Shown piece by piece: positions 1 through 64,000 of a DNA stretch of 64,000 nucleotides. The stretch is from positions 2,233,837-2,297,836 of the forward strand of contig NZ_JH976535.1 in NCBI RefSeq assembly GCF_000183545.2, written 5' to 3'. Both the position numbers and the translations under genes were made by a program. The notes under the pieces are model-generated. The model searched no databases, was not told where the DNA came from, and was given only the letters and a program-made list of their open reading frames with translations. How positions within the stretch are numbered: the stretch's first letter is position 1; each line of letters starts with the position of its first letter. This DNA comes from Thermaerobacter subterraneus DSM 13965 (GTDB taxonomy: Bacteria; Bacillota; Sulfobacillia; Thermaerobacterales; Thermaerobacteraceae).

Positions 1-194
1 CAGCCCGCCGGGCGGCCGGCGGGTTCCGCAGGGTGCATCGGTTCCCACCTCCGGTGCCTTAGTTTGGCTCTGATGAGCGGCTGTAATCTGACCGTAACCG
101 CCGCTGAGACCATACGTCGCAGCCCGCGGCGGTCTGCGGGACGGGCTCTGACATGGCCGGCAGGGTCCTGGAATAGAGGTAAGGGGCAGGCGGC

Positions 195-1100
195 ATGCGG
201 GTCATTGGGCCGCCGGTGGGGGTGCGGCACATGGCAGGTTCGTCCACCGGCCCAGGCCGCGGGTTGCGGGGGCCCCTGCCGGCCGGGCTCCTGGCGGGGC
301 CGGGAGGCCGGGTCGTCCTGTGGATCCTGCTGGCGGTGGCCGTGGTGGTGGGCGCTTCCCTCTGGTGGCGCGCCCGGTCGCTGCCGGAAATCCTGCAGTG
401 GGGCGAGCGGCCGCTGGTTCTGGTCTACCACACCCACGCGACGGAAGGGTTCCTGCCCGACCTGCCGGCCGGCCGCCGCCCGGACCGGGACATCCACCGC
501 GACGCCTTCACCCGCGACGCCCGGCGCTCGGTCCGGGCCCTGGGGCAAGCGGTGGCCCGCCGGCTGGCCGAGCGGGGCCTTGACGTCGTCTGGTCGGGCA
601 CGGTGTACGACGCCGCCGGCCGCGACGACGCCTACGAGCGCGCCCGAGCGGGCCTTCAAGACCTGCTGGCGCGGCACCCGACCCTGCGCATCGCCCTGGA
701 CATCCATCGCGACGCCGTCAGTACCCGGGTCCAGGTGGGCGGCCAGCCGGCCGCCGGCGTCCTGCTGGTGGTGGGAGCCGGCCACCCGGGCTGGCACCAG
801 AACCTGGCCCTGGCCGAGGCGCTGGCCGGCCGCCTGCGGCGCATCCACCCGCAGCTGGTGCGGGGCATCGCCCTCAAACCGTGGCATTACAACCAGGATC
901 TTCTCCCGGGATCGCTGATCGTCGAGATCGGCGGCGCGGAAAACACCCTGGCCGAGTCGTTGCGCACGGCCCGCTGGGTGGCCGACGCCCTGGTCGAAGC
1001 CCTCTCCATCCGGCCGGACGGGGCTCCCGCCCGCCCGACCCTCTTGCCGCCACCCGGGAGCGGCGCGCTGCTGGGGTACGGCGCTCCCGCCGGGCTGTAG
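195..1100 (+). CDS. spoIIP: Stage II sporulation protein P (SpoIIP), 301 aa
   Basis: This is a forespore-engulfment peptidoglycan hydrolase. SpoIIP is known as an amidase/endopeptidase that strips stem peptides so that SpoIID can cut the glycan chains. One membrane anchor is visible at about residues 39-57, so the catalytic domain faces outward. The family motifs are present: YHTHATE at about 78-84, LDIHRDAV at about 174-181 and VEIGGAENT near 243-251, which supply the zinc-ligand-type His and acidic residues. At 301 aa it is shorter than the Bacillus protein (about 400 aa), mainly N-terminally. The ATG at 195 is used; an in-frame ATG at 231 is an alternative. spoIID follows 202 bp downstream on the same strand, which fits joint function in the DMP complex. 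Confidence 0.93.
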   Translation: MRVIGPPVGVRHMAGSSTGPGRGLRGPLPAGLLAGPGGRVVLWILLAVAVVVGASLWWRARSLPEILQWGERPLVLVYHTHATEGFLPDLPAGRRPDRDIHRDAFTRDARRSVRALGQAVARRLAERGLDVVWSGTVYDAAGRDDAYERARAGLQDLLARHPTLRIALDIHRDAVSTRVQVGGQPAAGVLLVVGAGHPGWHQNLALAEALAGRLRRIHPQLVRGIALKPWHYNQDLLPGSLIVEIGGAENTLAESLRTARWVADALVEALSIRPDGAPARPTLLPPPGSGALLGYGAPAGL

Positions 1101-1302
1101 CGCCACGGCCTCGGGCGCCGCGGTCCCGGGGTCCGGGTGTCCCCGTGCAGCACCCGGTACGGCGCCGCCGTCCGTGGCTGCCCGTGGACGATCCGTGACT
1201 CCCCGCCACCCCCCGCCGAGGGGCGGACCGGCCGGAACCCGGGGCAGGTGCAGGGTATGGCCGGGCCCCCTTTCGCCCCAGGTTATGGGCGGGGGATGTG
1301 GG

Positions 1303-2463
1303 ATGACCGGTCATGCCCGCCCTGGCGCCGCCGGGGGCGGCGCCGGACCCGGGACGGGAGACCACCGGGCCCGACCGCGGAAGGCACCCGGGCCCGGTGG
1401 GAGGAACCTGTTGCCGCCTGTCGCCGCCTGGGCCCTGGTGGCCCTGGTGCTGGTGCAGGCCCTGCTGGCTGCCGGTCCGGCGCCGCTGGCCGGAGGACCT
1501 GCCGCCAAGCCGCCCCTGTCCGGAGCCCGGCCCGGCGCCCCGGGCACGGGCAACGACGGGGAAGGACCTGGCACCGGCGACGGCGCTGCCGCCCCGGGAC
1601 GGGTCGATGCCGCCATCGCCCGGCGGTTCGCCCGGGAACCCCAGATCACCGTGTTCGATCACGCCGCCGGCGGGCCCCGGGCGATGCCGATGGAAGAGTA
1701 CGTCGCCCACGTGGTGGCCGGCGAGGCCGTCCCCTCCTGGGATGCCGACGCCCTGCGGGCCCAGGCGGTGGCCGCCCGGACCTACACCGTGTCCCTGCTG
1801 CTGGCGGGCGAGCAGTCGACGCCTCGCCGGCTGTACGGCACCGACACCTCCACCGACCCCGCCGAAGCGCAGGCCTTCAACCCGGTGGTCCCGCCGCCGG
1901 TGGCCGCGGCCGTCCAGGCCACCCGGGGGGAGATCGTGGTTTACGATGGCAAACCCATCGTGGCCCTGTTCAGCGCCTGTGCCGGTGACCGCACCGCCGG
2001 GCTGAGGGAATCCTTCCCGGGGGACGACCGGCAGGCGCCCTACCTGCGCCCCGTCCCCTCGCCCTGCGAGCGGGCGGCGCCCGATTTCATCCGACGCTGG
2101 TCGGTGGCCTTGACGGCCGGCGAGCTGGCAGGGGTCGCCGGGGTGGCCCCCTCCCTGGTCCAGCAGGTCTCCATCGCCCGCCGCGGGCCCTCGGGGCGGG
2201 CGGTGCTGGTGCGCATCGGGCCGCGCCTGGTCCACGCCGCCACCCTGCGGCGCCAGATCGGGCCCAACCGGCTCAAGTCCACCTACTTGATCGAAATCGA
2301 GCCGCTGGAAGGCGGGGTGTGGATCTTCCGCGGCCGGGGCTGGGGTCATGGCGTGGGCCTGGACCAGTGGGGCGCCCAGGCCATGGCCCGGCAGGGGCGG
2401 GGCTACCGGGAGATCCTGGCCCACTACTACCCGGGCACCGCCGTGGTGCAGCTGTACCGCTGA
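1303..2463 (+). CDS. spoIID: Stage II sporulation protein D (SpoIID), lytic transglycosylase, 386 aa
   Basis: SpoIID cleaves glycan strands denuded by SpoIIP during engulfment. The SpoIID/LytB signature MEEYVAHVVAGEAVPSW lies near residues 131-147; the Glu of AGEA corresponds to the catalytic Glu known in the family. The C-terminal GWGHGVGLDQWGAQAMA block and the YYPGT end motif are also present. A hydrophobic anchor sits at about residues 40-57, followed by a low-complexity Gly/Ala/Pro linker. I chose ATG 1303 because a G-rich ribosome-binding stretch precedes it; the frame is open from 1174 and ATG 1285 is another option. The gene directly follows spoIIP, its functional partner. Confidence 0.92.
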   Translation: MTGHARPGAAGGGAGPGTGDHRARPRKAPGPGGRNLLPPVAAWALVALVLVQALLAAGPAPLAGGPAAKPPLSGARPGAPGTGNDGEGPGTGDGAAAPGRVDAAIARRFAREPQITVFDHAAGGPRAMPMEEYVAHVVAGEAVPSWDADALRAQAVAARTYTVSLLLAGEQSTPRRLYGTDTSTDPAEAQAFNPVVPPPVAAAVQATRGEIVVYDGKPIVALFSACAGDRTAGLRESFPGDDRQAPYLRPVPSPCERAAPDFIRRWSVALTAGELAGVAGVAPSLVQQVSIARRGPSGRAVLVRIGPRLVHAATLRRQIGPNRLKSTYLIEIEPLEGGVWIFRGRGWGHGVGLDQWGAQAMARQGRGYREILAHYYPGTAVVQLYR

Positions 2464-2591
2464 GGGGCGCAGGTGGGCCGGGCCGGGCCTGGACCAGCCC
2501 AGGGCAGCGATTCCGGCAGGTCCCGGGAGGAAGCGGCTTCAGGACCTGCACCCAGCCGGGCGCAGCACCCCTAAGCCCCGGCTGTACCGCT
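2355..2591 (+). repeat. Decayed tandem copy of the spoIID 3' end
   Basis: Two short blocks from the end of spoIID recur after its stop codon at exactly the same 130-bp offset. GGGCCTGGACCAG occurs at 2355-2367 and 2485-2497, and GCTGTACCGCT at 2451-2461 and 2581-2591. Between them only fragments (CCGGCAGG, CCGGGAG, CCTG) remain in order, with small offset shifts. This looks like an old duplication that has lost its reading frame. No functional peptide is evident. Confidence 0.45.
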
Positions 2592-2657
2592 AAGCCGTAG
2601 CCCGGGACCTGGACCTGCACCCTGCGCGGGCTCCCCGGCATCCCCGGCGTCACGCCG

Positions 2658-3257
2658 TCAGGACAGGATCAGCTCGAAGTGCGCCAGCCGGGAAAGGTAG
2701 GCGGCCACCACCAGGGGCCGGTTCAGGCGGAAGGCATGGGTGACCCACACCCGCGTCACCGGATCCTGCTCGATGACCTCTAGCACGTTGACGTAGGGGG
2801 AGTCGACCCGCTCGATGGCGGCGTAGGGAATGTCCAGGGGGCCTGCCGTGAGGGTCCCGGGGCCGCCGTGGGAGGCGCCGGGGGCGTCGGGCGATGTGTC
2901 CGGGGCCCCCTCGTCGGGATGGAAGAACAGGCTGTCCCGCCCCACCACTAGCCAGCCCCGGGCCAGGGAGCCATAGCCCCCGCCGGGGCGTTCCTGGAGG
3001 AGGGTGCAGCGGGCGGCATAATACGCCGGCCGGTCGGGTACCCCTTCGGGGAGCCGCTCCAGCAGCGGCCACTCCCCGGGCGGAACGGACAGGACGCGCC
3101 GCGCCGCCTCCCGGTCGGCCTGCCGGCTCGCCTCCCATTCCCGCTGCCGGCGCATGGCCTCCAGCCGTGGCCGCGCCCGCAAGAGCGAGCGGCCCAGCAG
3201 CACCAGCGCCGCCAGCACCGCGGCCGTGACGAGCAGCGTGGTCCAGCCCCCTGGCAT
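2658..3257 (-). CDS. Membrane-anchored hypothetical protein with PH/GRAM-like domain, 199 aa
   Basis: I do not recognise a named family. The protein has one N-terminal membrane segment (about residues 5-23), then a charged Arg/Glu-rich helix. A beta-rich C-terminal region follows, with a pattern LARGWLVVGRDSLFFHP then PLDIPYAAIERVD, reminiscent of bacterial PH-like/GRAM domains that report on membrane surfaces (inference). The ATG at 3257 is preceded by AGAGGAGGG, a strong ribosome binding site, so the open frame extending to 3584 is not used. It is convergent with spoIID and stands alone. Confidence 0.6.
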   Translation of the reverse strand: MPGGWTTLLVTAAVLAALVLLGRSLLRARPRLEAMRRQREWEASRQADREAARRVLSVPPGEWPLLERLPEGVPDRPAYYAARCTLLQERPGGGYGSLARGWLVVGRDSLFFHPDEGAPDTSPDAPGASHGGPGTLTAGPLDIPYAAIERVDSPYVNVLEVIEQDPVTRVWVTHAFRLNRPLVVAAYLSRLAHFELILS

Positions 3258-4031
3258 GCCGGTCCCTCCTCTGGCCCTCGGTCCTGTGGCCCTGTCTTCC
3301 TGGGTCCTTCGGGCAAGCCGTGATCCGCGGAACCCGGGCCGTAGCGGCCGCAGCGGGGTCTGGGGCGCAGACGTCACGCCCAGCGGAACCGCCAGCGGGT
3401 CCCGGAGGCCGCCGCCCGTTCTGCGGCTCTTGCCCTGACGCGGGCCGCCCTGCGCCCCGGCGGCCCGTGCCGTCCACCCCACGGGCCGCCCCGCCGCGCC
3501 CATTGTGCCATATTCCGCCGCCCTCCGCTCCTTCCCTGGCCGCCCGGTCCTTCCCTGGCGGCCCGGCCCAGGCAGCGGAGGCACAGCGCAGAGCCCGGGG
3601 GCGCCCGGAAGGTGGACCGGAGGTGGCAGGGCCGGAAGCCCGGTGCAGTTGTAGCACGACCGGATGCATTGGGATGCGGTCCTTCCCGCAGACGGCCCGG
3701 GACCGCTTCCCGGACCGGCCCCCTGCGGCGCGACCAGGGGAACGGCGCGGTGCAGGGCTTCCCCGCTGCCCGCTTGGCCGGGGGGCGTTCCTCCGCAATA
3801 ATGGACGGGGCGCCACGGGTCGCGGCGGCGGCCGCCCTACCCGGCAGCCGGCCCAAGGCCGGCCTGCCCGGCAGCCCGGTCAAGCGGCCCAACCCCGCGG
3901 CCGAACCCGGCAGGAACCGGGGAAAGAACCAGGCAAGAATCGGGGACAGGCCGCGTAGGATGAACCAGCCCGTGGACAAGGCGGTGCCCCACCTCCGGGG
4001 GCCGCGCAGCCCTGAGCAAGGAGGGCAGGCC
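3258..4031. other. Intergenic region, 774 bp, no gene recognised
   Basis: Frames are open on both strands here only because of the high GC content; none shows a domain, a good start or sensible composition. The region separates a minus-strand gene from the plus-strand dedA-like gene, so both promoters should lie here. I could not pick a convincing -10/-35 pair. Confidence 0.5.
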
Positions 4032-4637
4032 GTGGACTGGCTGACCCAGGTGGTGGAGCGCTGGGGCTACCTTGGCCTGGTGGCCGTGGTGGCCCTGGAG
4101 AACCTGTTCCCGCCGATTCCGTCGGAAGTGGTGATCCCCTTTGCCGGGTTCCTCACCAGCCTGGGCGTCCTCACCCTGCCGGGCGTCATCGCCGCCTCGA
4201 CGGCGGGCTCGGTGCTGGGGGCCCTGGTCCTGTACGGGCTGGGCCGCGTCCTGGGACGCCGGCGCCTGGAGGCCCTGACCCGGCGCTACGGCCACTACCT
4301 GGGCGTGCACGTCGAACAGGTTGAAAAGGCGGAGGCGTGGTTTTCCCGCCACGGGCCCTGGGCGGTGCTGGCGGGGCGCGTGGTGCCCATCGTGCGCAGC
4401 CTGATCTCCATTCCGGCCGGGATCGCCGAGATGCCGGCGGCGGTCTTCGTGGTCTACACCGTCCTGGGCACGCTGGTGTGGAACACCGCCCTGGCCGCGG
4501 CAGGGGCGGCCCTGGGTGCGGCTTGGCCCCTGGTCCAGGAGTGGGTCCGGGTCTACCAGCACGTGCTGCTGGTGGTGATCCTTGCGGCCGCCGCCGTGGG
4601 CATCGGCTTGCGCCTGGCGGGATGGCCCCGGCGCTGA
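4032..4637 (+). CDS. DedA family integral membrane protein, 201 aa
   Basis: DedA proteins are polytopic membrane proteins; members act in undecaprenyl-phosphate or lipid flipping and in membrane homeostasis. The conserved block ENLFPPIPSEVVIPFAGFL is near residues 18-36. The second half has FSRHGPWAVLAGRVVPIVR followed by the ISIPAG loop and two C-terminal membrane segments. I placed the start at GTG 4032 because AAGGAGG lies 8 nt upstream; an in-frame ATG at 3960 has no clear ribosome binding site. The length of about 200 aa is typical. The downstream gene encodes a secreted DUF1002 protein. Confidence 0.88.
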   Translation: MDWLTQVVERWGYLGLVAVVALENLFPPIPSEVVIPFAGFLTSLGVLTLPGVIAASTAGSVLGALVLYGLGRVLGRRRLEALTRRYGHYLGVHVEQVEKAEAWFSRHGPWAVLAGRVVPIVRSLISIPAGIAEMPAAVFVVYTVLGTLVWNTALAAAGAALGAAWPLVQEWVRVYQHVLLVVILAAAAVGIGLRLAGWPRR

Positions 4638-4723
4638 GCAGGTCCCGGCACGGGCGGCCTGCTGGCCTGACGGCGCCCTGCCGAGCCTGGCGCAGCAGGT
4701 CACGCCAGGCGGGGGCATGCGGG

Positions 4724-4779
4724 CCGGATCGCCCCGAGCGGGAGCGACGCGGGACCGGATCACCCCGCGGGAGCGACGC
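4724..4779. repeat. Imperfect tandem repeat, about 26 bp x 2
   Basis: The stretch at 4724-4750 (starting CCGGATCGCCCCG and ending GCGGGAGCGACGC) is repeated at 4755-4779 with one substitution and a 2-bp deletion. It lies in the leader of the DUF1002 gene. No function is evident. Confidence 0.55.
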
Positions 4780-4858
4780 CGGCCGGGCCGTCCCTGGCGG
4801 GGCGGCGGCCGGCCGGGCCACGGCAGGCGGCGCAGCAAGCAACGGCGAGGTGATGACC

Positions 4859-5893
4859 ATGGGAACCGGCAGGCGGAAACAGCAGCTGCGCTGGGTATGG
4901 GTCGCCCTGGTGCTGACCCTGGTCGCCTCCTTCGTCCTGATGACGCTGGCGCCCGCCCTGGCCGCGGCGTCCTCGGCCGCAGGCCCGTCCACCGGCGCGG
5001 GCGGTTCGGCCGCGCCAGCGGGTGCCGGTGCGCCCGCCGGCGCTGCGGGCTCACCGGAGGCCAGCCCGCAGGAGGCGCCCGCCCCCGGGAAGGCCGTGGT
5101 CGTCCTGGGGGCCGACCTGACGGAAGCCCAGCGCCAGGAGGTCCTGCGCCTCCTGGGCCTCGACCCTGCCACCTGGGACGGCGAGCCCCTGATCCTGACC
5201 CATCAGGAGGAAGTGGCCCTGGTGGGCGACTACGTGCCGCGGGAGCAGCTGGGCAGCCGGGCCATCTCGTCCGTCCGGGTCGAACCGGCGGAGCCGGGCA
5301 GCGGCATCCGGGTGGAGACGAAGCACATCACCTGGGTTGCGCCGGAGATGTACGCCGAGGCCCTGGCCACCGCCGGGGTGAAGGACGCCGTGGTCTACGT
5401 GGCGGCGCCCTTCGACGTCTCGGGTACGGCCGCCCTGGCGGGCATCTACAAGGCCTACGAGGTCTCCGCCGGCGAGAACCTGGACGCCGGGCGCAAGGAC
5501 CTGGGCGCCCGGGAGATCGGCGTCATGGTGCGCATCGCCCAGGAGATCGGAAGCCCCGAGAAGGCCAGCCAGTTCCTGACCCTGCTCAAGGAGCGCATGG
5601 CCGAGCACCCGCCGACCAGCCGGGAGGAGATCCTGGCCCTGATTCGCGAGCTGGAACAGCAGCTGGGCATCCAGCTCAGCGACGCCCTCCGGGAAGAACT
5701 GGCCACCCTGGTGGAAAAGCTGCGGGACGCCGGCATCGACTGGCAGGCGGTGACGGCGCAGCTCCAGCGGGTGCGGGAGCAGGTGAACCGCTTCCTGGGC
5801 GAGGACACGCCCATCATCCGGGATTTCTTCAACCGCCTGTGGGACTGGGTCCTGGCGGCCGTGGACGCCGTCCGCAGCTGGTTCGGGCAGTGA
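4859..5893 (+). CDS. Secreted DUF1002 family protein (YpuA-like), 344 aa
   Basis: The protein begins with a basic stretch and a signal/anchor helix at about residues 11-33, cut near ALAAASSA, followed by an Ala/Gly/Pro linker. The DUF1002 domain then starts with KAVVVLGADLTEAQRQEVL, matching the way family members open (VxLGxDLxxxQ). The C-terminal third is predicted helical with many Glu/Arg/Leu residues. DUF1002 proteins are exported proteins of spore-formers with no established biochemical role. ATG 4859 has GAGGTG 6 nt upstream; ATG 4853, two codons earlier, would be too close to that site. Confidence 0.8.
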   Translation: MGTGRRKQQLRWVWVALVLTLVASFVLMTLAPALAAASSAAGPSTGAGGSAAPAGAGAPAGAAGSPEASPQEAPAPGKAVVVLGADLTEAQRQEVLRLLGLDPATWDGEPLILTHQEEVALVGDYVPREQLGSRAISSVRVEPAEPGSGIRVETKHITWVAPEMYAEALATAGVKDAVVYVAAPFDVSGTAALAGIYKAYEVSAGENLDAGRKDLGAREIGVMVRIAQEIGSPEKASQFLTLLKERMAEHPPTSREEILALIRELEQQLGIQLSDALREELATLVEKLRDAGIDWQAVTAQLQRVREQVNRFLGEDTPIIRDFFNRLWDWVLAAVDAVRSWFGQ

Positions 5894-6102
5894 CCCGCGC
5901 GGGCGGAGAGGAAGCGCCGGAGGGCCGGCCGGCGACCCCGACGACCCCGGCGCCCCCGGGTCCGATCCGGGTTCCTTCGCCCGGGATCCATGGCCCGGGG
6001 CCTTGGCCCGGGGCCCCCTGCCCTTGGGGGCTTGGCCCCCCGTGCGGCGAGCGGTCATCCTGAGCGGGGGGGCGTCCCCCAGGCGGAAAGGAGCAAGGCG
6101 CG

Positions 6103-7026
6103 TTGCACGACGGCCCATCCCACGACGGCCCGATGCCCGGGGCACCGCTAGAGGACGGCGCGTTCTACGTCACCGTGAACGGGATCCGCCACTGGTACAG
6201 GATCGCCGGCGCGGGGAAAGGCACGACACCGCTGGTGGTGATCCACGGCGGACCCGGTGGGAACGTCTACAACTTCGAGCGCACCATCGGCCCTCTCCTT
6301 GAGGCCTTTGCGACGGTGATCTACTACGACCAGCGGGGCTGCGGCCGGTCGGACCGGCCGGCCAGTCCCGCGGACTATTCCTTGCCGCTGCTGGTGTCGG
6401 ACCTTGAAGGGTTGCGGGCCCGGCTGGGTCTGGACCGCTTCATCCCCCTGGGCTTCTCCTTCGGCGGGGAACTGGCGCTAGAGTATGCCCTGGCCCATCC
6501 CGGCCGGGTGGAGCGGTTGATCCTCCAGGCCCCCACCTTCTGCGACCCGGTGCGGCTGGCCTGGATCCAGCTGTACGGCTTCTACCACGTGGCAGCGGGA
6601 CAGCTCAAGGACCGGATCGCCGGGCTCCTGGCAGGGGACGAACCGGCCCCGGCCCGCCTGGAGCAGGCCTGGAACCTGGTGGACACGGAAACGGTGGACC
6701 GCTTCCTGTTCTTCGACCCCGCCGCCGCCCGGCTCAACCGCCGGCTGTGGGAGGAAAGCGGGCTCGTCAACACCGGCGACATGCAGCGCGCCCTGGCCGC
6801 CCAGCCCCAGCCCCCCAGCCGGATGGAGGCGCTGTCCCGGATCCCGGTCCCCGCCCTGGTCATGGTGGGGCTGCACGACCGCAATGTCGGGGTCGACCTC
6901 TGCCGGGACATCAGTGCCAGGCTGCCTCAGGGCCGCCTGGTGATCTTCGAGCGCAGCGCCCACTTCCCCGACATCGAGGAGCCCGAGCGCTACGCAGCGG
7001 AGGTGCGGCGGTTCCTGGGATCCTAG
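6103..7026 (+). CDS. Alpha/beta hydrolase, proline iminopeptidase-like, 307 aa
   Basis: The family shows as the oxyanion-loop motif HGGPGGN near residues 48-54, DQRGCGRSD near 75-83, and the nucleophile elbow GFSFGGELALEYA near 114-126. The elbow carries Ser in place within G-x-S-x-G. A late His (RSAHFPDIEEP) completes the probable triad with an Asp in the MVGLHDRN region. These features fit the S33 peptidase/prolyl aminopeptidase group, but substrate cannot be deduced; a carboxylesterase or lactonase is possible. The start is TTG 6103, with AAAGGAG 9 nt upstream. The gene stands alone between a DUF1002 gene and a convergent AIM24-like gene. Confidence 0.85.
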   Translation: MHDGPSHDGPMPGAPLEDGAFYVTVNGIRHWYRIAGAGKGTTPLVVIHGGPGGNVYNFERTIGPLLEAFATVIYYDQRGCGRSDRPASPADYSLPLLVSDLEGLRARLGLDRFIPLGFSFGGELALEYALAHPGRVERLILQAPTFCDPVRLAWIQLYGFYHVAAGQLKDRIAGLLAGDEPAPARLEQAWNLVDTETVDRFLFFDPAAARLNRRLWEESGLVNTGDMQRALAAQPQPPSRMEALSRIPVPALVMVGLHDRNVGVDLCRDISARLPQGRLVIFERSAHFPDIEEPERYAAEVRRFLGS

Positions 7027-7195
7027 CACCCGTATCCGGGACCCGCCCCGTACCTGGCAGCCCGGATGGACAGGAGGGCACGGGCGGGGACCGGGTTCCG
7101 CCCGCGGTCCCTCCCCTGCGGTCCCTCCCCTGCTGTCCCTCTCCGGAGCGTTGCTGCCGGACACCCGTCCCGGGAGTCCTTCTCGACGGAGGCCT

Positions 7196-7876
7196 TCACT
7201 CGCGCCTCGACGGGAGCTTCGGGATCAGCCAGCTAAGCAATGACGCCTCCGACCGGGTCTGGATGTACACGGTGCCGGGTCCGGTGAACTCGCAGGCCAG
7301 GCCCTCGCCGCTGGCGATGGAACTGAACAAGCCGCTGCCGGCCGTTCGTACCTGGAAGGCCATGCCGTCGGTGAAGGCGACCACGTGGCCGGTGTCGACC
7401 ACATAACGCTGGCCCGGTGCCAGATCCTTGCGGTGCAGCGCCCCGTAGCTGTTGATGAAGAGGGCGCCGTGCCCCGCGACCCGCAGCAGGAAGAGCCCCC
7501 CGCTGCCGAAGAAGCCCCGGGCACCACCCCAGCGGGCGTCGACGGTCAGGGTCGTGGCCCCGGCCAGGTAGGCACCCGACTTGAGGTACACGACCTCGCC
7601 GGCCAGTTCCAGCACCGTGATGTCGCCGGGCAACGCGGGGGCCAGCATCACCTCACCCCGCGCCCCGTCCGCCCGGTACCGGCTGGTGAAAAAGGACTCC
7701 CCTCCCAGGAGGGAGCGGCTCAGGGCGCCCAGCAGCCCGCCCCGGGCCTCCGCCTGCAGGGATACGTTGCCGCTCATGGAGACCAGGGCCCCGGGCTCGG
7801 CCTGCAGTTCCTCGCCCGGCTCCAGCTCGACGATGGCCAGGGCGTAGCTGGGCTGGTGCAGGATCCGGTATTGCAA
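7196..7876 (-). CDS. AIM24 / TIGR00266 family protein, 226 aa
   Basis: The protein is rich in beta strands and Gly, and starts QYRILHQPSYALAIVELEPGE, as family members do. It continues with the ALVSMSGNV block, GLLGALSRSLLGGESFF, and a late GLFSSIASGEGLACEF segment. AIM24-like proteins form trypsin-like-fold beta assemblies; the bacterial role is unknown and the name comes from a mitochondrial homologue. TTG 7876 is chosen as start because GAGGGGGG lies just upstream and the family begins here. An ATG at 7912 has no ribosome binding site. Confidence 0.82.
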   Translation of the reverse strand: MQYRILHQPSYALAIVELEPGEELQAEPGALVSMSGNVSLQAEARGGLLGALSRSLLGGESFFTSRYRADGARGEVMLAPALPGDITVLELAGEVVYLKSGAYLAGATTLTVDARWGGARGFFGSGGLFLLRVAGHGALFINSYGALHRKDLAPGQRYVVDTGHVVAFTDGMAFQVRTAGSGLFSSIASGEGLACEFTGPGTVYIQTRSEASLLSWLIPKLPSRRE

Positions 7877-7971
7877 GGGCCGCCCCCCCTCTGGAGAACC
7901 TTTCCACTCCATCAATTCGGCATCAATTCGGCGAGCCGCCTCGGGGCCCCTGCCGCGAAGAAGGAAAGAGG

Positions 7972-8023
7972 AAGGAAAAGTGAAGGGCCATGCCGAGGGA
8001 CGCCGCCCCGGGCATGGCCCTTC
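7972..8023 (-). terminator. Rho-independent terminator, probably the original tRNA-Sec terminator
   Basis: On the minus strand a perfect 13-bp stem (7982-7994 with 8011-8023) is followed by ACTTTTCC and a pyrimidine run. No minus-strand gene ends here. The only transcript that would use it is the tRNA-Sec transcript before the element inserted: the displaced tRNA 3' end lies at 8100-8166, directly upstream. Confidence 0.75.
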
Positions 8024-8099
8024 AGCACGCGGATCCTGTTGCGCGGCGTGCCGCCGACACGGTGCGCCGGAGGCACGGTGCACTGGCACCACATGCCGA

Positions 8100-8166
8100 C
8101 CTTGCGGGAGCATGTGGGAATCGAACCCACCGGGGACGGTCTTTCCGCCCCCCACTGGTTTTGAAG
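8100..8166 (-). repeat. Left attachment site: displaced 3' part of tRNA-Sec
   Basis: This 67-bp copy is identical to 20662-20728. It carries only the 3' part of tRNA-Sec, from the anticodon loop (CTTCAAA) through the long variable arm, T arm and acceptor strand. With no 5' half it cannot make a tRNA. It marks the chromosomal sequence displaced by insertion. Confidence 0.93.
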
Positions 8167-8294
8167 TTCGACAACGACATGTCTCTGCGTTTCCTCGTAC
8201 TGCCCTGAGTTTCTGGAAACCCTTGTGGTATAAGGCTTTCTCTCCCCTCCCGGCCCTCTCTCCGTTCCGAGTTTTCTCCCCGGTTTCTGGCCCT

Positions 8295-8315
8295 CGGATT
8301 TGCAGCGGATTTGCA
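8295..8315 (+). repeat. Probable integrase arm-type sites, left pair
   Basis: CGGATTTGCA occurs twice, at 8295-8304 and 8306-8315, at an 11-bp period of about one helical turn. A nearly identical pair lies inside the right end at 20582-20602 in the same orientation. Such paired repeats flanking the cores are what arm-binding domains of tyrosine integrases recognise (inference). Confidence 0.6.
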
Positions 8316-8350
8316 GGGTGGCTCCAACCGAATCCCTACCACACTGCGAC

Positions 8351-8647
8351 TCAGCGAAGTCCACGGGGCACAGGGTTCGCCGGAACCTCCCCCTCGCGTG
8401 CCAGGAAGTCATAGAAGCTCCGCACCGCCGTGATGGTTTGCCGTCGGCTTTGGGGTTGGATTCCTTGAGCAACGAGCCAATCCCGAAACCGCTCCATGTC
8501 CTGATAGGACGCCTTCCGAAAGTCCACGCCCGCCTCCTCGCACCAGCGGGCGTAGCGGCCAAGCCACCAGCGGTACGCCTTTAGGGTGCTGGCGCTCCGG
8601 CCCTGTGCCTCCAGGCTCTTGAGAAAACGAAGGATTGCCGCTTCCAT
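8351..8647 (-). CDS. Stand-alone recombinase core-binding (SAM-like) domain, 98 aa
   Basis: The protein matches only the N-terminal SAM-like DNA-binding domain of XerC/D-type recombinases: FLKSLEAQGRSASTLKAY, then YARWCEEAGVDF, then RRQTITAVRSFYDFLAREG and a closing NPVPRGLR. In a full recombinase the catalytic domain would follow, but here the frame ends with TGA and another stop follows in frame a few codons later. ATG 8647 has an AGGAAGGG ribosome binding site. It is either a remnant of a second integrase or a small protein that competes for recombination sites. It lies next to the left att site and the paired arm repeats. Confidence 0.65.
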   Translation of the reverse strand: MEAAILRFLKSLEAQGRSASTLKAYRWWLGRYARWCEEAGVDFRKASYQDMERFRDWLVAQGIQPQSRRQTITAVRSFYDFLAREGEVPANPVPRGLR

Positions 8648-8742
8648 TGACCCGCACGCCCTTCCTACGGTATGGAGAAAAGGGCCGCCTTGAGCGGCGG
8701 CCCGTGCTTCCATTGGGGGCCGGAAACCCCGGCCCCCTTCCC

Positions 8743-9072
8743 TCACTCCTCCTCGACATCAAGGTTGCCTTCCAGCAGGTCGATGACGAACCGGAACGCG
8801 CTGGCGGCACCTTCTGCGTTGCCGATGGAGTAAAGCAGGTTCGCTCGCCGGTCGGGGTCCGGCTCCCGGGCGACCTGCTCCCACAGCGCCTTTTCTCGGG
8901 CCTCCTCCTGGGAGCGGCACGTCTTCAGGAAATCCACCAGCCTCCGCTGGGCCTCCTCCCGCTCCTGGGCATGGAACGCAACCGAATCCATCACGAACTG
9001 GCGAACCGCTTCCTCCGTCAGCATGGTATCCCCTCCCTCGATGGTTTGGGTCGCGTTAACCACCGCTGTCAT
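8743..9072 (-). CDS. Hypothetical acidic helical protein, 109 aa
   Basis: No family is recognised. The sequence is helical and charged (MLTEEAVRQFVMDSVAFHAQ, then QEREEAQRRLVDFL), with many Glu and Arg residues and an acidic end LDVEEE. There is no membrane segment. ATG 9072 follows GGGGAGGTGAAG; a second ATG at 9024 also has a good site (GAGGGAGGGG). It is expressed from the promoter at 9112-9140, which overlaps an 18-bp palindrome, so it is probably repressed in the integrated state. It sits 95 bp upstream of the SAM-like recombinase fragment and may be cotranscribed with it. Confidence 0.6.
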   Translation of the reverse strand: MTAVVNATQTIEGGDTMLTEEAVRQFVMDSVAFHAQEREEAQRRLVDFLKTCRSQEEAREKALWEQVAREPDPDRRANLLYSIGNAEGAASAFRFVIDLLEGNLDVEEE

Positions 9073-9111
9073 GTTCTTCACCTCCCCCCGCCGAGCGGCG
9101 GTTCTGCCCAT

Positions 9112-9140
9112 ACTATAACAAGTGTTATAGCACGTTTCAA
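9112..9140 (-). promoter_or_regulatory. SigA-type promoter with overlapping operator palindrome
   Basis: On the minus strand, TTGAAA (9135-9140) and TATAGT (9112-9117) are separated by 17 bp. The 8-bp inverted repeat CTATAACA-AG-TGTTATAG (9113-9130) covers the spacer and the -10 box, as repressor operators do. It drives the 109-aa gene. The repressor could be the element's XRE protein (inference). Confidence 0.7.
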
Positions 9141-9415
9141 CCCCTTGCTCGGAAAAACTTGTGTGCGTCGATTCTGCCCTGGAACCGTTGGCGGGTCCTG
9201 TGGATCGCGTCCGTTTCCTTCCTGGCCGTCTAGGCTCATTTCGTGGCTGTGCGTCGGGGTTGGGCGGCGGGTGGGGCGGGGGAGGAATTCGGGCCGCATG
9301 GGAACCCGCCGGCACCCCGGGGGTAGGGACCACCGGGGCGGCAAGCGCCCATGAGACTCCAGTCTCCCGCACACAATTCCCCGAATCGAGGCCGAAGAAT
9401 TCTTGCCTCGATGAC

Positions 9416-9445
9416 TTGATTTTTGCCGCCGACTTGTGGTATAAT
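9416..9445 (+). promoter_or_regulatory. SigA-type promoter for the 147-aa gene
   Basis: TTGATT at 9416-9421 and a perfect TATAAT at 9440-9445 are separated by 18 bp. A ribosome binding site GGGAGG and GTG start follow within 25 bp. The rest of the 9073-9466 gap holds only this promoter and the divergent one at 9112-9140. Confidence 0.7.
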
Positions 9446-9466
9446 AGAAATAGGGAGGTTTACTCC

Positions 9467-9910
9467 GTGCCCATTCGGGACATCCTTGAAGCCCTCGCAA
9501 ACCTCCCGGACCCCATCTCCCGCGCCGAACACCTTCTCCGGCATCTTCCGTTCCTACGGGACTACGTTGAATCCGTTGTTGAGCGGGTTGCCCGTTTATC
9601 CAAGGGGCGTGCTCCGTGGGAAGGTCCTGCGGGCCGGCGATCCGTTTACGGAGATCCCACGTTTGCTGCGGTTGCAACCCTAGAGGAACATGAACCCTAC
9701 CAATTTGCGCGGGCCGTGGTCCGGTTCGTAGACCGGCTACCGGAGGGTGTGAGGCAGATCGTCGACGACCTCTATGTCCACCGCACCCGTACGAGGGCCG
9801 ACCTCACCCCCGACGAGCTGAAACGGCTGTACGCTGTATTGCAGGACATATGGGACCTGATTGGACACGCAGCCCCTGTGCCCGTTGAAAGCGAGCGGGT
9901 CGCATCTTAA
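9467..9910 (+). CDS. Hypothetical element protein, 147 aa
   Basis: No family is recognised. The protein is soluble and mostly helical, with a Leu/Arg-rich N-terminal part (IRDILEALANLPDPIS, HLLRHLPFLRDYVESVV) and a C-terminal helix around ELKRLYAVLQDIWDLIG. GTG 9467 has GGGAGG about 9 nt upstream and a consensus promoter just before it. A strong Rho-independent terminator follows at 9992-10029, so it is a one-gene transcript. The large 948-aa gene comes next on the same strand. Confidence 0.65.
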   Translation: MPIRDILEALANLPDPISRAEHLLRHLPFLRDYVESVVERVARLSKGRAPWEGPAGRRSVYGDPTFAAVATLEEHEPYQFARAVVRFVDRLPEGVRQIVDDLYVHRTRTRADLTPDELKRLYAVLQDIWDLIGHAAPVPVESERVAS

Positions 9911-9991
9911 TTCCTCAACCGCCGCCCCACCCCAACCGCTTAGGACACGCCGGTTCAGGTTGGCACGACACTCCTCCTTCCCCCACCCCAC

Positions 9992-10029
9992 GGACCCGTG
10001 GTGCGCCCCGTGCGCCACGGGTCCTTTTT
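9992..10029 (+). terminator. Rho-independent terminator
   Basis: A perfect 10-bp stem GGACCCGTGG (9992-10001) with CCACGGGTCC (10015-10024) is followed directly by TTTTT. It ends the 147-aa gene transcript and insulates the downstream 948-aa gene. Confidence 0.88.
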
Positions 10030-10085
10030 GTTACCCGGCGTGGGCGGTTGGATCGCTGGTGGGCAAGCGGAAGGAGTGAAGTTCC

Positions 10086-12932
10086 GTGCCAACCCCTTCG
10101 GACGCCATCTTCGCGGCGTACTACCCCATTCTCTCCCAGACGAACATCCGTCGGGGCATGCGGGGGAGTCTTCTCGACGCCTACCGCCTTCCCACCCTTC
10201 AAGACATGCTGGCCCAACCCCAGCCCGAGCCGCGAAGTTTTGCCGAACAACAACTCAACACGATCCTCAACGCACAGGCCCGCCTGGCGTCGGTGGGCCA
10301 GCCCATCCCCGCCCCGGAGGAGAACCGGAGCGCCCTCGAAAGCCTCGTCAACCTTCTCGATTTCGACCGGCGGCTCCTTTTCAACGCCCTCGCCCAAATC
10401 CCGGGGCTGGAGAACGAACGATGGTTTCAGGCTCTCCGTGAGGGCGGCGGGAAGTTTCTCGAAGAACTCGGCGTCGAGAACCCCGTCCTCCGTTTCCTCG
10501 GCGGCACCGCCATCGACGTGCTGACCTCCCCGCTGTCGTACCTTTCCTTCGGCCTCGGCACGGTGGCCCGGGAAGGAGCACAGGCCCTTGCGCGGGAGGG
10601 GGTCGAACAGGCCGCCCGGCGATTCGTCGTTAACCTGCAAGTCCCCTTCACGGGGGCGGCCCGCACCATCGCCTCCGCCCCGGCGGAGCGGGTTGTCGGC
10701 GCGGTCGAACGGGCCGCCGCGCCCATCGTGGACCCTCTCCGGCCCCTCTTCTCGCGGGGCGGGGCGTCGGCCCGGCTTCCGGCTTCCATGCGGGAGGCGA
10801 TTCGTCAGGCCCAGCAGACCGTCTTCGAGACGAAGGCCGCACAAAGCGGCCTGACGACGCGGGAGATTCTCGAAGCCCGAAAGACGCTTCGGGAGATCGG
10901 CGCTCATCAAATGGACCCGTCCCTCCACCGGATTGCGTTCCTTGCCGGGGAGGGCGACGAGGAGGGGATTCAGGCCCTCGCCCAACTTCGGAAGACCGAC
11001 CCCGAGACCGCAGAGCGCGTCGAGAAGCTCTCGAAGTTCCTCCGCCAGCAGATGGACGCCCTGTACGACGCCGAACAGGCAACGGGGCTGACCTATCGCC
11101 GCAGGGAGAACTACCTGCCGCACCTCGTCGAACGGGATCAGGACGCGGCGGAGGAATACCTTCGCTCCCTCCAAACCTCCCTCGCCCAGCAGGCCCGTGC
11201 CCGCACCACCGAGTTCGCGGCGTTCCGGCTGGCGCGGTCGAAGAGTTACGCCCGGGAACTCGAAGAGGCGGGGTTCAACGTCATCTACGACCCCGAACGG
11301 ATCATCGCCATTCGGTCCTGGCAGTCGGCCCGGGCGCGGATGAACCACCTGCTGGCACAGCAACTCCGCTCGCTCGCCAAGAAGGCCGACGAGGCGGATG
11401 CAGCCTCCATCGTGCGGATTCCGGCCCGCGCCCCGAAGGGGAAGAAGCGCCCCAACCCCCCGAAGGGTTGGGTGCCGGCGGAAATGCTCATGGAGAACCT
11501 GATCGACCGGACGAAGAGCGGTCGGGTGAAGGCGCGGTATTTCCTTCACCCGGAACTCGCCCGGTCGATCACGACGCTCAACGACGCCCTCTCGAACCGC
11601 CGGGAAATCCAGGACCTCATCCGCACGGCGGAACTGGCGAACGGGCTGTTCAAGGGCATCGTCACCGCCACCCCCGGCAAGGTCTTCCGCGACTTTATCG
11701 GCAACACCTTCAACGCCGTCATCGCGGGTGTGCCGCCGCTCCGGTTCCTCTCGGGGTTCGTGGCGTCCCTGCGGTCCTGGACACCGGAAATGGCGGAGCA
11801 GGTGGCTGTGCAGGCCGGAGGCCGTGCGTATCGGTGGAAGGACCTGCACGATATCCTTTGGCGGCACAACCTCATCTCGACGGGCGAGACGGCGGAGATT
11901 GCAGGCCTTCTGCGGCCTGCCGCCGAAGCGACGAACTCCCTCCTCGAACGGGCGGCGGAGAAGATTCGCCGCCTCCCGCCGCACCGGGCCTCCGCCGCCG
12001 TCGACACGAACTCGAAGCTGGCCCTCCTTCGGGACCTCATCGCACAGGGCCTCGACCCCGACGCAGCGGCCCGGCGTGTGCGGCGTTATCTGTTCGACTA
12101 TACCGACATCACGCCAGCGGAGAAGCACATCTTTCGGAACTTCTTCTGGTTCTACACCTTCTGGCGGAAGGAGTTGCCGGTCCTTTTCGAGGGCATCTTC
12201 TCCCACCCCGAACTCTTTAAGGCGGGCGGGTATGCGAGCCGTGAAGCCCGGGAAGCGGCGGGCGTCTCGGAGGAGGAAGTGCCGGAGTGGGTCCGGCAGG
12301 ACCTCGGCCTCGTGTACCGGATCGGCGAGCGGTTCTACGCCGGTTCGCTCGGCTTCCCCGTCGACCCGCTGTCGGGCATCGAATCCCCCACCGAAGGGGC
12401 CGGCGACTTTCTCCAGTCCGTCGCCCGGTACGTCGGCGGGCAGATGACGCCCTTCCTCCGTGTGCCGATGGAACTGGCGGGGAACACCCAGTTCTTCAGC
12501 GGCTCCCCCATCCAGAGCCGCGAAGGGCAGGTCATTCCCCTCCAGGTTGGCCCCGTTCAGCGCCAGGTCGACCCCCGGCTCCTCTACCTCTTCGAGCAAC
12601 TCGTCCCGGTGGCGGGCCGGTCGCTGACCCGCACCTTCCGCCCGCAGGTCGAGGAGGTGACGGAACTCCCGCCGCGCCCCGAACAAAGCGCCCTCGAACA
12701 ACTCCTCCGGGGACTCTCCGGCATGAGTTCCTTCGCGTCACCATTCAACCCCGAACGCGAACTCGCCGTTGGCTCCATGCTCTACGCACGCCGCCTCCAG
12801 GACCAAATCACGAACCTCCGCCGGCAGGGTATGTACGTTCCAACGACGGAGGAGTTGGGTCTGACGGATCGGCCACGGGTCGGGGAACCACGCGCCTTGG
12901 AGGTACTGGCGGCCCTCCTCAACACACAGTAA
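10086..12932 (+). CDS. 948-aa phage-type large protein (polyvalent-protein-like)
   Basis: The largest gene of the element encodes a soluble, helix-rich protein with no signal peptide. The C-terminal part contains TPGKVFRDFIGNTFNAVIAG (residues about 518-537) and then FDYTDITPAEKHIF followed by FFWFYTFWRKELP (about 670-697). This arrangement resembles segments of phage large polyvalent or virion-associated proteins, in which an FDYxDLTPxE-x-PFYTWxRKNxP block is frequent (from memory, not a search). The N-terminal 400 residues are not recognised. The GTG at 10086 has AAGGAG 9 nt upstream. A role as an injected or virion-packaged protein is inference; it is odd in an element without recognisable capsid genes. 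Confidence 0.7.
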   Translation: MPTPSDAIFAAYYPILSQTNIRRGMRGSLLDAYRLPTLQDMLAQPQPEPRSFAEQQLNTILNAQARLASVGQPIPAPEENRSALESLVNLLDFDRRLLFNALAQIPGLENERWFQALREGGGKFLEELGVENPVLRFLGGTAIDVLTSPLSYLSFGLGTVAREGAQALAREGVEQAARRFVVNLQVPFTGAARTIASAPAERVVGAVERAAAPIVDPLRPLFSRGGASARLPASMREAIRQAQQTVFETKAAQSGLTTREILEARKTLREIGAHQMDPSLHRIAFLAGEGDEEGIQALAQLRKTDPETAERVEKLSKFLRQQMDALYDAEQATGLTYRRRENYLPHLVERDQDAAEEYLRSLQTSLAQQARARTTEFAAFRLARSKSYARELEEAGFNVIYDPERIIAIRSWQSARARMNHLLAQQLRSLAKKADEADAASIVRIPARAPKGKKRPNPPKGWVPAEMLMENLIDRTKSGRVKARYFLHPELARSITTLNDALSNRREIQDLIRTAELANGLFKGIVTATPGKVFRDFIGNTFNAVIAGVPPLRFLSGFVASLRSWTPEMAEQVAVQAGGRAYRWKDLHDILWRHNLISTGETAEIAGLLRPAAEATNSLLERAAEKIRRLPPHRASAAVDTNSKLALLRDLIAQGLDPDAAARRVRRYLFDYTDITPAEKHIFRNFFWFYTFWRKELPVLFEGIFSHPELFKAGGYASREAREAAGVSEEEVPEWVRQDLGLVYRIGERFYAGSLGFPVDPLSGIESPTEGAGDFLQSVARYVGGQMTPFLRVPMELAGNTQFFSGSPIQSREGQVIPLQVGPVQRQVDPRLLYLFEQLVPVAGRSLTRTFRPQVEEVTELPPRPEQSALEQLLRGLSGMSSFASPFNPERELAVGSMLYARRLQDQITNLRRQGMYVPTTEELGLTDRPRVGEPRALEVLAALLNTQ

Positions 12933-12951
12933 CGGCTACCACTTAAAGTCG

Positions 12952-12990
12952 CGCCCCCGTGTGTAGGAGCTACGCATGGGGGCGTATTCT
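12952..12990. terminator. Probable terminator between convergent genes
   Basis: The stem CGCCCCCGTG (12952-12961) pairs with CATGGGGGCG (12975-12984) with one G-T pair, and is followed by the U-rich TATTCTATT. It lies just after the 948-aa gene and may also serve the minus-strand gene ending at 12989. Confidence 0.55.
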
Positions 12991-13555
12991 ATTCATACCA
13001 GGATGAAGGTCGCCCGCCCTTCCAGGTCGGGTCAAACCGCCAAAGCACAGCCCACCACAGACGGTGCTTCCACGACGTGGGCCTGCCGGGCCGCGTGCCG
13101 AATACCACCACCGTCCCGTAATCCCGAATATCCGCATCAGCAGGAGGCCGGCACCGTGAAGCCGCCACCCCCACCCAGCGCCGCCCGGCTACTAAGCCCG
13201 AAAGGATTACGGCGGTAAGGACTCCCGCAAACGCGTCTTGGATCAAGGCCCTCATAACGGCCTGCCCCCGTGTCTGCTGCCTGGAAAACGTGGGTATATG
13301 GCCTTTTACAATCGTCGGATTGTCCTCCCGTGCGACGTAAACGACCGCTACAGGCCATACATCTTCGTGGGTTTGGTCAAGGGCACGCGCCCGAATCCGT
13401 CGTTTCGACAAGGACCCGAAAACCCAAAACCCCGCTTCGTGAAGGGCTTTCAGTTCCTGTTCAACGACAAAGGTAACCTCTACGTTCCGTCCAGCCTCTA
13501 GATCGTCCCAAAATCCCCTAGTGCCACCAATGGCTCGATGTATAGCAAGGGACAC
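12989..13555 (-). CDS. Hypothetical protein with one membrane segment, 188 aa
   Basis: No family is recognised. A soluble N-terminal part contains a basic, beta-rich stretch (FWVFGSLSKRRIRARALD, then WPVAVVYVAREDNP). One hydrophobic helix follows at about residues 112-127 (VLTAVILSGLVAG), and then a Trp/Arg-rich tail. The only available start is GTG 13555, which lacks a clear ribosome binding site; translation may depend on the upstream lipoprotein gene, which ends 58 nt before. It is last in the minus-strand series of the element. Confidence 0.5.
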   Translation of the reverse strand: MSLAIHRAIGGTRGFWDDLEAGRNVEVTFVVEQELKALHEAGFWVFGSLSKRRIRARALDQTHEDVWPVAVVYVAREDNPTIVKGHIPTFSRQQTRGQAVMRALIQDAFAGVLTAVILSGLVAGRRWVGVAASRCRPPADADIRDYGTVVVFGTRPGRPTSWKHRLWWAVLWRFDPTWKGGRPSSWYE

Positions 13556-13613
13556 ACGGTCATCGCGGTGTAGCGCACAACTGACGCCGCCCCACAGGTG
13601 GCACGGCGTCCTG

Positions 13614-14072
13614 TTACCTTCCTGCCGCTCTCATACAGGCGTCGTACTCTCGAAACGCGATGTCTGCGAGAGTTTGGAGCATGGCAGGGCTTGGGAGGCC
13701 GTTCAGCCTCTCCACCGCCTCGGCCAGCGCTTTGCCGGGGTCCTTGCAGTTCGGCTTCGGGCGCTGTGCCACGGCCTTTTGCGTTTGTTCGAGGGCCGTC
13801 GTCATGTCGGTCGCCCACTTCTCGACGTTCTGTTCGAACGCAGCCTGCCGCTCCTGGATGGCCTGCTGTGCCGCCTGAAGTTCTTCGATCCGCTTGGCGA
13901 GTTCCGCTCTTTCCTTCTGCGTCTGTTCAAGCTGGGCTTCAAGTTCCTGCTGACGCTGCTCGAGGGCCTTCATTCGCTGCTCGAAAACCTGAACCTGGTT
14001 GGCCTGCTGTGCCTGTGCACCACAACCCGTAAGAAGCACCACCGTCAGAACCATCGGTACGAACGGTTTCAC
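13614..14072 (-). CDS. Coiled-coil lipoprotein, 152 aa
   Basis: A short signal peptide ends in the lipobox LLTGC (Cys at residue 17), so the mature protein should be lipid-anchored outside the membrane. Residues about 25-95 form a long Gln/Glu/Leu/Ala coiled coil (MKALEQRQQELEAQLEQTQK and onward). The C-terminal part is a compact helical region with two Cys (NCKDPG and YDACMRA). GTG 14072 is preceded by GGGGGTGG and fits the signal peptide better than the earlier ATG. It resembles phage spanin or lysis-accessory lipoproteins in design only; no function is proven. Confidence 0.7.
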   Translation of the reverse strand: MKPFVPMVLTVVLLTGCGAQAQQANQVQVFEQRMKALEQRQQELEAQLEQTQKERAELAKRIEELQAAQQAIQERQAAFEQNVEKWATDMTTALEQTQKAVAQRPKPNCKDPGKALAEAVERLNGLPSPAMLQTLADIAFREYDACMRAAGR

Positions 14073-14122
14073 GCTGTTCCACCCCCACAGGCACACGCGA
14101 GCATTGCGCTCTCTTACAGAGC

Positions 14123-14497
14123 TTACTGCGTACTCCTGCGGGGAACCGGGTCTTCCTGCTCCGTTCGCCCTTCCGCCCGTCGTTGCCGGTCGTTCAGGTA
14201 GTATGCCACGAGACCACCTCCGACCGCGTAAAGGAGCACCCCGCCGTAGTTCGGGCCGTATCGGCTAAGAACCTTAAGGCTTTCAAAGTTCTGACCGAAT
14301 AGCGATTCCTGCACAACAAACGGCCTCTCCCAAAGCCGCCGAACTCCAAAGGAAATCAACATCTTCTCGGTGTCCGGCGCGTGCGACCCGAACGCCAACC
14401 ACCCCAGGAGCACGAGGTACACGCCGTAGAGAAGCCATACGGGGCTTGCGGGCCGCCGTTGAAGCGTGACGTGCTCCTTTTCCGCCGTTGCAGCCAT
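14123..14497 (-). CDS. Small two-helix membrane protein, 124 aa
   Basis: Two membrane segments are visible: VWLLYGVYLVLLGWLAFG (about residues 20-37) and YGGVLLYAVGGGLVAYYL (about 82-99). A soluble loop of about 45 residues separates them, and the tail is basic to acidic. The family is not recognised. ATG 14497 has GGGGAGGG 7 nt upstream. It lies 50 bp upstream of the lipoprotein gene, and the two probably share a transcript. A holin-like or inner-membrane partner role for the lipoprotein is conceivable, but the loop is long for a holin. Confidence 0.65.
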   Translation of the reverse strand: MAATAEKEHVTLQRRPASPVWLLYGVYLVLLGWLAFGSHAPDTEKMLISFGVRRLWERPFVVQESLFGQNFESLKVLSRYGPNYGGVLLYAVGGGLVAYYLNDRQRRAEGRTEQEDPVPRRSTQ

Positions 14498-14639
14498 GTA
14501 CGGACCCTCCCCCGATCGGTGTCCGTGGACGGTGGTTCGTTTTTCCTCAAGCAAATCCTGCGGATGCAAACTTATACGATGTTGGTGAAATTTTATTCAT
14601 CCCCTTTTGTTTGCGGTTGTTGTCGTTGGGAGGTTCCCC

Positions 14640-14675
14640 AAAACAAAAGGCGGGTAGGGTCGCCCCCTACCCGCC
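14640..14675 (-). terminator. Rho-independent terminator after peptide A
   Basis: A perfect 11-bp stem (14649-14659 with 14665-14675, 5-nt loop) is followed on the minus strand by TTTTGTTTT. It closes the transcript of the 31-aa peptide A gene 13 bp upstream. Confidence 0.9.
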
Positions 14676-14688
14676 GTGTGGCTCGTTC

Positions 14689-14784
14689 TTACCGCGACCA
14701 AAGAGCAGCCAAGAAAGTCAGCCATCCCGCGAGGAGATTGCTGTAGAGCAGGAGGGAACCAGCGAAGCGGGGAACGGGGGTCAT
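14689..14784 (-). CDS. 31-aa hydrophobic peptide A
   Basis: The peptide starts MTPVPRF and contains one hydrophobic helix (SNLLAGWLTFLAALW), ending in Arg. It has the same length as, and 16 of 31 residues identical to, peptide B at 15044-15139. The shared positions are MTPxPRF, LL, SxLLA, three spaced Leu residues and the final Arg. It is followed by a strong terminator, as is peptide B. The ribosome binding site is weak: GGAGAGGGAG lies about 22 nt upstream. The paralogy is the main support that this tiny frame is real. Confidence 0.6.
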   Translation of the reverse strand: MTPVPRFAGSLLLYSNLLAGWLTFLAALWSR

Positions 14785-14987
14785 ATGGGACTGACAGGGC
14801 GGGATTCTCCCTCTCCACGCCCTCCTCCCCTCTGTGCGTCCACCTGCACGCCTCCCCGTGTGCTGTGGTTTCGGTGGGGTTTGGTTCGTTTTTCCCCGCA
14901 CGAGTCCTTCCATTTGGTATTTATGCACCGATTCCGCATCCTTATTCAGTTGCTCCTCGTACCGCTCCCATCGCTTTGGGAGTTCTC

Positions 14988-15030
14988 CGAAAACGAGAAA
15001 GGGGCGGGCAGGGTTTCTCCCCACCCGCCC
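14988..15030 (-). terminator. Rho-independent terminator after peptide B
   Basis: The stem of 15002-15008 with 15024-15030 (GGGCGGG/CCCGCCC), extended by an inner GGG/CCC, is followed on the minus strand by CTTTCTCGTTTTC. It is the counterpart of the terminator behind peptide A. The sequence beyond it also resembles the sequence beyond that one, up to a shared GGAAAAACGAACCA. Confidence 0.75.
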
Positions 15031-15043
15031 AGGACCACGGGCG

Positions 15044-15139
15044 CTATCGAGTTGCCAGCATCACCAGGAGGACCAGGCACGCGGCGAGAAGGTCGCTGTG
15101 GATGAGGAGCCAGGTCACGAACCGGGGCGAAGGGGTCAT
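15044..15139 (-). CDS. 31-aa hydrophobic peptide B
   Basis: The peptide starts MTPSPRF and has one membrane helix (SDLLAACLVLLVMLA), ending in Arg. Its ATG overlaps the TGA of the PrimPol-helicase gene as ATGA, so translation is probably coupled; GAGGGGG also lies 10 nt upstream. It is a paralogue of peptide A, identical in length and at 16 of 31 positions. The pattern is that of a single-pass membrane peptide; a toxin, lysis or membrane-targeting role is open. Confidence 0.7.
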   Translation of the reverse strand: MTPSPRFVTWLLIHSDLLAACLVLLVMLATR

Positions 15140-17685
15140 GCGGTTTCGGCCCCCTCATAATCGTCCCACTCGATGCGATCATCGTCCTCGTCCTCGGTAT
15201 CTTGCCGGGCACCAGCGGACTGAAGCTGGTAGAACTCGCTGCGAGGCAAGTTCCGCATAGGTTCTCCCAAAGGCTGTGGGGACAGTGGGGACAGTTGGGG
15301 ACCCTTATCAGAAAACTTTGGCTCGACCCTCTTTATAGGGGAATTTTTCGAGGAAGTGTCCCCACTATCCCCACCCTCCCCACCTCCGTCATTGTCCACG
15401 AGTTTTTGCGCTTGTGCCTTTTCGGCGTTCGCCAACAGCCCGATGCCCAAACGATACTTCAGCCCTTGAATTTTCTTGGTAGGGAAGCCCTTCTCGTTTA
15501 GCCGTTCACCGAACTCGGTCAGGCTCACGGGTCGCTCACCCACGTCTTCGCACCACTTCAGGTAGGCTTTATACAGGTCGGTGGCATTGACACGGGTATT
15601 CGGGTGTGGGACACACGCCGCCTCGATGAATTGGGCGATTACGTCCTGCTCCTCGCGGTACTGGTTCGTGGCCTCCATCACTTCTGGCGGTGCGTCCAAA
15701 CCCCTATCCAGCCATTTCAGACACCCCTGAACAGCCCATGCGAGGATGCCCTGTAGCTCCTGACACAGTTTCGAAGACAGGTCCCTGTCGCGCTCTCCCT
15801 CCGGAATGGTGACGGTGAAAGGAATCAGTCGGAGGCGTCGCCATATAGCGTAGTCCGTACCACGCACGCGGGGCTTATGGTTAGCCGCCAACCAGAGTTT
15901 CATGGCTGGGCGGAACTCAAAGTATTCCCGGTAGAGGAACCGGGCCGTGATGGTGTCGCCTCCAGTTAGTTGTTTGATGACAACCTCTGACCAGCGTCTT
16001 CCCTCCTCGGCCTCCGCAGCCGATACAAACCGCTTTCCGACCAGCCTGGCGAGATCATTGCGCACACGTTCGGTATCACGAGCGAGGAACGTACTGAATT
16101 CCGCCTGCTGACCGTAGTCGCCGAACAAACTCCTCAACACTTCGAGGAACGTGCTCTTTCCGTTCGCACCTGTGCCGTACAACAGGAACAACACCTGTTC
16201 GCTTGTGTCGCCGGTTAGGGTGTATCCCACGGCTCGTTGCAAGAACTCGATCAGGCGCTGGTTCCCGTTCATGATCCGATGGAGGAATTTCTCCCACAGC
16301 GGAGCCTTGGCGTCGGGATCGTATTCAACGGGAACCAGCTTCGTAATGAGGTCATCCCGCCTGTGCGGGCGCAACTCTCCAGACCGAAGGTCGATGGTTC
16401 CGTTCAGGCAGTTGAGAAGCCACGGATCACGGTCCAACTGCGATGGTTTCACGGGAATGCCGGGTTCTGTTTGGGCCAGTTCCACCATGTGCTTCAGCTT
16501 GGACGCAGATTCGGAGTTCAAAGCCCATTGGACGAGCTTCTTGCGCTTATCCTCGTCCGCGATCTGCGCGGCTTCCTGGTACATGGACTGCACCGTCTCT
16601 TTCGCCCGACGCATGACCTCGCCCGTTTTGTCCACAACCCAACGGCGTCCATCGTAGACCAGCCACTTTTCCAACTCAGGGCAGTAGCGCAGGTTCTTAC
16701 CGTGCCTTCGGACAAGGCGTTTTGCATTACCCAAATCCGTAAAGTGCTCCATGGCCGGCTGTGCACTTGCAACGGATTGGTCCATGTTCGTCCACTCCGC
16801 ACCCTTTGAGGCCGGCGACCGAAACTCGGATCGCATCTTCGCGATTTGGTACTCGACGTACTTGTGCTGTTGTTCGGGGGCCTTCTCCCGAATCTTCTCC
16901 GAAATAAGGTGCTCGGGGTTCATCAGCACCGCCGCCACCGTCGCGTCGTCGCACCCGGCCCGAATGAGGTCGCCGATGACCCGCCAGATCGCCTCCGACC
17001 GCGCCCCCTTCGGCGCACCGAACCGGATTAACTCCCGCGTCTCGATGGACAGGGGAATCCGGGAGATATCCACGTCGGGCAGGTGGTCCCAGTCGATGTT
17101 GACGTCTTGGACTTTCTGCTCGCTGGCCGCCCGGATGATTTCGGCAATCCAGTCGGGAACTTCAGGGTGGACCACTTCGATTCCCCTGGACCAGCGGTAT
17201 TCCTTACCCGATCTGTGACGGCTTGGCGGGGCCACCACGTAGCCCCGCAGCCGAATTTCCCACCCTCGTTCTTTCCGTAGGTCGATGGCCGCCTTCGGAA
17301 TGGGCAGGTCGTTCCGGCGGAAGTAGATATGCTTGCCCCGGCCCGTGCTTACGTAGTCTTCATACAGGTCGAAGCGCTGGCGGTCTTCAGGCGGAACCGC
17401 GTCAGGGTCGTCAATGTCCACAACGATCAGCCCGGATTCTTCGAGCCGAATGCCGATATTCGCCTTCGGGTACTCCGACCAAAACCGTTCCGCCTCGGCC
17501 TCTTGCCCTGGCCTGAACAGCGTGCTACCTTTAATGGGGGCTTTACCGATATGGCGGGGATCGGCGGAGCAGGTGGGGTGACCTGCTCCGCACCCACCGT
17601 CAGTTGGCCAGCATAAGGGGACGATGGTCCACCCCCTCTTGAGGTACCGCACCGCCTCGGTTCCGTTGGTCGCAACCACAGTCAC
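15136..17685 (-). CDS. PrimPol / D5-like SF3 helicase replication protein, 849 aa
   Basis: This is the element's replication initiator. Residues about 1-190 form a bifunctional primase-polymerase domain, with the acidic pair in IVVDIDD (D90, D92) and the later His in GRGKHIYF (about 115-122). A helical linker and D5-N-type region follow. The superfamily 3 helicase has Walker A GTGANGKST (504-512), Walker B-like FVSAAEAEEG (553-562), a sensor LWLAANHKP (597-605) and the arginine-rich IWRRLRLIPF. The C-terminus has a winged-helix-like TDLYKAYLKWCEDVG region and an acidic tail. GTG 17685 follows AGGAGGAGTG. Such fusions are usual in phage satellites and plasmid-like elements. The stop overlaps peptide B. 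Confidence 0.92.
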   Translation of the reverse strand: MTVVATNGTEAVRYLKRGWTIVPLCWPTDGGCGAGHPTCSADPRHIGKAPIKGSTLFRPGQEAEAERFWSEYPKANIGIRLEESGLIVVDIDDPDAVPPEDRQRFDLYEDYVSTGRGKHIYFRRNDLPIPKAAIDLRKERGWEIRLRGYVVAPPSRHRSGKEYRWSRGIEVVHPEVPDWIAEIIRAASEQKVQDVNIDWDHLPDVDISRIPLSIETRELIRFGAPKGARSEAIWRVIGDLIRAGCDDATVAAVLMNPEHLISEKIREKAPEQQHKYVEYQIAKMRSEFRSPASKGAEWTNMDQSVASAQPAMEHFTDLGNAKRLVRRHGKNLRYCPELEKWLVYDGRRWVVDKTGEVMRRAKETVQSMYQEAAQIADEDKRKKLVQWALNSESASKLKHMVELAQTEPGIPVKPSQLDRDPWLLNCLNGTIDLRSGELRPHRRDDLITKLVPVEYDPDAKAPLWEKFLHRIMNGNQRLIEFLQRAVGYTLTGDTSEQVLFLLYGTGANGKSTFLEVLRSLFGDYGQQAEFSTFLARDTERVRNDLARLVGKRFVSAAEAEEGRRWSEVVIKQLTGGDTITARFLYREYFEFRPAMKLWLAANHKPRVRGTDYAIWRRLRLIPFTVTIPEGERDRDLSSKLCQELQGILAWAVQGCLKWLDRGLDAPPEVMEATNQYREEQDVIAQFIEAACVPHPNTRVNATDLYKAYLKWCEDVGERPVSLTEFGERLNEKGFPTKKIQGLKYRLGIGLLANAEKAQAQKLVDNDGGGEGGDSGDTSSKNSPIKRVEPKFSDKGPQLSPLSPQPLGEPMRNLPRSEFYQLQSAGARQDTEDEDDDRIEWDDYEGAETA

Positions 17686-17691
17686 CTGGCT

Positions 17692-17913
17692 TCACTCCTC
17701 CTTCTTTTCCCCCAAACAGGCACACGCCGGGATGACGCCAAGGACGACTTCCCCAGCGTCAACGACGGGCTGGTTGTCGTCGCTTAACAGGAGGGGGATG
17801 ATTCGGATGGGCTTTGCGAAGGAGATGGAATCGGATTTGAGGATTTCTTCAAGCGAGGGTCTGGGTGGCGGGGGCTGCTGGACGACGAGGTAGCCGATGA
17901 CCTTCGGCTTCAC
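17692..17913 (-). CDS. Small hypothetical protein in the replication operon, 73 aa
   Basis: No family is recognised. The protein has a beta-like start (KPKVIGYLVVQQPPPPRPS) and a middle IRIIPLLLSDD, and ends in KKEE. The last codons and stop contain the ribosome binding site of the PrimPol gene, which begins 6 nt later. GTG 17913 is preceded by AAAGGAGGAAAA. The position suggests a replication accessory or regulator. Confidence 0.65.
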   Translation of the reverse strand: MKPKVIGYLVVQQPPPPRPSLEEILKSDSISFAKPIRIIPLLLSDDNQPVVDAGEVVLGVIPACACLGEKKEE

Positions 17914-17987
17914 GCTGTTTTTCCTCCTTTGCTTAGATTCCCTCCCTTCCTGGACTCCCCCGTTTTCCCCACCTACGGCACCGAGCC

Positions 17988-18209
17988 TTAATGGTCACGG
18001 TATGCGCTGCGCCACTCAACGTACCGCCGCTCAAGTTCTTCCGCGTCCCAACCCAGGGACTCCAGAACCTTGAGCATTGCCTGCGGGGGTTTCTTCGGAT
18101 ATCCCCGCAGGGCGTGCGCTACGGCGGCGTAAGAGAGGCCAGCTCGGAGCGAAAGGGCGGCTCGGGTCAGGCCGGCCTTGCGAACCGCCTCTACAAGCGG
18201 GTTCTCCAT
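17988..18209 (-). CDS. XRE-type helix-turn-helix regulator, 73 aa
   Basis: The sequence TRAALSLRAGLSYAAVAHAL (about residues 15-34) is a clear helix-turn-helix of the XRE/Cro type. It is followed by PPQAMLKVLESLGWDAEEL, the usual fourth and fifth helices. The protein is little more than the DNA-binding domain. It is transcribed from a consensus promoter at 18249-18277 and leads the replication operon, so it probably controls that operon or the divergent genes. ATG 18209 follows AAAGGGGG. Confidence 0.85.
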   Translation of the reverse strand: MENPLVEAVRKAGLTRAALSLRAGLSYAAVAHALRGYPKKPPQAMLKVLESLGWDAEELERRYVEWRSAYRDH

Positions 18210-18248
18210 TCATCGCGACCCCCTTTCTGGCATACCACTCCTATCAAT

Positions 18249-18277
18249 ATTATATCACACTTTTGAGAAAAAGTCAA
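18249..18277 (-). promoter_or_regulatory. Consensus SigA promoter of the regulator/replication operon
   Basis: On the minus strand TTGACT (18272-18277) and TATAAT (18249-18254) are separated by exactly 17 bp. The spacer contains the small palindrome CTTTTGAGAAAAG, a possible operator. The start codon of the XRE gene is about 40 nt downstream. Confidence 0.85.
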
Positions 18278-18280
18278 GGG

Positions 18281-18295
18281 GAAAACCAGGTTTTC
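18281..18295. promoter_or_regulatory. Palindromic operator candidate next to the -35 box
   Basis: GAAAACC-A-GGTTTTC is a perfect 7-bp inverted repeat, 3 bp upstream of the -35 box of the XRE promoter. It lies between that promoter and the excisionase-like gene, as expected for autoregulation by a dimeric HTH protein. Confidence 0.5.
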
Positions 18296-18342
18296 CTCCT
18301 TTCACCCCGCATCGAAACCCCGGTTTTCCCCACTAATGGTCC

Positions 18343-18570
18343 TCACACACGCGCAATCGGCGAATTCCTTTCCTCTGGAACCCCTTTGAGGAACAACGTC
18401 AGGGCGTCGCGAGGAACGCGAACGCGGCGCCCAATTCGAACCGCCGGAATCTCGCCCCGGTGTGCCATCTCGTAAGCCCGACTCACGCCAACCCGCAGCA
18501 CCTTGGCCGCTTCGGGCACGGTGAGCAGGAGCGGCAGGTCTTCGATGCTCCGCACTGTCGTGCCCTGCAT
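18343..18570 (-). CDS. Excisionase-family (MerR-like/HTH_17) DNA-binding protein, 75 aa
   Basis: The core LTVPEAAKVLRVGVSRAYEM, then HRGEIPAVRIGRRVRVPRDA, is the winged-HTH of the excisionase/AlpA family. Such proteins bind att arms and bias integrase toward excision, or act as transcription activators. The length of 75 aa is typical. ATG 18570 has AAAGGAGGGG upstream. It is divergent from the zinc-finger/integrase pair, with a 118-bp region between them carrying three GCGTAAC repeats. A probable -10 (TATAAC) lies on the minus strand near 18608-18613. Confidence 0.85.
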   Translation of the reverse strand: MQGTTVRSIEDLPLLLTVPEAAKVLRVGVSRAYEMAHRGEIPAVRIGRRVRVPRDALTLFLKGVPEERNSPIARV

Positions 18571-18642
18571 CCCCTCTCCCCTCCTTTCCTTGCCTGTGCT
18601 TCCATGTTATACTGGACCTGTCACGCAAACAATCCATCATTC

Positions 18643-18671
18643 GCGTAACGGAGGCGTAACCTTTGCGTAAC
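18643..18671 (+). promoter_or_regulatory. Three direct GCGTAAC repeats, 11-bp period
   Basis: GCGTAAC occurs at 18643-18649, 18654-18660 and 18665-18671. The copies are therefore on one face of the helix, between the divergent excisionase-like and zinc-finger genes. They overlap the region where the rightward promoter of the integrase operon must lie. Binding by the excisionase-like protein or the XRE regulator is inference. Confidence 0.65.
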
Positions 18672-18688
18672 GGGGGAGGGAGTTGGTC

Positions 18689-19417
18689 GTGTTGATTCTC
18701 GGTATTGTCCCGGTCCAGCGGGTCCGTCCGCAGGGAGGCCGCTTGGTTCCGGCAGGCACATGGGAAGACCTCACGGAGCTCAGGAACCCGCACAGTCACC
18801 TAGAAGAGCGCATAGCGCAGGGGGAAGAACCTCCGTATGTTCAGTTCGCGTCCCTAAACGAGGAGGACCCAGAGGCTCTAGCCGACTTTGTGAGCCGGGA
18901 AGGCTGGCTGGGGACTGATGAGATTGACGCTATTGCCCATGAGATCCGTAAGATGAGGGCTGTCCTCCAGGTCGTGGAGGCCCTTCGGACCGAACCTGCC
19001 GATGCCCAACAACTCCTTGAAGCATGTCGCATGTTGGAAGCAGTTTGGGGAGAGAAAGGGCACCCCGTGGAGGAAGACATCGAGAGCCTGCAGGCCCATG
19101 CGCGGTACCTTCTCAGCAAGGCGCTAACTCGGCAGCTTGAGCACGTACAGGTAGAGGTCGCCATCGTGGATTTTGGAGAGCGTCTAGAACTAGCCTTGCA
19201 CATCGATGACTTGCTTGCCAGCATGTACCTCGAATTGGCTCGTGACATACTGGAAACTGATGACGTTCCCCGCAAGTGTCAGAATCGAACCTGCCGCAAC
19301 TGGTTTCTGACTCATCGTTCGGACCGTCGCTACTGCTCGCCGCGCTGTGCTTCAGCAGACAGAATGCGGCGCTGGCGGAACGCCCACAGAAATCAGGAAG
19401 GAGAGGGAACCTCGTGA
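18689..19417 (+). CDS. CGNR-like zinc-finger protein, 242 aa
   Basis: The N-terminal part is helical and unrecognised. The C-terminus has the treble-clef-type pattern RKCQNRTCRNWFLTHRSDRR followed by YCSPRCASADRMRRWR, with four Cys arranged C-x4-C and C-x3-C. This is similar to the CGNR zinc-finger proteins thought to be DNA-binding regulators. GTG 18689 is preferred because GGGGGAGG lies about 9 nt upstream; TTG 18683 is too close to it. Its stop overlaps the integrase start (GTGA), so the two are cotranscribed and translationally coupled. It may regulate integration. Confidence 0.75.
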   Translation: MLILGIVPVQRVRPQGGRLVPAGTWEDLTELRNPHSHLEERIAQGEEPPYVQFASLNEEDPEALADFVSREGWLGTDEIDAIAHEIRKMRAVLQVVEALRTEPADAQQLLEACRMLEAVWGEKGHPVEEDIESLQAHARYLLSKALTRQLEHVQVEVAIVDFGERLELALHIDDLLASMYLELARDILETDDVPRKCQNRTCRNWFLTHRSDRRYCSPRCASADRMRRWRNAHRNQEGEGTS

Positions 19418-20565
19418 GGGGGCACATCCGAAAGCGGGGAAACAAGTGGGCCGTCGTGATTTACCTGGGCAGGGATGAAGCGACGGGGAAGAAGCAGTAC
19501 CGCTGGCACGGCGGCTTCAAGACCAAAGCCGATGCCGAGCGGGAACTAGCCCGCCTGGTCAACGACGCCCACACGGGCGCGTATGTGGAGCCCGAAAAGA
19601 TGTCGGTCGCGGAGTACCTTCGGTTCTGGCTCGGAGACATCCGGTCCCGTGTGGCCCCTACCACGTTTCACCGCTATGAAATCATCGTGGAACGGCACCT
19701 AATTCCGGCCCTTGGCAAGTACCAGCTTCAGAAACTCCGTCCCGCCCACATTCAGGCGTACTACAGGGATGCCCTGGAGAACGGGCGCAGGGACGGCAAG
19801 GGCGGCCTCTCCAAGCGCACCGTGCTTCACCATCACCGCGTGCTTCACGAGGCCCTGGAACACGCTGTCCAGCTTCAGATGTTGGCCCGGAACCCTGCTG
19901 ACGCCGTCAAGCCCCCACGGCCCGAGCGCAAGGAAATGCGGGTTCTGGACAAGGACGAGATCGAACGGCTCCTCGAAACAGCACGCCGGAGCCGGTACTA
20001 CATCCCGATCCTGCTTGCCATTGCCACGGGGATGCGCCGGGGCGAGATTCTTGCCCTCCGGTGGGAGGACGTGGACCTGGAGGGCGGGCGGATCAGCGTC
20101 CGGCAGACCCTCGTTAAGACGGGCGACGGACTTCAATTCACCGACCCGAAGACCGACCGGAGCCGCCGCGTGATTCGGATCGGCCCACTCGTTGTGCAAG
20201 CCCTCCGCCGCCATCGAGCGCAGCAGGCCCAGGAGAAGCTTCGCTTAGGCCCCGCCTACCAGGATCATGGCCTCGTGTGCGCTCAAGCCAACGGGAAGCC
20301 CTACGATCCCGCCGAGTTCTCGAAGGCGTTTACCAGCCTGGCGAAGCGGGCGGGCTTCCCTGACCTCCGGTTCCACGACCTGCGCCATAGTCATGCGACG
20401 CTTCTCCTGCGGGACGGGACGCCCATCAAGGCGGTCGCGGAAAGGCTCGGCCATGCGTCCGCCGCCTTCACCCTCGACACCTACGGGCATTCCCTTCCCG
20501 ACATGCAGGAAGCCGCCGCCCGCGTGGTCGATGCCCTCCTGAGTGCCCCGGCGGAAAACCCGTAA
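19414..20565 (+). CDS. int: Tyrosine recombinase / phage integrase, 383 aa
   Basis: This enzyme catalyses insertion and excision at tRNA-Sec. Residues about 1-50 form the arm-binding AP2-like domain (HIRKRGNKWAVVIYLGRD), about 60-170 the core-binding SAM-like domain and about 175-375 the catalytic domain. All catalytic residues are visible: Arg208 in TGMRRGEIL, Lys246, His321 and Arg324 in HDLRHSHAT, His347 in LGHAS, and the nucleophile Tyr357 in TLDTYGHS. GTG 19414 overlaps the stop of the zinc-finger gene and has AAGGAGAGGG upstream. It ends 96 bp before the right att core, as usual for tRNA-targeting elements. Confidence 0.96.
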   Translation: MRGHIRKRGNKWAVVIYLGRDEATGKKQYRWHGGFKTKADAERELARLVNDAHTGAYVEPEKMSVAEYLRFWLGDIRSRVAPTTFHRYEIIVERHLIPALGKYQLQKLRPAHIQAYYRDALENGRRDGKGGLSKRTVLHHHRVLHEALEHAVQLQMLARNPADAVKPPRPERKEMRVLDKDEIERLLETARRSRYYIPILLAIATGMRRGEILALRWEDVDLEGGRISVRQTLVKTGDGLQFTDPKTDRSRRVIRIGPLVVQALRRHRAQQAQEKLRLGPAYQDHGLVCAQANGKPYDPAEFSKAFTSLAKRAGFPDLRFHDLRHSHATLLLRDGTPIKAVAERLGHASAAFTLDTYGHSLPDMQEAAARVVDALLSAPAENP

Positions 20566-20581
20566 GCCCTACCAGAGTCGT

Positions 20582-20602
20582 CGGATTTGCAAAAGATTTG
20601 CA
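20582..20602 (+). repeat. Probable integrase arm-type sites, right pair
   Basis: CGGATTTGCA (20582-20591) and AAGATTTGCA (20593-20602) are spaced 11 bp, matching the pair inside the left end at 8295-8315 in sequence, period and orientation. They sit between the integrase stop and the att core. Confidence 0.6.
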
Positions 20603-20626
20603 AAATGCCCCCGATTGAACGCCAAT

Positions 20627-20656
20627 CGGGCTATACCCCGGAGGGGGTATAGCCCG
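20627..20656. repeat. Perfect 13-bp hairpin beside the right att core
   Basis: CGGGCTATACCCC (20627-20639) pairs fully with 20644-20656 across a 4-nt loop. No T-run follows on either strand, so it is not a classical terminator. It lies 5 bp from the att core and 11 bp from the tRNA 3' end. It could end the integrase transcript, stop tRNA readthrough, or be a recombination structure. Confidence 0.6.
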
Positions 20657-20661
20657 AAAAC

Positions 20662-20728
20662 CCTTGCGGGAGCATGTGGGAATCGAACCCACCGGGGACG
20701 GTCTTTCCGCCCCCCACTGGTTTTGAAG
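20662..20728 (-). repeat. Right attachment site within the intact tRNA-Sec gene
   Basis: This is the 67-bp copy identical to 8100-8166. Here it is joined to the tRNA 5' part, so the element has restored a complete tRNA gene with its own 3' sequence. Confidence 0.93.
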
Positions 20729-20760
20729 ACCAGGGGCGACACCAGTCACCAGCTGCTCCC
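20667..20760 (-). tRNA. selC: tRNA-Sec (anticodon UCA)
   Basis: Read on the minus strand, the gene begins GGGAGCAGC and ends ATGCTCCCG. The anticodon arm is CTGGT-CTTCAAA-ACCAG, giving anticodon UCA. The long extra arm (about 20 nt around GGGCGG...CCGTCCC) and the T arm GTGGG-TTCGATT-CCCAC are characteristic of selenocysteine tRNA, as is the 94-nt length. CCA is not encoded after the discriminator G. It reads UGA as selenocysteine with SelA, SelB and SelD, none of which is in this window. The 3' 62 nt are contributed by the integrated element. Confidence 0.93.
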
Positions 20761-20781
20761 CCGACGGCGACCGCCGCCCCC

Positions 20782-20811
20782 ATCCTAGCAATCGACATCC
20801 TCGGACAGCAA
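20782..20811 (-). promoter_or_regulatory. Probable tRNA-Sec promoter
   Basis: On the minus strand TTGCTG (20806-20811) and TAGGAT (20782-20787) are 18 bp apart, placing a start site about 15 nt before the tRNA 5' end. Confidence 0.5.
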
Positions 20812-20902
20812 GGCAACACCAGGAAGGCGCAGGGCACCCCGCGAGCTGCACCAGGCGGCGACCGGCCATCCCGCACACAGGAGCCGGCCCCGCCCGGCCC
20901 TC

Positions 20903-21364
<462 letters not shown>

Positions 21365-21597
21365 GGGCTTGTCCCTCCCCAGTACATGGCTGTTGGTACC
21401 TCAGCCCGAGGTATTGTTCTTCCGAGGATTGTTCTTCTTCGTCGGCCTCCCACGACGTTGCCCGCTTGTTGCCAAACCCGCTCTTTTGGACCCGTCCACC
21501 GCCCGCCGGCGGGAGCCGCTTTCCGAACCTGGCCGCCCAGCCCGGGCCGCAAGCCCCCGCAAGTGCCCGCGAGCCCCTCGAAGCCCCGCCGCCCTCC

Positions 21598-22815
21598 CTA
21601 CACCACCTCGTCCTGCCACTCCGGCTCGTCCCCCCGCACCCAGCCGGGATGAACCGGAAGGGGCAGGTCCGGCACCAGCCGGCGCAGCGCATCCCCCTCT
21701 GGGTCGCCGGCCTGCTCCACCGCCGGGATCTGCCGGTCGATGAAGGCCAGCACGGCCTCCACGTCGAGCCCCAGGTAGCGGGGCCGATAACGTTCCAGGT
21801 ACCGGCGGGCCTTGGCCAGGTTGCGTCGCACGCCCCGGGGCGTTCCCCGGTCCCGCCGCACGAAGGCGGCGGCCAGGATGATGAGCCCGTGGTAGAAATC
21901 GCTGCGGGTGCGGTGCCAGGCCTCTTCCAGCACCTCGTGGCTCTCGAAGAACCGGCCGGCATGGTAGAGGCGGAGGAACTCGGCCAGGGCCGCCGGCACC
22001 AGGGCTCCCGGCGGGGGTCCCTCCGCCCCGCCCCCCTGCACCCGGCGGCCTGCCGGCCGCTTGCGGCCCACCACCACCAGGCGCCGGCTCTGGGCCGACA
22101 GGGCGGCGCCCGTCTCGTCATAGAACCCCGTGACCTCGAGCCCCGCCTGCTCGAACAGGCTCGCCAGCTCGGGCGGCGTGTACAGGCGGACGAAGAACTC
22201 CCCCCGCCGTACCTGCCCCGCCCGCCGGACGGTGCGCCGGGTGATCATCCGCCCCGTCACCGGATCCCAGCGGTGGGCGTCGATGAGGACGTCGTCCCCC
22301 CGTTCCACCACGTTGTAGGGGGCGAAACGGGCCAGCACGGCGTCCCGGAACACCGTCTCCAGGAGGAACCGGCCTCCCGGCCGCAGGGCCTGCGCCACCT
22401 GCTGCAGCACCGCCAGGTTCTCTTCGTCCGCAAAGTAGCCGAAGCTGGTGAACACGTTGAAGGCGGCATCGAACCGGTCCCGCCAGGGCAGCCGGCGCAT
22501 GTCGCCCTGGACCCATTCCACCTCCACGCCCTGGCGGGCCGCCTCCTCCCGCGCCCGGGCGAGGAACCCCACGCTGCGGTCGAGCCCCGTCACCCGGGCA
22601 CCCAGGGTGGCCAGGGGTACCGCCAGCCGGCCGTGGCCGCAGGCCAGGTCCAGCACCGCCTCTCCCGGCCGCAGGTCCAGCAGGGTCCAGACCAGGGCCA
22701 CCTCCCGCTGGGTGCGCTCGGACGTCAGGATGGGTTCATAGAAGTACAGATAGTCGTCGGGGTCGAACACCGCATCGTAGTCGAACCGCACCTCCCCGGC
22801 CCCGCTCCCGGCCAT
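21598..22815 (-). CDS. SAM-dependent methyltransferase fused to a DUF309 domain, 405 aa
   Basis: Residues about 1-255 form a class I methyltransferase: the SAM-binding VLDLACGHGRLAVPLA, the acidic TGLDRS loop, EWVQGDMRRLPW and a C-terminal region ending in LVVVGRKRP. After a Gly/Pro linker, residues about 290-385 match DUF309: FLRLYHAGRFFESHEVLEEA, then YHGLIILAAAFV and RNLAKARRYLERYRP. DUF309 proteins are small helical proteins of unknown function, usually separate. The methyl acceptor cannot be deduced. ATG 22815 has GGGGAGGGGGG upstream. The frame runs unbroken through both domains, so this is a true fusion, not an error visible here. Confidence 0.85.
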   Translation of the reverse strand: MAGSGAGEVRFDYDAVFDPDDYLYFYEPILTSERTQREVALVWTLLDLRPGEAVLDLACGHGRLAVPLATLGARVTGLDRSVGFLARAREEAARQGVEVEWVQGDMRRLPWRDRFDAAFNVFTSFGYFADEENLAVLQQVAQALRPGGRFLLETVFRDAVLARFAPYNVVERGDDVLIDAHRWDPVTGRMITRRTVRRAGQVRRGEFFVRLYTPPELASLFEQAGLEVTGFYDETGAALSAQSRRLVVVGRKRPAGRRVQGGGAEGPPPGALVPAALAEFLRLYHAGRFFESHEVLEEAWHRTRSDFYHGLIILAAAFVRRDRGTPRGVRRNLAKARRYLERYRPRYLGLDVEAVLAFIDRQIPAVEQAGDPEGDALRRLVPDLPLPVHPGWVRGDEPEWQDEVV

Positions 22816-23093
22816 GGTCTTCCCCCCTCCCCATGGGCGCCGGGCAGGGTTTGGCACGGCAAACCTGCAACCCGAGCGCAAGGAATAGCTGTTTGCAAGT
22901 GGAAAGCTACTGCCAGGGTTCCGCCGCGGTCCGCCGCGGTCCGCGGCCGTGCCCCGGGCGGATTCCTGCTGGACCTAGGGCCGGCCTTCGCTGCACCCCG
23001 GCCGCGACCGCGCGGGTCTTCAGGGCCGGGGGGCGCGAGGCTGGCGCGGCGCGGGTTCTTCCCGATCCATTCCCCTGCGAACCGAGGTGGCCC

Positions 23094-24086
23094 ATGCAAC
23101 GCGTGCAAGAAGTGGCAGGACGGGTGCTGGCCAGCGTGGAGCGGGCCATCGTGGGCAAGCGGGCCGAGATCCGCTACCTTATGGCCGCGCTGCTGGCCAA
23201 CCGTCACGTGCTGATCGAAGACGTCCCCGGCGTCGGCAAGACCACCATGGTCCGTGCCCTGGCCCGCTCCATTGATTGTACCTTCCGGCGCATCCAGTTC
23301 ACACCGGACCTGCTGCCCTCGGACATCACGGGCCTGGCCGTGTACGATCCGGCCACGCGCCAGTTCACCTTCCGGCCCGGGCCCATCCACAGCCAGGTGG
23401 TCCTGGCCGACGAGATCAACCGCACGTCGCCCAAGACCCAGTCGGCCCTGCTGGAGGCCATGGAGGAGGGCCAGGTCACGGTGGACGGGCAGACCTACCC
23501 CCTGCCCCGGCCCTTCTTCGTCCTGGCCACCCAGAACCCCATCGAGTACGAGGGCACCTTCCCCCTGCCGGAATCCCAGCTGGACCGGTTCGGACTGCGC
23601 ATTCGCCTGGGTTACCCGCACCCCGCGGAAGAACGGGCCATCCTGGACCTCCACCACGGCGGCCGCCCCGTGGACGGCCTGGAGCCGGTGACCACGGCGG
23701 AGGAGATCCTGGAACTGCAGCAGCTCATCACCCAGGTCCACGTGGACGACAGCGTCAAGGACTACCTGGTGCGGATCATCCAGGCCACCCGGGTCCACAG
23801 CGCCGTCTATCTGGGCGCCAGCCCCCGGGCCAGCCTGAGCCTGTACCGCCTGAGCCAGGCGCTGGCCGCCATCGACGGCCGCTCCTTCGTCCTTCCCGAT
23901 GACGTCAAGGAGCTGGCGCCGCTGGTGCTGGCCCACCGGCTGGTGCTGCAGCCCGAGGCGCGGTGGCAGGACGCCGATCCGGAGGCCGTGGTGCGGGAGG
24001 TGCTGGAGCACGTGCCGGCACCCGTCGAGCGCCGGGTGGAACACCGGCCGGGACGCCGGATCGGCGGGCTCCTGGGCCGGCTGTAG
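23094..24086 (+). CDS. MoxR-family AAA+ ATPase, 330 aa
   Basis: MoxR ATPases act as chaperone-like factors, typically next to DUF58 proteins. Walker A is DVPGVGKTT (about 43-51), Walker B VVLADEINRTSPKTQSALLE (about 105-124), and sensor motifs follow in FVLATQNPIEYEGTFPLPES and the GASPRA arginine region. The length is typical. ATG 23094 follows GAGGTGG. It opens a three-gene operon with the DUF58 and transglutaminase genes. Confidence 0.93.
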   Translation: MQRVQEVAGRVLASVERAIVGKRAEIRYLMAALLANRHVLIEDVPGVGKTTMVRALARSIDCTFRRIQFTPDLLPSDITGLAVYDPATRQFTFRPGPIHSQVVLADEINRTSPKTQSALLEAMEEGQVTVDGQTYPLPRPFFVLATQNPIEYEGTFPLPESQLDRFGLRIRLGYPHPAEERAILDLHHGGRPVDGLEPVTTAEEILELQQLITQVHVDDSVKDYLVRIIQATRVHSAVYLGASPRASLSLYRLSQALAAIDGRSFVLPDDVKELAPLVLAHRLVLQPEARWQDADPEAVVREVLEHVPAPVERRVEHRPGRRIGGLLGRL

Positions 24087-24134
24087 AAGGTTCGGGAAGG
24101 CGAGCCATCGGAGGCGAACCATGGGAGGCGAGCC

Positions 24135-26102
24135 ATGCGGCTGCAGAGCTGGGGCCTGCCCTTGTGGACGCTGGCGGCGCTGGTCTTTGCCCTGACCACC
24201 GGCGGGCCCGTACCCTGGTTCCTGTTCAAGTTCCTGCTGGCGCTGCACCTGCTGGGGGCCGGTTGGGCCTGGCTGCTGGCCCGCGGGCTGGACGTGCAGG
24301 CGCGCGTCGACCGGGGGCGGGCCGTGGCGGGCGAGCGGGTGGAACTTGAGGTCTTCGTGCACAACGAGTCCGTCCTGCCCGCACCGCGGCTGGTCATCGC
24401 CCTGCCCGCCTGGGACGAGCCGCTCCGGCCGGGCGGCTGGCGGCCGGGTCCGGAGGACGGCGACCCCCCGTCCGCGGCGGGCGCCGGTGGCAGGGGGCGC
24501 CCCAGCCCGTGGCCGGAACCCGGCCGGGTGTTCTACCGCAGTCTGGGACCCCTGGGGAACCTGCTGCACCGGGAAGCGGTGATCCTGCCGCGGCGCGGCC
24601 GGTATCGCCTGGGACCCGTGGTGGTCGAGGTGCAGGAGCCCCTGGGCCTATTCCGGCTGCGGCGGGCCGTGTTCGCCGAGCCGGCCCTGGTGGTGTACCC
24701 GCGGCCCGTGCCCGTAGACGGGCTGCCCATTCTTCCCCGCCAGCCCTTCGGGCGGCAGCGGGTGGACACCCGGGCCTGGCAGGATCCCTCCAGCCTGGCC
24801 GACGTCCGCCCCTTCCGGCCGGGAGACAACCCGAAGCACATCCACTGGAAGGTGTCGGCCCGCCTGGACGAGCTGCACGTCAAAGAGTTCGACCTGCGGG
24901 CGACCACGGATTGCTACCTGTTCCTCGACCTCCACGCCGGGGCCGGCCCCGAGGGCGACCCCTGGACGGGCGGCCGCCGGGTGTCACCGGATGAGCGGGC
25001 CGGCCCGGCGGGCCCGCCAAGCCCGGCGGGCCTGGGCGGCCCGCCGGCTGCCGGCATGGCGACGGCAGGGAAAGCCTTGAGGGGTGGGCCGGGGCGGGCA
25101 CCGGTGACGGGCCCGGGGGCGGCCGCAGCGGAGCCGCCCCGCACCGGGCCGGCCCCAGAGCCGCTCCCCCTGGACATCAGCGAGGGGGTGGCGGGCGTGG
25201 CCGCGGGGATCGCGGCCCTGGCCCTCCACCGCGAGCTGGTGGTGGCCGCGGCCGCCCATACCGGCCGGCCCCACCGGCTGGCGCCGGGCCGGGGACCGCA
25301 GCAGTACCGGCGCCTGCTGGAGTGGCTGGTCGACGTGAACCAGCCCGGCACCATGCCGCTGGCCGACTTCCTCGCCGCCCGGCGGAGCTGGCTGACCCCC
25401 CGGTCGGCGGTGCTGGTGGTCACGCCGCAGATGGACCGGCGCCTGGGCCGGGTGCTCGCCCAGTTGCGGAGCCAGGGCCATGCCGTCGCCGTGTGGTACC
25501 TGCACCAGGATGGGGGCACGGCGGCCGCGGTCACCGCCTCGGCCTCTGCCGCGGCCACCCGGGAAGGAATGCCGGCAACCGGGGGCGGCGGTGCCGGGTC
25601 GCCTGCCGCCGGCACGATCCGGGCGGCCAGCGGGAGCGGGGGCGAAGGTTCCGCCCCTTCCCGGCCCGATGCGAGCGGCGCCGCCGGGGTGAGCGCCGGG
25701 GCGAACACCGGCGCCAGCGCCAGTGCGGCAGGTGCTATCCCGGGGGTTGATCCCGCCCTGGTGCGCTGGCTGCTGTCGGAAGGGGTGGAGATCCACCCGG
25801 TGCCATGGCCGGAGCACCCCGGAGCGGATGCCGGGGCGGAGGGGCGCTCCCTCGCCGCCCCGGCGGGCCCGCCCGGAGCGGCCGGCGTGTCCGGACTCCG
25901 AAGGCCCCTTGCCCCGCCACCGGCTGGAGCCGGGCGCCGGGCGCCCCAGCACCCTGGCCCTGGCGGGCCCGGCCCGTCGGAGGCGGCCGTCCCCTGGCCG
26001 GGCACGCCGCCCGGCCGGGTTCGGCTGGGGGGAACCGGGCTCCGCCGGTCCGCGCAGGATGCTGCGGCCCCCGTCGCCCGCACCCGGGGGTGGTGGTCAT
26101 GA
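24135..26102 (+). CDS. DUF58 domain protein with long low-complexity tail, 655 aa
   Basis: Two N-terminal membrane helices (about residues 5-50) are followed by a beta-rich domain. The DUF58 signature RPFRPGDNPKHIHWKVSARL, then ELHVKEFD, lies near 225-255. A vWA-like fold follows, interrupted by Gly/Ala/Pro-rich inserts. The last third is extended and low in complexity, making this protein about 200 residues longer than most DUF58 proteins. Such proteins work with MoxR ATPases in envelope-related processes, details unknown. ATG 24135 is used; the stop overlaps the next start as ATGA. Confidence 0.85.
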   Translation: MRLQSWGLPLWTLAALVFALTTGGPVPWFLFKFLLALHLLGAGWAWLLARGLDVQARVDRGRAVAGERVELEVFVHNESVLPAPRLVIALPAWDEPLRPGGWRPGPEDGDPPSAAGAGGRGRPSPWPEPGRVFYRSLGPLGNLLHREAVILPRRGRYRLGPVVVEVQEPLGLFRLRRAVFAEPALVVYPRPVPVDGLPILPRQPFGRQRVDTRAWQDPSSLADVRPFRPGDNPKHIHWKVSARLDELHVKEFDLRATTDCYLFLDLHAGAGPEGDPWTGGRRVSPDERAGPAGPPSPAGLGGPPAAGMATAGKALRGGPGRAPVTGPGAAAAEPPRTGPAPEPLPLDISEGVAGVAAGIAALALHRELVVAAAAHTGRPHRLAPGRGPQQYRRLLEWLVDVNQPGTMPLADFLAARRSWLTPRSAVLVVTPQMDRRLGRVLAQLRSQGHAVAVWYLHQDGGTAAAVTASASAAATREGMPATGGGGAGSPAAGTIRAASGSGGEGSAPSRPDASGAAGVSAGANTGASASAAGAIPGVDPALVRWLLSEGVEIHPVPWPEHPGADAGAEGRSLAAPAGPPGAAGVSGLRRPLAPPPAGAGRRAPQHPGPGGPGPSEAAVPWPGTPPGRVRLGGTGLRRSAQDAAAPVARTRGWWS

Positions 26103-28729
26103 GGCGCAGGCCCGCCGGTCCCGGGCCGGCCCGGGTACCGGTGCTCAGCCCGTGGTATGCCCTCCTGGTGGCCACGGGCGTGGCCAGCACCCTGGCCCTG
26201 GTGCGAGGCCTGATGCCTTTCCTCGGCTGGCCGCCGGGCCAGCCCGAGCCCGTGAGCCTGGTCCTGGCCCTGGCAGCCTTGCTGTGGGCGCCCCTCACCT
26301 TCCCCTGGCTCCTCCTCGGCCTGGCGGGAGGTGCAGCCGCATGGGTGGGCTGGCTGGCCCTGCGCCATCCCGAGCGGCTGGCCACCTTCCTGGACGGGGA
26401 AGTCTCCGGGCTGGGTGCAGGCATGGCCGCCCGCTGGGCACCGGTTCTTCAGGACCTGTGGCTCGGGGCCTACGAGCAGTTGCCCTCCGATCTCCTGCGG
26501 AGCGGAACCGCCCTGGTGGCCGGGGTCCACCTGGGCCTGGTCTTCCTGGCCGCCCGGCGGCCCGGCCTCGCCCTGGTCCCGCCGGTAGCGGGCGGCCTCC
26601 TGCTCCTCCTGGCCTGGTTCTACGGCGACCTCCCCCGCCCGGAAGGGCCGCTGCTGGCCTACCTGTGCCTGGCTTTCACCTTCGTGGCCCTGGCGCGGGG
26701 CGCCAGCGCCGGGCCGGGCCGGCGGGCGGTGCCGGGCCATCTGGTTCTTCCCGTGGCGGTCCAGGCCCTGGCGGTGATCCTGGTGGCGGCCCTGCTGGCC
26801 GGTGCCGCCCCCTTCCTGGACGAACCCGCCGCCGACTGGGTCGCCGTCACCAGCGTGGCCAACCGGCTGCTGCCCTTCACCGTGGCCGACCGGACCGGCG
26901 GCTGGGGTGCCGTCCCCGGTGCGGCGGGCCGGCTGACCGCCGCTTCCCGCCAGTTCCTGGGCGGGCCCTTCTTCCCCGACCCGACGCCGCTGCTGGAGGT
27001 TCGCCTGGCGGGGGAGGACATCCCGGCCACGGTCTACTTGCGCGGCCCGGTGCGGGTAGCCTACGACGGCCGCTCCTGGGGCCCGCCGGTGGACGTGGCC
27101 TGGGCCAGCCGGCAGGGCCTGTCCGGCTGGCTGGCGGGGGGCGGCCCCGGCGGCGACGCCTCGTACCATGTCAACGGTTACGGCGACCCCGGGGCCCCGC
27201 TGCCGGTGCTGCGGGATGCCCGGACCCTGGAGCAGGAGATCGTGCCGCAGGTGCCGGTTCACCCGTACCTCTACGGCGCCTTCGAGGTCCGGGAGGTCGA
27301 CGGCCGGCCGCCCCTGGTCGAACGTCCGCAGCCGGGGATCCACTACGACCCCGGCCGGGAGAACCCGGTGATGCGCACCGCCGACAGCGCCCTGATGGTC
27401 CTCCACCCCGTGGAGCAGCCCTACACCGTCCGGTCGCTGGTGCCGCGGGTCGACCCGGCCGCGGCCCGCCAGGCGGCCGCGCGGGCGGAGGCCCTCAATC
27501 CCCGCTGGCGGGACGACCCCGCTCTGGGGGTGTACCTGCAGCTGCCGGAGGATCTTCCCCAGCGGGTGCGGGATCTGGCCGCCCGGCTGACGGCCGGCCA
27601 GGACAACGCCTACGACCAGGCCCGGGCCATCGAGCGCTACCTGCGCGGCTTCCGCTACGACCCCAACATGCCCTTCATGCCCCGGGACCGGGATTTCGTC
27701 GACTTCTTCCTCTTCGACCTGCAGCGGGGGTACTGCGTCGCCTTCGCCTCGGCTGCGGTGGTGCTGCTGCGCAGCGCCGGGCTTCCTGCCCGGTGGGTGG
27801 AGGGCTTTGTGATCCCCACGGGAGGGCGGCCGGGAACCTACCCCGTCACCTACGCCCAGGCCCACGCCTGGCCGGAGGTGCTGATCCCCGGTTACGGCTG
27901 GATCCCCCTGGAGCCCACGCCGGCCTACCCTGAAGGCCCGCTGCTGCCCGCTTCGACCGGGGAAGACGCCGGGACCGGCGGGGACGGGGAAGCCACCGGC
28001 CCTGACCTGCCGCTGCCCACCCGGCGACCCCAACCCGTGGAGGACCCGGCGGAGCCTGCCCCGGCACCGGGTGACCGGAGGGACGGTGCCGGAACCGGTG
28101 CCCGCCAGGGAGCATCCTGGGGATGGGCGGCAGGGCTCGCCCTGGGGGGGCTTCTGGCCGGCGGTGCGGCCACCGCCGTGCTCTGGCGCCGGCGCCGCCG
28201 GGGGCTTCCGCCCGACCCGGCCCGGGCGGCGCGGACCGTGTTCGTCCGGGTGGAGCGGTGGCTGGATCGCCTGGGCTACGGGCGGCCTCCGGCCATGACG
28301 GCACGGGAGTACGCCGGCTGGCTCCAGGGGCGCCTGCCCCAGCTGGCGCCGACCTGGGAGCGGCTGGCCACCCTCTACGAGAGCGCCCGGTATGCGCCGG
28401 ACCCCGCCGCCCTGCCCGGCGAGGCGGTGCGGGACGTCGCCCGCACCTTGCGCCGCGATCTGGAACGCCACTTCGGCTGGCGGTTCCGATGGGTGTTGCT
28501 GGTGCCGGATACCGCCGCCCTGGCCCAGGCCGCGGCACGCCGGCTCGGGAGATGGGGCACCGCCCTGGCGACGGCGGTGAAACCGCGGCTTCCCCGGAGG
28601 GCACGCCTGCTGACGGCCGGCTCCCATGCCGGTTCCGGCCGTCCGGCGGGTCCCGGCCCCCGTCACCGGGTTGGCCCCCGACGGGCGGCGGTTTCCGAAC
28701 GGTTAACCGGGGCGGACCGGAAAAGTTAA
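26099..28729 (+). CDS. Membrane transglutaminase-like protein (TgpA type), 876 aa
   Basis: About five or six membrane helices occupy residues 15-240, followed by an extracellular segment. The transglutaminase/protease-like core has the nucleophile Cys546 in QRGYCVAFASAAVVLLR, His589 in YAQAHAWPEV and the downstream GWIPLEPTP. Another membrane helix (about 680-700) precedes a C-terminal DUF4129-like cytoplasmic domain with REYAGWLQGRLPQL and YESARYAPDP. The gene overlaps DUF58 by 4 nt. The MoxR-DUF58-transglutaminase trio is a well-known conserved cluster; the substrate is unknown. Confidence 0.9.
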   Translation: MRRRPAGPGPARVPVLSPWYALLVATGVASTLALVRGLMPFLGWPPGQPEPVSLVLALAALLWAPLTFPWLLLGLAGGAAAWVGWLALRHPERLATFLDGEVSGLGAGMAARWAPVLQDLWLGAYEQLPSDLLRSGTALVAGVHLGLVFLAARRPGLALVPPVAGGLLLLLAWFYGDLPRPEGPLLAYLCLAFTFVALARGASAGPGRRAVPGHLVLPVAVQALAVILVAALLAGAAPFLDEPAADWVAVTSVANRLLPFTVADRTGGWGAVPGAAGRLTAASRQFLGGPFFPDPTPLLEVRLAGEDIPATVYLRGPVRVAYDGRSWGPPVDVAWASRQGLSGWLAGGGPGGDASYHVNGYGDPGAPLPVLRDARTLEQEIVPQVPVHPYLYGAFEVREVDGRPPLVERPQPGIHYDPGRENPVMRTADSALMVLHPVEQPYTVRSLVPRVDPAAARQAAARAEALNPRWRDDPALGVYLQLPEDLPQRVRDLAARLTAGQDNAYDQARAIERYLRGFRYDPNMPFMPRDRDFVDFFLFDLQRGYCVAFASAAVVLLRSAGLPARWVEGFVIPTGGRPGTYPVTYAQAHAWPEVLIPGYGWIPLEPTPAYPEGPLLPASTGEDAGTGGDGEATGPDLPLPTRRPQPVEDPAEPAPAPGDRRDGAGTGARQGASWGWAAGLALGGLLAGGAATAVLWRRRRRGLPPDPARAARTVFVRVERWLDRLGYGRPPAMTAREYAGWLQGRLPQLAPTWERLATLYESARYAPDPAALPGEAVRDVARTLRRDLERHFGWRFRWVLLVPDTAALAQAAARRLGRWGTALATAVKPRLPRRARLLTAGSHAGSGRPAGPGPRHRVGPRRAAVSERLTGADRKS

Positions 28730-28881
28730 CGATAACTGGACAGAATCGGGTTCATGGGCCACAATCGTCCGTGGATTCCACCGCTGGCGGATCGGTCCCA
28801 CGGGGACCGGGAACCGGGGCGGCCCGCGTCCCGCGGCCGGCAACCGGTGACCGGCTCCCCCGGCCCGGAGGAGCGTGAACC

Positions 28882-29535
28882 ATGCACGGCGACGACACGG
28901 GCGGCGTCACGGGCGGCATGCCGCCCGCGGCCCCGCGCAAGGCCCGGATCGACCGGATCCTTTTCTCCCAGGAGGCCATCGCCCGCAAGGTGCGGGAGCT
29001 GGCGGAACGGATACGCCACGACTACGGGACTGCCGGGCGGGCGGCCCCAGGCCCGGTCCTTGAGGGGGCGGCCGGTGGCCATGGCGGCCTTCCCACCCTG
29101 ACGGTGGTGGGGATCCTCAAAGGGGCCTTCGTCTTCACCGCCGATCTGGTCCGGGCCCTGGGTGAACAGGGGGTCCCGCTGCAGGTCGACTTCATGGCCG
29201 TCTCCAGCTACGGCTCGGCCACCCAGACGTCGGGCATCATCCGCATCCTGAAGGACCTGGACCGGCCCATCCGGGGTCAGCACGTGCTGCTCATCGAGGA
29301 CATCGTGGACACGGGCCTGACCCTGCGCTACCTGCGGGAACACCTGCTGGCCCAGGATCCCGCTTCCCTGAGAGCGTGCGTCCTGCTGGACAAGCCCGAG
29401 CGGCGGGTGGTGGACGTGCCCGTGGAGTACGTGGGCTTCACCATCCCCGACGAGTTCGTGGTGGGCTACGGCATCGACTACGCCGAGCAGTTCCGGTACC
29501 TGCCCTACATCGCGTGCGTGCGGCTGGAGGACTGA
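28882..29535 (+). CDS. hpt: Hypoxanthine phosphoribosyltransferase, 217 aa
   Basis: The enzyme salvages hypoxanthine and guanine with PRPP to IMP and GMP. The PRPP-binding motif HVLLIEDIVDTGLTL is near residues 134-148. The flexible-loop MAVSSYGSATQTSG and the purine-binding end VVGYGIDYAEQFRYLPYIA are conserved. It is longer than the usual 180 aa, because of an N-terminal extension of about 20 residues and a Gly/Pro insert (about 50-70) within the first helix-strand region. ATG 28882 has GGAGGAG upstream. Confidence 0.95.
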   Translation: MHGDDTGGVTGGMPPAAPRKARIDRILFSQEAIARKVRELAERIRHDYGTAGRAAPGPVLEGAAGGHGGLPTLTVVGILKGAFVFTADLVRALGEQGVPLQVDFMAVSSYGSATQTSGIIRILKDLDRPIRGQHVLLIEDIVDTGLTLRYLREHLLAQDPASLRACVLLDKPERRVVDVPVEYVGFTIPDEFVVGYGIDYAEQFRYLPYIACVRLED

Positions 29536-29649
29536 CGTGGGGTCAACGGCGGGCCGCCGGCGCCCAGGCTGCCCCAGTAAAAGGAAACCGCCCCCCTGGC
29601 CCCGAAGTCTATACTGGCAAAGCCCGATTACCGGAAAGGGGGCGATGCC

Positions 29650-29883
29650 GTGTTCCGTCGCGGCCAGTGGGTGCGCCACCGCCGGTCCGGTGAGCTGGGG
29701 ATCATCGTCCGGCTCCGCAGTTCCCGCCAATCCATCCGCGTACGCTGGCAATCCGGTCACGAGCAAGAATGCACATCCGATGACGTCGAACCCTGGGATC
29801 CCCCGCCGGGGGTCGATCCCGCCCGGTTCCTGGCCTCCAGTGGCAACGGTGCCGCCGGCCGGCGCAGCGCCTCGGGCGAGTAG
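29650..29883 (+). CDS. Small basic protein with SH3/KOW-like strand pattern, 77 aa
   Basis: No family is recognised. The first 50 residues, FRRGQWVRHRRSGELGIIVR then SIRVRWQSGHEQECTSDDV, read as a small beta barrel of the SH3/KOW type that often binds RNA, DNA or protein. The tail is low in complexity. GTG 29650 has GGAAAGGGGG upstream. Confidence 0.65.
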   Translation: MFRRGQWVRHRRSGELGIIVRLRSSRQSIRVRWQSGHEQECTSDDVEPWDPPPGVDPARFLASSGNGAAGRRSASGE

Positions 29884-30085
29884 CCCCGAGGCCACCGGCT
29901 TGCGGAGAACCCTCCCTGGACGGGCTACCCGGTGGGGCGGTGCCGTCCGGGCGGCGAACCCCGCACAATGGTGCCCGCAGGGCTGCCGCCCTTGCAGCGG
30001 CAGGCCGCTTCCCCGCCGGAGAGAAGGCATGCCGGCCGTCCGCGGACTCGCACCAGGGACCGTTCCGGGACGAACCCGGCCCCGC

Positions 30086-30112
30086 GGCGCGGCCCCGAGA
30101 GGGGGCCGCGCC
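30086..30112 (+). terminator. Probable terminator hairpin
   Basis: An 11-bp stem GGCGCGGCCCC (30086-30096) with GGGGCCGCGCC (30102-30112) and GAGAG loop is followed by GCCTTTAT. The T-run is weak. It lies between the 77-aa gene and the DUF2600 gene; no other feature was found in 29884-30181. Confidence 0.5.
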
Positions 30113-30181
30113 GCCTTTATCCCTTCCCTGCCCCTTTCTCCCGGGACGCGGGGCAGGCCAACAACGGGGCATGTTAATTCC

Positions 30182-31498
30182 GTGGACACGTGCACGGGCA
30201 CGCCGCAGGATACCCCTCAGGCCGGGGCCGGCGGGCGCACCCCGGCCCTCGGGCCGGTGGGACGCTTCGCCGGGGAGGCGGCGCTCCTGGCCGTCTACGT
30301 GGGCGCCGTCCTGCCGGTGGTCGACCGGCTCCTCCAGCGCTGGCAGGAGCGGGCAAGCCGCATCCCGGACCCCGAGCTGCGCCGCCAGGCCCTGGCCAGC
30401 CTGCGGGCCAAGCGCTTCCACTGCCAGGGTGGGGCGGTCTTCGCCGCCGCGGTGCCTGCGGACCGGCGGCCGTTGCTGCTTGAGGCTGTGGTCGCCCTGC
30501 AAACCATCAGCGACTACCTGGACAACCTCTGCGACCGCAGCGACAGCCTGGACCCGGCAGACTACCGGGAGCTGCATCAGGCCATGCTGGACGCCGTGGC
30601 GGTGCCCGGCAGGTCCCTGCCGGCAGGCCCCCGGGAGTCCCGGCGCGGCGAAGACGGCATGCCCCTGCCCGGCGAGCCGTTGCCAGGCGGTCCCCCGCCC
30701 GCCCGGACCTTGCCCGGCGGGCCCGACGGGCCCGGGCCCCGGGCGGTCCCGGAAGCCCCGCCCCGCTGGGCCGGACCTGCCCGCGACGGCGGGTCTTACT
30801 ACCGCCTTCACCCCCACCGGGACGACGGCGGCTACCTGGAGTCCCTTGTGGCGGCCTGCCAGCAGGCCCTGGCCCGCTTCCCTGGCTACCCGCAGGTGGC
30901 GGGGACGGTCCGGCGGCTGGTGTCCCTGTACAGCGACCTGCAGGTGAACAAGCACGGGGACCGGGAAGGGCGCCTGGCCCGCCTGCAATCCTGGTACCGC
31001 CGGGAGGCGGGGCCGTGGCAGGGACGGCTGGCCTGGTGGGAGTTCGCCGCCGCCTGCGGCTCGACCCTGGGGGTCTTCGCCCTCTTCCGGGAAGCCCTGC
31101 TGGCTGCGGAGCCGTCCCCGGCCCGGATCAGGGCCCTGGCCGGCGCCTATTTCCCCTGGATCGGCGGGCTGCACATCCTGCTGGATTACCTCATCGACCA
31201 GGCGGAGGACCGGGCGGGAGGCGACCTCAATCTGGTCCGGCCTTACGGCGACCCCCAGCGGGCTGCGGCCGGTCTCGCCGCCTTCGCCCGCCAGGCAGCC
31301 CGGCAGGCGGAACGCCTGCCCGAGGCCGCCCTGCACCGGCTGGTGGTCGACGGCCTGCTGGGCCTGTACCTGACGGACCCCAAGGTGGCGAGCCAGGGAC
31401 TGGAACCCGTGGCCCGGCAGCTGGTGGCGGCCGGCGGGCCCGGCGCCCGCCTGTGCCGGGCGGCCAGCCGGTTCGTCCGGCGGTGGCGGCGCCTGTGA
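30182..31498 (+). CDS. DUF2600 family protein (YtpB-like terpene synthase), 438 aa
   Basis: YtpB of Bacillus is a tetraprenyl-beta-curcumene synthase making C35 sporulenes. This protein has the family Asp-rich motifs, TISDYLDNLCDRSDSLD (about residues 108-124) and ILLDYLIDQAED (about 334-345). It also has YSDLQVNKHGDRE and the C-terminal VARQLVA region. A Gly/Pro-rich insert of about 55 residues separates the two halves. The start is uncertain: GTG 30182 is used but has no strong ribosome binding site. Substrate chain length cannot be judged from sequence alone. Confidence 0.8.
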   Translation: MDTCTGTPQDTPQAGAGGRTPALGPVGRFAGEAALLAVYVGAVLPVVDRLLQRWQERASRIPDPELRRQALASLRAKRFHCQGGAVFAAAVPADRRPLLLEAVVALQTISDYLDNLCDRSDSLDPADYRELHQAMLDAVAVPGRSLPAGPRESRRGEDGMPLPGEPLPGGPPPARTLPGGPDGPGPRAVPEAPPRWAGPARDGGSYYRLHPHRDDGGYLESLVAACQQALARFPGYPQVAGTVRRLVSLYSDLQVNKHGDREGRLARLQSWYRREAGPWQGRLAWWEFAAACGSTLGVFALFREALLAAEPSPARIRALAGAYFPWIGGLHILLDYLIDQAEDRAGGDLNLVRPYGDPQRAAAGLAAFARQAARQAERLPEAALHRLVVDGLLGLYLTDPKVASQGLEPVARQLVAAGGPGARLCRAASRFVRRWRRL

Positions 31499-31738
31499 AG
31501 GCCAGACGTTGCCCGGCGGGGGCCGGAGGCGGGGCAGGCAGCCGGGCAGGCGACGGGGGTGGGCGGGCTGGGTAGCGGCAGGGGCGGGCTGCGTGGCAGC
31601 CGCGTGCCAGGCGCCGGCGTCAAGCCCATCTTCATCACGCCAGCTCAGTGAAGTTGCCAAGCGAGCCGGCGGCCACGAGACGGCACCCTTCGGCGGGCGG
31701 GGTGCCAGTCCGGCTCTCCGAGCCGGCCGGGTTACAGC

Positions 31739-32185
31739 CTAGCTCGCCCCCTCCGCATCACCGCCCTCGAAGAGCAGCCGGGCGCAGTACTCGATGATCT
31801 CCCGCCGGCGCACGATGCCGATGAACAGGCCGCGGTCGTCCACCACCGGAACGAAACTCTGGGCTGCCGCCAGCCGGATCAAATCGGCCACCTCGGCGTA
31901 GATGGAGACGGGCTCATAGCGGAAACGGCGCGGCACCTCGGCCACCAGGATGCGCTCCGCCCGGTCGAAGGAGAAGTTCCGGGCGCCCTTGATGTACCAG
32001 AGCAGGTCGCCTTCCGTCAGGGTGCCGGCGTAGCGTCCTTCGTCGTCGACCAGGGGGACTGCCGTGTAGCGATGGTGCTCCATCCGCTCCATGGCCTGGC
32101 GCAGGGTGTTACGGGGGCTGAGCCAGACCACGTCGGACTTGGGCAGGAGGAAGAAGGCCACGTTCACGGCCATCACCGCTTTCAT
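31739..32185 (-). CDS. CBS-domain pair protein (CbpB/YkuL-like), 148 aa
   Basis: Two CBS motifs form a Bateman module: LSPRNTLRQAMERMEHHRYT with VPLVDDEGRYAGTLTEGDLL, and VSIYAEVADLIRLAAAQSFV with VPVVDDRGLFIGIVRRREI. The opening NVAFFLLPKSDVVWL is typical of the small cytosolic CBS proteins of spore-formers, some of which bind c-di-AMP or AMP. ATG 32185 is used, without a strong ribosome binding site; an ATG four codons later is also possible. It is convergent with the DUF2600 gene. Confidence 0.88.
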   Translation of the reverse strand: MKAVMAVNVAFFLLPKSDVVWLSPRNTLRQAMERMEHHRYTAVPLVDDEGRYAGTLTEGDLLWYIKGARNFSFDRAERILVAEVPRRFRYEPVSIYAEVADLIRLAAAQSFVPVVDDRGLFIGIVRRREIIEYCARLLFEGGDAEGAS

Positions 32186-32407
32186 CTTACGCCAGCTGCG
32201 GCCGGCCAGCATGGATGGGGGTACGCCCCGGCCCGGACCGGCCGTGTCACCCCGGCGCCGCTGCGCCCCGGCGCCGCTGCAGGCCGGGACCGCCCCGAAC
32301 CTCCCGGCGAGGCCCCCGGCGGCCGAGAAACGGGCTTGCGCGACGGGCCTGCCCAGCAGGCCGGACCGGCAGGATCCCGGGCCGGGGCCACGAATCACCA
32401 AGCCATC

Positions 32408-33391
32408 ATGGCTGCTCCCCAGGCCCTTTCCCCGACCGGGCTCCCTGCGAGCACGGGCAGCACCGCCGCCCAGGTACGGCGGGCCATGGCCGGCGTGCTG
32501 GCCGGCGCCGGCCTCTGGGGCCTCTCCGGCACCGCCGCCCAGCAGCTGATGCAGGGCTACGGCGTCACCCCCCAGTGGCTGGTCACCACCCGCATGCTGG
32601 TGGCGGGGCTGGTGCTGCTTCTGGCCAGCCCGTGGCTCGGCGCCCGCGACCGCCTGGCACCCTGGCGGGACGGGGCGTCCCGCCGGCAGCTGGTCGCCTT
32701 CGCCCTGGGCGGCCTGGTCGGGGTTCAGTACAGCTACATGGCCTCCATCGCCCTGGGCAACGCGGCCACGGCCACGTTCCTCCAATACCTCGGGCCGGCC
32801 TTCGTCACGGTGTACGAGGTGCTGCGCTGGCGGCGCCGGCCCCGTAACCATGAGGTGGCCGCGCTGCTGCTGGCGCTGGGCGGCACGCTGCTGTTGGCCA
32901 CGGGCGGGTCCGTGGGCCGGCTGGCCGTACCGGCCGGGGCCGTGGTCTGGGGCCTGGTCTCGGCCTTGACTCTGGCCTTCTACACCGTGGCCGGTGCCGG
33001 CCTCCTGCGGCGGTGGCCGGCGGCACTGGTCATCGGCTGGGCCATGGCGCTGGGCGGGGCGGCCATGGGCATCGTGGCGCCGCCGTGGCACCCTGGTCCC
33101 CGTCCCGTCCCCTGGGACGGCGTGGCGGCGGGCCTGTGGTCCTTCGTGGTGCTGGGCGGCACCCTGCTGGCCTTCACCCTGTACCTGGTCAGCCTCCGCC
33201 ACCTGCGCCCGTCCCAGACCAGCCTGCTGGCCTGCATGGAACCGCTGGCCGCCGCCGCTTCGGCCACCCTCTGGCTGGGCGTTCCCTTCACGCCGCCCAT
33301 GCTGGCAGGCGGTGCGGCGGTGCTGGCGGCGACCCTCCTGCTCTCGAGCCGCATGGCGACAGGTCCCCAACGACCAGCGGCCGCGGGCTGA
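32408..33391 (+). CDS. EamA/DMT-family transporter, 327 aa
   Basis: About ten hydrophobic helices form two EamA repeats, starting GVLAGAGLWGLSGTAAQQLM and SALTLAFYTVAGAGLL. The motif ALGNAATATFLQYLGP and the C-terminal SLRHLRPSQTSLLACMEPLA are typical of drug/metabolite exporters (RhaT/YdcZ-like). The substrate is unknown; amino acids or sugars are usual. The start is uncertain: ATG 32408 has no clear ribosome binding site, and ATG 32486 near the first helix is possible. It is divergent from the CBS gene. Confidence 0.88.
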   Translation: MAAPQALSPTGLPASTGSTAAQVRRAMAGVLAGAGLWGLSGTAAQQLMQGYGVTPQWLVTTRMLVAGLVLLLASPWLGARDRLAPWRDGASRRQLVAFALGGLVGVQYSYMASIALGNAATATFLQYLGPAFVTVYEVLRWRRRPRNHEVAALLLALGGTLLLATGGSVGRLAVPAGAVVWGLVSALTLAFYTVAGAGLLRRWPAALVIGWAMALGGAAMGIVAPPWHPGPRPVPWDGVAAGLWSFVVLGGTLLAFTLYLVSLRHLRPSQTSLLACMEPLAAAASATLWLGVPFTPPMLAGGAAVLAATLLLSSRMATGPQRPAAAG

Positions 33392-33537
33392 GCGGTGGGC
33401 CGGCCCGCTTCCCGGGCAACGCCCGGGCCGCCCTGGCCTGGCCCCGGCGGCCCGCCGGCTGGGCGGTTCCCTCCGCCGCCTGCCCGGCCGGCGCCCCTCC
33501 CGCCGGGGCGGCTGCCAGGCCGTCACTGTGCCGTCCC

Positions 33538-34284
33538 TCATCGTCCCGGGTAGACGGGCAGTTCCAGCAGCCTCCCGCCGGGTCCCCGGGTGGCGGCGAA
33601 GAGCAGGGCCGCGGCGATCTCGCCGGGGTCGATCCAGCCCGCCGGATCGGCACCGGGCATGGCCTTCCGGTTGGCGGGGGTGTCCACCACGCCCATCGGG
33701 TAGACCACGGCCACGCGGATGCGCCCCCTGGACGGGGGTGCACCTCCGGAACCCGGCGGCTGCCCCTCCCGCAGCTCCTCGTCCAGCGATTGGAGGAAGG
33801 TGGCCACGGCGCCCTTGGCCGCCGCGTACAGGGCGGCGCGGGGTCCGGCACCCCGCCATGCGGGACCGGAGGCGAAACCGGCGATGAAACCCTCCTCCTG
33901 CTCCAGCATCACCGGCAGGACCGCCCGCACGCAGTAGAACAGGGTCCGCACGTTCAGGTCGAAGAGCCGGTCGTACTGGGCCGGGTCCACCTCGTGCACC
34001 CGGCCACCGGCGTAGGTGCCCACGGTGTGGATCAGCCCGTCGATCCGCCCCATGCGGGCCTGGACCTGCCGGGCCAGCCCCTCGGCCTCCCCGGCCCGGG
34101 TCAGGTCCACCGGGACGAACTCGGCCCCCAGTTCCCGGGCCCGGGCCTCCAGGGCTGCGCCGGCCACGTCCGCCAGCACCAGCCGCGCCCCCGCAGCGGC
34201 GAAGGCACGGGCCACGCTGCCGGCGATGGCCCCGGCGCCGCCGGTGATCACCCACACCTGCCCCGACAGCTCCCGCTCCGGCAC
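33538..34284 (-). CDS. Short-chain dehydrogenase/reductase, 248 aa
   Basis: The Rossmann nucleotide site is VWVITGGAGAIAGSVARAFA (a TGxxxGxx variant), followed by LADVAG and VDLTRAG acidic loops. The catalytic region has Ser in GFASGPAW and the pair Tyr-x3-Lys in LYAAAKGAV. NVRT and the VYPMGVVDTP loop are present. The length is normal. Asp after strand 2 (VLADV) suggests NAD(H) preference (inference). GTG 34284 has GGGAGGG 7 nt upstream. The substrate is unknown. Confidence 0.9.
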   Translation of the reverse strand: MPERELSGQVWVITGGAGAIAGSVARAFAAAGARLVLADVAGAALEARARELGAEFVPVDLTRAGEAEGLARQVQARMGRIDGLIHTVGTYAGGRVHEVDPAQYDRLFDLNVRTLFYCVRAVLPVMLEQEEGFIAGFASGPAWRGAGPRAALYAAAKGAVATFLQSLDEELREGQPPGSGGAPPSRGRIRVAVVYPMGVVDTPANRKAMPGADPAGWIDPGEIAAALLFAATRGPGGRLLELPVYPGR

Positions 34285-34755
34285 CTTGGGCCCTCCCTGG
34301 TCCTTGGTTTGGTCCGCCGCTCCGGCCCCCGAGGTTCTTTCAGCCGCTCTTTGGCCGGATCGGCAGGTCAAACGATTTCCCCCGGCGGGGCGGCCCTGGC
34401 TCCCGACGGCAGGTGACGTTCGGACCGCCAGTGCAAGCGACCCCCCTTGATCCTGGCCACGGCAACCGGCAGGCCGTCGGCGCAGGCCTTGGGACCATGG
34501 GCCGCCGGCCGGCCCCGGTGATGACAGGCGGGCCCCATGGAAGGCGGGGGCGGGGATCCTGCCCCCGCCCCCTGCCACGGCTCTGCCGTCTCGGCCCGGC
34601 TTGGGGCCCGGTTCCGCCGCCCGTGCCAGCCCTGCCCGTTGCGGCCGGGCGGCGGCCCGGTCGCCCCCTTGCCCTGGGGCCTCAGGCCCCGTCTTGCCCT
34701 TCCGCCTCCGGTGTCCCGCCCTGTGCCCGGCCACCGGCGCCCGGCCCCTGCCGCC
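34285..34755. other. Intergenic region, 471 bp, with a GC hairpin
   Basis: No gene is recognised. It follows nrdJ (minus strand) and contains a 9-bp stem, 34546-34554 with 34564-34572, without a T-run. This could end the nrdJ transcript. Otherwise nothing stands out. Confidence 0.5.
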
Positions 34756-37700
34756 TCAGCACTCGCTGTATCCGCAGGCCAGGCACTTGCTGCAGCCCTC
34801 TTCATGCACCAGGGCGTGGCTGCCGCACTCCGGACACAGGTTCATGCTGAGCTCCCGGCCGTTGCCGCCGGTGATGGGCGCTGCCCCCTGCCGCCCGTGG
34901 CCCGCCGTGCCTCCGGCGGCAAGGGCCCGTCCGCCCGCCGTGACGCCATCGGTCCGGGCCGTGCCGTTGCCGGCCGCGCCGTTGCCGGCCGCCCCACCGG
35001 ATCCCTGGGCGCCGGTCCCGGCATCGCCGGCGAGACCCGCCCCGGTGCCGCCGGCCGGTTCGTCCGCAGCGGCAGCCCCCTGGCCCGCCCGCGCCGCCGC
35101 CACGACCTCCCGCGCCTCCTGGGCGGGGTCGCCGGGGAAGACCGTCAGCTGACCGGCGGCCACCTCATCCACCGGGTCCCGCTCGATCTTGCCGGCCAGG
35201 TAATCGTCAAGGAACTGGGCGATGGCGTCGGGCACCGACAGCACCCGGTTGGGGCCGAACCCGACGGAGCGGCTGCCGCCGATGCCACGCAGCTGCTCCA
35301 CCACCTCGTGGGGGTCGATGCCGGCCCGGAAGGCCAGGGACACCAGACGGGCAATGGCCTCGGTGAAGGCCGCCACGTCGGAGCCCGCCTTGCCGATCTG
35401 GGCGAACAGCTCGAAGGGGTAACCGTTGAACGTGTTCAACGTCAGGTAGAGGTTGCCCAGCGGCGTGGTCCGCCGCACGGTAAAGCCGTTGAGCTTGCTC
35501 GGCCGCTCGATGGGCCGGATCTGCCCCCAGGTGACCCGCAGGCCGCCCGGGGTACCGGGCGCCCCCGTCACCGCCACCGCCGGCTGCTGGGGCTCGCCTG
35601 CACCGCCCGTGTCCGGCCCCGCGCCGGCCCCTGCGGCCGCAGCCCCCTGGGCCGCCCCCTTGCCTTGCCGGCCCTTCTCGCCGTCGTCCAGCTTGTGCAG
35701 CACGCCTTCCCGGCTGCCGTCGCGGTAGTAGGTGATGCCCTTGCAGCCCAGCTCGTACGCCAACCGGTACAGGGTGCGCACCTGGTCGACGGTATGCTCC
35801 CGCGGCGCGTTGACGGTCTTGGAAATGGAGGCGTCCACGTACTGCTGGATCACCGCCTGCATGCGCACGTGCTCTTCCGGCGTCAGCTGGTCCGCCGACA
35901 CGAAGTAGTCGGGCACGGGCTCGTCAGGGTGCTTCTCCAGCCACTCCTTGTAGAGCTCGTGATAGACGATGTGGGTGCCCGTCCGGTCCGTGCGCTTGAA
36001 AGAGAACGCAAAGACCGGCTCGATGCCCGAGCTCACGCCCGCCAGCAGGCTGGTGGTGCCCGTGGGCGCCTGGGTCAGCAGGAACCCGTTGCGGATGCCG
36101 TGCTGGGCGATGAGCTGCCGGATGTCCTCGGGCAGCCGCTGGATGAACCAGCCCTGCAGGTACTTCTCCCGGTCGAACAGGGGGAAGGGCCCCTTTTCCT
36201 GGGCCAGCAGCGCCGACACCCGGTAGGCCTCGTCGCGGATCAGCCGGTACACCTGGTCGCAGACCTCGAAGGCCTTCTCGCTGCCGTAGCGCACACCCAG
36301 CTTGATCAGCATGTCGGCCAGGCCCATGGTCCCCAGGCCGATGCGCCGCACCCCGTACCGCTGGGCCTTCTCGTTCTCGGGGAAGAAGTACTCCGTGGCG
36401 TCGATGACGTTGTCCAGGAACCGGACGGCCACGGCCACCGTGTCCTTCAGGCCCTCCAGGTCGAGTTCGCCTTCGTGGACGAACGCGGCCAGGTTGATGG
36501 CGCCCAGGTTGCAGACGCCCCAGGGGCCCAGCGGCTGCTCGCCGCAGTTGTGGGCCACCAGGCCGTTGGCGATCAGCGAGTGGGTCACCGGCTCCGTGGT
36601 GTCGTACACGTCGGCGGTGCCCGCCGGTTCCACCGCCACCACCCGGGTGATGTAGGTCTCCCGGTTGGAGCGCCGCGCCTTGCCGGCCACGAAGGCCGCC
36701 ACCTTCTCCTGTTTGCGCGGGCTCATGAACCCCACCTCGGTGAGGAACCGGTCGCGGTTGGCCTTGTCCAGGATGAGCTCGTACTGCGGGGCGGTGGCGT
36801 AGCGCCGCAGCCGGCGGCGGCTGTCGGGCAGCCGGCTCTCCCCACCGGCCCGTCGCTCCCGCAGCGCGGCCACGATGCCCAGGTTCAGAAGGAGCAACTG
36901 CACGTCCTGCAGCAGCGCCTTCGAGCTGCTGGCCAGGCGGATCGAGCAGGACTTCTTGGCGTCGGTCCGGTTGACGGTGCCGTCGCTGGTGAACAGCCCC
37001 TGCAGGAAACCCACCACCGCCTCCCGGGGAGCGCGCCACAACGCCTCGGGGACCCGCTTCTCCCGCGCCTTGACGGCCCGGACCCCCAGGCTCTCGAAGA
37101 AGGTGGCCACCGTGCTACCGTACAGCAGGGCCGTGGTGTGGTTCCTGGTGCTGACCGCTCCGCGGACGCCGAACCAGCGGCGGATCCGCTCACGGATCAC
37201 CGGCAGGACGTCGGCCTCGTCGCAACCGAAGACGAACCCCACCCGCGGCTTGCCTTGATCGCGGTACACGTAGCCGTCGCCCGTCAGCCAGCCCAGCACC
37301 TGGCCGAGTTCGCGGCTCCAGGTTCGGGGCGGAGCGGCCTCGCCCCGCTCGATGCGCCCCCGCATGCGGCCGCGGGCGGCCACCGCCCGGTGCCATTCGT
37401 CCGGCAGCTGCGGGTCGGCCGGCCAGGCCCCCTCGCCGGACTGCAGGAACAGCACGTCGCCGGGGCGCAGGTCCTTGAGCGCCACGTAGCCCGCCGGGGT
37501 CAGGAAGGGATGATCCGGCGTGGCCACCACCTCAAAGCCGTGCTCCGTGACCAGCCGCATGACTTCGGCCTGCCGCCGGGTGAGCATGACCGGCGCCGCC
37601 GGACGCAACCGGGTCCCCAGGCGCGGGAAGCCGGCGCCCGCACCCACCACCTGCAGCGCGGCGTCCTCCGCCCGCAGGTCGGTGAGGACGGTGACGGGAC

Positions 37701-38574
37701 GGCCCTCCCGGTAGAGCTCTTCCATGGTCTTGAGCCCTTCGGCGGTGGCCAGGCGCGTGGACCCCACGAAGCAGGGGTTCACGCAGTTGATGGGCTCGCA
37801 GTACCAGGTGTTGGAGCGCTTGTTGACCCGCTCCATGAACACCACGCCCGGCTCACCCGACGCCCAGGCCGACTCGCAGATCAGCTCCCACAGGTCCCGG
37901 GCCCGCACGGTCTTGTACACCTTGCCGTTCCACTTCAGGTCCCAGGGCAGATCCTGCTGGACGGCCTCCATGAAGGCGTCGCTGATGCACACCGAAAGGT
38001 TGGCGTTGGTGATCTTGGTCAGGTCCCGCTTGACGGTGATGAACTCCTCGATGTCCGGGTGGTCGTCGTCCAGCATCAGCATGAGGGCGCCCCGGCGGCT
38101 GCCGCCCTGGATCACGCTGCCCGTGGCCGTGCTGTACACCTCGGCCCACGACACGGGACCGCTGGCGGTGCCGTTCACTCCCTTGACGTAGGTGCCCCGC
38201 GGGCGCAGGGTGGAGAGGTTCACGCCCACGCCGCCGCCCCGGGACATGATCTCCACCATGAGCGAAACGTTGTCCATGATCCCCTTGCGGCTGTCCTCGG
38301 GGGACGGGATCACGTAGCAGTTATAATAAGTCACTTTGTTCCCGGTACCGGCGCCGGCCAGGATACGACCGCCGGGAACAAACTTGAATCCATCCAGGGC
38401 CTGGCGGAAGCGCCGCTCCCAGACCTCCCGCCGGTCCGGTTCCTCCACCTCGGCGATGGCCCGGGCGACCCGGTCCCACATCTCTTCCGGCGACGATTCC
38501 ACCGGTTTCCCGTCGGGCCCCTTGCGGGCGTACCGATCCAGGAACACGGTCTTCCGGATACCCGTGAGTTCCAT
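34756..38574 (-). CDS. nrdJ: Adenosylcobalamin-dependent (class II) ribonucleotide reductase with intein, 1272 aa
   Basis: The enzyme reduces ribonucleotides to deoxyribonucleotides using adenosylcobalamin as radical source. The N-extein (residues 1-267) includes GGRILAGAG, NCYVIPSPEDS with one redox Cys, and SRGGGVGVNLSTLRPRG. The intein occupies residues 268-676. The C-extein resumes with CGEQPLGPWGVCNLGAINL, holding the thiyl-radical Cys and the second redox Cys, and has FLLTQAPTGTTSLLAGVSSG. A TSCPD-like domain and a C-terminal zinc ribbon (CPECGS and CSKCLACGYSEC) follow. ATG 38574 has AAAAGGAGGA. Without the intein the enzyme would be 863 aa, normal for NrdJ. It is 15 nt from nrdR. Confidence 0.95.
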   Translation of the reverse strand: MELTGIRKTVFLDRYARKGPDGKPVESSPEEMWDRVARAIAEVEEPDRREVWERRFRQALDGFKFVPGGRILAGAGTGNKVTYYNCYVIPSPEDSRKGIMDNVSLMVEIMSRGGGVGVNLSTLRPRGTYVKGVNGTASGPVSWAEVYSTATGSVIQGGSRRGALMLMLDDDHPDIEEFITVKRDLTKITNANLSVCISDAFMEAVQQDLPWDLKWNGKVYKTVRARDLWELICESAWASGEPGVVFMERVNKRSNTWYCEPINCVNPCFVGSTRLATAEGLKTMEELYREGRPVTVLTDLRAEDAALQVVGAGAGFPRLGTRLRPAAPVMLTRRQAEVMRLVTEHGFEVVATPDHPFLTPAGYVALKDLRPGDVLFLQSGEGAWPADPQLPDEWHRAVAARGRMRGRIERGEAAPPRTWSRELGQVLGWLTGDGYVYRDQGKPRVGFVFGCDEADVLPVIRERIRRWFGVRGAVSTRNHTTALLYGSTVATFFESLGVRAVKAREKRVPEALWRAPREAVVGFLQGLFTSDGTVNRTDAKKSCSIRLASSSKALLQDVQLLLLNLGIVAALRERRAGGESRLPDSRRRLRRYATAPQYELILDKANRDRFLTEVGFMSPRKQEKVAAFVAGKARRSNRETYITRVVAVEPAGTADVYDTTEPVTHSLIANGLVAHNCGEQPLGPWGVCNLGAINLAAFVHEGELDLEGLKDTVAVAVRFLDNVIDATEYFFPENEKAQRYGVRRIGLGTMGLADMLIKLGVRYGSEKAFEVCDQVYRLIRDEAYRVSALLAQEKGPFPLFDREKYLQGWFIQRLPEDIRQLIAQHGIRNGFLLTQAPTGTTSLLAGVSSGIEPVFAFSFKRTDRTGTHIVYHELYKEWLEKHPDEPVPDYFVSADQLTPEEHVRMQAVIQQYVDASISKTVNAPREHTVDQVRTLYRLAYELGCKGITYYRDGSREGVLHKLDDGEKGRQGKGAAQGAAAAGAGAGPDTGGAGEPQQPAVAVTGAPGTPGGLRVTWGQIRPIERPSKLNGFTVRRTTPLGNLYLTLNTFNGYPFELFAQIGKAGSDVAAFTEAIARLVSLAFRAGIDPHEVVEQLRGIGGSRSVGFGPNRVLSVPDAIAQFLDDYLAGKIERDPVDEVAAGQLTVFPGDPAQEAREVVAAARAGQGAAAADEPAGGTGAGLAGDAGTGAQGSGGAAGNGAAGNGTARTDGVTAGGRALAAGGTAGHGRQGAAPITGGNGRELSMNLCPECGSHALVHEEGCSKCLACGYSEC
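36547..37773 (-). other. Intein with LAGLIDADG homing endonuclease, 409 aa
   Basis: The intein begins with Cys (CFVGSTRLATAEGLKTMEEL, block A). Block B is VVATPDHPFLTPAGYVALKD with the T-x2-H motif, and the end is VTHSLIANGLVAHN, penultimate His and final Asn, followed by the +1 Cys of the host. Two LAGLIDADG helices are seen, LGQVLGWLTGDGYV and VVGFLQGLFTSDGTV, each with the catalytic Asp. All splicing residues are therefore present. The insertion lies in the NP/CGE motif of the reductase, so the +1 residue is the predicted thiyl-radical Cys. Confidence 0.93.
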
Positions 38575-38589
38575 CGGCGGTCCTCCTTT

Positions 38590-39210
38590 TCAGCGGGGGC
38601 CTACCGGGCTTGTCCCCCGCACGATACCGGCCGCGGGGTGCCCGTCCCCCGCTTGAACCGGGCCGGCGCTGCCGCCGGCGGCGGCCGCCGGCGCCTGGCG
38701 GTCCCCGACAGGATCGGAGGAGGCCTCCCCGGCGCTGCGGGGAGCGGGAGCCGGTTCGTCCCCTCCCAGCAGCCGGTCCAGCTCGCGGCGGAAGGTCTCC
38801 AGGTCCTTGAACTGGCGGTAGACCGATGCGAAGCGAACGTAAGCCACCTGGTCCAGGTGCCGCAGGCGTTCCATGACCATCTCGCCGATGACCCGCGACT
38901 CCACTTCCTTGTCATACCGGCTCTGGAGTTCGCGCTCGATCTCGGCGGCGATGGCCTGCAGGCGCTCCAGCTCGACCGGGCGCTTCTCGCAGGCGGTGAG
39001 CATGCCGCGCAGCACCTTGTCCCGGTCGAACGCCTCGCGCCGGCCGTCCTTCTTGATGACCAGGAGCGGCGTGACCTCCACCTTTTCGTAAGTGGTGAAG
39101 CGCTCGCCGCACGCCTGGCACTCCCGCCGGCGGCGGACGGCCATGCCCTCTTCCGTCGGGCGGGAGTCCAGCACCCGCGTGTCCGGTGCGAGACAGCGGG
39201 GACAGCGCAC
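38590..39210 (-). CDS. nrdR: Transcriptional repressor NrdR, 206 aa
   Basis: NrdR senses ATP/dATP and represses ribonucleotide reductase operons. The zinc ribbon has [20 protein letters not shown] and [13 protein letters not shown]. The ATP-cone domain runs from [20 protein letters not shown] to [12 protein letters not shown]. After about residue 155, where the family normally stops, there is an extra tail of about 50 Ala/Gly/Pro residues. GTG 39210 has AAAGGAGGTGAG upstream. It is followed at 15 nt by nrdJ, so it probably autoregulates this operon. Confidence 0.95.
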
Positions 39211-39868
39211 CGGCTCACCTCCTTTCCCTGCCCGGGGGAACGACGGCGGCGCCGAACAACAACATCTAGGCGCCGCGACATCATTCTCCACCATATGTAG
39301 TCCCATCTACGAGGGCGGGATTCGCCAGCGCCCTCGGGTTTCCTTCCGGGTGCCAGGAACCTGTCCGAAGGTCTGCCTCCTGCAGGGTGCGACAGGCGCG
39401 CCGCCGATGCAACTCCCCTGACAGGTCGTGGGACGGGATCCTGCGCAGGGAGGGAATACTAACGCCCTGGTTCGGGAGCCTTCGCCGTGGCAAGGGTCCC
39501 GGTGTCCGGGAACGGGCGGCAGGCGTCCGGCCTGGCCTGGGCCGGCTCGGATGGTCGCCCGAGCCGGCCCAGGCATAATCCGGTGTGCGACCCTTGCGGG
39601 TGGAAAGCGACTTTGTGTAGTGTTGAGTGGTAGACATGCGGGGCCCCGTGCGAACCGGCAGGCCGCTGGGCCGCGGTTCCGGCGTCCGGACACCCGGGTG
39701 GCCCGGGTTGCTGCCGGCGGCTCGACCGATCCGGCCCCGCCGGCCCGCCGCCCCCCTGGCGCCCATCCCGCCTGCTCGACAGGGCGCCGTTCCAGGGCTG
39801 GGGCCTGGTCCCGCGCGGCCGGCTCCGCAGGGCGGCAACCATCGTCGGCCGGAAGGAGGAGCTTCCCG
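39211..39868. other. Divergent nrdR / cytochrome intergenic region, 658 bp
   Basis: No gene is recognised. Two AT-rich 14-bp stretches at 39288-39301 and 39257-39270 are 31 bp apart and resemble NrdR boxes weakly (ACTACATATGGTGG and CCTAGATGTTGTTG on the minus strand); the 31-bp spacing is what NrdR sites usually show. A perfect 16-bp stem lies at 39535-39550 with 39559-39574 (8-nt loop), upstream of the cytochrome operon; no T-run follows. Confidence 0.4.
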
Positions 39869-40639
39869 TTGAGCCGGGTTGGTACACCGGAGCAACAGCC
39901 GCCGGCGTCCGGGGGGCGCAAGTCGCTGATCGGGCGGCTTGCCGACTGGATCTTCAACAGCGCCCTCTGGAAGTCGATGTACATGAACCCCTACCCGCGG
40001 GACCGGCGCACCCGCGGCCTGGCGGTTCTGAACAGCCTGTTCCTGCACCTGCACCCGGGCCGGATCACCCGGCAGGCGCTGACGTTCCGCTACACCTTCG
40101 GGCTCGGCGGCACGTCGTTTTTCATGTTCATCCTGTTGACGGTCACCGGCGTCATCCTGATGTTCTACTACATCCCCTCGGTCCCCCAGGCCTACTTCAG
40201 CATCGAAGACCTGGAGACCACCGTGGCCTTCGGCCAGTTCTTCCGCAACATCCACCGCTGGGCGGCCCACGCCATGGTGCTGCTGGTGTTCCTACATATG
40301 GTACGGGTTTTCTACACCGGCGCCTACAAGCCGCCCCGGCAGTTCAACTGGGTCATCGGCGTGATCCTGCTGGTGCTGACGTTCCTGATGAGCTTCACGG
40401 GCTACCTGCTGCCGTGGGACCAGCTGGCCTACTGGGCGGTGACGGTGGGTACCAACATGGCCGGCGCGACGCCCTTCGTGGGCGACAAGCTGAAGTTCCT
40501 CCTGATCGGCGGCTACGACATCAACCAGAACACCCTGATCCGGTGGTACACGCTGCACGTCTTCGCCCTGCCGCTGGTGGCGGCCGTGTTCATGGGGATG
40601 CACTTCTGGCGGGTCCGCAAGGACGGCTTCTCCCGCTGA
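39869..40639 (+). CDS. qcrB: Menaquinol:cytochrome c reductase, cytochrome b (b6-like) subunit, 256 aa
   Basis: This is the quinol-oxidising, diheme membrane subunit. Two His pairs for hemes bL and bH are seen in [20 protein letters not shown] and in [20 protein letters not shown], then [11 protein letters not shown]. Four membrane helices match the split, b6-like half. The region [16 protein letters not shown] has no Cys at the position that binds heme c(i) in Bacillus QcrB and b6. TTG 39869 has GGAAGGAGGAG 8 nt upstream. It leads a five-gene operon. Confidence 0.92.
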
Positions 40640-40737
40640 GGCAGTAGCCGGGGAGACGGGCGGTTCGCCGCCCGAGCCCGGCCAGAGGCCGCATCCGCCG
40701 AACACGCCAGCAACGGAGGGCACGAGGAGGGAGTCCC

Positions 40738-41517
40738 GTGGCACAGCCACAACCGGCTCCGGCCGCGACCGGCGAGGAGCCGCAGCGGCCGAACCCCAAG
40801 GAACAGGTGACGGTCTGGCCCCACCTGCTCTTGATCGAATTCGTCGGGGCCCTGATCTACACCATCGGCCTGTCGCTTCTGGCCATCCTGATCAAGGCGC
40901 CCCTTCTGGAGCTGGCCAACCCGTCCCACACGCCCAACCCGGCCAAGGCGCCCTGGTACTTCCTCAACCTGCAGGAGCTGCTGCTGCACATGCACCCCAG
41001 CCTGGCCGGCGTCATCGTGCCGGGGCTCGTGCTGGTCCTGATCGCAGCCATCCCCTACATCGATACGGACCCCTCGGACACCGGCGTGTGGTTCGCGGGC
41101 GAGAAGGGCTTGCGGATCTTCAAGTTCTCCTTCCTGTACACGTCGCTGATCGTGCTGGGCCTGATCCTGTTTGACGCTTTCTTCGCGGTCAACGTGGGGG
41201 GCGTCGACTACATCGGCACCCGCGGCCTGGTCGCCGCGGTGTTCGGCCTGTTCATGAGCCCCGAGGCGATCCACGCCCAGGCGCAGCTGGTGGAGCACAT
41301 CGCCGGCGTGGTGATTCCGCTGATCGTCATGGCGGCGGTGCCGGGCGTCCTGGCGGTCATCGTGCGCCGGCGTTACCAGGCCAACACCCGGGAGACCATC
41401 ATCGCGCTGTTCACGGTGTTCGTCGCCTCCTACTTCGTTCTGACCATCATCGGCACCGGCTTCCGCGGCGAGAGCCTGCACCTGGTGTGGCCGTGGCAGC
41501 TGGAACCGCCCCAGTGA
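40738..41517 (+). CDS. Cytochrome b C-terminal-half subunit (subunit IV-like), 259 aa
   Basis: The sequence PNPAKAPWYFLNLQELLLHM corresponds to the PEWY-containing Qo-site segment of cytochrome b C-terminal halves (here AxWY instead of PEWY). About three family helices are followed by additional ones toward GRLVAAV, VEHIAGVVIPLIVMAAVPG and VFVASYFVLTIIG, making it longer than plant subunit IV. Unlike Bacillus QcrC there is no fused cytochrome c motif; a separate diheme cytochrome is encoded two genes later. GTG 40738 has GAGGAGGGAG upstream. Confidence 0.88.
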   Translation: MAQPQPAPAATGEEPQRPNPKEQVTVWPHLLLIEFVGALIYTIGLSLLAILIKAPLLELANPSHTPNPAKAPWYFLNLQELLLHMHPSLAGVIVPGLVLVLIAAIPYIDTDPSDTGVWFAGEKGLRIFKFSFLYTSLIVLGLILFDAFFAVNVGGVDYIGTRGLVAAVFGLFMSPEAIHAQAQLVEHIAGVVIPLIVMAAVPGVLAVIVRRRYQANTRETIIALFTVFVASYFVLTIIGTGFRGESLHLVWPWQLEPPQ

Positions 41518-41565
41518 TCGGGTACTAGGCATCGGGATGCTCTTGATGGCTGGAGGGATTGGCAC

Positions 41566-42429
41566 ATGGCCGACGAACGCGAGCGCAGCCCGGAAGCCGG
41601 CAAGGATCAGCCGGCGACAGGCGCTGAAGCGGGAAGCCCGGACCGGGCCGAGCCCGCAGGCGGAGCGTCCGGCACCCCCCAGGATACTCCCGTCGCCGCG
41701 GGCGGAGCGCCTGCGGGCCAGGGAGGCCAGGGGGGCCAGGAGGCCGCCGGCACGCCGGCGCGGCCCAAGGTGGATCCGGAAAAGCTGGCCGCAGCCAGGG
41801 CAGCCGCAGCCAAGGCGGCAGCCGCCAAGGCGGGGGCCGGAGCCGGCAAGGGCGGTGCCGCCGCAGGGCCGGGGTCCGCAGCCGGTGCGGCGGCCAGGCC
41901 CGCGGCCCGGGCCGGCGGGCATGGTGCCGCCGCCCGCCGGGACGAGCCCGTTACGCGCCGCGATTTCCTGCACTGGGCCCTCTGGGGATCGGCCTTGCTC
42001 TGGCTCGGCCAGTTCGCCGGGAACTTCGCCTATTACTTCTGGCCGCGGAAGGTGGGCTTCTTCGGGCAGAAGATCAACATCGGGCCGGTGTCCAACTTCC
42101 CGGTGGGGTCGGTCACCAAGGTGGACGCGGGCAAGTTCTACCTGGTCCACACCGAGCAGGGGCTCATCGCCCTGTACTGGCGCTGCACCCACCTGGGCTG
42201 CACGGTACCGTGGAAGCCGGAAGAACGGCCCGACGCGGGCGGCTGCTTCTGCTGCCCCTGCCACGGTTCGCAGTTCAACAAGGTCGGCGAGAAGATCGGC
42301 GGCCCTGCCCCGCGGCCGATGGACTACTTCCCCATCGAGATCGATGCCGCGGGCAACGTGTGGGTCGACACCGGCCGTGTGCAGCAGCGCCAGGCCTTTG
42401 ACCCCAGCCAGCTGACACCGGTCTCTTAA
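41566..42429 (+). CDS. qcrA: Rieske 2Fe-2S protein of the bc complex, 287 aa
   Basis: Rieske cluster ligands are Cys207 and His209 in CTHLGC and Cys230 and His233 in CPCHGS, with Cys212 and Cys232 as the disulfide pair. A long Ala/Gly-rich cytoplasmic N-terminus (about 1-125) precedes a twin-arginine motif [12 protein letters not shown] and one membrane anchor. An unusual FCC before PCHG adds a spare Cys. ATG 41566 has GGAGGG upstream. Electrons pass from menaquinol to the cytochrome c encoded downstream. Confidence 0.93.
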
Positions 42430-42579
42430 TCCGGCCGTCCCGGGGGGCGTTCCCCGGGGAGGCCGTCCGGAGGCGGGTCCGGCGCAGCGTGAGGGCGTCC
42501 CGTGCCCGCTTCGCCCCGCCGGTTGCGACGGGGGCCAGGGGCCGGTGCGGCCGGGTGCCACGGCGAGGAGGTTGGGACC

Positions 42580-42708
42580 ATGTTCGAGGTACTGGAATCC
42601 GTTGAACTTCTGGCCGTGATGATCGTGATCTTTCTCTGCCTGGTGGCGGTTGACACCGTGGAGCGGTTCACGGGACGCCCGCTGGAGAAGTCCGGCGAGG
42701 ACGACTGA
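42580..42708 (+). CDS. Small single-pass membrane protein of the cytochrome operon, 42 aa
   Basis: The peptide has one hydrophobic helix (ELLAVMIVIFLCLVAVD), a basic/acidic tail TGRPLEKSGEDD and a strong GGCGAGGAGG ribosome binding site. It lies between the Rieske and cytochrome c genes with short gaps, so it is probably a small subunit of the bc complex, analogous in size and topology to the Pet small subunits. No family is recognised. Confidence 0.75.
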   Translation: MFEVLESVELLAVMIVIFLCLVAVDTVERFTGRPLEKSGEDD

Positions 42709-42738
42709 CTCCCGGCCGCGCGGAAAGGAGTCCCAGCC

Positions 42739-43791
42739 TTGAGCAAGCGCAAGGTCGTCGCCCTGTCACTGCTCTGGGTGCTGATCCTGATCATCCAGGG
42801 GTACTGGCTCTTCGAAAGCCAGCGCATGACCAAGGCGTCGGCGGCGGCGCGGGAAGAACAGGCCGCCCACGGCGCCCAGCTCTACGCCCAGAACTGCATG
42901 TTGTGCCACGGGCCGGTGGGCGAGGGCATCATCGGTCCCCCCCTGAACCGGGAGGAGTTCCGGGCCGAGGGCAAGACACCCATCCAGGCCGCGACCATCC
43001 AGGACTTCCTGACCAAGGTGATCGCCCGGGGCCGGCCGGGGTTCGACCACAACACGTGGGAGATCGAGGACGGCAAGATCCACTCGTACACCCGGATGCC
43101 CACCTGGTCGACCGCGGATAACGGGCCGCTCAACGAGCAGCAGATCCGCGACCTGGTGACCTTCCTGATGTACGGGAACTGGCAGGAGCCCAGCAAGCAT
43201 GCCGCGGCTCCCGAGGTAGCGCGCCTCACCGTGACGGAGTACGTCCAGAACCAGGATACCGGCCAGCAGGAACAGCGCACCCGGCCGGTGACGGCGCAGG
43301 ATCTGGACGTCAAGGCGGCGGGCCTGACGGACGAAGAGAACCAGCGGGCCAAGGAGCTCTTCGTCACGATGAACTGCGTCCAGTGCCACACCCTGGGCAG
43401 CTACGGCGGGGTGGTCGGGCCCAACCTGACCCGCGCCGGGGAGTGGCTCCCCAGCCAGGAGTTCACCGAGCGCTGGATCAGCGACCCGCAGTCCTTCGAG
43501 CCCTGGGAGCGGATGCCCTCCGTGTGGCACGGTCAGGGCACCCCGGTGGACCTGACCGAGGTGTATCGCAAGGAAGCGGAGAAGTTCCGCAGCATCATGC
43601 CGGCGTACAAGGACGCCATGTCGCAGGAAGAGATTCGCCTGCTGGCCCGCTTCCTGATGGGTCTCGGCGACGTGGCCCAGCGCGCCGCCCAGGAGCCCAA
43701 CCCGGCTGAAGGCAGCGGCAGTGCCGGCGAACAGGGACAGGGCCAGGGTGGGGGGTCCGGTTCCCAGGGTGGCGCCGGCGGTGGCTCCTGA
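42739..43791 (+). CDS. Membrane-anchored diheme cytochrome c, 350 aa
   Basis: An N-terminal anchor (residues about 7-25) is followed by two cytochrome c domains: CMLCH at 53-57 and CVQCH at 213-217. Candidate axial Met residues are in YTRMPTW (120) and in RSIMPAYKD. The Gly/Ser/Gln tail is low in complexity. It replaces the cytochrome fused to subunit IV in Bacillus and presumably takes electrons from the Rieske protein. TTG 42739 has AAAGGAG upstream. Confidence 0.92.
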   Translation: MSKRKVVALSLLWVLILIIQGYWLFESQRMTKASAAAREEQAAHGAQLYAQNCMLCHGPVGEGIIGPPLNREEFRAEGKTPIQAATIQDFLTKVIARGRPGFDHNTWEIEDGKIHSYTRMPTWSTADNGPLNEQQIRDLVTFLMYGNWQEPSKHAAAPEVARLTVTEYVQNQDTGQQEQRTRPVTAQDLDVKAAGLTDEENQRAKELFVTMNCVQCHTLGSYGGVVGPNLTRAGEWLPSQEFTERWISDPQSFEPWERMPSVWHGQGTPVDLTEVYRKEAEKFRSIMPAYKDAMSQEEIRLLARFLMGLGDVAQRAAQEPNPAEGSGSAGEQGQGQGGGSGSQGGAGGGS

Positions 43792-43863
43792 CCACCGCCC
43801 CTGCCTTCTTCAGGGCTGCTTCAGGCCGCCCCGCTGGTGGCGACATCGCACCGCGTCGCAAGG

Positions 43864-43897
43864 GAGGGGCACCGGGTGCCGATGGCCGGTGCCCCTC
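43864..43897 (+). terminator. Rho-independent terminator of the cytochrome operon
   Basis: A perfect 12-bp stem, GAGGGGCACCGG (43864-43875) with CCGGTGCCCCTC (43886-43897), is followed by TGCGCTTTGT. It lies 72 bp after the cytochrome c stop. Confidence 0.75.
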
Positions 43898-43961
43898 TGC
43901 GCTTTGTACAGATCCTTCGTCTGAGGGCCCTGGCGCCCGCTGGACAGGAGGTCGTGAGGGT

Positions 43962-44759
43962 ATGGGCGGTTCCTCCAGCACGGCAGGCCCGGCTGCGGCC
44001 ACCCCCGTGGCCGGCAACCGGCAAGGCTGGATCGGCACCCCGCTGCAACCCCCGTCGCTCCCCTGGGGCTGGGCTGCGGCGTGTCTTGCCTTCGGCTGGG
44101 GCGCGGGTTCGCTGTTCCGCCTGCGCCAGCTGACCGGCGTGAACATCCTGGACATGTTCGGATTCTGGTGCCTGGTCGGGGCCGGGCTGGCGGCGGCCCG
44201 CTTCTTCACCTTGTTGCAGGTGGCCGACGGCCGGCGGCGCTTGCTGGACGCGGTGGACCAGCTGCCACCGGGGATCTTGCGGGTGGCCCTGCCCGCGGCC
44301 CACAGGGGTCCAGCCGGGCGGGGCGGTGCGGAGATCCTGCTGGTGGGCTCCAACCGCGCGTGGGTTTTGGGTACGCTGGATCTGTCGGCCGCCGCCCGGC
44401 CACGATCGGCCCGCAAGCACCTCCGGCGGGCCTGCGACTTGCTGCAGGCACGGACCAGGTCCCTGGGCGAGTCCCTGGCCGCCGCCGGCCTAACCTGGCC
44501 GGAACCCCTGCAGCCGGTCCTGGTGCTGACCCGGCGCCCGGCCGGCGGGCCGGTACTGGAGCACGGCTGCTGGCAGTTGAATCCCGAGCATCTGGGCCGG
44601 CTGGTTTTGCCATCGGCCGAGGCCCAGGGATCCCCTCACGTGACGGAGCGGCTCGCCGCGTGGTACGCCACGGCGGCTGCCGGGGAGCCATCCCGGCCGG
44701 CTGATGCCTCCGGTGCCGCAGGGCGGCGCGGGCAGGCCGGCAACCCCTCGCGCTCCTGA
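43962..44759 (+). CDS. Hypothetical membrane protein, faint NERD-like domain, 265 aa
   Basis: I do not recognise it with certainty. Two hydrophobic segments (about residues 34-52 and 62-82) precede a soluble domain. In that domain EILLVGSNRAWVLGTLDLSA and LQPVLVLTRRPAGGPVLEHG follow the strand order of NERD nuclease-like domains, but the usual catalytic pattern is not obvious. ATG 43962 has AGGAGG further upstream. It sits between the cytochrome operon and an antiporter, with its own transcription likely because a terminator precedes it. Confidence 0.55.
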   Translation: MGGSSSTAGPAAATPVAGNRQGWIGTPLQPPSLPWGWAAACLAFGWGAGSLFRLRQLTGVNILDMFGFWCLVGAGLAAARFFTLLQVADGRRRLLDAVDQLPPGILRVALPAAHRGPAGRGGAEILLVGSNRAWVLGTLDLSAAARPRSARKHLRRACDLLQARTRSLGESLAAAGLTWPEPLQPVLVLTRRPAGGPVLEHGCWQLNPEHLGRLVLPSAEAQGSPHVTERLAAWYATAAAGEPSRPADASGAAGRRGQAGNPSRS

Positions 44760-44870
44760 GGAGCGAGGGGAGCCCGTCCGGCCGGCGTTCCGGCCGGGGG
44801 ACGTACGGGAACGGTCCCGGACGCGTTGCCGCCGCCGGACCGTTCCCTGGCGGAGGAGGACCTGCTGGAC

Positions 44871-46202
44871 ATGCCCTCGTTCTTGCAGGTGGCGGTTCTG
44901 ATGGCGCTGGTCATCACCGCGGCGAAGGGTGCCGGCGCGCTTTCCAAGCGGCTCGGCCAGCCTGCCGTGTTTGGGGAGTTGCTGGCCGGGATCCTGCTGG
45001 GTCCCACCCTGCTGGACATTCTCCACTGGCCGCTGTTCTCCGATCCCCAGTATCTCGAGCATCTGGTGGGCGACCTGGCCGAGCTGGGTGTGATTTTTCT
45101 GATGTTCCTGGCCGGCCTGGAGACCGACCTGCAGGAGATGCGCAAGGTGGGCGCGGCCGCCTTCTCCGGCGCCGCCGGCGGGGTGGCCCTGCCTTTCCTA
45201 AGCGGCACGGCCCTGGGCCTCGCCTTCGGCTTTCCCGTCTACGAGAGCATCTTCATCGGCACCATCCTCACCGCCACCTCCGTCAGCATCACCGCCCAGA
45301 CCTTGCTGGAACTGGGCCGCCTGCGGTCCCGCGAAGGCACCACGGTCCTTGGTGCCGCCGTCATCGACGACGTGATGGGCATCGTGATCCTCTCGGTGGT
45401 GGTGGCGCTGCATCAGGCCGGGATGGCCGCGGCACCCCTGGCGGACCAGGCCGCCGCGGCCGCCGGTCCCGAAGGGCCCGCAGCCGGTGCCGGTGGGGCC
45501 GGGCTGGCGACCGTGGCCCTCATCCTCCTCCGCATGGCCGCCTTCTTCGCGGCGGCCCTCGCCGCTGGGCGGTGGGTCCTGCCCTGGTTGCTCCGCCAGG
45601 CTGGCCGGTGGCCTGGCACGGAACCCCAGTTTGCCATGGCGCTGGTCTCCGGCCTGCTGCTGGCCGTCGCCGCGGAGGAACTGGGCGGCGTGGCGGCCAT
45701 CACCGGGTCGTACATGGCGGGCGTGATGCTCGCCCTGGTCCCCGAGTTGAAGCAGGCGGTGGAAGAACGGCTGGCCATCCTGGCCTACGGCTTTTTCGTC
45801 CCCATCTTCTTCGTCAACATCGGCCTCGAAGCCGACCTGGTCCAGTCGGTGGCCGCCAGCGGCCCGGGCTTCCTCGTCCTCATCCTGGTGGCGGCGGTCC
45901 TGGGGAAGATCGTGGGTTCCGGGCTGGGGGTGCGCCCCTTCGGCTTCGGCTGGATGGAGGCGCTGCGGGTGGGCATCGGCATGGTCAGCCGCGGCGAGGT
46001 CGCCCTGATCGTGGCCGGCATCGGGCTTCAGGAGGGCGTCATCTCCCAGGCGGTGTTCTCCGTCATGGTAGTGATGACCCTCTTCACCACCCTGCTGACA
46101 CCCATCCTGCTGCGCTGGTCCTTCGGCAGGGCTCCCGGATCGCCGTCGGGTGCCGCCGCCTACTCGCCCATCCCGGGCTCCCGCTCGGGAGAAGCCGGCT
46201 GA
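44871..46202 (+). CDS. Kef-type cation:proton antiporter (CPA2), 443 aa
   Basis: About twelve membrane helices are seen, with the CPA2 features LGQPAVFGELLAGILLGPTL, FLMFLAGLETDLQEMRKVG, TATSVSITAQTLLELGRL and VLGAAVIDDVMGIVILS, the last with the tandem Asp involved in ion transport. There is no RCK/KTN domain. ATG 44871 with GGAGGAGGA upstream is preferred over a TTG at 44826. It exchanges Na+ or K+ for protons; which one is unknown. A universal stress protein gene follows immediately. Confidence 0.9.
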   Translation: MPSFLQVAVLMALVITAAKGAGALSKRLGQPAVFGELLAGILLGPTLLDILHWPLFSDPQYLEHLVGDLAELGVIFLMFLAGLETDLQEMRKVGAAAFSGAAGGVALPFLSGTALGLAFGFPVYESIFIGTILTATSVSITAQTLLELGRLRSREGTTVLGAAVIDDVMGIVILSVVVALHQAGMAAAPLADQAAAAAGPEGPAAGAGGAGLATVALILLRMAAFFAAALAAGRWVLPWLLRQAGRWPGTEPQFAMALVSGLLLAVAAEELGGVAAITGSYMAGVMLALVPELKQAVEERLAILAYGFFVPIFFVNIGLEADLVQSVAASGPGFLVLILVAAVLGKIVGSGLGVRPFGFGWMEALRVGIGMVSRGEVALIVAGIGLQEGVISQAVFSVMVVMTLFTTLLTPILLRWSFGRAPGSPSGAAAYSPIPGSRSGEAG

Positions 46203-46228
46203 TGGCGCCGGAAGGGGGTCGGGACCTC

Positions 46229-46651
46229 GTGAAAGTCATGGTCGCCGTCGACGGTTCGCCGCCCTCGGCCCGGGCCGTGGACATGGCCGGGCGCCTCATC
46301 CAGGGAAGGGAAGGCGCCCAGGTGATCCTGGTCCACTGCGTCGCCGGCATGAGCGGTGACCTGTTCGTCGGTCTGGACGCCGTGTACCGGTTCATGGAGG
46401 AATCGGAGCGCCTCGGCCGGTCCATCCTGGAGGCCGCCGCCCGGCGCCTGCCCGAGCCCCGGCCCCCGGTCCTCCAGCTGCTGCGCCGCGGTGACCCGGG
46501 CCACGAGATCGTGGCGGTGGCCCGGGAACAAAGGCCGGACCTCCTGGTGGTCGGTCGCCGGGGCTTGGGCCGGTTGCAGGCGGCGCTGCTGGGCAGCGTG
46601 AGCGCCTATGTGATCGAGCACTGGGACGGGCCGGTGCTTGTCGTCCAGTAG
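46229..46651 (+). CDS. Universal stress protein, UspA family, 140 aa
   Basis: The UspA fold starts KVMVAVDGSPPSARAVDMA and ends with the nucleotide-binding GRRGLGRLQAALLGSVSAYV and GPVLVVQ, the G-x2-G-x9-G-S pattern of ATP-binding members. GTG 46229 has GGAAGGGGG upstream and matches the family start; an ATG at 46202 overlapping the antiporter stop is an alternative. Its pairing with a Kef-type antiporter suggests it senses ATP/AMP for that transporter (inference). Confidence 0.88.
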   Translation: MKVMVAVDGSPPSARAVDMAGRLIQGREGAQVILVHCVAGMSGDLFVGLDAVYRFMEESERLGRSILEAAARRLPEPRPPVLQLLRRGDPGHEIVAVAREQRPDLLVVGRRGLGRLQAALLGSVSAYVIEHWDGPVLVVQ

Positions 46652-46714
46652 CGAGGCAAGGACCAGGCCTGCCAGGCAAGGACCTGGCGCGCAAGGACCG
46701 GGGGCCAAGGAACA

Positions 46715-46745
46715 GGGGCCGGCGCCGCCTGACCGCGCCGGCCCC
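46715..46745. terminator. Hairpin between convergent genes, probable bidirectional terminator
   Basis: An 11-bp GC stem (46715-46725 with 46735-46745, 9-nt loop) lies between the convergent usp and nuoN genes. No T-run follows on the plus strand; the minus strand has TGTTCCTT. Confidence 0.45.
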
Positions 46746-46809
46746 TGGCCGTTCTCCTGCGGGATCTGGTACCCCTAGGGGACCTGCCCCCATGCAAGCC
46801 GTGCCCGGC

Positions 46810-48378
46810 TTAGAAGCTGCGGCCCCCCATGGCCATCAGCGACACCTCGGCCCACCGGACGAAGGCCTCGGGCCAGAGCCCCAGCACCAGGGTGAAGAAC
46901 ACGCACACCACCAGCACGGTCCAGATGGGCGCCGGCACCGCCACCGGGGTGTCGGGGACGGGCTCCTTCTCCGGCGACACCACGTACATGTACCGCACCA
47001 AGTTGTAGTAGTAGCCCACGGAGATCACACTGTTGAGGGCCACCACCACCGGCAGCCAGTAGTTGCCCGCGGCCACCAGGGACCGGAACACCGAGAACTT
47101 GGCCATGAACCCCGCCGTGGGCGGCAGGCCGACCAGGGAAACCAGGAACACCACCAGCAGGGCGGCCAGCAGCGGCTCCCGGCGGGCCAGGCCGGCGAAA
47201 TCCCGCACCTCCCGGCCCTCGCCCTGGACCTGCAGGGCGGTGATCACGGCAAAGGCCCCCACGTTCATGAAGGTATAGGCCATCACGTAGTACAGGACGG
47301 CCGGCCGGCTGAGCTCGGTGGCCGCGGCGACGGCCGCCAGGATGTACCCTGCCTGGGCGATGGACGAATAGGCCATCAGGCGTTTGACGTCCGTCTGCCG
47401 CAGCGCGGCCACGTTGGCCACGGTCATGGTCAGCACGGCCAGGAGGACGAAGGCCAGCTGCCAGCTGCCCTGCGCGCCGCCCAGGCCGCCGTAGAACACC
47501 CGCAGGATGGCGGCGAAGGCCGCACCCTCCGACGCCACCGCCAGGTAGGCGGTGATGGGCGTGGGCGCGCCCTGGTAGGCGTCAGGAAGCCAGAGGTGGA
47601 AGGGCACCGCACCCGCCTTGAAGGCCAGGCCGGCCAGGAGGAAGGCGATGCCCAGGGCCAGTACCGGCGCCGGGAGCGGCCCGGCGGTGGCGCCGCCCTG
47701 CAGCGCCTGGCCCGCCTGCTGGGCCAGTTCGACCAGGTCGAAGGTGCCCGTGGCCCCGTAGAGCAGGGAGATACCGAAGAGCAGGATGCCGGAGCTCAGG
47801 GCGCCGTTGAGGAAGTACTTCAGCGAGGCCTCCTGGGAACGCGGATCGGTGCGCATCAGGCCGGCCAGGGCGTAGGAGCTGAGGGACAGGAGCTCCAGGC
47901 CCAGGTAGAAGGTCAGCAGGTTGGCCGCGCCCGCCATGAACAGGGCCCCGGTGGTGGCCAGCAGCAGCAGGCTGAAGTACTCCCCCGCGGCGATGCCCCG
48001 GGCGGCCACATAGTCGATGGAAATCAGCGCCACCAGCGCCGTGGCGATGAGGAACACGGCCTTGAAAAAGGCGGCGTAGCCGTCGCTGGCCACCATGTTC
48101 CCCAGGATGGGCCCGGGCTGGGTCAGGTCGCGCCGGATCAGGATCATGGCCACCACCACGCCCAGCACGGCCAGATAGCCGATCCAGTCCCGGCGCGCCT
48201 CTTGGGCGCTGCTCAACGGCACGGACCCGGTTCCGGCCCCCGAGGCCACGGCCCCCTGGGTTTCCGCCCGCCCGCCCGCAAAGGCGTCTGCCAGCAGGAG
48301 GAGCATGGCCGTGAAGACCAGGACGATCTCGGGCAGGAGATAGACCAGTTCTCCAGCCGATGGCACTGGCATCCTCAC
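46810..48378 (-). CDS. nuoN: NADH-quinone oxidoreductase subunit N, 522 aa
   Basis: This is one of three antiporter-like proton-pumping subunits of complex I. About fourteen membrane helices are seen, with GLELLSLSSYALAGLMR, the Lys-bearing ASLKYFLNGALSSGILLFG and LTMTVANVAALRQTDVKRLM, then AYSSIAQAGYIL. The length is typical. The GTG start overlaps the nuoM stop by 4 nt. It is the last gene of the nuo operon. Confidence 0.95.
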   Translation of the reverse strand: MRMPVPSAGELVYLLPEIVLVFTAMLLLLADAFAGGRAETQGAVASGAGTGSVPLSSAQEARRDWIGYLAVLGVVVAMILIRRDLTQPGPILGNMVASDGYAAFFKAVFLIATALVALISIDYVAARGIAAGEYFSLLLLATTGALFMAGAANLLTFYLGLELLSLSSYALAGLMRTDPRSQEASLKYFLNGALSSGILLFGISLLYGATGTFDLVELAQQAGQALQGGATAGPLPAPVLALGIAFLLAGLAFKAGAVPFHLWLPDAYQGAPTPITAYLAVASEGAAFAAILRVFYGGLGGAQGSWQLAFVLLAVLTMTVANVAALRQTDVKRLMAYSSIAQAGYILAAVAAATELSRPAVLYYVMAYTFMNVGAFAVITALQVQGEGREVRDFAGLARREPLLAALLVVFLVSLVGLPPTAGFMAKFSVFRSLVAAGNYWLPVVVALNSVISVGYYYNLVRYMYVVSPEKEPVPDTPVAVPAPIWTVLVVCVFFTLVLGLWPEAFVRWAEVSLMAMGGRSF

Positions 48379-49925
48379 ATCCCCCCCAACTTGGCGACGA
48401 ATTGCGCGACGGGCGTGCTCAAGACCTGGGTCAGCAACCCCGGCATCCAGCCCAGAAGCAGCATGGCCGCCACCAGGGGCACGAAGGTCGCCAGCTCACG
48501 GGCCGACACATCAGGCAGGCCGTGCCACTCCGGCTTCGGCCCGCCCATGGCCACCCGCTGCAGCATGGTGAGGTTGTACATGGCACCGCCCACCAGGCCG
48601 ATCAGGGCGACGTACACCGCCACCGGGAACACCGGCAGGGTCCCCATCAGGGTGAAGAACTCGCCGATGAAGGTGCTGAACCCGGGCAGCCCCAGGTTGG
48701 CGAAGGCGGCGATGCCCAGGAAGGTGGCCGCCACCGGCGTGGTACGGAACATGCCCCCCAGCCGGTCGAAATCCCGCGTGTGGGTGCGGTCATACCAGAA
48801 GCCCACCAGGAGGAACAGCAGGGCGGAGGCCAGGCCGTGGGCCACCATCATGAACACGGCCGCCATGGTGGCGGACTGGCCCGCCTGGAGCACCACCTGG
48901 GGATCGCGCCCCGCCAGCTGAGCCGCCTCCGCCGCCGCCGGCGCCGCCGCCGCGGCCGCCAGGGCCAGGACCACGAAGCCCATCTGGCTGACCGACGAGT
49001 AGGCCACCAGCCGCTTGAAGTCCCGCTGGCCCAGCGCCGTGAAGGCGCCGTAGAGGATGGCGATCACCGCCAGCACGGCCAGCGTGCCGGCCAGGTCCCG
49101 GGCCACGTCGGGCAGGGTGGGCCAGGTGATGCGCATCATGCCGTAGGTGCCCATCTTCAGCAGGACCGCGGCCAGGATCACGCTGATGGGGGTCGGCGCC
49201 TCCACGTGGGCGTCGGGCAGCCAGGTGTGCACCGGCCACATGGGCGTCTTGATGGCGAACCCGGCGAAGAGCAGCAGGAACAGCGGCAGCTTGAGCGCCT
49301 GCGGCACCGCCGCCGGCGCCCGGCGCGCCAGTTCCACCATGTCGAAGGTGCTGGCGCCGGTGAGGAAGTACAGGCCCAGGATGCCCACGATCAGCACGAT
49401 GCTGCCGACCAGGGTGTAGATGAAGAACTTCAGGGAGGCGTAGTCCCGGCGCGGGCCGCCCCAGATGCCGATAAGGAAGTACATGGGGATCAGGGACAGC
49501 TCGAAGAACACGTAGAACAGCAGGTAGTCCAGCGCCAGGAACACGCCGAAGATCCCGGTCACCAGGATGCCCAGCAGCACCCAGTACTCTTTGACGCGCT
49601 GCTCGATGCCCCAGGAAGCCAGGGCCGCCAGGGGCGCGACCAGCGCCGTCAAGGCCACCAGGGGCAGGGACAGCCCGTCGACGCCCAGGTAGTACCAGGC
49701 GCCCAGGGTGGGGATCCAGCGGTAGCGCTCCACGAACTGCGGGCCGCCCGCGGCCGGGTCGAACCCGGCCCAGACCGCCGCCACCAGCAGCAGCGGCACG
49801 GCCAGGGCCACGGTCCCCACGAGGCGAATGGCCCGGTGGTTCTCCCGGGGGATCAGGAGGGTGAGCAGCGCGCCCGCCGCCGGCACCCCCAGGATCAGGC
49901 TGAGATAGGGCAGCGACGCGGACAT
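48375..49925 (-). CDS. nuoM: NADH-quinone oxidoreductase subunit M, 516 aa
   Basis: Antiporter-like membrane subunit. It shows VFFELSLIPMYFLIGIWGG, RDYASLKFFIYTLVGSIVLI with the conserved Lys, and LPDAHVEAPTPISVILAAVL followed by KMGTYGMMR. The conserved Glu of the MELSL-type helix is present (FELS). The start is the ATG at 49925, overlapping the nuoL stop; a GTG lies one codon before. Confidence 0.95.
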   Translation of the reverse strand: MSASLPYLSLILGVPAAGALLTLLIPRENHRAIRLVGTVALAVPLLLVAAVWAGFDPAAGGPQFVERYRWIPTLGAWYYLGVDGLSLPLVALTALVAPLAALASWGIEQRVKEYWVLLGILVTGIFGVFLALDYLLFYVFFELSLIPMYFLIGIWGGPRRDYASLKFFIYTLVGSIVLIVGILGLYFLTGASTFDMVELARRAPAAVPQALKLPLFLLLFAGFAIKTPMWPVHTWLPDAHVEAPTPISVILAAVLLKMGTYGMMRITWPTLPDVARDLAGTLAVLAVIAILYGAFTALGQRDFKRLVAYSSVSQMGFVVLALAAAAAAPAAAEAAQLAGRDPQVVLQAGQSATMAAVFMMVAHGLASALLFLLVGFWYDRTHTRDFDRLGGMFRTTPVAATFLGIAAFANLGLPGFSTFIGEFFTLMGTLPVFPVAVYVALIGLVGGAMYNLTMLQRVAMGGPKPEWHGLPDVSARELATFVPLVAAMLLLGWMPGLLTQVLSTPVAQFVAKLGGM

Positions 49926-51817
49926 CACCTCAAGCCTCCCGTCACTTGCAGGATCAGCAGCGCCAGCACCACCACGCCGGCGAAGAGGGTCAGCATGTAC
50001 CCCTGCACCAGGCCGGTGGACCAGCGCCGCACCACCTCGCCCACGCCGGCCACCAGGCGCGCCACGCCGTTGACGATGCCGTCCACCACCAGCCGGTCGA
50101 AGCCGGCCACCAGCCGCGCCAGCGCGGACGAACCGCCCAGGACCACCACCTGGTAGGCCCGGTCAAAGAACCACTTCTCCTGCAGGACGAAGTAGGGCGT
50201 GGCAAAGGCCGCGCGCAGGGTCTCGGGCGAGATCCAGCCCAGGCCGTACACCACGATGCCGAGAAGGATGCCGCCCACGGCGAACAGGGTGCCGAGCAGC
50301 ACCACGACGGACTCGGGCTCGTGTGCCGCCACGTGCTCGCCGAAGGTGATGAACTCGTGCACCGGCGCGCCGAAGAGGGCCGGGGCCAGAAAGCCCGCGG
50401 CAAAGGCCGGGATGGCCAGCAAAACCAGCGGCCAGCGCAGCTCCGGCCCGCCCTCGTGGGCGTGCTCGTACTTGTGGACGTCCCGCGGCCGGCCGAAGAA
50501 GGTCAGCACCACGGCCCGGGTCATGTAGAAGGCCGTCAGCCCGGCGGTCAGGGTGCCCACCCAGAAGAGCACCGGGTAGGGGGAGTGGTAGGCCGCCAGC
50601 AGGATCTCGTCCTTGGAGTAGAACCCGGCGAAGGGCCAGATGCCGGCCAGGGCCAAGGTGCCGACGATGAAGGTCAGGGCCGTCAGCTTCATCTTGCCGG
50701 CCAGGCCGCCCATCTCCCGCATGTCCTGGGTGTGCACGGCGTGGATGACGGCCCCCGAGCCCAGGAAGAGCAGGGCCTTGAAGAAGCCGTGGGTCCACAG
50801 GTGGAACATGGCGGCCGCGTAGCCGCCCACGCCCAAGGCCATGACCATGTAGCCCAGCTGGCTGACCGTCGAGTAGGCCAGCACCTTCTTGATATCGGTC
50901 TGTACCACGGCGATGCTGGCCGCCAGGAAGGCCGTGAACGCCCCCAGGAAGGCCACCACCGCCAGGGCCGTGGCCGACTCGGCGAAGATGAAGTAGGTCC
51001 GGGCGACGAGGAACACGCCCGCGGCCACCATGGTGGCGGCGTGGATCAGGGCACTGACGGGCGTAGGACCGGCCATGGCGTCAGGAAGCCACACGTGCAG
51101 CGGCGCCTGGGCCGACTTCCCCACCGCGCCACCGAAGATCAGGAGGGCCGCTACGGTCATGGCCCGGGCGAAGTCCGGGGCCCCCGCCCCCGCCTGGTGC
51201 TCCACCCAGGCCTGCCAGTCGGCGAAACGCAGGCTGCCCGTCAGGTGGAACATGTACCAGAAGCCGGCCATCATCAGCACGTCGCCGATACGGGTGGTGA
51301 TGAAGGCCTTGTACGCCGCCGCCTGGTTCTCCCGCTCCTCGAACCAGTGGCCGATGAGCAGGTAGGAGCAGGCGCCCATGATCTCCCACCAGATCAGCCA
51401 GAAGACGGCGTTGTCGGCGATGACCAGCCCGAGCATGCCCGCCGTGAACAGGGAGATCAGGGCGAAGTAGCGGTTGTAGCGGGCATCGCCATGCATGTAG
51501 CCCAGGGAGAAGACGTGCACCATCAAGCTGACGAAGGACACCATTAAGAGCAGGGCCGCTTCCAGGTTGTCGACCCGGAACCCGGCCCGCAGCTCGAAGG
51601 AGCCGAACTGCAGCCACCGCCACGCGGCCTCGTAGGCCTCGGGGCGGGCCACCGCGTCCCGGAATACGCCCAGGGACAGGATCGCCGCCGCCAGCATGCC
51701 GGTGACGCCGATCCAGCCCGCCCGCTCGCCCAGCCGGCGGCCGAAGAACACCGTCAGCACGAAGGCCGCCAGGGGGAAGAGCGGGATCAACCAGGCCGAT
51801 TCCACCACGCCGCTCAC
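49925..51817 (-). CDS. nuoL: NADH-quinone oxidoreductase subunit L, 630 aa
   Basis: This is the distal proton-pumping subunit with the long lateral helix at its C-terminus. It contains WEIMGACSYLLIGHWFE, KAFITTRIGDVLMMAGFW and PLHVWLPDAMAGPTPVSALIHAATMVAAG (in part), with the usual Lys and His residues. The GTG start at 51817 is used; a second GTG three codons later has better spacing. A gap of 61 bp separates it from nuoK. Confidence 0.95.
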   Translation of the reverse strand: MSGVVESAWLIPLFPLAAFVLTVFFGRRLGERAGWIGVTGMLAAAILSLGVFRDAVARPEAYEAAWRWLQFGSFELRAGFRVDNLEAALLLMVSFVSLMVHVFSLGYMHGDARYNRYFALISLFTAGMLGLVIADNAVFWLIWWEIMGACSYLLIGHWFEERENQAAAYKAFITTRIGDVLMMAGFWYMFHLTGSLRFADWQAWVEHQAGAGAPDFARAMTVAALLIFGGAVGKSAQAPLHVWLPDAMAGPTPVSALIHAATMVAAGVFLVARTYFIFAESATALAVVAFLGAFTAFLAASIAVVQTDIKKVLAYSTVSQLGYMVMALGVGGYAAAMFHLWTHGFFKALLFLGSGAVIHAVHTQDMREMGGLAGKMKLTALTFIVGTLALAGIWPFAGFYSKDEILLAAYHSPYPVLFWVGTLTAGLTAFYMTRAVVLTFFGRPRDVHKYEHAHEGGPELRWPLVLLAIPAFAAGFLAPALFGAPVHEFITFGEHVAAHEPESVVVLLGTLFAVGGILLGIVVYGLGWISPETLRAAFATPYFVLQEKWFFDRAYQVVVLGGSSALARLVAGFDRLVVDGIVNGVARLVAGVGEVVRRWSTGLVQGYMLTLFAGVVVLALLILQVTGGLR

Positions 51818-51878
51818 CTCGCAGTCCCGTCCGTACCCAGCCCGTTCCGTATCGCACCCCGGCCTGACCGTCGCGGGC

Positions 51879-52193
51879 TCAACCGCGCATCAGCCGGATC
51901 TTGTTGACGTCCACCTCGCCGCGGCGCCGCACCACCATCAGCACGATGCCGATGCCGATGGCCGCCTCCGCCGCCGCGATGGCGATGATGAACAGGCCGA
52001 AGATCTGCCCTTCCACCGACCCGGGGTCCAGGTACTGGTTCAGCGCCACCAGGTTGAGGTTGACGGCATTGAGCATCAGCTCGATGCACATCAGGATCCG
52101 GATGGCGTTGGTGCGGGTCAGGGCGCCCCACAGGCCGATGCCGAAGAGCAGGGTCCCCACCACGAGATAATCCAGCAAAGGAATGCCGCCCAT
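51879..52193 (-). CDS. nuoK: NADH-quinone oxidoreductase subunit K, 104 aa
   Basis: A three-helix membrane subunit. The proton-path Glu residues are in CIELMLNAVNLNLVA and AAAEAAIGIGIVL. The length is normal. ATG 52193 follows GGGAGGTGGG and overlaps the nuoJ stop. Confidence 0.95.
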   Translation of the reverse strand: MGGIPLLDYLVVGTLLFGIGLWGALTRTNAIRILMCIELMLNAVNLNLVALNQYLDPGSVEGQIFGLFIIAIAAAEAAIGIGIVLMVVRRRGEVDVNKIRLMRG

Positions 52194-52933
52194 CAGCGGC
52201 CCACCTCCCCTGCCGCACCGGCTCCACCGGACGAACCGGCCGCCGCCGTCACCCGGTTCCCGGCCGGCGAGGATCCGGCGGGCGTCCCGGCCTGCGGCAC
52301 CCCGTCACCCAGGTCCTGGGCCGCCATGGCGCCCTGCACCCGGGCGACCGGCGCCGTGCGGGCCGCCCCCCCGTCGCGCCCGCCACGACCGCGCTCTTCC
52401 GCCGTCTCGCGCCGCGTCAGGCCGATGGCGCCGATGAGGGCCGCCAACAGCGCGGCCGAGGCCACCTCGAAGGGGATGGCGTAGCGGGTGAACATCTCGC
52501 CCCCGATGGCCCGCAGGTCGTCGGCCACGGGCTCGCCCAGGGGCACCCGGGGAAGCTGGGCGGCAGCCAGGCCGGCCAGGATCACGGCCACCAGCACCCC
52601 GGCCACCACCACCGGCAGCCAGCCGTAGTAGGGCGAAAGGAACCGGCGCCGCAGGCGCTCGCCCAGGGCAAGGTCGCCCGCGCCCCGCAGCTCCTCGGGG
52701 TCCGAGAGCATGATGGCGAAGACCACCACGGTCAGAATCGCCCCGACGTACACCAGCACGTGCAGCAGGGCGAAGGTCGGCGCCTTGAGCAGGATGAACA
52801 GGCCCGCCATGCCGACGAAGGTGAGGCCGAGGAACAGGGCGCTGTGGGCGATCTGCTCGCTGGTCACCACCCGCCAGGCCCCCAGCAGCACCACCGCCGC
52901 CAGCACGGCGAAGATGACGGCCGTCCCGCTCAT
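52193..52933 (-). CDS. nuoJ: NADH-quinone oxidoreductase subunit J, 246 aa
   Basis: Five membrane helices with the conserved LLHVLVYVGAILTVVVFAIM (pi-bulge helix TM3 region). The C-terminal 60 residues after GLTRRETAEERG are a Gly/Ala/Pro-rich tail not usual for the family. The ATG overlaps the nuoI stop as ATGA. Confidence 0.93.
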   Translation of the reverse strand: MSGTAVIFAVLAAVVLLGAWRVVTSEQIAHSALFLGLTFVGMAGLFILLKAPTFALLHVLVYVGAILTVVVFAIMLSDPEELRGAGDLALGERLRRRFLSPYYGWLPVVVAGVLVAVILAGLAAAQLPRVPLGEPVADDLRAIGGEMFTRYAIPFEVASAALLAALIGAIGLTRRETAEERGRGGRDGGAARTAPVARVQGAMAAQDLGDGVPQAGTPAGSSPAGNRVTAAAGSSGGAGAAGEVGR

Positions 52934-53409
52934 GGCTTCTCGCCCCCAGCCAGCCGGACGGCGTCGTACTGCTTCCAGATCTCCGCCAGCTGCTCCTTGT
53001 TGAAGATCAGGTTGGGCACCGAGTAGTCGGCGATCTCGAAGTGGTTCGCCATCTCCAGGGCGTCGAAGGGACAGGCCTCGACGCACAGGTTGCAGACCAT
53101 GCAGCGCGACATGTCGATGTTGAAGACCTTGGGCCGGCGCAGGCGCTTGCCGTTCTCGTCGGTCTCCTCGATGACCTCGATGACGTTGACGGGGCAGGAG
53201 CGGGCGCACAGGCCGCAGGCCGTGCAGTTCAGGTCGCCCGTCTCCAGGTTGGTCTTGAGCACCGGGATGCCGCGGTAGCCCTTGGGCAGGTCGGGCCGCT
53301 CGTCCGGGTAGTTCACCGTCACCGGCGGGCGGGCGGCCGACCGCCAGGTCACGGCGTGGCCCGCCACCAGGCTCTTCGCGGTCTGCCAGATCTCAGCCAG
53401 GACGCTCAT
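52930..53409 (-). CDS. nuoI: NADH-quinone oxidoreductase subunit I (2x 4Fe-4S), 159 aa
   Basis: Two ferredoxin-type clusters are bound by CTACGLCARSCP and CMVCNLCVEACP (clusters N6a/N6b). An amphipathic N-terminal helix lies on the membrane. The electron path to NuoB continues from here. In this operon no NuoE, F or G is present, so NuoI may face a non-NADH donor such as ferredoxin (inference). Confidence 0.96.
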   Translation of the reverse strand: MSVLAEIWQTAKSLVAGHAVTWRSAARPPVTVNYPDERPDLPKGYRGIPVLKTNLETGDLNCTACGLCARSCPVNVIEVIEETDENGKRLRRPKVFNIDMSRCMVCNLCVEACPFDALEMANHFEIADYSVPNLIFNKEQLAEIWKQYDAVRLAGGEKP

Positions 53410-53425
53410 CCGTGGTCACCGCCTT

Positions 53426-54388
53426 TCAGACCAGGAACAACCCGGTGATGACCAGGTTCAGCAGGCCCACCGGGACGAGGAACTTCCAGCCCAGGTCCAG
53501 CAGCTGGTCGATGCGGATGCGCGGCAGGGTCCAGCGGATCCACATGGCCAGCAGGACGAAGGCGTAGGTCTTGATCAGGAACCACACCACCGGCGGCAGG
53601 ATCGGCCCGTTCCACCCGCCGAAGAACAGGCTGGCCGCGATGGCGGACATGGTGAACAGGTTGGTGTACTCGGCGAACATGAACATGCCCCAGCGGATCC
53701 CGCTGTACTCGGTGAAGTAGCCCGCCACCAGCTCCGACTCGGCCTCGGCGAGGTCGAAGGGCGTGCGGTTCAGCTCGGCGATGGCGGCGATGAGGAAGAC
53801 GATGAACCCGAGGAACTGCGGGAAGACGAACCAGTACCGCTGCTGGGCCTCCACGATGTCCTGCAGGCTGAGGCTGCCCGCCAGCATGACCACGCCCAGC
53901 ACCGCCAGCACCAGCGGGATCTCGTAGGCCATCAGCTGGGCCGCGGCCCGCATGGCACCGATCAGGGAGTACTTGTTGTTGGAACCCCACCCGGCCATGA
54001 AGATGCCGAACAGGGTGAAGGACGAGACGGCGCTGAGGAACAGCAGGCCCAGGTTGAAGTCGGGCTGGACGCCGAAACCGGGCCCGACGGGCAGGATGAC
54101 GAACAAAAGCACCGCCGGCGCAAACACCACCACCGGCGCCGCCGCCCAGACCCAGCGGTCCGCCGCCGCGGGCATGACGTCCTCCTTGGAGAACATCTTG
54201 ATGGCGTCGGCGAAGAGCTGGGCCCAGCCGTGGGGCTTGCCGACCCGGTAGGGCCCCACCCGGTATTGCATCCGGGCGGACACCTTCCGCTCCAGCCAGA
54301 CCAGGAACATGAAGTTCACGCCGATGAAGGCGAGGGCAATGGTGGCCTTGAGGATGGCCCACAGCACCGCCACCAGCCACTCCGGCAT
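53426..54388 (-). CDS. nuoH: NADH-quinone oxidoreductase subunit H, 320 aa
   Basis: The quinone-chamber membrane subunit has eight helices. It contains WLERKVSARMQYRVGPYRVG, KMFSKEDVMP and NRTPFDLAEAESELVAGYFTEY (in part), with the Glu/Asp cluster of the E-channel. The ATG overlaps the nuoD stop. Confidence 0.96.
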   Translation of the reverse strand: MPEWLVAVLWAILKATIALAFIGVNFMFLVWLERKVSARMQYRVGPYRVGKPHGWAQLFADAIKMFSKEDVMPAAADRWVWAAAPVVVFAPAVLLFVILPVGPGFGVQPDFNLGLLFLSAVSSFTLFGIFMAGWGSNNKYSLIGAMRAAAQLMAYEIPLVLAVLGVVMLAGSLSLQDIVEAQQRYWFVFPQFLGFIVFLIAAIAELNRTPFDLAEAESELVAGYFTEYSGIRWGMFMFAEYTNLFTMSAIAASLFFGGWNGPILPPVVWFLIKTYAFVLLAMWIRWTLPRIRIDQLLDLGWKFLVPVGLLNLVITGLFLV

Positions 54389-55563
54389 CAGCGGTCGACC
54401 TCCCCGAGGACGATGTCGATGCTGCCGATGATGGCCACCACGTCGGCCACCAGGTGCCCCCTCGCCAGGATCGGCAGCAGCTGCAGGTTGACGAAGCAGG
54501 GCGAGCGCCAGCGGGCCCGGTAGGCGTTGGTGTCACCGGCCGCCACCAGGTAGACGCCCACCTCGCCCCGCGGCCCTTCCACCCGGTGGTACACCTCGCC
54601 GTAGGGGCGAATGGCCCGCGGTACCTTGGCCATCACCGGGCCGTCGGGCAGTTCCTTGACGGCCTGGCGAATGATCCGGGCGCTCTCCAGGATCTCGTAC
54701 ATGCGGACCAGGGCCCGGTCGTAGACGTCGCCGTTCTCCCCCACCGGAACGTCGAACTCGAACCGGTCGTAGGGCAGGTAGTTGTCGGCCTTGCGCACGT
54801 CGTACTTGATGCCCGAACCCCGCAGCACCGGCCCGCTGGCGCCGTAGGCCACGGCCACCTCCGGCTTCAGCACCCCGATGCCCCGGGTGCGGCGGATGAA
54901 GATCGGGTTTTCGATGAGCAGCTTCATGAATTCGGGCCAGTACTTGTTCTCCAGCTGGTCCAGGAAGGAGAGCAAATCTTCGATCCAGCCGTCGGGCACG
55001 TCGTTGCGCAGCCCGCCGATGCGCAGGTATGCGTAGAGGAACCGCGCGCCGGTGGCCTGCTCGAAGAGCTTGTAGCAGTACTCGCGGGCGGTGAAGGCGT
55101 GGAGGAACGCCGTCACCGCACCCAGGTCGAGGCCGAAGGTACCGAACCACAGCAGGTGGCTGGTGATGCGCTGCAGCTCGGAGAAGATCACCCGCAGGAT
55201 CTGGGCCCGCTCGGGCACCTCCAGGCCCGTCAGCTTCTCCACCGCCTGCACCAGGGCCAGCTCGTTGGTGATGGCGGCCAGGTAGTCGTTCCGGTCCGAG
55301 AAGGGGACCGTCATGGCGTACGTCATGTACTCGGCGATCTTTTCCCAGTTGCGGTGCAGGTAGCCGATGTCGGGCTGGGCGTCGACCACCGTCTCGCCGT
55401 CCAGGCTGAGCACGACCCGCAACACCCCGTGGGTGCTGGGGTGCTGGGGGCCCATGCTCATGGTCATGGTCTGGCGCCCGCCTTCCAGGGGCTCGATCCG
55501 CACCCGGTCCCCCAGGCGTGGATCCAGCTCCAGCGGCTGCACCGGTTCCCGCGTCAGGCTCAC
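54388..55563 (-). CDS. nuoD: NADH-quinone oxidoreductase subunit D, 391 aa
   Basis: The 49-kDa-type subunit forms the quinone site with NuoB. It has SMGPQHPSTHGVLRVVLSLD with the quinone-site His, IGYLHRNWEKIAEYMTY, and the C-terminal ADVVAIIGSIDIVLGEVDR. GTG 55563 is preferred because GAGGTGAGG precedes it; a GTG at 55572 is possible. It is separate from nuoC, not fused. Confidence 0.95.
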   Translation of the reverse strand: MSLTREPVQPLELDPRLGDRVRIEPLEGGRQTMTMSMGPQHPSTHGVLRVVLSLDGETVVDAQPDIGYLHRNWEKIAEYMTYAMTVPFSDRNDYLAAITNELALVQAVEKLTGLEVPERAQILRVIFSELQRITSHLLWFGTFGLDLGAVTAFLHAFTAREYCYKLFEQATGARFLYAYLRIGGLRNDVPDGWIEDLLSFLDQLENKYWPEFMKLLIENPIFIRRTRGIGVLKPEVAVAYGASGPVLRGSGIKYDVRKADNYLPYDRFEFDVPVGENGDVYDRALVRMYEILESARIIRQAVKELPDGPVMAKVPRAIRPYGEVYHRVEGPRGEVGVYLVAAGDTNAYRARWRSPCFVNLQLLPILARGHLVADVVAIIGSIDIVLGEVDR

Positions 55564-55698
55564 GGCCCTCACCTCGCCTTCCCTATGCCCATACCAGCCC
55601 TTCCGGCGCGCTCATGCCCTTCCGTCTCCTCGCCGCGCCCTCACCGGCACCCGCTCCGCCGGGCCGGCGGGCAGGCCGGGCGCCGGCTCCGCCGGCCG

Positions 55699-56412
55699 TC
55701 AGCGCGGCCGCACCTTGCGCTCCCGCTTGGGCCGCCGGTCGACGAAGTCCTTGCGCAGCGGGAAGACGTCGTCCGGCGTCCACGGCGGCATCAGGATCCG
55801 CCTCAGGTCCGGGTGGCCGCTGAAGCGGACCCCGAACATGTCGAAGGCCTCCCGCTCGTGCCAGCCCGCGCCGGGCCAGACTTCGACCACGCTGGGGACC
55901 TCCGGCTGCTCCTTGCTCACGTTGACCTTGACCGTCAGGCGCCGGTCGTGGCCCACTCCCCGCAGCTGGTAGACCACCTGCAGGGCGTCCTTGTAGTCGA
56001 CGCCGCAGAGATCGGACAGGTAGTCGAAACCCAGCTGGGGATCGTCGCGGAGGAACCGGGCCACCTCCAGCCACCGCTCCGCAGGCACGGTCACGATGGG
56101 GCAGCCGTCGGCGGTGGCAGCCACCGGATCGAAGCTCACGTCGGGAAAGGCTTCCCGCAGGCGGGCCACCACCGGATCCACCGCCGGCTCGGCGCCGGCC
56201 TCCCCCGCGGGCGCCTTCTTCTTGGCCTTGGGATCGACGAAGGTCCCCTCCGCCGGAAGCGGCAGCGCTTCGAGAAGGGGCTTGTCGTCCTGGTGCGTGT
56301 GCAGCGGGCGGTCGTCCCCGGCTTGGGCGGGCGCCGCCTCAGGGTGCTCGGCCACAGGTTCTTCCCCCCATTCTTCGGGCCCGCCGCCGGGCCGGGGCCG
56401 CCGGGTCTCCAC
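55699..56412 (-). CDS. nuoC: NADH-quinone oxidoreductase subunit C, 237 aa
   Basis: The 30-kDa-type subunit carries the signature WHEREAFDMFGVRFSGHPDL followed by RRILMPPW. An N-terminal extension of about 75 residues rich in Pro, Ala and Glu precedes the conserved domain. GTG 56412 is the likely start, though its ribosome binding site is weak. Gaps of 142 bp and 135 bp separate it from nuoB and nuoD. Confidence 0.93.
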   Translation of the reverse strand: METRRPRPGGGPEEWGEEPVAEHPEAAPAQAGDDRPLHTHQDDKPLLEALPLPAEGTFVDPKAKKKAPAGEAGAEPAVDPVVARLREAFPDVSFDPVAATADGCPIVTVPAERWLEVARFLRDDPQLGFDYLSDLCGVDYKDALQVVYQLRGVGHDRRLTVKVNVSKEQPEVPSVVEVWPGAGWHEREAFDMFGVRFSGHPDLRRILMPPWTPDDVFPLRKDFVDRRPKRERKVRPR

Positions 56413-56554
56413 AGCGGTCCGTCCCGGCGCCCTACCTGGCGGGCCCCGCCCGGCCCGGCCCGGGGCGCCGGCTCGTCCGCTCCGGCGGCCGCCGCCGGTG
56501 CGGGTCCCCAGGCAAACGCCAGCCCCGCTCCCCGCGGGGCTGCGACGTCGGATC

Positions 56555-57136
56555 TCAGGCCGGCAGGTTCGCCCGGGCCACCTTGTCTTGCAGCTTCATG
56601 ATGGCGTAGATCAGCGCCTCCGGCCGCGGCGGGCACCCGGCCACGTACACGTCCACAGGAACGATCTTGTCGACCCCGTCGACCACATTGTAGCCCTGGT
56701 AGTACGGCCCGCCGTTGGACGCGCAGGCGCCCATGGCGATGACGTACCTGGGCTCGGCCATCTGGTCGTACAGGGTCTTGATCACCGGCGCCATCTTCTC
56801 GGTGACGGTCCCCGCCACGATCATCATGTCGGCCTGGCGCGGCGAGGCACGGAACACCGACCCCAGCCGGTCCAGGTCGATCCGGGAGGCGCCGGCCGCC
56901 ATCATCTCGATGGCGCAGCAGGCGATGCCGAAGAGCAGGTACCAGAGGGAGTTCTTGCGGCCCCAGTTGACCAGGGTCTGGAGGTTGGTGGTGATCACGC
57001 CGGGAAGGTACTCCCAGACCCCAGGCAGGCGCTCCGCCGCCCGGTCGATCAGGTGCTCGGGGTCCGTCTCGTCCCAGGCCAAGTCGGCCACGGTGATGCC
57101 GGAGGGACCCGTCACCCGCGGGTTGGTCACACCCAT
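56555..57136 (-). CDS. nuoB: NADH-quinone oxidoreductase subunit B (4Fe-4S N2), 193 aa
   Basis: This is the PSST-type subunit binding cluster N2. Ligands are the tandem Cys in [13 protein letters not shown], Cys in [14 protein letters not shown] and Cys in [17 protein letters not shown] 57136 has AAGGTG upstream; the start overlaps the nuoA end by 10 nt. Confidence 0.96.
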
Positions 57137-57495
57137 CGTAACACCTTCTTCTTCCAGGCGTAGATCAGACCCACGCCCAGCATGACGATGAACAGGGCCA
57201 TCTCGATGAAGGCGAAGGGACCCGCCTGGACCAGCTCGCGGAAGCGGACGGCCCAGGGATAGAGGAAGACCACTTCCACGTCGAACACCAGAAAGATCAG
57301 GGCGAAGATGTAATAGTGGATGCTGTACCGCACGCGGGCATCGCCGTAGGGGCGGATCCCGGTCTCGTAGGTGGTGAGCTTGCTGGGCTCGCGCCAGTCG
57401 CGCCGCAGCAGCCGGCTCACGGCCACGTTGACCATGGGGAAGCTGGCCCCGGCGATGAGGAAGACCAGCACGTCGATCCAGATCCGGGAATCCAA
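57127..57495 (-). CDS. nuoA: NADH-quinone oxidoreductase subunit A, 122 aa
   Basis: A three-helix membrane subunit with the conserved [20 protein letters not shown] and [19 protein letters not shown], whose Asp/Glu residues face the quinone chamber. TTG 57495 has GGGGGTCGG upstream. It is the first gene of the nuo operon; the promoter must lie in the 298-bp gap before it, where I saw no clear consensus. Confidence 0.95.
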
Positions 57496-57793
57496 CTGGC
57501 CGACCCCCGTTCCCCCGGCGGGCTGCCGCCACCGGACACCGTCTACCGGCCGGCGTTACCGGGTGGGCGTCACCGGGCAAGAGGTAAGAAAGGCGACGGG
57601 CGGGACTTCGTGAAATTCGGAACATGAAGGAGCCCGCCCGAAAGCCATCCACATTATATGGAGAAGCAAAAATGGGTGTCAACCAAAGCGCCATGCGGGC
57701 TGGTGCACTCTCAGGGCGCTGCCCGGAGGGCGCCGCCCGGAGCTTCACCGGGCCGGGGCCGGGCTCCCCCCTCTCGCCGGTCCCCGGCGCCGG

Positions 57794-59695
57794 TCACCGG
57801 GAGGCCGCCCCGTGTACCCCGGGCGCGCCGCCGGCATGCGCCGGCTGCCGCCGGGCCTTCGAGGTCCCGCCCCTTGCCGCTGCCGGCCCGCCGGTGGGGC
57901 CAGGTTCGTCCGCCGGGTGCCAGGCGGCCACGTTCCAGAAGAACCCGCCCGGGGAGCCGCTGATGGGGCCTTCCACCCCCTGCCGCACGCCCAGCACCAG
58001 GATCTCCTGCCAGAGGAACAGGGCGGGCTCCAGCTCGGCCAGCCGCTGCTGGACCTGGCGGTAGATCACCCGCCGGTCCCCGCCGCGCCGGCCCTCCTCC
58101 AGCAGCCGGTCCACCTCCGCGTCGTGCAACCCGGTGAAGTTGAGGTGGCCCGCGGAGTGCCAGAGGGCGTACCCGTCGGGGTCGACGCCCACGCCGACCC
58201 CGAGAAGGGCCGCCTGGTACCGGCCCTCCCGCAGGACCGCCACCAGGTCGGGCCAGTCCACCACCTGCACCTCGGCGGCAATGCCCACCTGGCGGAGGAA
58301 CCCGGCCAGCATCTCTGCGGCCTCCTCGCGGTAGCGGTTCTCCCGGTGGGTGATGATCCGGATGGCCAGCTGCTGTTCGCCCCGCTCGCGCACGCCGTCG
58401 CCGTCGCCGTCGACCCAGCCGGCCTGTTCCAGCAGGGCGCGGGCGGCCTCCGGGTCATAGCGCGGCGGGGCCTGGGGCGCCGCCCACCAGGTCCCGGGCA
58501 GGCCCGGTCCCGCCAGCACCTCCGCATAGCGCCCGAACAGCGCGCCCACCAGGGCCGAACGGTCAACGGCCTGCTCCACGGCCCGGCGCACCGCCGGGTC
58601 GGCCAGGATCGGGTCGGCCAGGTTGTATGCCAGATAGGTATAGCCCAGGTCCGGGAACTCCACCAGCCGCAGCGGCGCCTGTCCCGCCACCACCTGGCGG
58701 GCGGCCTCCGGCGAAAGCCTGCCGGCGTCGACCTCGCCTGCCAGGACCGCCCGGTCCAGCTCCTCCTGCTCGTGGAAGAACCGGACCACCACCAGCGGGT
58801 ATCCGGGGGCCTGCTCCGGCGGCAGGTCCTCCCGGGCCACCAGTCGCGCCTGGACACCCGGCACCCAGCTGTCCAGGCGATAGGGCCCGGAACCCACGGG
58901 GTGGCCCGTGTGGAAGGGGTGGCGGGGGTCCAGGGCCTCGGCCCGGCTGGCGAAGGCGTGGGCGGGAACGACGGGAAGGGTGAAGAGCTCCAGCGCCGGC
59001 GCGTAGGGCTCGGAAAAGGTCACCACCACCGTCCGGGGATCGGGAGCCCGCACCGCGCCCCGTTCCAGCCAGCGGTCGTAGGCCGCCATGGCCCGGGCCT
59101 CCCAGGTGGCTTCATCCAGCAGGCCTGCCTGGCGGTCCCGGTCCAGCCGGTCCAGCTCCGCCAGGTAGGTCTCGGCGCCGTTCAAGGCGGCTAGGTTGTA
59201 GGCCGCCAGGCGGTCGGCCCGGGGGTGGAGGCGAGTGGTCAGGGAGAAGACCACGTCGCTGGCCGTCACGGGCCGCCCGTCCCACCAGGTGGCCTCCGCC
59301 AGGTGCAGCGTGTAGACGCGCCCGTCCTTGCCCACCTCCCACGAGGCGGCCAAATCGGGCTCCACTTCCATCCGGTCGTTGTACCGCACCAGGCTGCGAA
59401 AGAGCAGCGGCTGCAGGGGGTGGCGCTCCGTCAAGAGCGGGTTCCACCCTTCAAACCCGCCCAGGCTGCCCAGCACCAGCTGGGGCGGCTGGGGGCCGTC
59501 CCCGGGCGCCGGCGCAGGCGTCGCGCCGCCGCCGGCCGGCATCGCGGGGGCGCGACCCGTGGTGCCGGCCATGCGCCAGATTCCTGCCACGGCGGTGATC
59601 ACCAGGGCCAGGATCAGTGCCGCCCCCAGGCGGCGCCGCCAGCTCAGGGTCTGCTCGGTCAAGCGCCATCCTCTCCCTACCCGTTGCTCACCCAT
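57794..59695 (-). CDS. ABC transporter substrate-binding protein, family 5 (peptide/solute), 633 aa
   Basis: Extracellular receptor of a peptide- or nickel-type ABC importer. An N-terminal anchor (about residues 22-40, LGAALILALVITAVAGIW) replaces a lipobox. The SBP_bac_5 domain shows LAASWEVGKDGRVYTLHLAE, WWDGRPVTASDVVFSL, VGSGPYRLDSWVPG and ADPAVRRAVEQAVDRSALV. The C-terminal 40 residues are low in complexity. ATG 59695 is given, but TTG 59662 with GGGAGAGG just upstream is a serious alternative. No permease genes are adjacent. Confidence 0.87.
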   Translation of the reverse strand: MGEQRVGRGWRLTEQTLSWRRRLGAALILALVITAVAGIWRMAGTTGRAPAMPAGGGATPAPAPGDGPQPPQLVLGSLGGFEGWNPLLTERHPLQPLLFRSLVRYNDRMEVEPDLAASWEVGKDGRVYTLHLAEATWWDGRPVTASDVVFSLTTRLHPRADRLAAYNLAALNGAETYLAELDRLDRDRQAGLLDEATWEARAMAAYDRWLERGAVRAPDPRTVVVTFSEPYAPALELFTLPVVPAHAFASRAEALDPRHPFHTGHPVGSGPYRLDSWVPGVQARLVAREDLPPEQAPGYPLVVVRFFHEQEELDRAVLAGEVDAGRLSPEAARQVVAGQAPLRLVEFPDLGYTYLAYNLADPILADPAVRRAVEQAVDRSALVGALFGRYAEVLAGPGLPGTWWAAPQAPPRYDPEAARALLEQAGWVDGDGDGVRERGEQQLAIRIITHRENRYREEAAEMLAGFLRQVGIAAEVQVVDWPDLVAVLREGRYQAALLGVGVGVDPDGYALWHSAGHLNFTGLHDAEVDRLLEEGRRGGDRRVIYRQVQQRLAELEPALFLWQEILVLGVRQGVEGPISGSPGGFFWNVAAWHPADEPGPTGGPAAARGGTSKARRQPAHAGGAPGVHGAASR

Positions 59696-59775
59696 GGCTC
59701 GCCGCGGCCAGGGCCTGGCCTGCCCTGCCCGGGCCCCGCCGCAGGCCCCGCGGGGGACGGCCGCTTGTCCCGTCC

Positions 59776-60297
59776 CTACCGCCGGGGCAGCTGGACCAGC
59801 CGCGCCCGGGCCTCGCCCCCCTCCAGCTCCAGCCACCCATAGCTCGGCGCCGGCGCCCAGCGCGGGTCGGTGGGCGAACCCGGGTTCAGCAACAGCACCC
59901 CATCCCGCCGCTCCACCAGCGGCTGATGGCTGTGGCCGAAGACCACCACCGCCGGCGGCGGTTCCTCGCCGGCGAAGGCCGCCAGGGCCCGCTCGGCGGT
60001 CGACCGTCCCCGGCCCAGATGCCCGTGGGTCACCCCCACCCGGACCCCGTCCCGTTCCACCACGATCCGGGGCGGCAGCCGCCGGTACACCTCCGGGTCG
60101 TCCACGTTGCCGTGGACGGCGACGACCGGCGCCAGCAGCGCCAGTTCATCATACACGTCCAGGCTCACCAGATCCCCCGCATGGATGATCAGGTCGGCCG
60201 TAGCGGCCGCCTCCAGCACCGCTGGGGGCAGCGCCCGCGCCCGGCCGGGGATGTGAGTGTCGGACAGCACCAGGACCCGCGTCGCCACCGGGCTCAC
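59776..60297 (-). CDS. YfcE/MJ0936-type metallophosphoesterase, 173 aa
   Basis: A small dimetal phosphodiesterase. The motifs are in order: LSDTHIPG, IIHAGDLV, VHGNVDD, VTHGHLG and FGHSHQP, which supply all metal ligands. The length is normal for the family. Known members hydrolyse cyclic or nucleotide phosphodiesters in vitro; the substrate is unknown. The start is GTG 60297, with a second GTG three codons on. Confidence 0.92.
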   Translation of the reverse strand: MSPVATRVLVLSDTHIPGRARALPPAVLEAAATADLIIHAGDLVSLDVYDELALLAPVVAVHGNVDDPEVYRRLPPRIVVERDGVRVGVTHGHLGRGRSTAERALAAFAGEEPPPAVVVFGHSHQPLVERRDGVLLLNPGSPTDPRWAPAPSYGWLELEGGEARARLVQLPRR

Positions 60298-60312
60298 CTT
60301 CCGGAGACGCCG

Positions 60313-61191
60313 TCAGGCGCCCGGGCCCGGTTCCACCGCTGCGCCGGTCTCCGCCGCCACCCGCGCCAGGTAGCCCTCCCGCAAGCGGGCGAACACCGGT
60401 CCGGGCCGGCCGCCGCCCACGGGCCGCCCGTCGATCTCCACCACGGCCAGCACCTCGCTGTTGGTCCCCGAGAGGATGACCTCCTCCGCCCGCTCCAGCC
60501 AGACGGCGGGGATGGCCTGTTCCCGCACCGCCAGCCCCGCCTGCCGCGCCACGTCCAGGACCACGGCCCGGGTGACGCCGGGCAGGATGTTGGCCAGGGG
60601 GTGGGTGTAAAGGATGCCGTCCAGCACCACGAACACGTTGCTCGACGTGCCCTCGGTCAGCAGGCCGTCCCGGACGAACAGGGCCTCGTAGGCCCCCGCC
60701 CGCGCCGCCTGCTGCTTGGCCAGGACGTTGGGCAAGAGACCGGTGGTCTTCACCCAGCAGAGCCCCCAGCGGTTGTCCGGCACGGTGATGGCCTTGACGC
60801 CCCGCTCCACCGCCTCCGCCGGCGGCGTGCCGCCCGGCCGGGCGATGGCCACCACCGTGGGCTGCAGCCCCTGGGGCCAGGCATGGCTGCGCGGGGCGAC
60901 CCCGCGGCTCACCTGGACGTACACCGACCCGTCCCGCACCCCGTTGCGCCGGATCAGCTCGTCGAGCAGGGCCGCCCACCGGGCCCGGTCATAGGGCAGG
61001 GGGATGTCCAGGGCCGCGGCGCTCTGCTCCAGCCGCTCCAGGTGATCGTCCAGGCGGAAGAACCGGCCGCCGTAGCAGCGGATCACCTCGTAGATCGCGT
61101 CGGCGAAGAGGAAGCCGCGGTCCTCCACGGGCACCACGGCCTGCTCGTAGGGAACAAAGGATCCGTTAAGGAAGACGACTTCCGGCGGCAA
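60313..61191 (-). CDS. dat: D-amino acid transaminase (class IV PLP enzyme), 292 aa
   Basis: The enzyme interconverts D-amino acids and 2-oxo acids, providing D-Glu/D-Ala for the wall or spore. The fold-type IV features are GFLFADAIYEVIRCYGGRFF, the PLP Lys in WVKTTGLLPNVLAKQQA, LLTEGTSSNVFVV and ILPGVTR. D-Ala or branched-chain (IlvE) activity cannot be fully separated, but the RCYGGRFFRLDDHL region resembles Dat. TTG 61191 has GGAGGGG upstream. It overlaps pcrB by 26 nt. Confidence 0.85.
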   Translation of the reverse strand: MPPEVVFLNGSFVPYEQAVVPVEDRGFLFADAIYEVIRCYGGRFFRLDDHLERLEQSAAALDIPLPYDRARWAALLDELIRRNGVRDGSVYVQVSRGVAPRSHAWPQGLQPTVVAIARPGGTPPAEAVERGVKAITVPDNRWGLCWVKTTGLLPNVLAKQQAARAGAYEALFVRDGLLTEGTSSNVFVVLDGILYTHPLANILPGVTRAVVLDVARQAGLAVREQAIPAVWLERAEEVILSGTNSEVLAVVEIDGRPVGGGRPGPVFARLREGYLARVAAETGAAVEPGPGA

Positions 61192-61921
61192 AGGGTTCCC
61201 CTCCCTCTCCGGGCCGCACTTGGCGCGCGCCCCGCACGGTGGCCCGGATGCATTCCAGCCCGTCCGGCCGGTAGAGGGCATTGCCCACCACCACGGTGTG
61301 GGCCCGGGCGGCCATGACCGCCGCCTGCTCGGCGGTGCTCAGCCCGCCGCCGTAGAACAGGCGGGCCCTCCGCAGGGCACCGGCCGCCGCCTCGACCCAG
61401 GCCGGGTCGCCCAACCGGCCACTGTACTCAATGTACACGATGTCTGCACGCAAGAGCCTCTCCGCCACCGTCGCCCAGGCCGCCACCGCCGCGGGGCCTT
61501 CCGGCGGCCGCGCCGCCGCCACCCGGGCCACCGTGGCGGCGGGGTTGCAGACCACATAGGCCACCGTGACCACCCGGTCCCAGGGAACGGGAATGCCCGG
61601 CGCGATGCGGTGCAGGTTCGCAAAGGCTTCCTGGTGGGCGCCCACCAGCCAGCGGGGGTCGGTGGTGTTGAGCACCATGGGGATCAGGTACCAGTCGGCC
61701 CCCGGCACCACCGCCTGCACCGACGAGACCTCGATGGCCACGGGCAGCCCCGTCTCCCGGGCCGCACCCAGCAGGCCGAACACGGCCCCGCGCCGGATGC
61801 CGTCGCTGCCGCCCAGGACCAGGGCGTCGGTGCCGGTGGCCGGCAGCCGGGCAATGACCGCCGGATCCAGCGGGCGGGCGGGATCCAGCTTGACCACATG
61901 GCGCCAGTTCCGCCAGTCCAT
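61166..61921 (-). CDS. pcrB: PcrB-type (hepta)prenylglyceryl phosphate synthase, 251 aa
   Basis: The enzyme joins a long prenyl diphosphate to glycerol-1-phosphate, making an archaeal-type ether link found in some Firmicutes. The TIM-barrel motifs are VVKLDPARPL, LVLGGSDGIRRG, ADIVYIEYSGRLGDP, YGGGLSTAEQA and VVVGNALY. The length is slightly over the usual 230 aa. ATG 61921 has GGGGGGAAGGGG. Translation of the following dat gene starts inside its end. Confidence 0.9.
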   Translation of the reverse strand: MDWRNWRHVVKLDPARPLDPAVIARLPATGTDALVLGGSDGIRRGAVFGLLGAARETGLPVAIEVSSVQAVVPGADWYLIPMVLNTTDPRWLVGAHQEAFANLHRIAPGIPVPWDRVVTVAYVVCNPAATVARVAAARPPEGPAAVAAWATVAERLLRADIVYIEYSGRLGDPAWVEAAAGALRRARLFYGGGLSTAEQAAVMAARAHTVVVGNALYRPDGLECIRATVRGARQVRPGEGGEPFAAGSRLP

Positions 61922-62281
61922 CCCCTTCCCCCCATGCTCTGGTCGCCGGCCCCGGGCGCACAGGCGGCCGGGGCCCGGGGCGGGCCCGGCAGGCTCGCTT
62001 CGCCACCGGCGGCCGCGGACCCTGCCCTGTTGTCTGGCGAATCATGGCTCCTCCCACCCCCGGCGGGCAGTCGCGGCGCTGCAGGGCGGCGGCGGGCCCC
62101 GCCGGCAAAGTGCCGGGGCCGGTGGCCGCGGCGGAGGAGCAGCACGGCTCCCTCAGGTGAAGTGCCTGGGTCGGGGGCCGCGTTGGAGAGGACCGCGAGC
62201 CCCGCCGGCGGCGTGCCGGAGGCCGGCGGAGTGCCGGAGGCCGGCGGCGGCGCACCAGCGCGGGCCGCCGGCGACCCCCGT
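61922..62281. other. Intergenic region, 360 bp, with a 17-bp direct repeat
   Basis: No gene is recognised. GTGCCGGAGGCCGGCGG occurs at 62213-62229 and again at 62231-62247. Both the pcrB promoter and the terminator of the RND gene should be here; I could not define them. Confidence 0.55.
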
Positions 62282-64000
62282 TCAGGCCCGGCCGGCCGCA
62301 CCGGGCCGTCGCCGGCCTTCGGCCAGCAGCCAGGCACAAGGCAAGACCACCAGGGTCAGGACCGTGGAGGTGAACAGGCCGCCCACCAGCACCGCCGCCA
62401 GGGGCACCTCCAGCTCGCTGCCCTGCCCCGGCACCAGGATCATGGGCAGGGAGCCCAGCAAAGTGGTCAGGGCCGTCATCAACACCGGCCGCAGCCGCCG
62501 GCTCCAGGCCAGGCGGATGGCGGTCGCGGCGTCCGCACCGGCCGCCCGGTAACGGCGCGCGGCGTCGACCAGCACGATGCCGTTGTTGACCGCGATCCCC
62601 GCCAGGACCACGGCCCCCATCACCGCCGTCAGCCCGATGGCATGGCCGGTGGCGGCCAGGCCCGCCACGGCGCCGGTCAGGGCCAGGGGCAGGGTCACCA
62701 TCATGAGGAGGGGATGCACCAGGGATTCGAACTGGGCCGCCATCGCCATGTAGATCAGAAGCAGGGCGCCCAGGGCCGCCGGTACCAGCGTGCCGAACCC
62801 TTCGGCCATCAGCACGGCGGTGCCCGCCGGTTCCACCGCGGCGCCCGGCGGCAGCACGGCGGCCACCCGCTCCCGCGCCCGGGCCACGGCGGTGCCCAGG
62901 TCAACTCCCTGGACCCGGGCCGTCAGGGTCGCCGCCAGCCAGCCGTCCCGCCGCACCAGGGCGGCCGGCGTGTGACCGGGACGCACCACCGCCAGGTCGG
63001 CCAGCCGCGCCCAGCCCGTCCCTCCGGCCACGGGCAGGCCCGCCAGGCCCCCGCTGCCAGCACCTTGCGGTGCTCCGGCATCTTCAAGGCCCCCGCCGTC
63101 CGGGGGTTGCGCGGCACCTTCCCCGCCCCCGGCAGCCGCCGCGGCGCCTGCGCCGCCCGCGCCGCCTGCCAGGACCGGGGTGGCCGTCCCGGTCGGCGCC
63201 TCGCCGAGGCGCAGGACCACGGGCAGCCAGCGCCCTTCCACGCGCGCCCGGGCCACCGTCTCGCCGGCCAGGGCCAGGCGCAGCTGCTGCCCCACCTGGA
63301 CCGGGGCCAGCCCAAAGCCCGCCGCGGCCGCCGCGTCGACCCGGACGGCCAGGCGGGGCTCGCTGCGGTCCAGATCGACCGCCACGTCGGCCAGCCCGGG
63401 GGTGGCCGCCAGGGCACGGCGAGCCCGTTCCGCCGCCCGGGCCAAGGTGGCGGCGTCGGGAGCCCGCACCGCCAGTTCCACCACCGGCGCCCCGGCCCCC
63501 ACTTCGGCCCAGAGGTTGCGCGGCCGCACGGTGACCTCGGCTCCCCCGAGGCCGCCGCGGCCTTCCCCGGCCCGGGCCAGGAGCCGGCGGATGCGCTCGG
63601 CCCAAGCCTGGGACGAACCGGCCCCTGCCGCCAGGTGGACCCTGACCAGCCCCTGATTCGGCCCTCCCGCCTGCCCCGGCCACGGGCCGCCGCCCGCCCG
63701 GCTGATCACCGCCTGGATCCCGGGCAGGCCGGCCAGGGCCGACTCCACCTGCCGGATGGCGCCGGCGGTGGCGGCCAGGGACGCCCCTTCGGGCAGGGTC
63801 ACGGCGATGTCCACAGCGCCCTCGTCCACCGCGGGCAGGAATTCAGTCCCCAGGCGCGCCGCCGCCGGGATGGAAGCGGCCACCATCACCAGGGCCGCCA
63901 GCAGCGTCAGGCCCGGGTGGGCCAGGCAAGCCTCCACGGGCCGCGGCAACCGGCCGGCTGCGCCCGCCCCTCCGGTGTCGGCGGCGGAGGCGGGCGCAGC
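62282..64000 (-). CDS. RND efflux pump (AcrB/CzcA type), C-terminal half, runs off the window
   Basis: The frame is open to the window edge, so the N-terminal half lies beyond 64000. What is seen is the second periplasmic loop, starting after LGTEFLPAVDEGAVDIAVTL, with a Gly/Ala-rich insert. The last membrane bundle follows: LLIYMAMAAQFESLVHPLLM, GIAVNNGIVLVDAARRY, RLRPVLMTALTTLLGSLPM and GGLFTSTVLTLVVLPCAW. These match resistance-nodulation-division exporters. The substrate (drug, metal or lipid) cannot be told from this half. Confidence 0.9.
   Translation of the reverse strand, partial: AAPASAADTGGAGAAGRLPRPVEACLAHPGLTLLAALVMVAASIPAAARLGTEFLPAVDEGAVDIAVTLPEGASLAATAGAIRQVESALAGLPGIQAVISRAGGGPWPGQAGGPNQGLVRVHLAAGAGSSQAWAERIRRLLARAGEGRGGLGGAEVTVRPRNLWAEVGAGAPVVELAVRAPDAATLARAAERARRALAATPGLADVAVDLDRSEPRLAVRVDAAAAAGFGLAPVQVGQQLRLALAGETVARARVEGRWLPVVLRLGEAPTGTATPVLAGGAGGAGAAAAAGGGEGAAQPPDGGGLEDAGAPQGAGSGGLAGLPVAGGTGWARLADLAVVRPGHTPAALVRRDGWLAATLTARVQGVDLGTAVARARERVAAVLPPGAAVEPAGTAVLMAEGFGTLVPAALGALLLIYMAMAAQFESLVHPLLMMVTLPLALTGAVAGLAATGHAIGLTAVMGAVVLAGIAVNNGIVLVDAARRYRAAGADAATAIRLAWSRRLRPVLMTALTTLLGSLPMILVPGQGSELEVPLAAVLVGGLFTSTVLTLVVLPCAWLLAEGRRRPGAAGRA

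Follow-up and report, generated by a model that had tools for sequence, protein, structure and literature searches.

The phage satellites known so far redirect packaging, reduce the size of the capsid, or come with a complete capsid of their own. To our knowledge, P4, the PICIs, PLE and the PICMIs have not been described as carriers of ejection proteins. No report of satellites with ejection proteins was found in the open-access subset of the literature that was searched, and ejection or injection is nowhere mentioned in a 2024 review of hitcher elements. Satellites that bring part of the particle are represented by the capsid-forming PICIs and by MulchRoom and MiniFlayer of Streptomyces (PMC10690885). 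Short-tailed phages carry ejection proteins inside the virion and require them for infectivity (PMC8954989).

The 64,000-nucleotide stretch of DNA analysed here (the window) contains an integrated element that encodes a 948-residue relative of such proteins. It is probable, at roughly 0.6, that the element is an integrative phage satellite with its own version of an ejection protein, which would be supplied to the particle of a helper.

An integrated element in the tRNA-Sec gene

The element is bounded by a perfect direct repeat of 67 bp (8100-8166 and 20662-20728; no strand is assigned to either copy) and has a length of 12,562 bp. Its GC content is 0.62, versus 0.74 outside. All 67 bp of the left att copy are identical to a stretch of the tRNA-Sec gene together with its edge, and the right copy lies within the tRNA-Sec gene itself (20666..20760, minus strand; ARAGORN; Rfam RF01852, 82.8 bits), which serves as the integration site and remains intact despite the insertion. 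In the congener G002, both flanks are contiguous across a single att copy with 92% identity, representing the empty site. The site of a second congener, G003, looks empty too, because the left flank is positioned within about 0.2 kb of the tRNA. A third congener, G001, has the same tRNA-Sec gene occupied by a different insert of about 10.4 kb, indicating that the site is an integration hot spot. The insert of G001 (L187 1761-12270) encodes a 1008-residue protein with what looks like an S-layer-type secreted start, together with transposase-like open reading frames. The repeat, the GC contrast, the integrase at the right repeat, and the empty site in G002 show that the element is real.

The tyrosine integrase adjoins the right att copy (19414..20565, plus strand; Pfam Phage_integrase, 6e-29), with its start set by the ribosome-binding site. 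The product of the open reading frame just 5' of it (18683-19417, plus strand) has in its C-terminal part a zinc-finger-like CxxC...CxxRC segment that looks CGNR-like by eye, and only weak NinG-type matches. A stand-alone protein of about 98 residues at the left end of the element (8351-8647, minus strand) looks by eye like a tyrosine recombinase reduced to its N-terminal core-binding part, with no catalytic part. A Prim-Pol/D5 primase-helicase (15136..17685, minus strand; Pfam D5_N 2e-40 and Prim-Pol 3e-22, PHROG primase 7e-154) is, judged from its domains, the replication protein of the element. The remaining genes on the minus strand encode a small HTH-like DNA-binding protein, recognised by eye (17988..18209; phmmer to a phage regulator-like open reading frame, E 7e-4); an excisionase-like HTH protein (18343..18570; blastp 40%, E 3e-4, to an open reading frame of the element in genome G083); a small membrane protein (14123..14569) common to the element in genome G482 (blastp 34% over 104 residues, E 1e-6); and a coiled-coil lipoprotein-like protein that is weakly spanin-like (13614..14096; PHROG Rz-like spanin, E 3e-5), a match that is probably a coiled-coil effect.

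Searches of the element with Pfam, PHROGs, and terminase, portal and capsid queries yielded no terminase, portal, capsid, or tail gene, and neither a small terminase nor a second internal protein was detected. The claim that the element has no recognised capsid genes thus held when tested, and the gene of the 948-residue protein is its sole phage-structural gene. The satellite status of the element is well supported: it has its own integrase, att repeats, an empty site elsewhere, a replication protein of its own, and no terminase, portal or capsid gene. A helper was looked for in the same genome with PF03354, PF03237 and phrog_156, none of which gave a match. Elsewhere in the genus the 948-residue family was not found again; G001 encodes its own terminase but lacks the family.

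Homology of the 948-residue protein to virion proteins of short-tailed phages

The open reading frame of 948 codons is exactly where the original prediction placed it (10086-12932, plus strand), starts with GTG, and is preceded by a good ribosome-binding site, GGAAGGAG. It takes up 22.7% of the element, in agreement with the predicted share of over one fifth. The length of the frame is no proof of a gene, because the surroundings have a GC content of about 70-74% and the opposite strand is also open, for 928 residues (9915-12701). The antisense frame was rejected as a gene, since the GC content at its codon positions mirrors the pattern in the 948-codon frame, as expected of a shadow frame. 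It is the homology to phage proteins that establishes the gene as real and settles the coding strand. Directly 5' of it, with a good ribosome-binding site, is a gene for a protein of about 147 residues (9467..9910, plus strand), for which the family search gave no significant match. It is possible, as a guess, that its product is a late regulator.

Single-sequence profile searches of Pfam and PHROGs, pattern scans, and a sequence search of the PDB gave no matches to the 948-residue protein. A tblastn search identified one weak phage relative, present in two records (MW202622 and MW202658), with 28% identity over residues 640-814. Further phage relatives were fetched by the motif FDYRDLTPFER...PFYTWTRKN, which was used for fetching only; their homology was then tested on the actual sequences by hhalign. 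The relatives obtained in this way are from Cellulosimicrobium DS1, podovirus ctEqG8, Paenibacillus API480 (gp16), Microbacterium Shocker (gp37), Pf-WMP3, Pf-WMP4, and ct52p938. An alignment of eight phage proteins, from which the window protein was excluded, matches residues 486-813 with a probability of 98.8 and an E-value of 9.5e-17. The two motifs singled out by the original prediction were both located, FDYTDITPAE at residues 670-679 (nucleotides 12093-12122) and FYTFWRKELP at residues 689-698 (nucleotides 12150-12179). They form a block (12093..12179, plus strand) that corresponds to the phage consensus FDYxDLxxFER...PFYTWTRKN. The motif PFYTWxRKN alone occurs in at least 120 IMG/VR contigs, and each of the 80 motif-bearing loci that were fetched from IMG/VR matches the domain profile with an E-value below 1e-25.

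In the phages, which are short-tailed and have genomes of about 40-46 kb, the matching part is near the C-terminus of a giant gene that closes the virion cluster and is commonly followed at once by the lysis genes. Among the named phages, no large virion gene comes after the relative, which either adjoins the lysis genes or ends the virion cluster. This position, that of a large last gene of the virion cluster, is the place of an ejection (internal virion) protein, and in Pf-WMP3 the neighbour of the relative's gene is annotated as an internal protein. It is secure that residues 486-813 are homologous to the C-terminal part of this large last gene in short-tailed phages. The window protein shares with these ejection proteins, and with those of the prophages of Paenibacillus pectinilyticus and Cohnella nanjingensis, the C-terminal domain with its conserved motifs and the size class of the gene. 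It differs from them in that its gene sits without other virion genes and its N-terminal half (residues 1-485), for which no homology was detected, is unrelated by sequence. The protein is phage-type, and is probably packaged or injected. The earlier suggestion that it recalls packaged or injected proteins of big phages stands as to the phage-type character and the large polyvalent class, but not as to "big", given the genome sizes of the relatives.

The structure predicted from the single sequence of the window protein has a pLDDT of 39.7. AlphaFold2 with 45 sequences gave a model of residues 455-948 with a pLDDT of 78.6 and a pTM of 0.75. The conserved C-terminal domain (residues 486-813; 11541..12524, plus strand), delimited from hhalign, the alignment of 45 sequences, the AlphaFold2 model, and matches in BFVD, may be LPD38-like by fold. 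The best viral structure matches (Foldseek against BFVD; probability 1.00) are named "large polyvalent protein associated domain", and include proteins of Shocker and Anabaena phage A-4L. One of the matches is an LPD38-named podovirus protein (probability 1.00, E 6.9e-4, 622 columns), but with an rmsd of 18.5. LPD38 has been described only from phage-type polyvalent proteins (PMC5512222). The proposed relation to large polyvalent protein domains agrees with these fold matches to proteins so named, one of them LPD38. The window protein has no match to the Pfam model of LPD38 (PF18857), and 2 of the 45 family members match it weakly, with a best E-value of 0.031. Foldseek gave no significant match to PDB structures, although a family missing from the match list is not thereby excluded. 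The ejectosome protein gp15 of T7 (PDB 7k5c and 6yt5) is likewise mostly helical, and is an internal virion protein, as the window protein may be. It appears only with a weak structural score (Z 4.4 over 77 residues), which is not significant, and it has no sequence similarity to the window protein. Matches to an ordinary enzyme, a portal or a capsid protein had been named as grounds for abandoning the original prediction; no significant PDB match, and no enzyme or capsid match in Pfam or PHROGs, was found.

The names of the fold matches raise the alternative that packaging and injection of the protein chiefly serve some activity inside the newly infected cell, such as counter-defence, rather than DNA passage. 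However, neither Pfam nor PHROGs contain an enzymatic domain that matches the 948-residue protein, several of its phage relatives have none above the cut-off, and the most conserved part of the protein is the C-terminal domain itself. Unlike polyvalent proteins as defined by Iyer et al. 2017, with at least two domains of disparate activity per chain, and unlike LPD38 proteins, the window protein showed no fused enzymatic domains in Pfam or PHROGs. We consider such an effector role very improbable.

Related elements in other bacteria

Profiles of the domain were searched in about 1,050 genomes. The domain was found in phages, prophages, and three further chromosomal elements with clean repeats, in genomes G083, G482, and G512, which were first matched by profiles built without them (8e-16 in one search, 6.5e-61 and 1.2e-34 in another). 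The G083 element is 17,015 bp long, has a 39-bp repeat, and encodes a relative of 964 residues, with an upstream gene of 717 codons. The G482 element, of 19,286 bp, is positioned in a tRNA-Leu gene with a repeat that agrees in 76 of 77 bases; its relative has 1056 residues and the upstream gene product 668. The G512 element, of 16,569 bp, has a 45-bp repeat in a tRNA-Arg gene and an upstream gene for 734 residues. The gene of the G512 relative spans the ends of a circular record where 26 bases repeat, and may therefore not be intact. Each of the three elements has an integrase and a primase/helicase. In three of the four elements, a large gene is positioned just 5' of the relative of the 948-residue protein, at the place that a second putative internal protein occupies in phages; homology of the upstream gene to that phage gene was shown for G083 and G482. 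A 518-residue open reading frame at the left end of the G512 element (L046 9589-11145, minus strand) is transposase-like by eye and has no PHROG match.

The terminase, portal and capsid queries detected TerL and/or portal in six of six positive controls, which were phage genomes or prophages (G173, G438, two phage contigs of G091, Paenibacillus pectinilyticus, and Cohnella nanjingensis). The same queries gave no match in the four elements. The predicted capsid-less, satellite-like setting is therefore upheld, and other such elements carry a relative too. The Paenibacillus and Cohnella matches were ruled out as satellites, being ordinary prophages with TerL and portal genes. The contigs of G060, G423, and G479 are too short and were left unclassified; that of G060 carries an integrase and relatives of both large genes. 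All of the elements were found through the family of the 948-residue protein, and the presence of the gene in them is therefore not independent evidence.

The G482 element has additional phage-type genes. A 121-residue protein has a relative encoded immediately ahead of TerL in phages (46% over 68 residues) and, by position only, is a putative small terminase. A further product is related to the C-terminus of the protein encoded before the portal (51% over 126 residues). This gene (L037 15913-17001, minus strand) looks like a fusion, because its C-terminus shares about 50% identity with phages G173 and G438, whereas closer to the N-terminus a short segment resembles a different phage gene product, the second internal protein of G438 (58% over 45 residues). 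The element also contains a sigma-factor-like gene (L037 14682-15563, minus strand; PHROG, 1.6e-31), a candidate late-gene switch. Phages, prophages, and the G482 element repeatedly have, close to the ejection gene, a small secreted protein with an "ILVNG"-type segment (L037 11458-12240, minus strand; L039+L040 21257-22009; L017 2943-3695; L019 10747-11556; L222+L223 15922-16455; L224+L225 14433-14972; Paenibacillus and Cohnella cases by eye).

In the tree, the G482 protein groups with those of prophage G173 and phage contig G438 with support of 99-100, apart from the other elements; other deep placements are weakly supported, and monophyly of the element-borne proteins was not found. Since the G482 protein groups with phages and not with the other elements, it is likely, though only likely, that elements captured the ejection gene from phages on more than one occasion. 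Mismatches between the G482 gene and its prophage relative amount to 0.44, 0.34, and 0.70 at the three codon positions, indicating purifying selection, and the branches of the G482 protein and its prophage relative are of about equal length.

These comparisons bear on the alternative of a reduced prophage, in which a short-tailed temperate phage at tRNA-Sec lost its head and tail genes and the 948-codon gene was left over. The protein is plainly phage-derived, the window element is phage-structural in this gene only, and a degenerate case is known: in genome G261, the homologue is broken into two shortened pieces beside an integrase. Decay, however, predicts broken genes and varied leftovers, yet four separate elements have the same reduced gene set and clean att repeats, three of them with intact reading frames, and at least three intact genes of 950-1060 codons occur in separate lineages. 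The purifying selection on the G482 copy also argues against decay, and the gene order of that element would need several separate deletions, not one internal deletion of a prophage. We therefore regard a reduced prophage as unlikely.

The same gene sets bear on a role in interference or exclusion, in which a decoy ejection protein would poison the particles of a helper or an invader, or block the entry of DNA at the envelope. Satellites commonly hamper their helpers (general knowledge; PMC11389934), the 948-residue protein has diverged from its phage relatives to 25% identity or less over the domain, and in the window element it is not accompanied by a second internal protein. Against this, three of the four elements retain the two-gene set and the full length, as a working ejection module would, and G482 carries packaging-type homologues as well. 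A decoy function appears improbable, and more so than prophage reduction.

A proposed satellite mechanism and its relation to known satellites

We favour the reading of the element as a satellite that provides an ejection protein, in the following sequence of steps. The element inserts into tRNA-Sec by its own integrase, as indicated by the att repeats and the empty site, and would replicate by the primase-helicase that it encodes. It may depend on a short-tailed helper phage. When the helper grows in the cell, the satellite would make the 948-residue protein late. The protein may then enter the procapsid built by the helper through its conserved C-terminal domain, and would there replace or accompany the version of the helper. 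In the next infection, the protein would aid the passage of DNA across the cell envelope. With its own ejection protein, the particle would be fitted to the host of the satellite, and the infectivity of helper genomes may fall.

Separate elements of the same build occur in at least three other bacteria, which points to a mode of riding on phages that has not been reported. The odds appear about even that they represent an undescribed, convergent class, in which satellites supply the ejection protein or proteins and the helper supplies the shell, injection is by the apparatus of the satellite, and the gene was captured repeatedly. The domain beside an integrase and a primase, with no TerL or portal gene, provides a searchable signature for satellites in phyla without known ones.

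The elements share with P4, PICI, PLE, and PICMI satellites an integrase, a tRNA att site, their own primase-helicase, a length of 12-19 kb, and the lack of capsid genes. The trait of PICIs, a small terminase or other redirector of packaging, was not detected in the window element; G482 has the relative of the phage gene before TerL. Capsid-forming PICIs and MulchRoom and MiniFlayer bring a capsid, a portal, and a terminase, of which the window element has none of its own, whereas elements of the window type would bring only internal proteins and no shell gene. If this is true, bringing an ejection protein alone is a different lever, namely control of the entry of a stolen particle into the next cell, and could explain both the fitting of a borrowed particle to the host of the satellite and the weakening of the helper.
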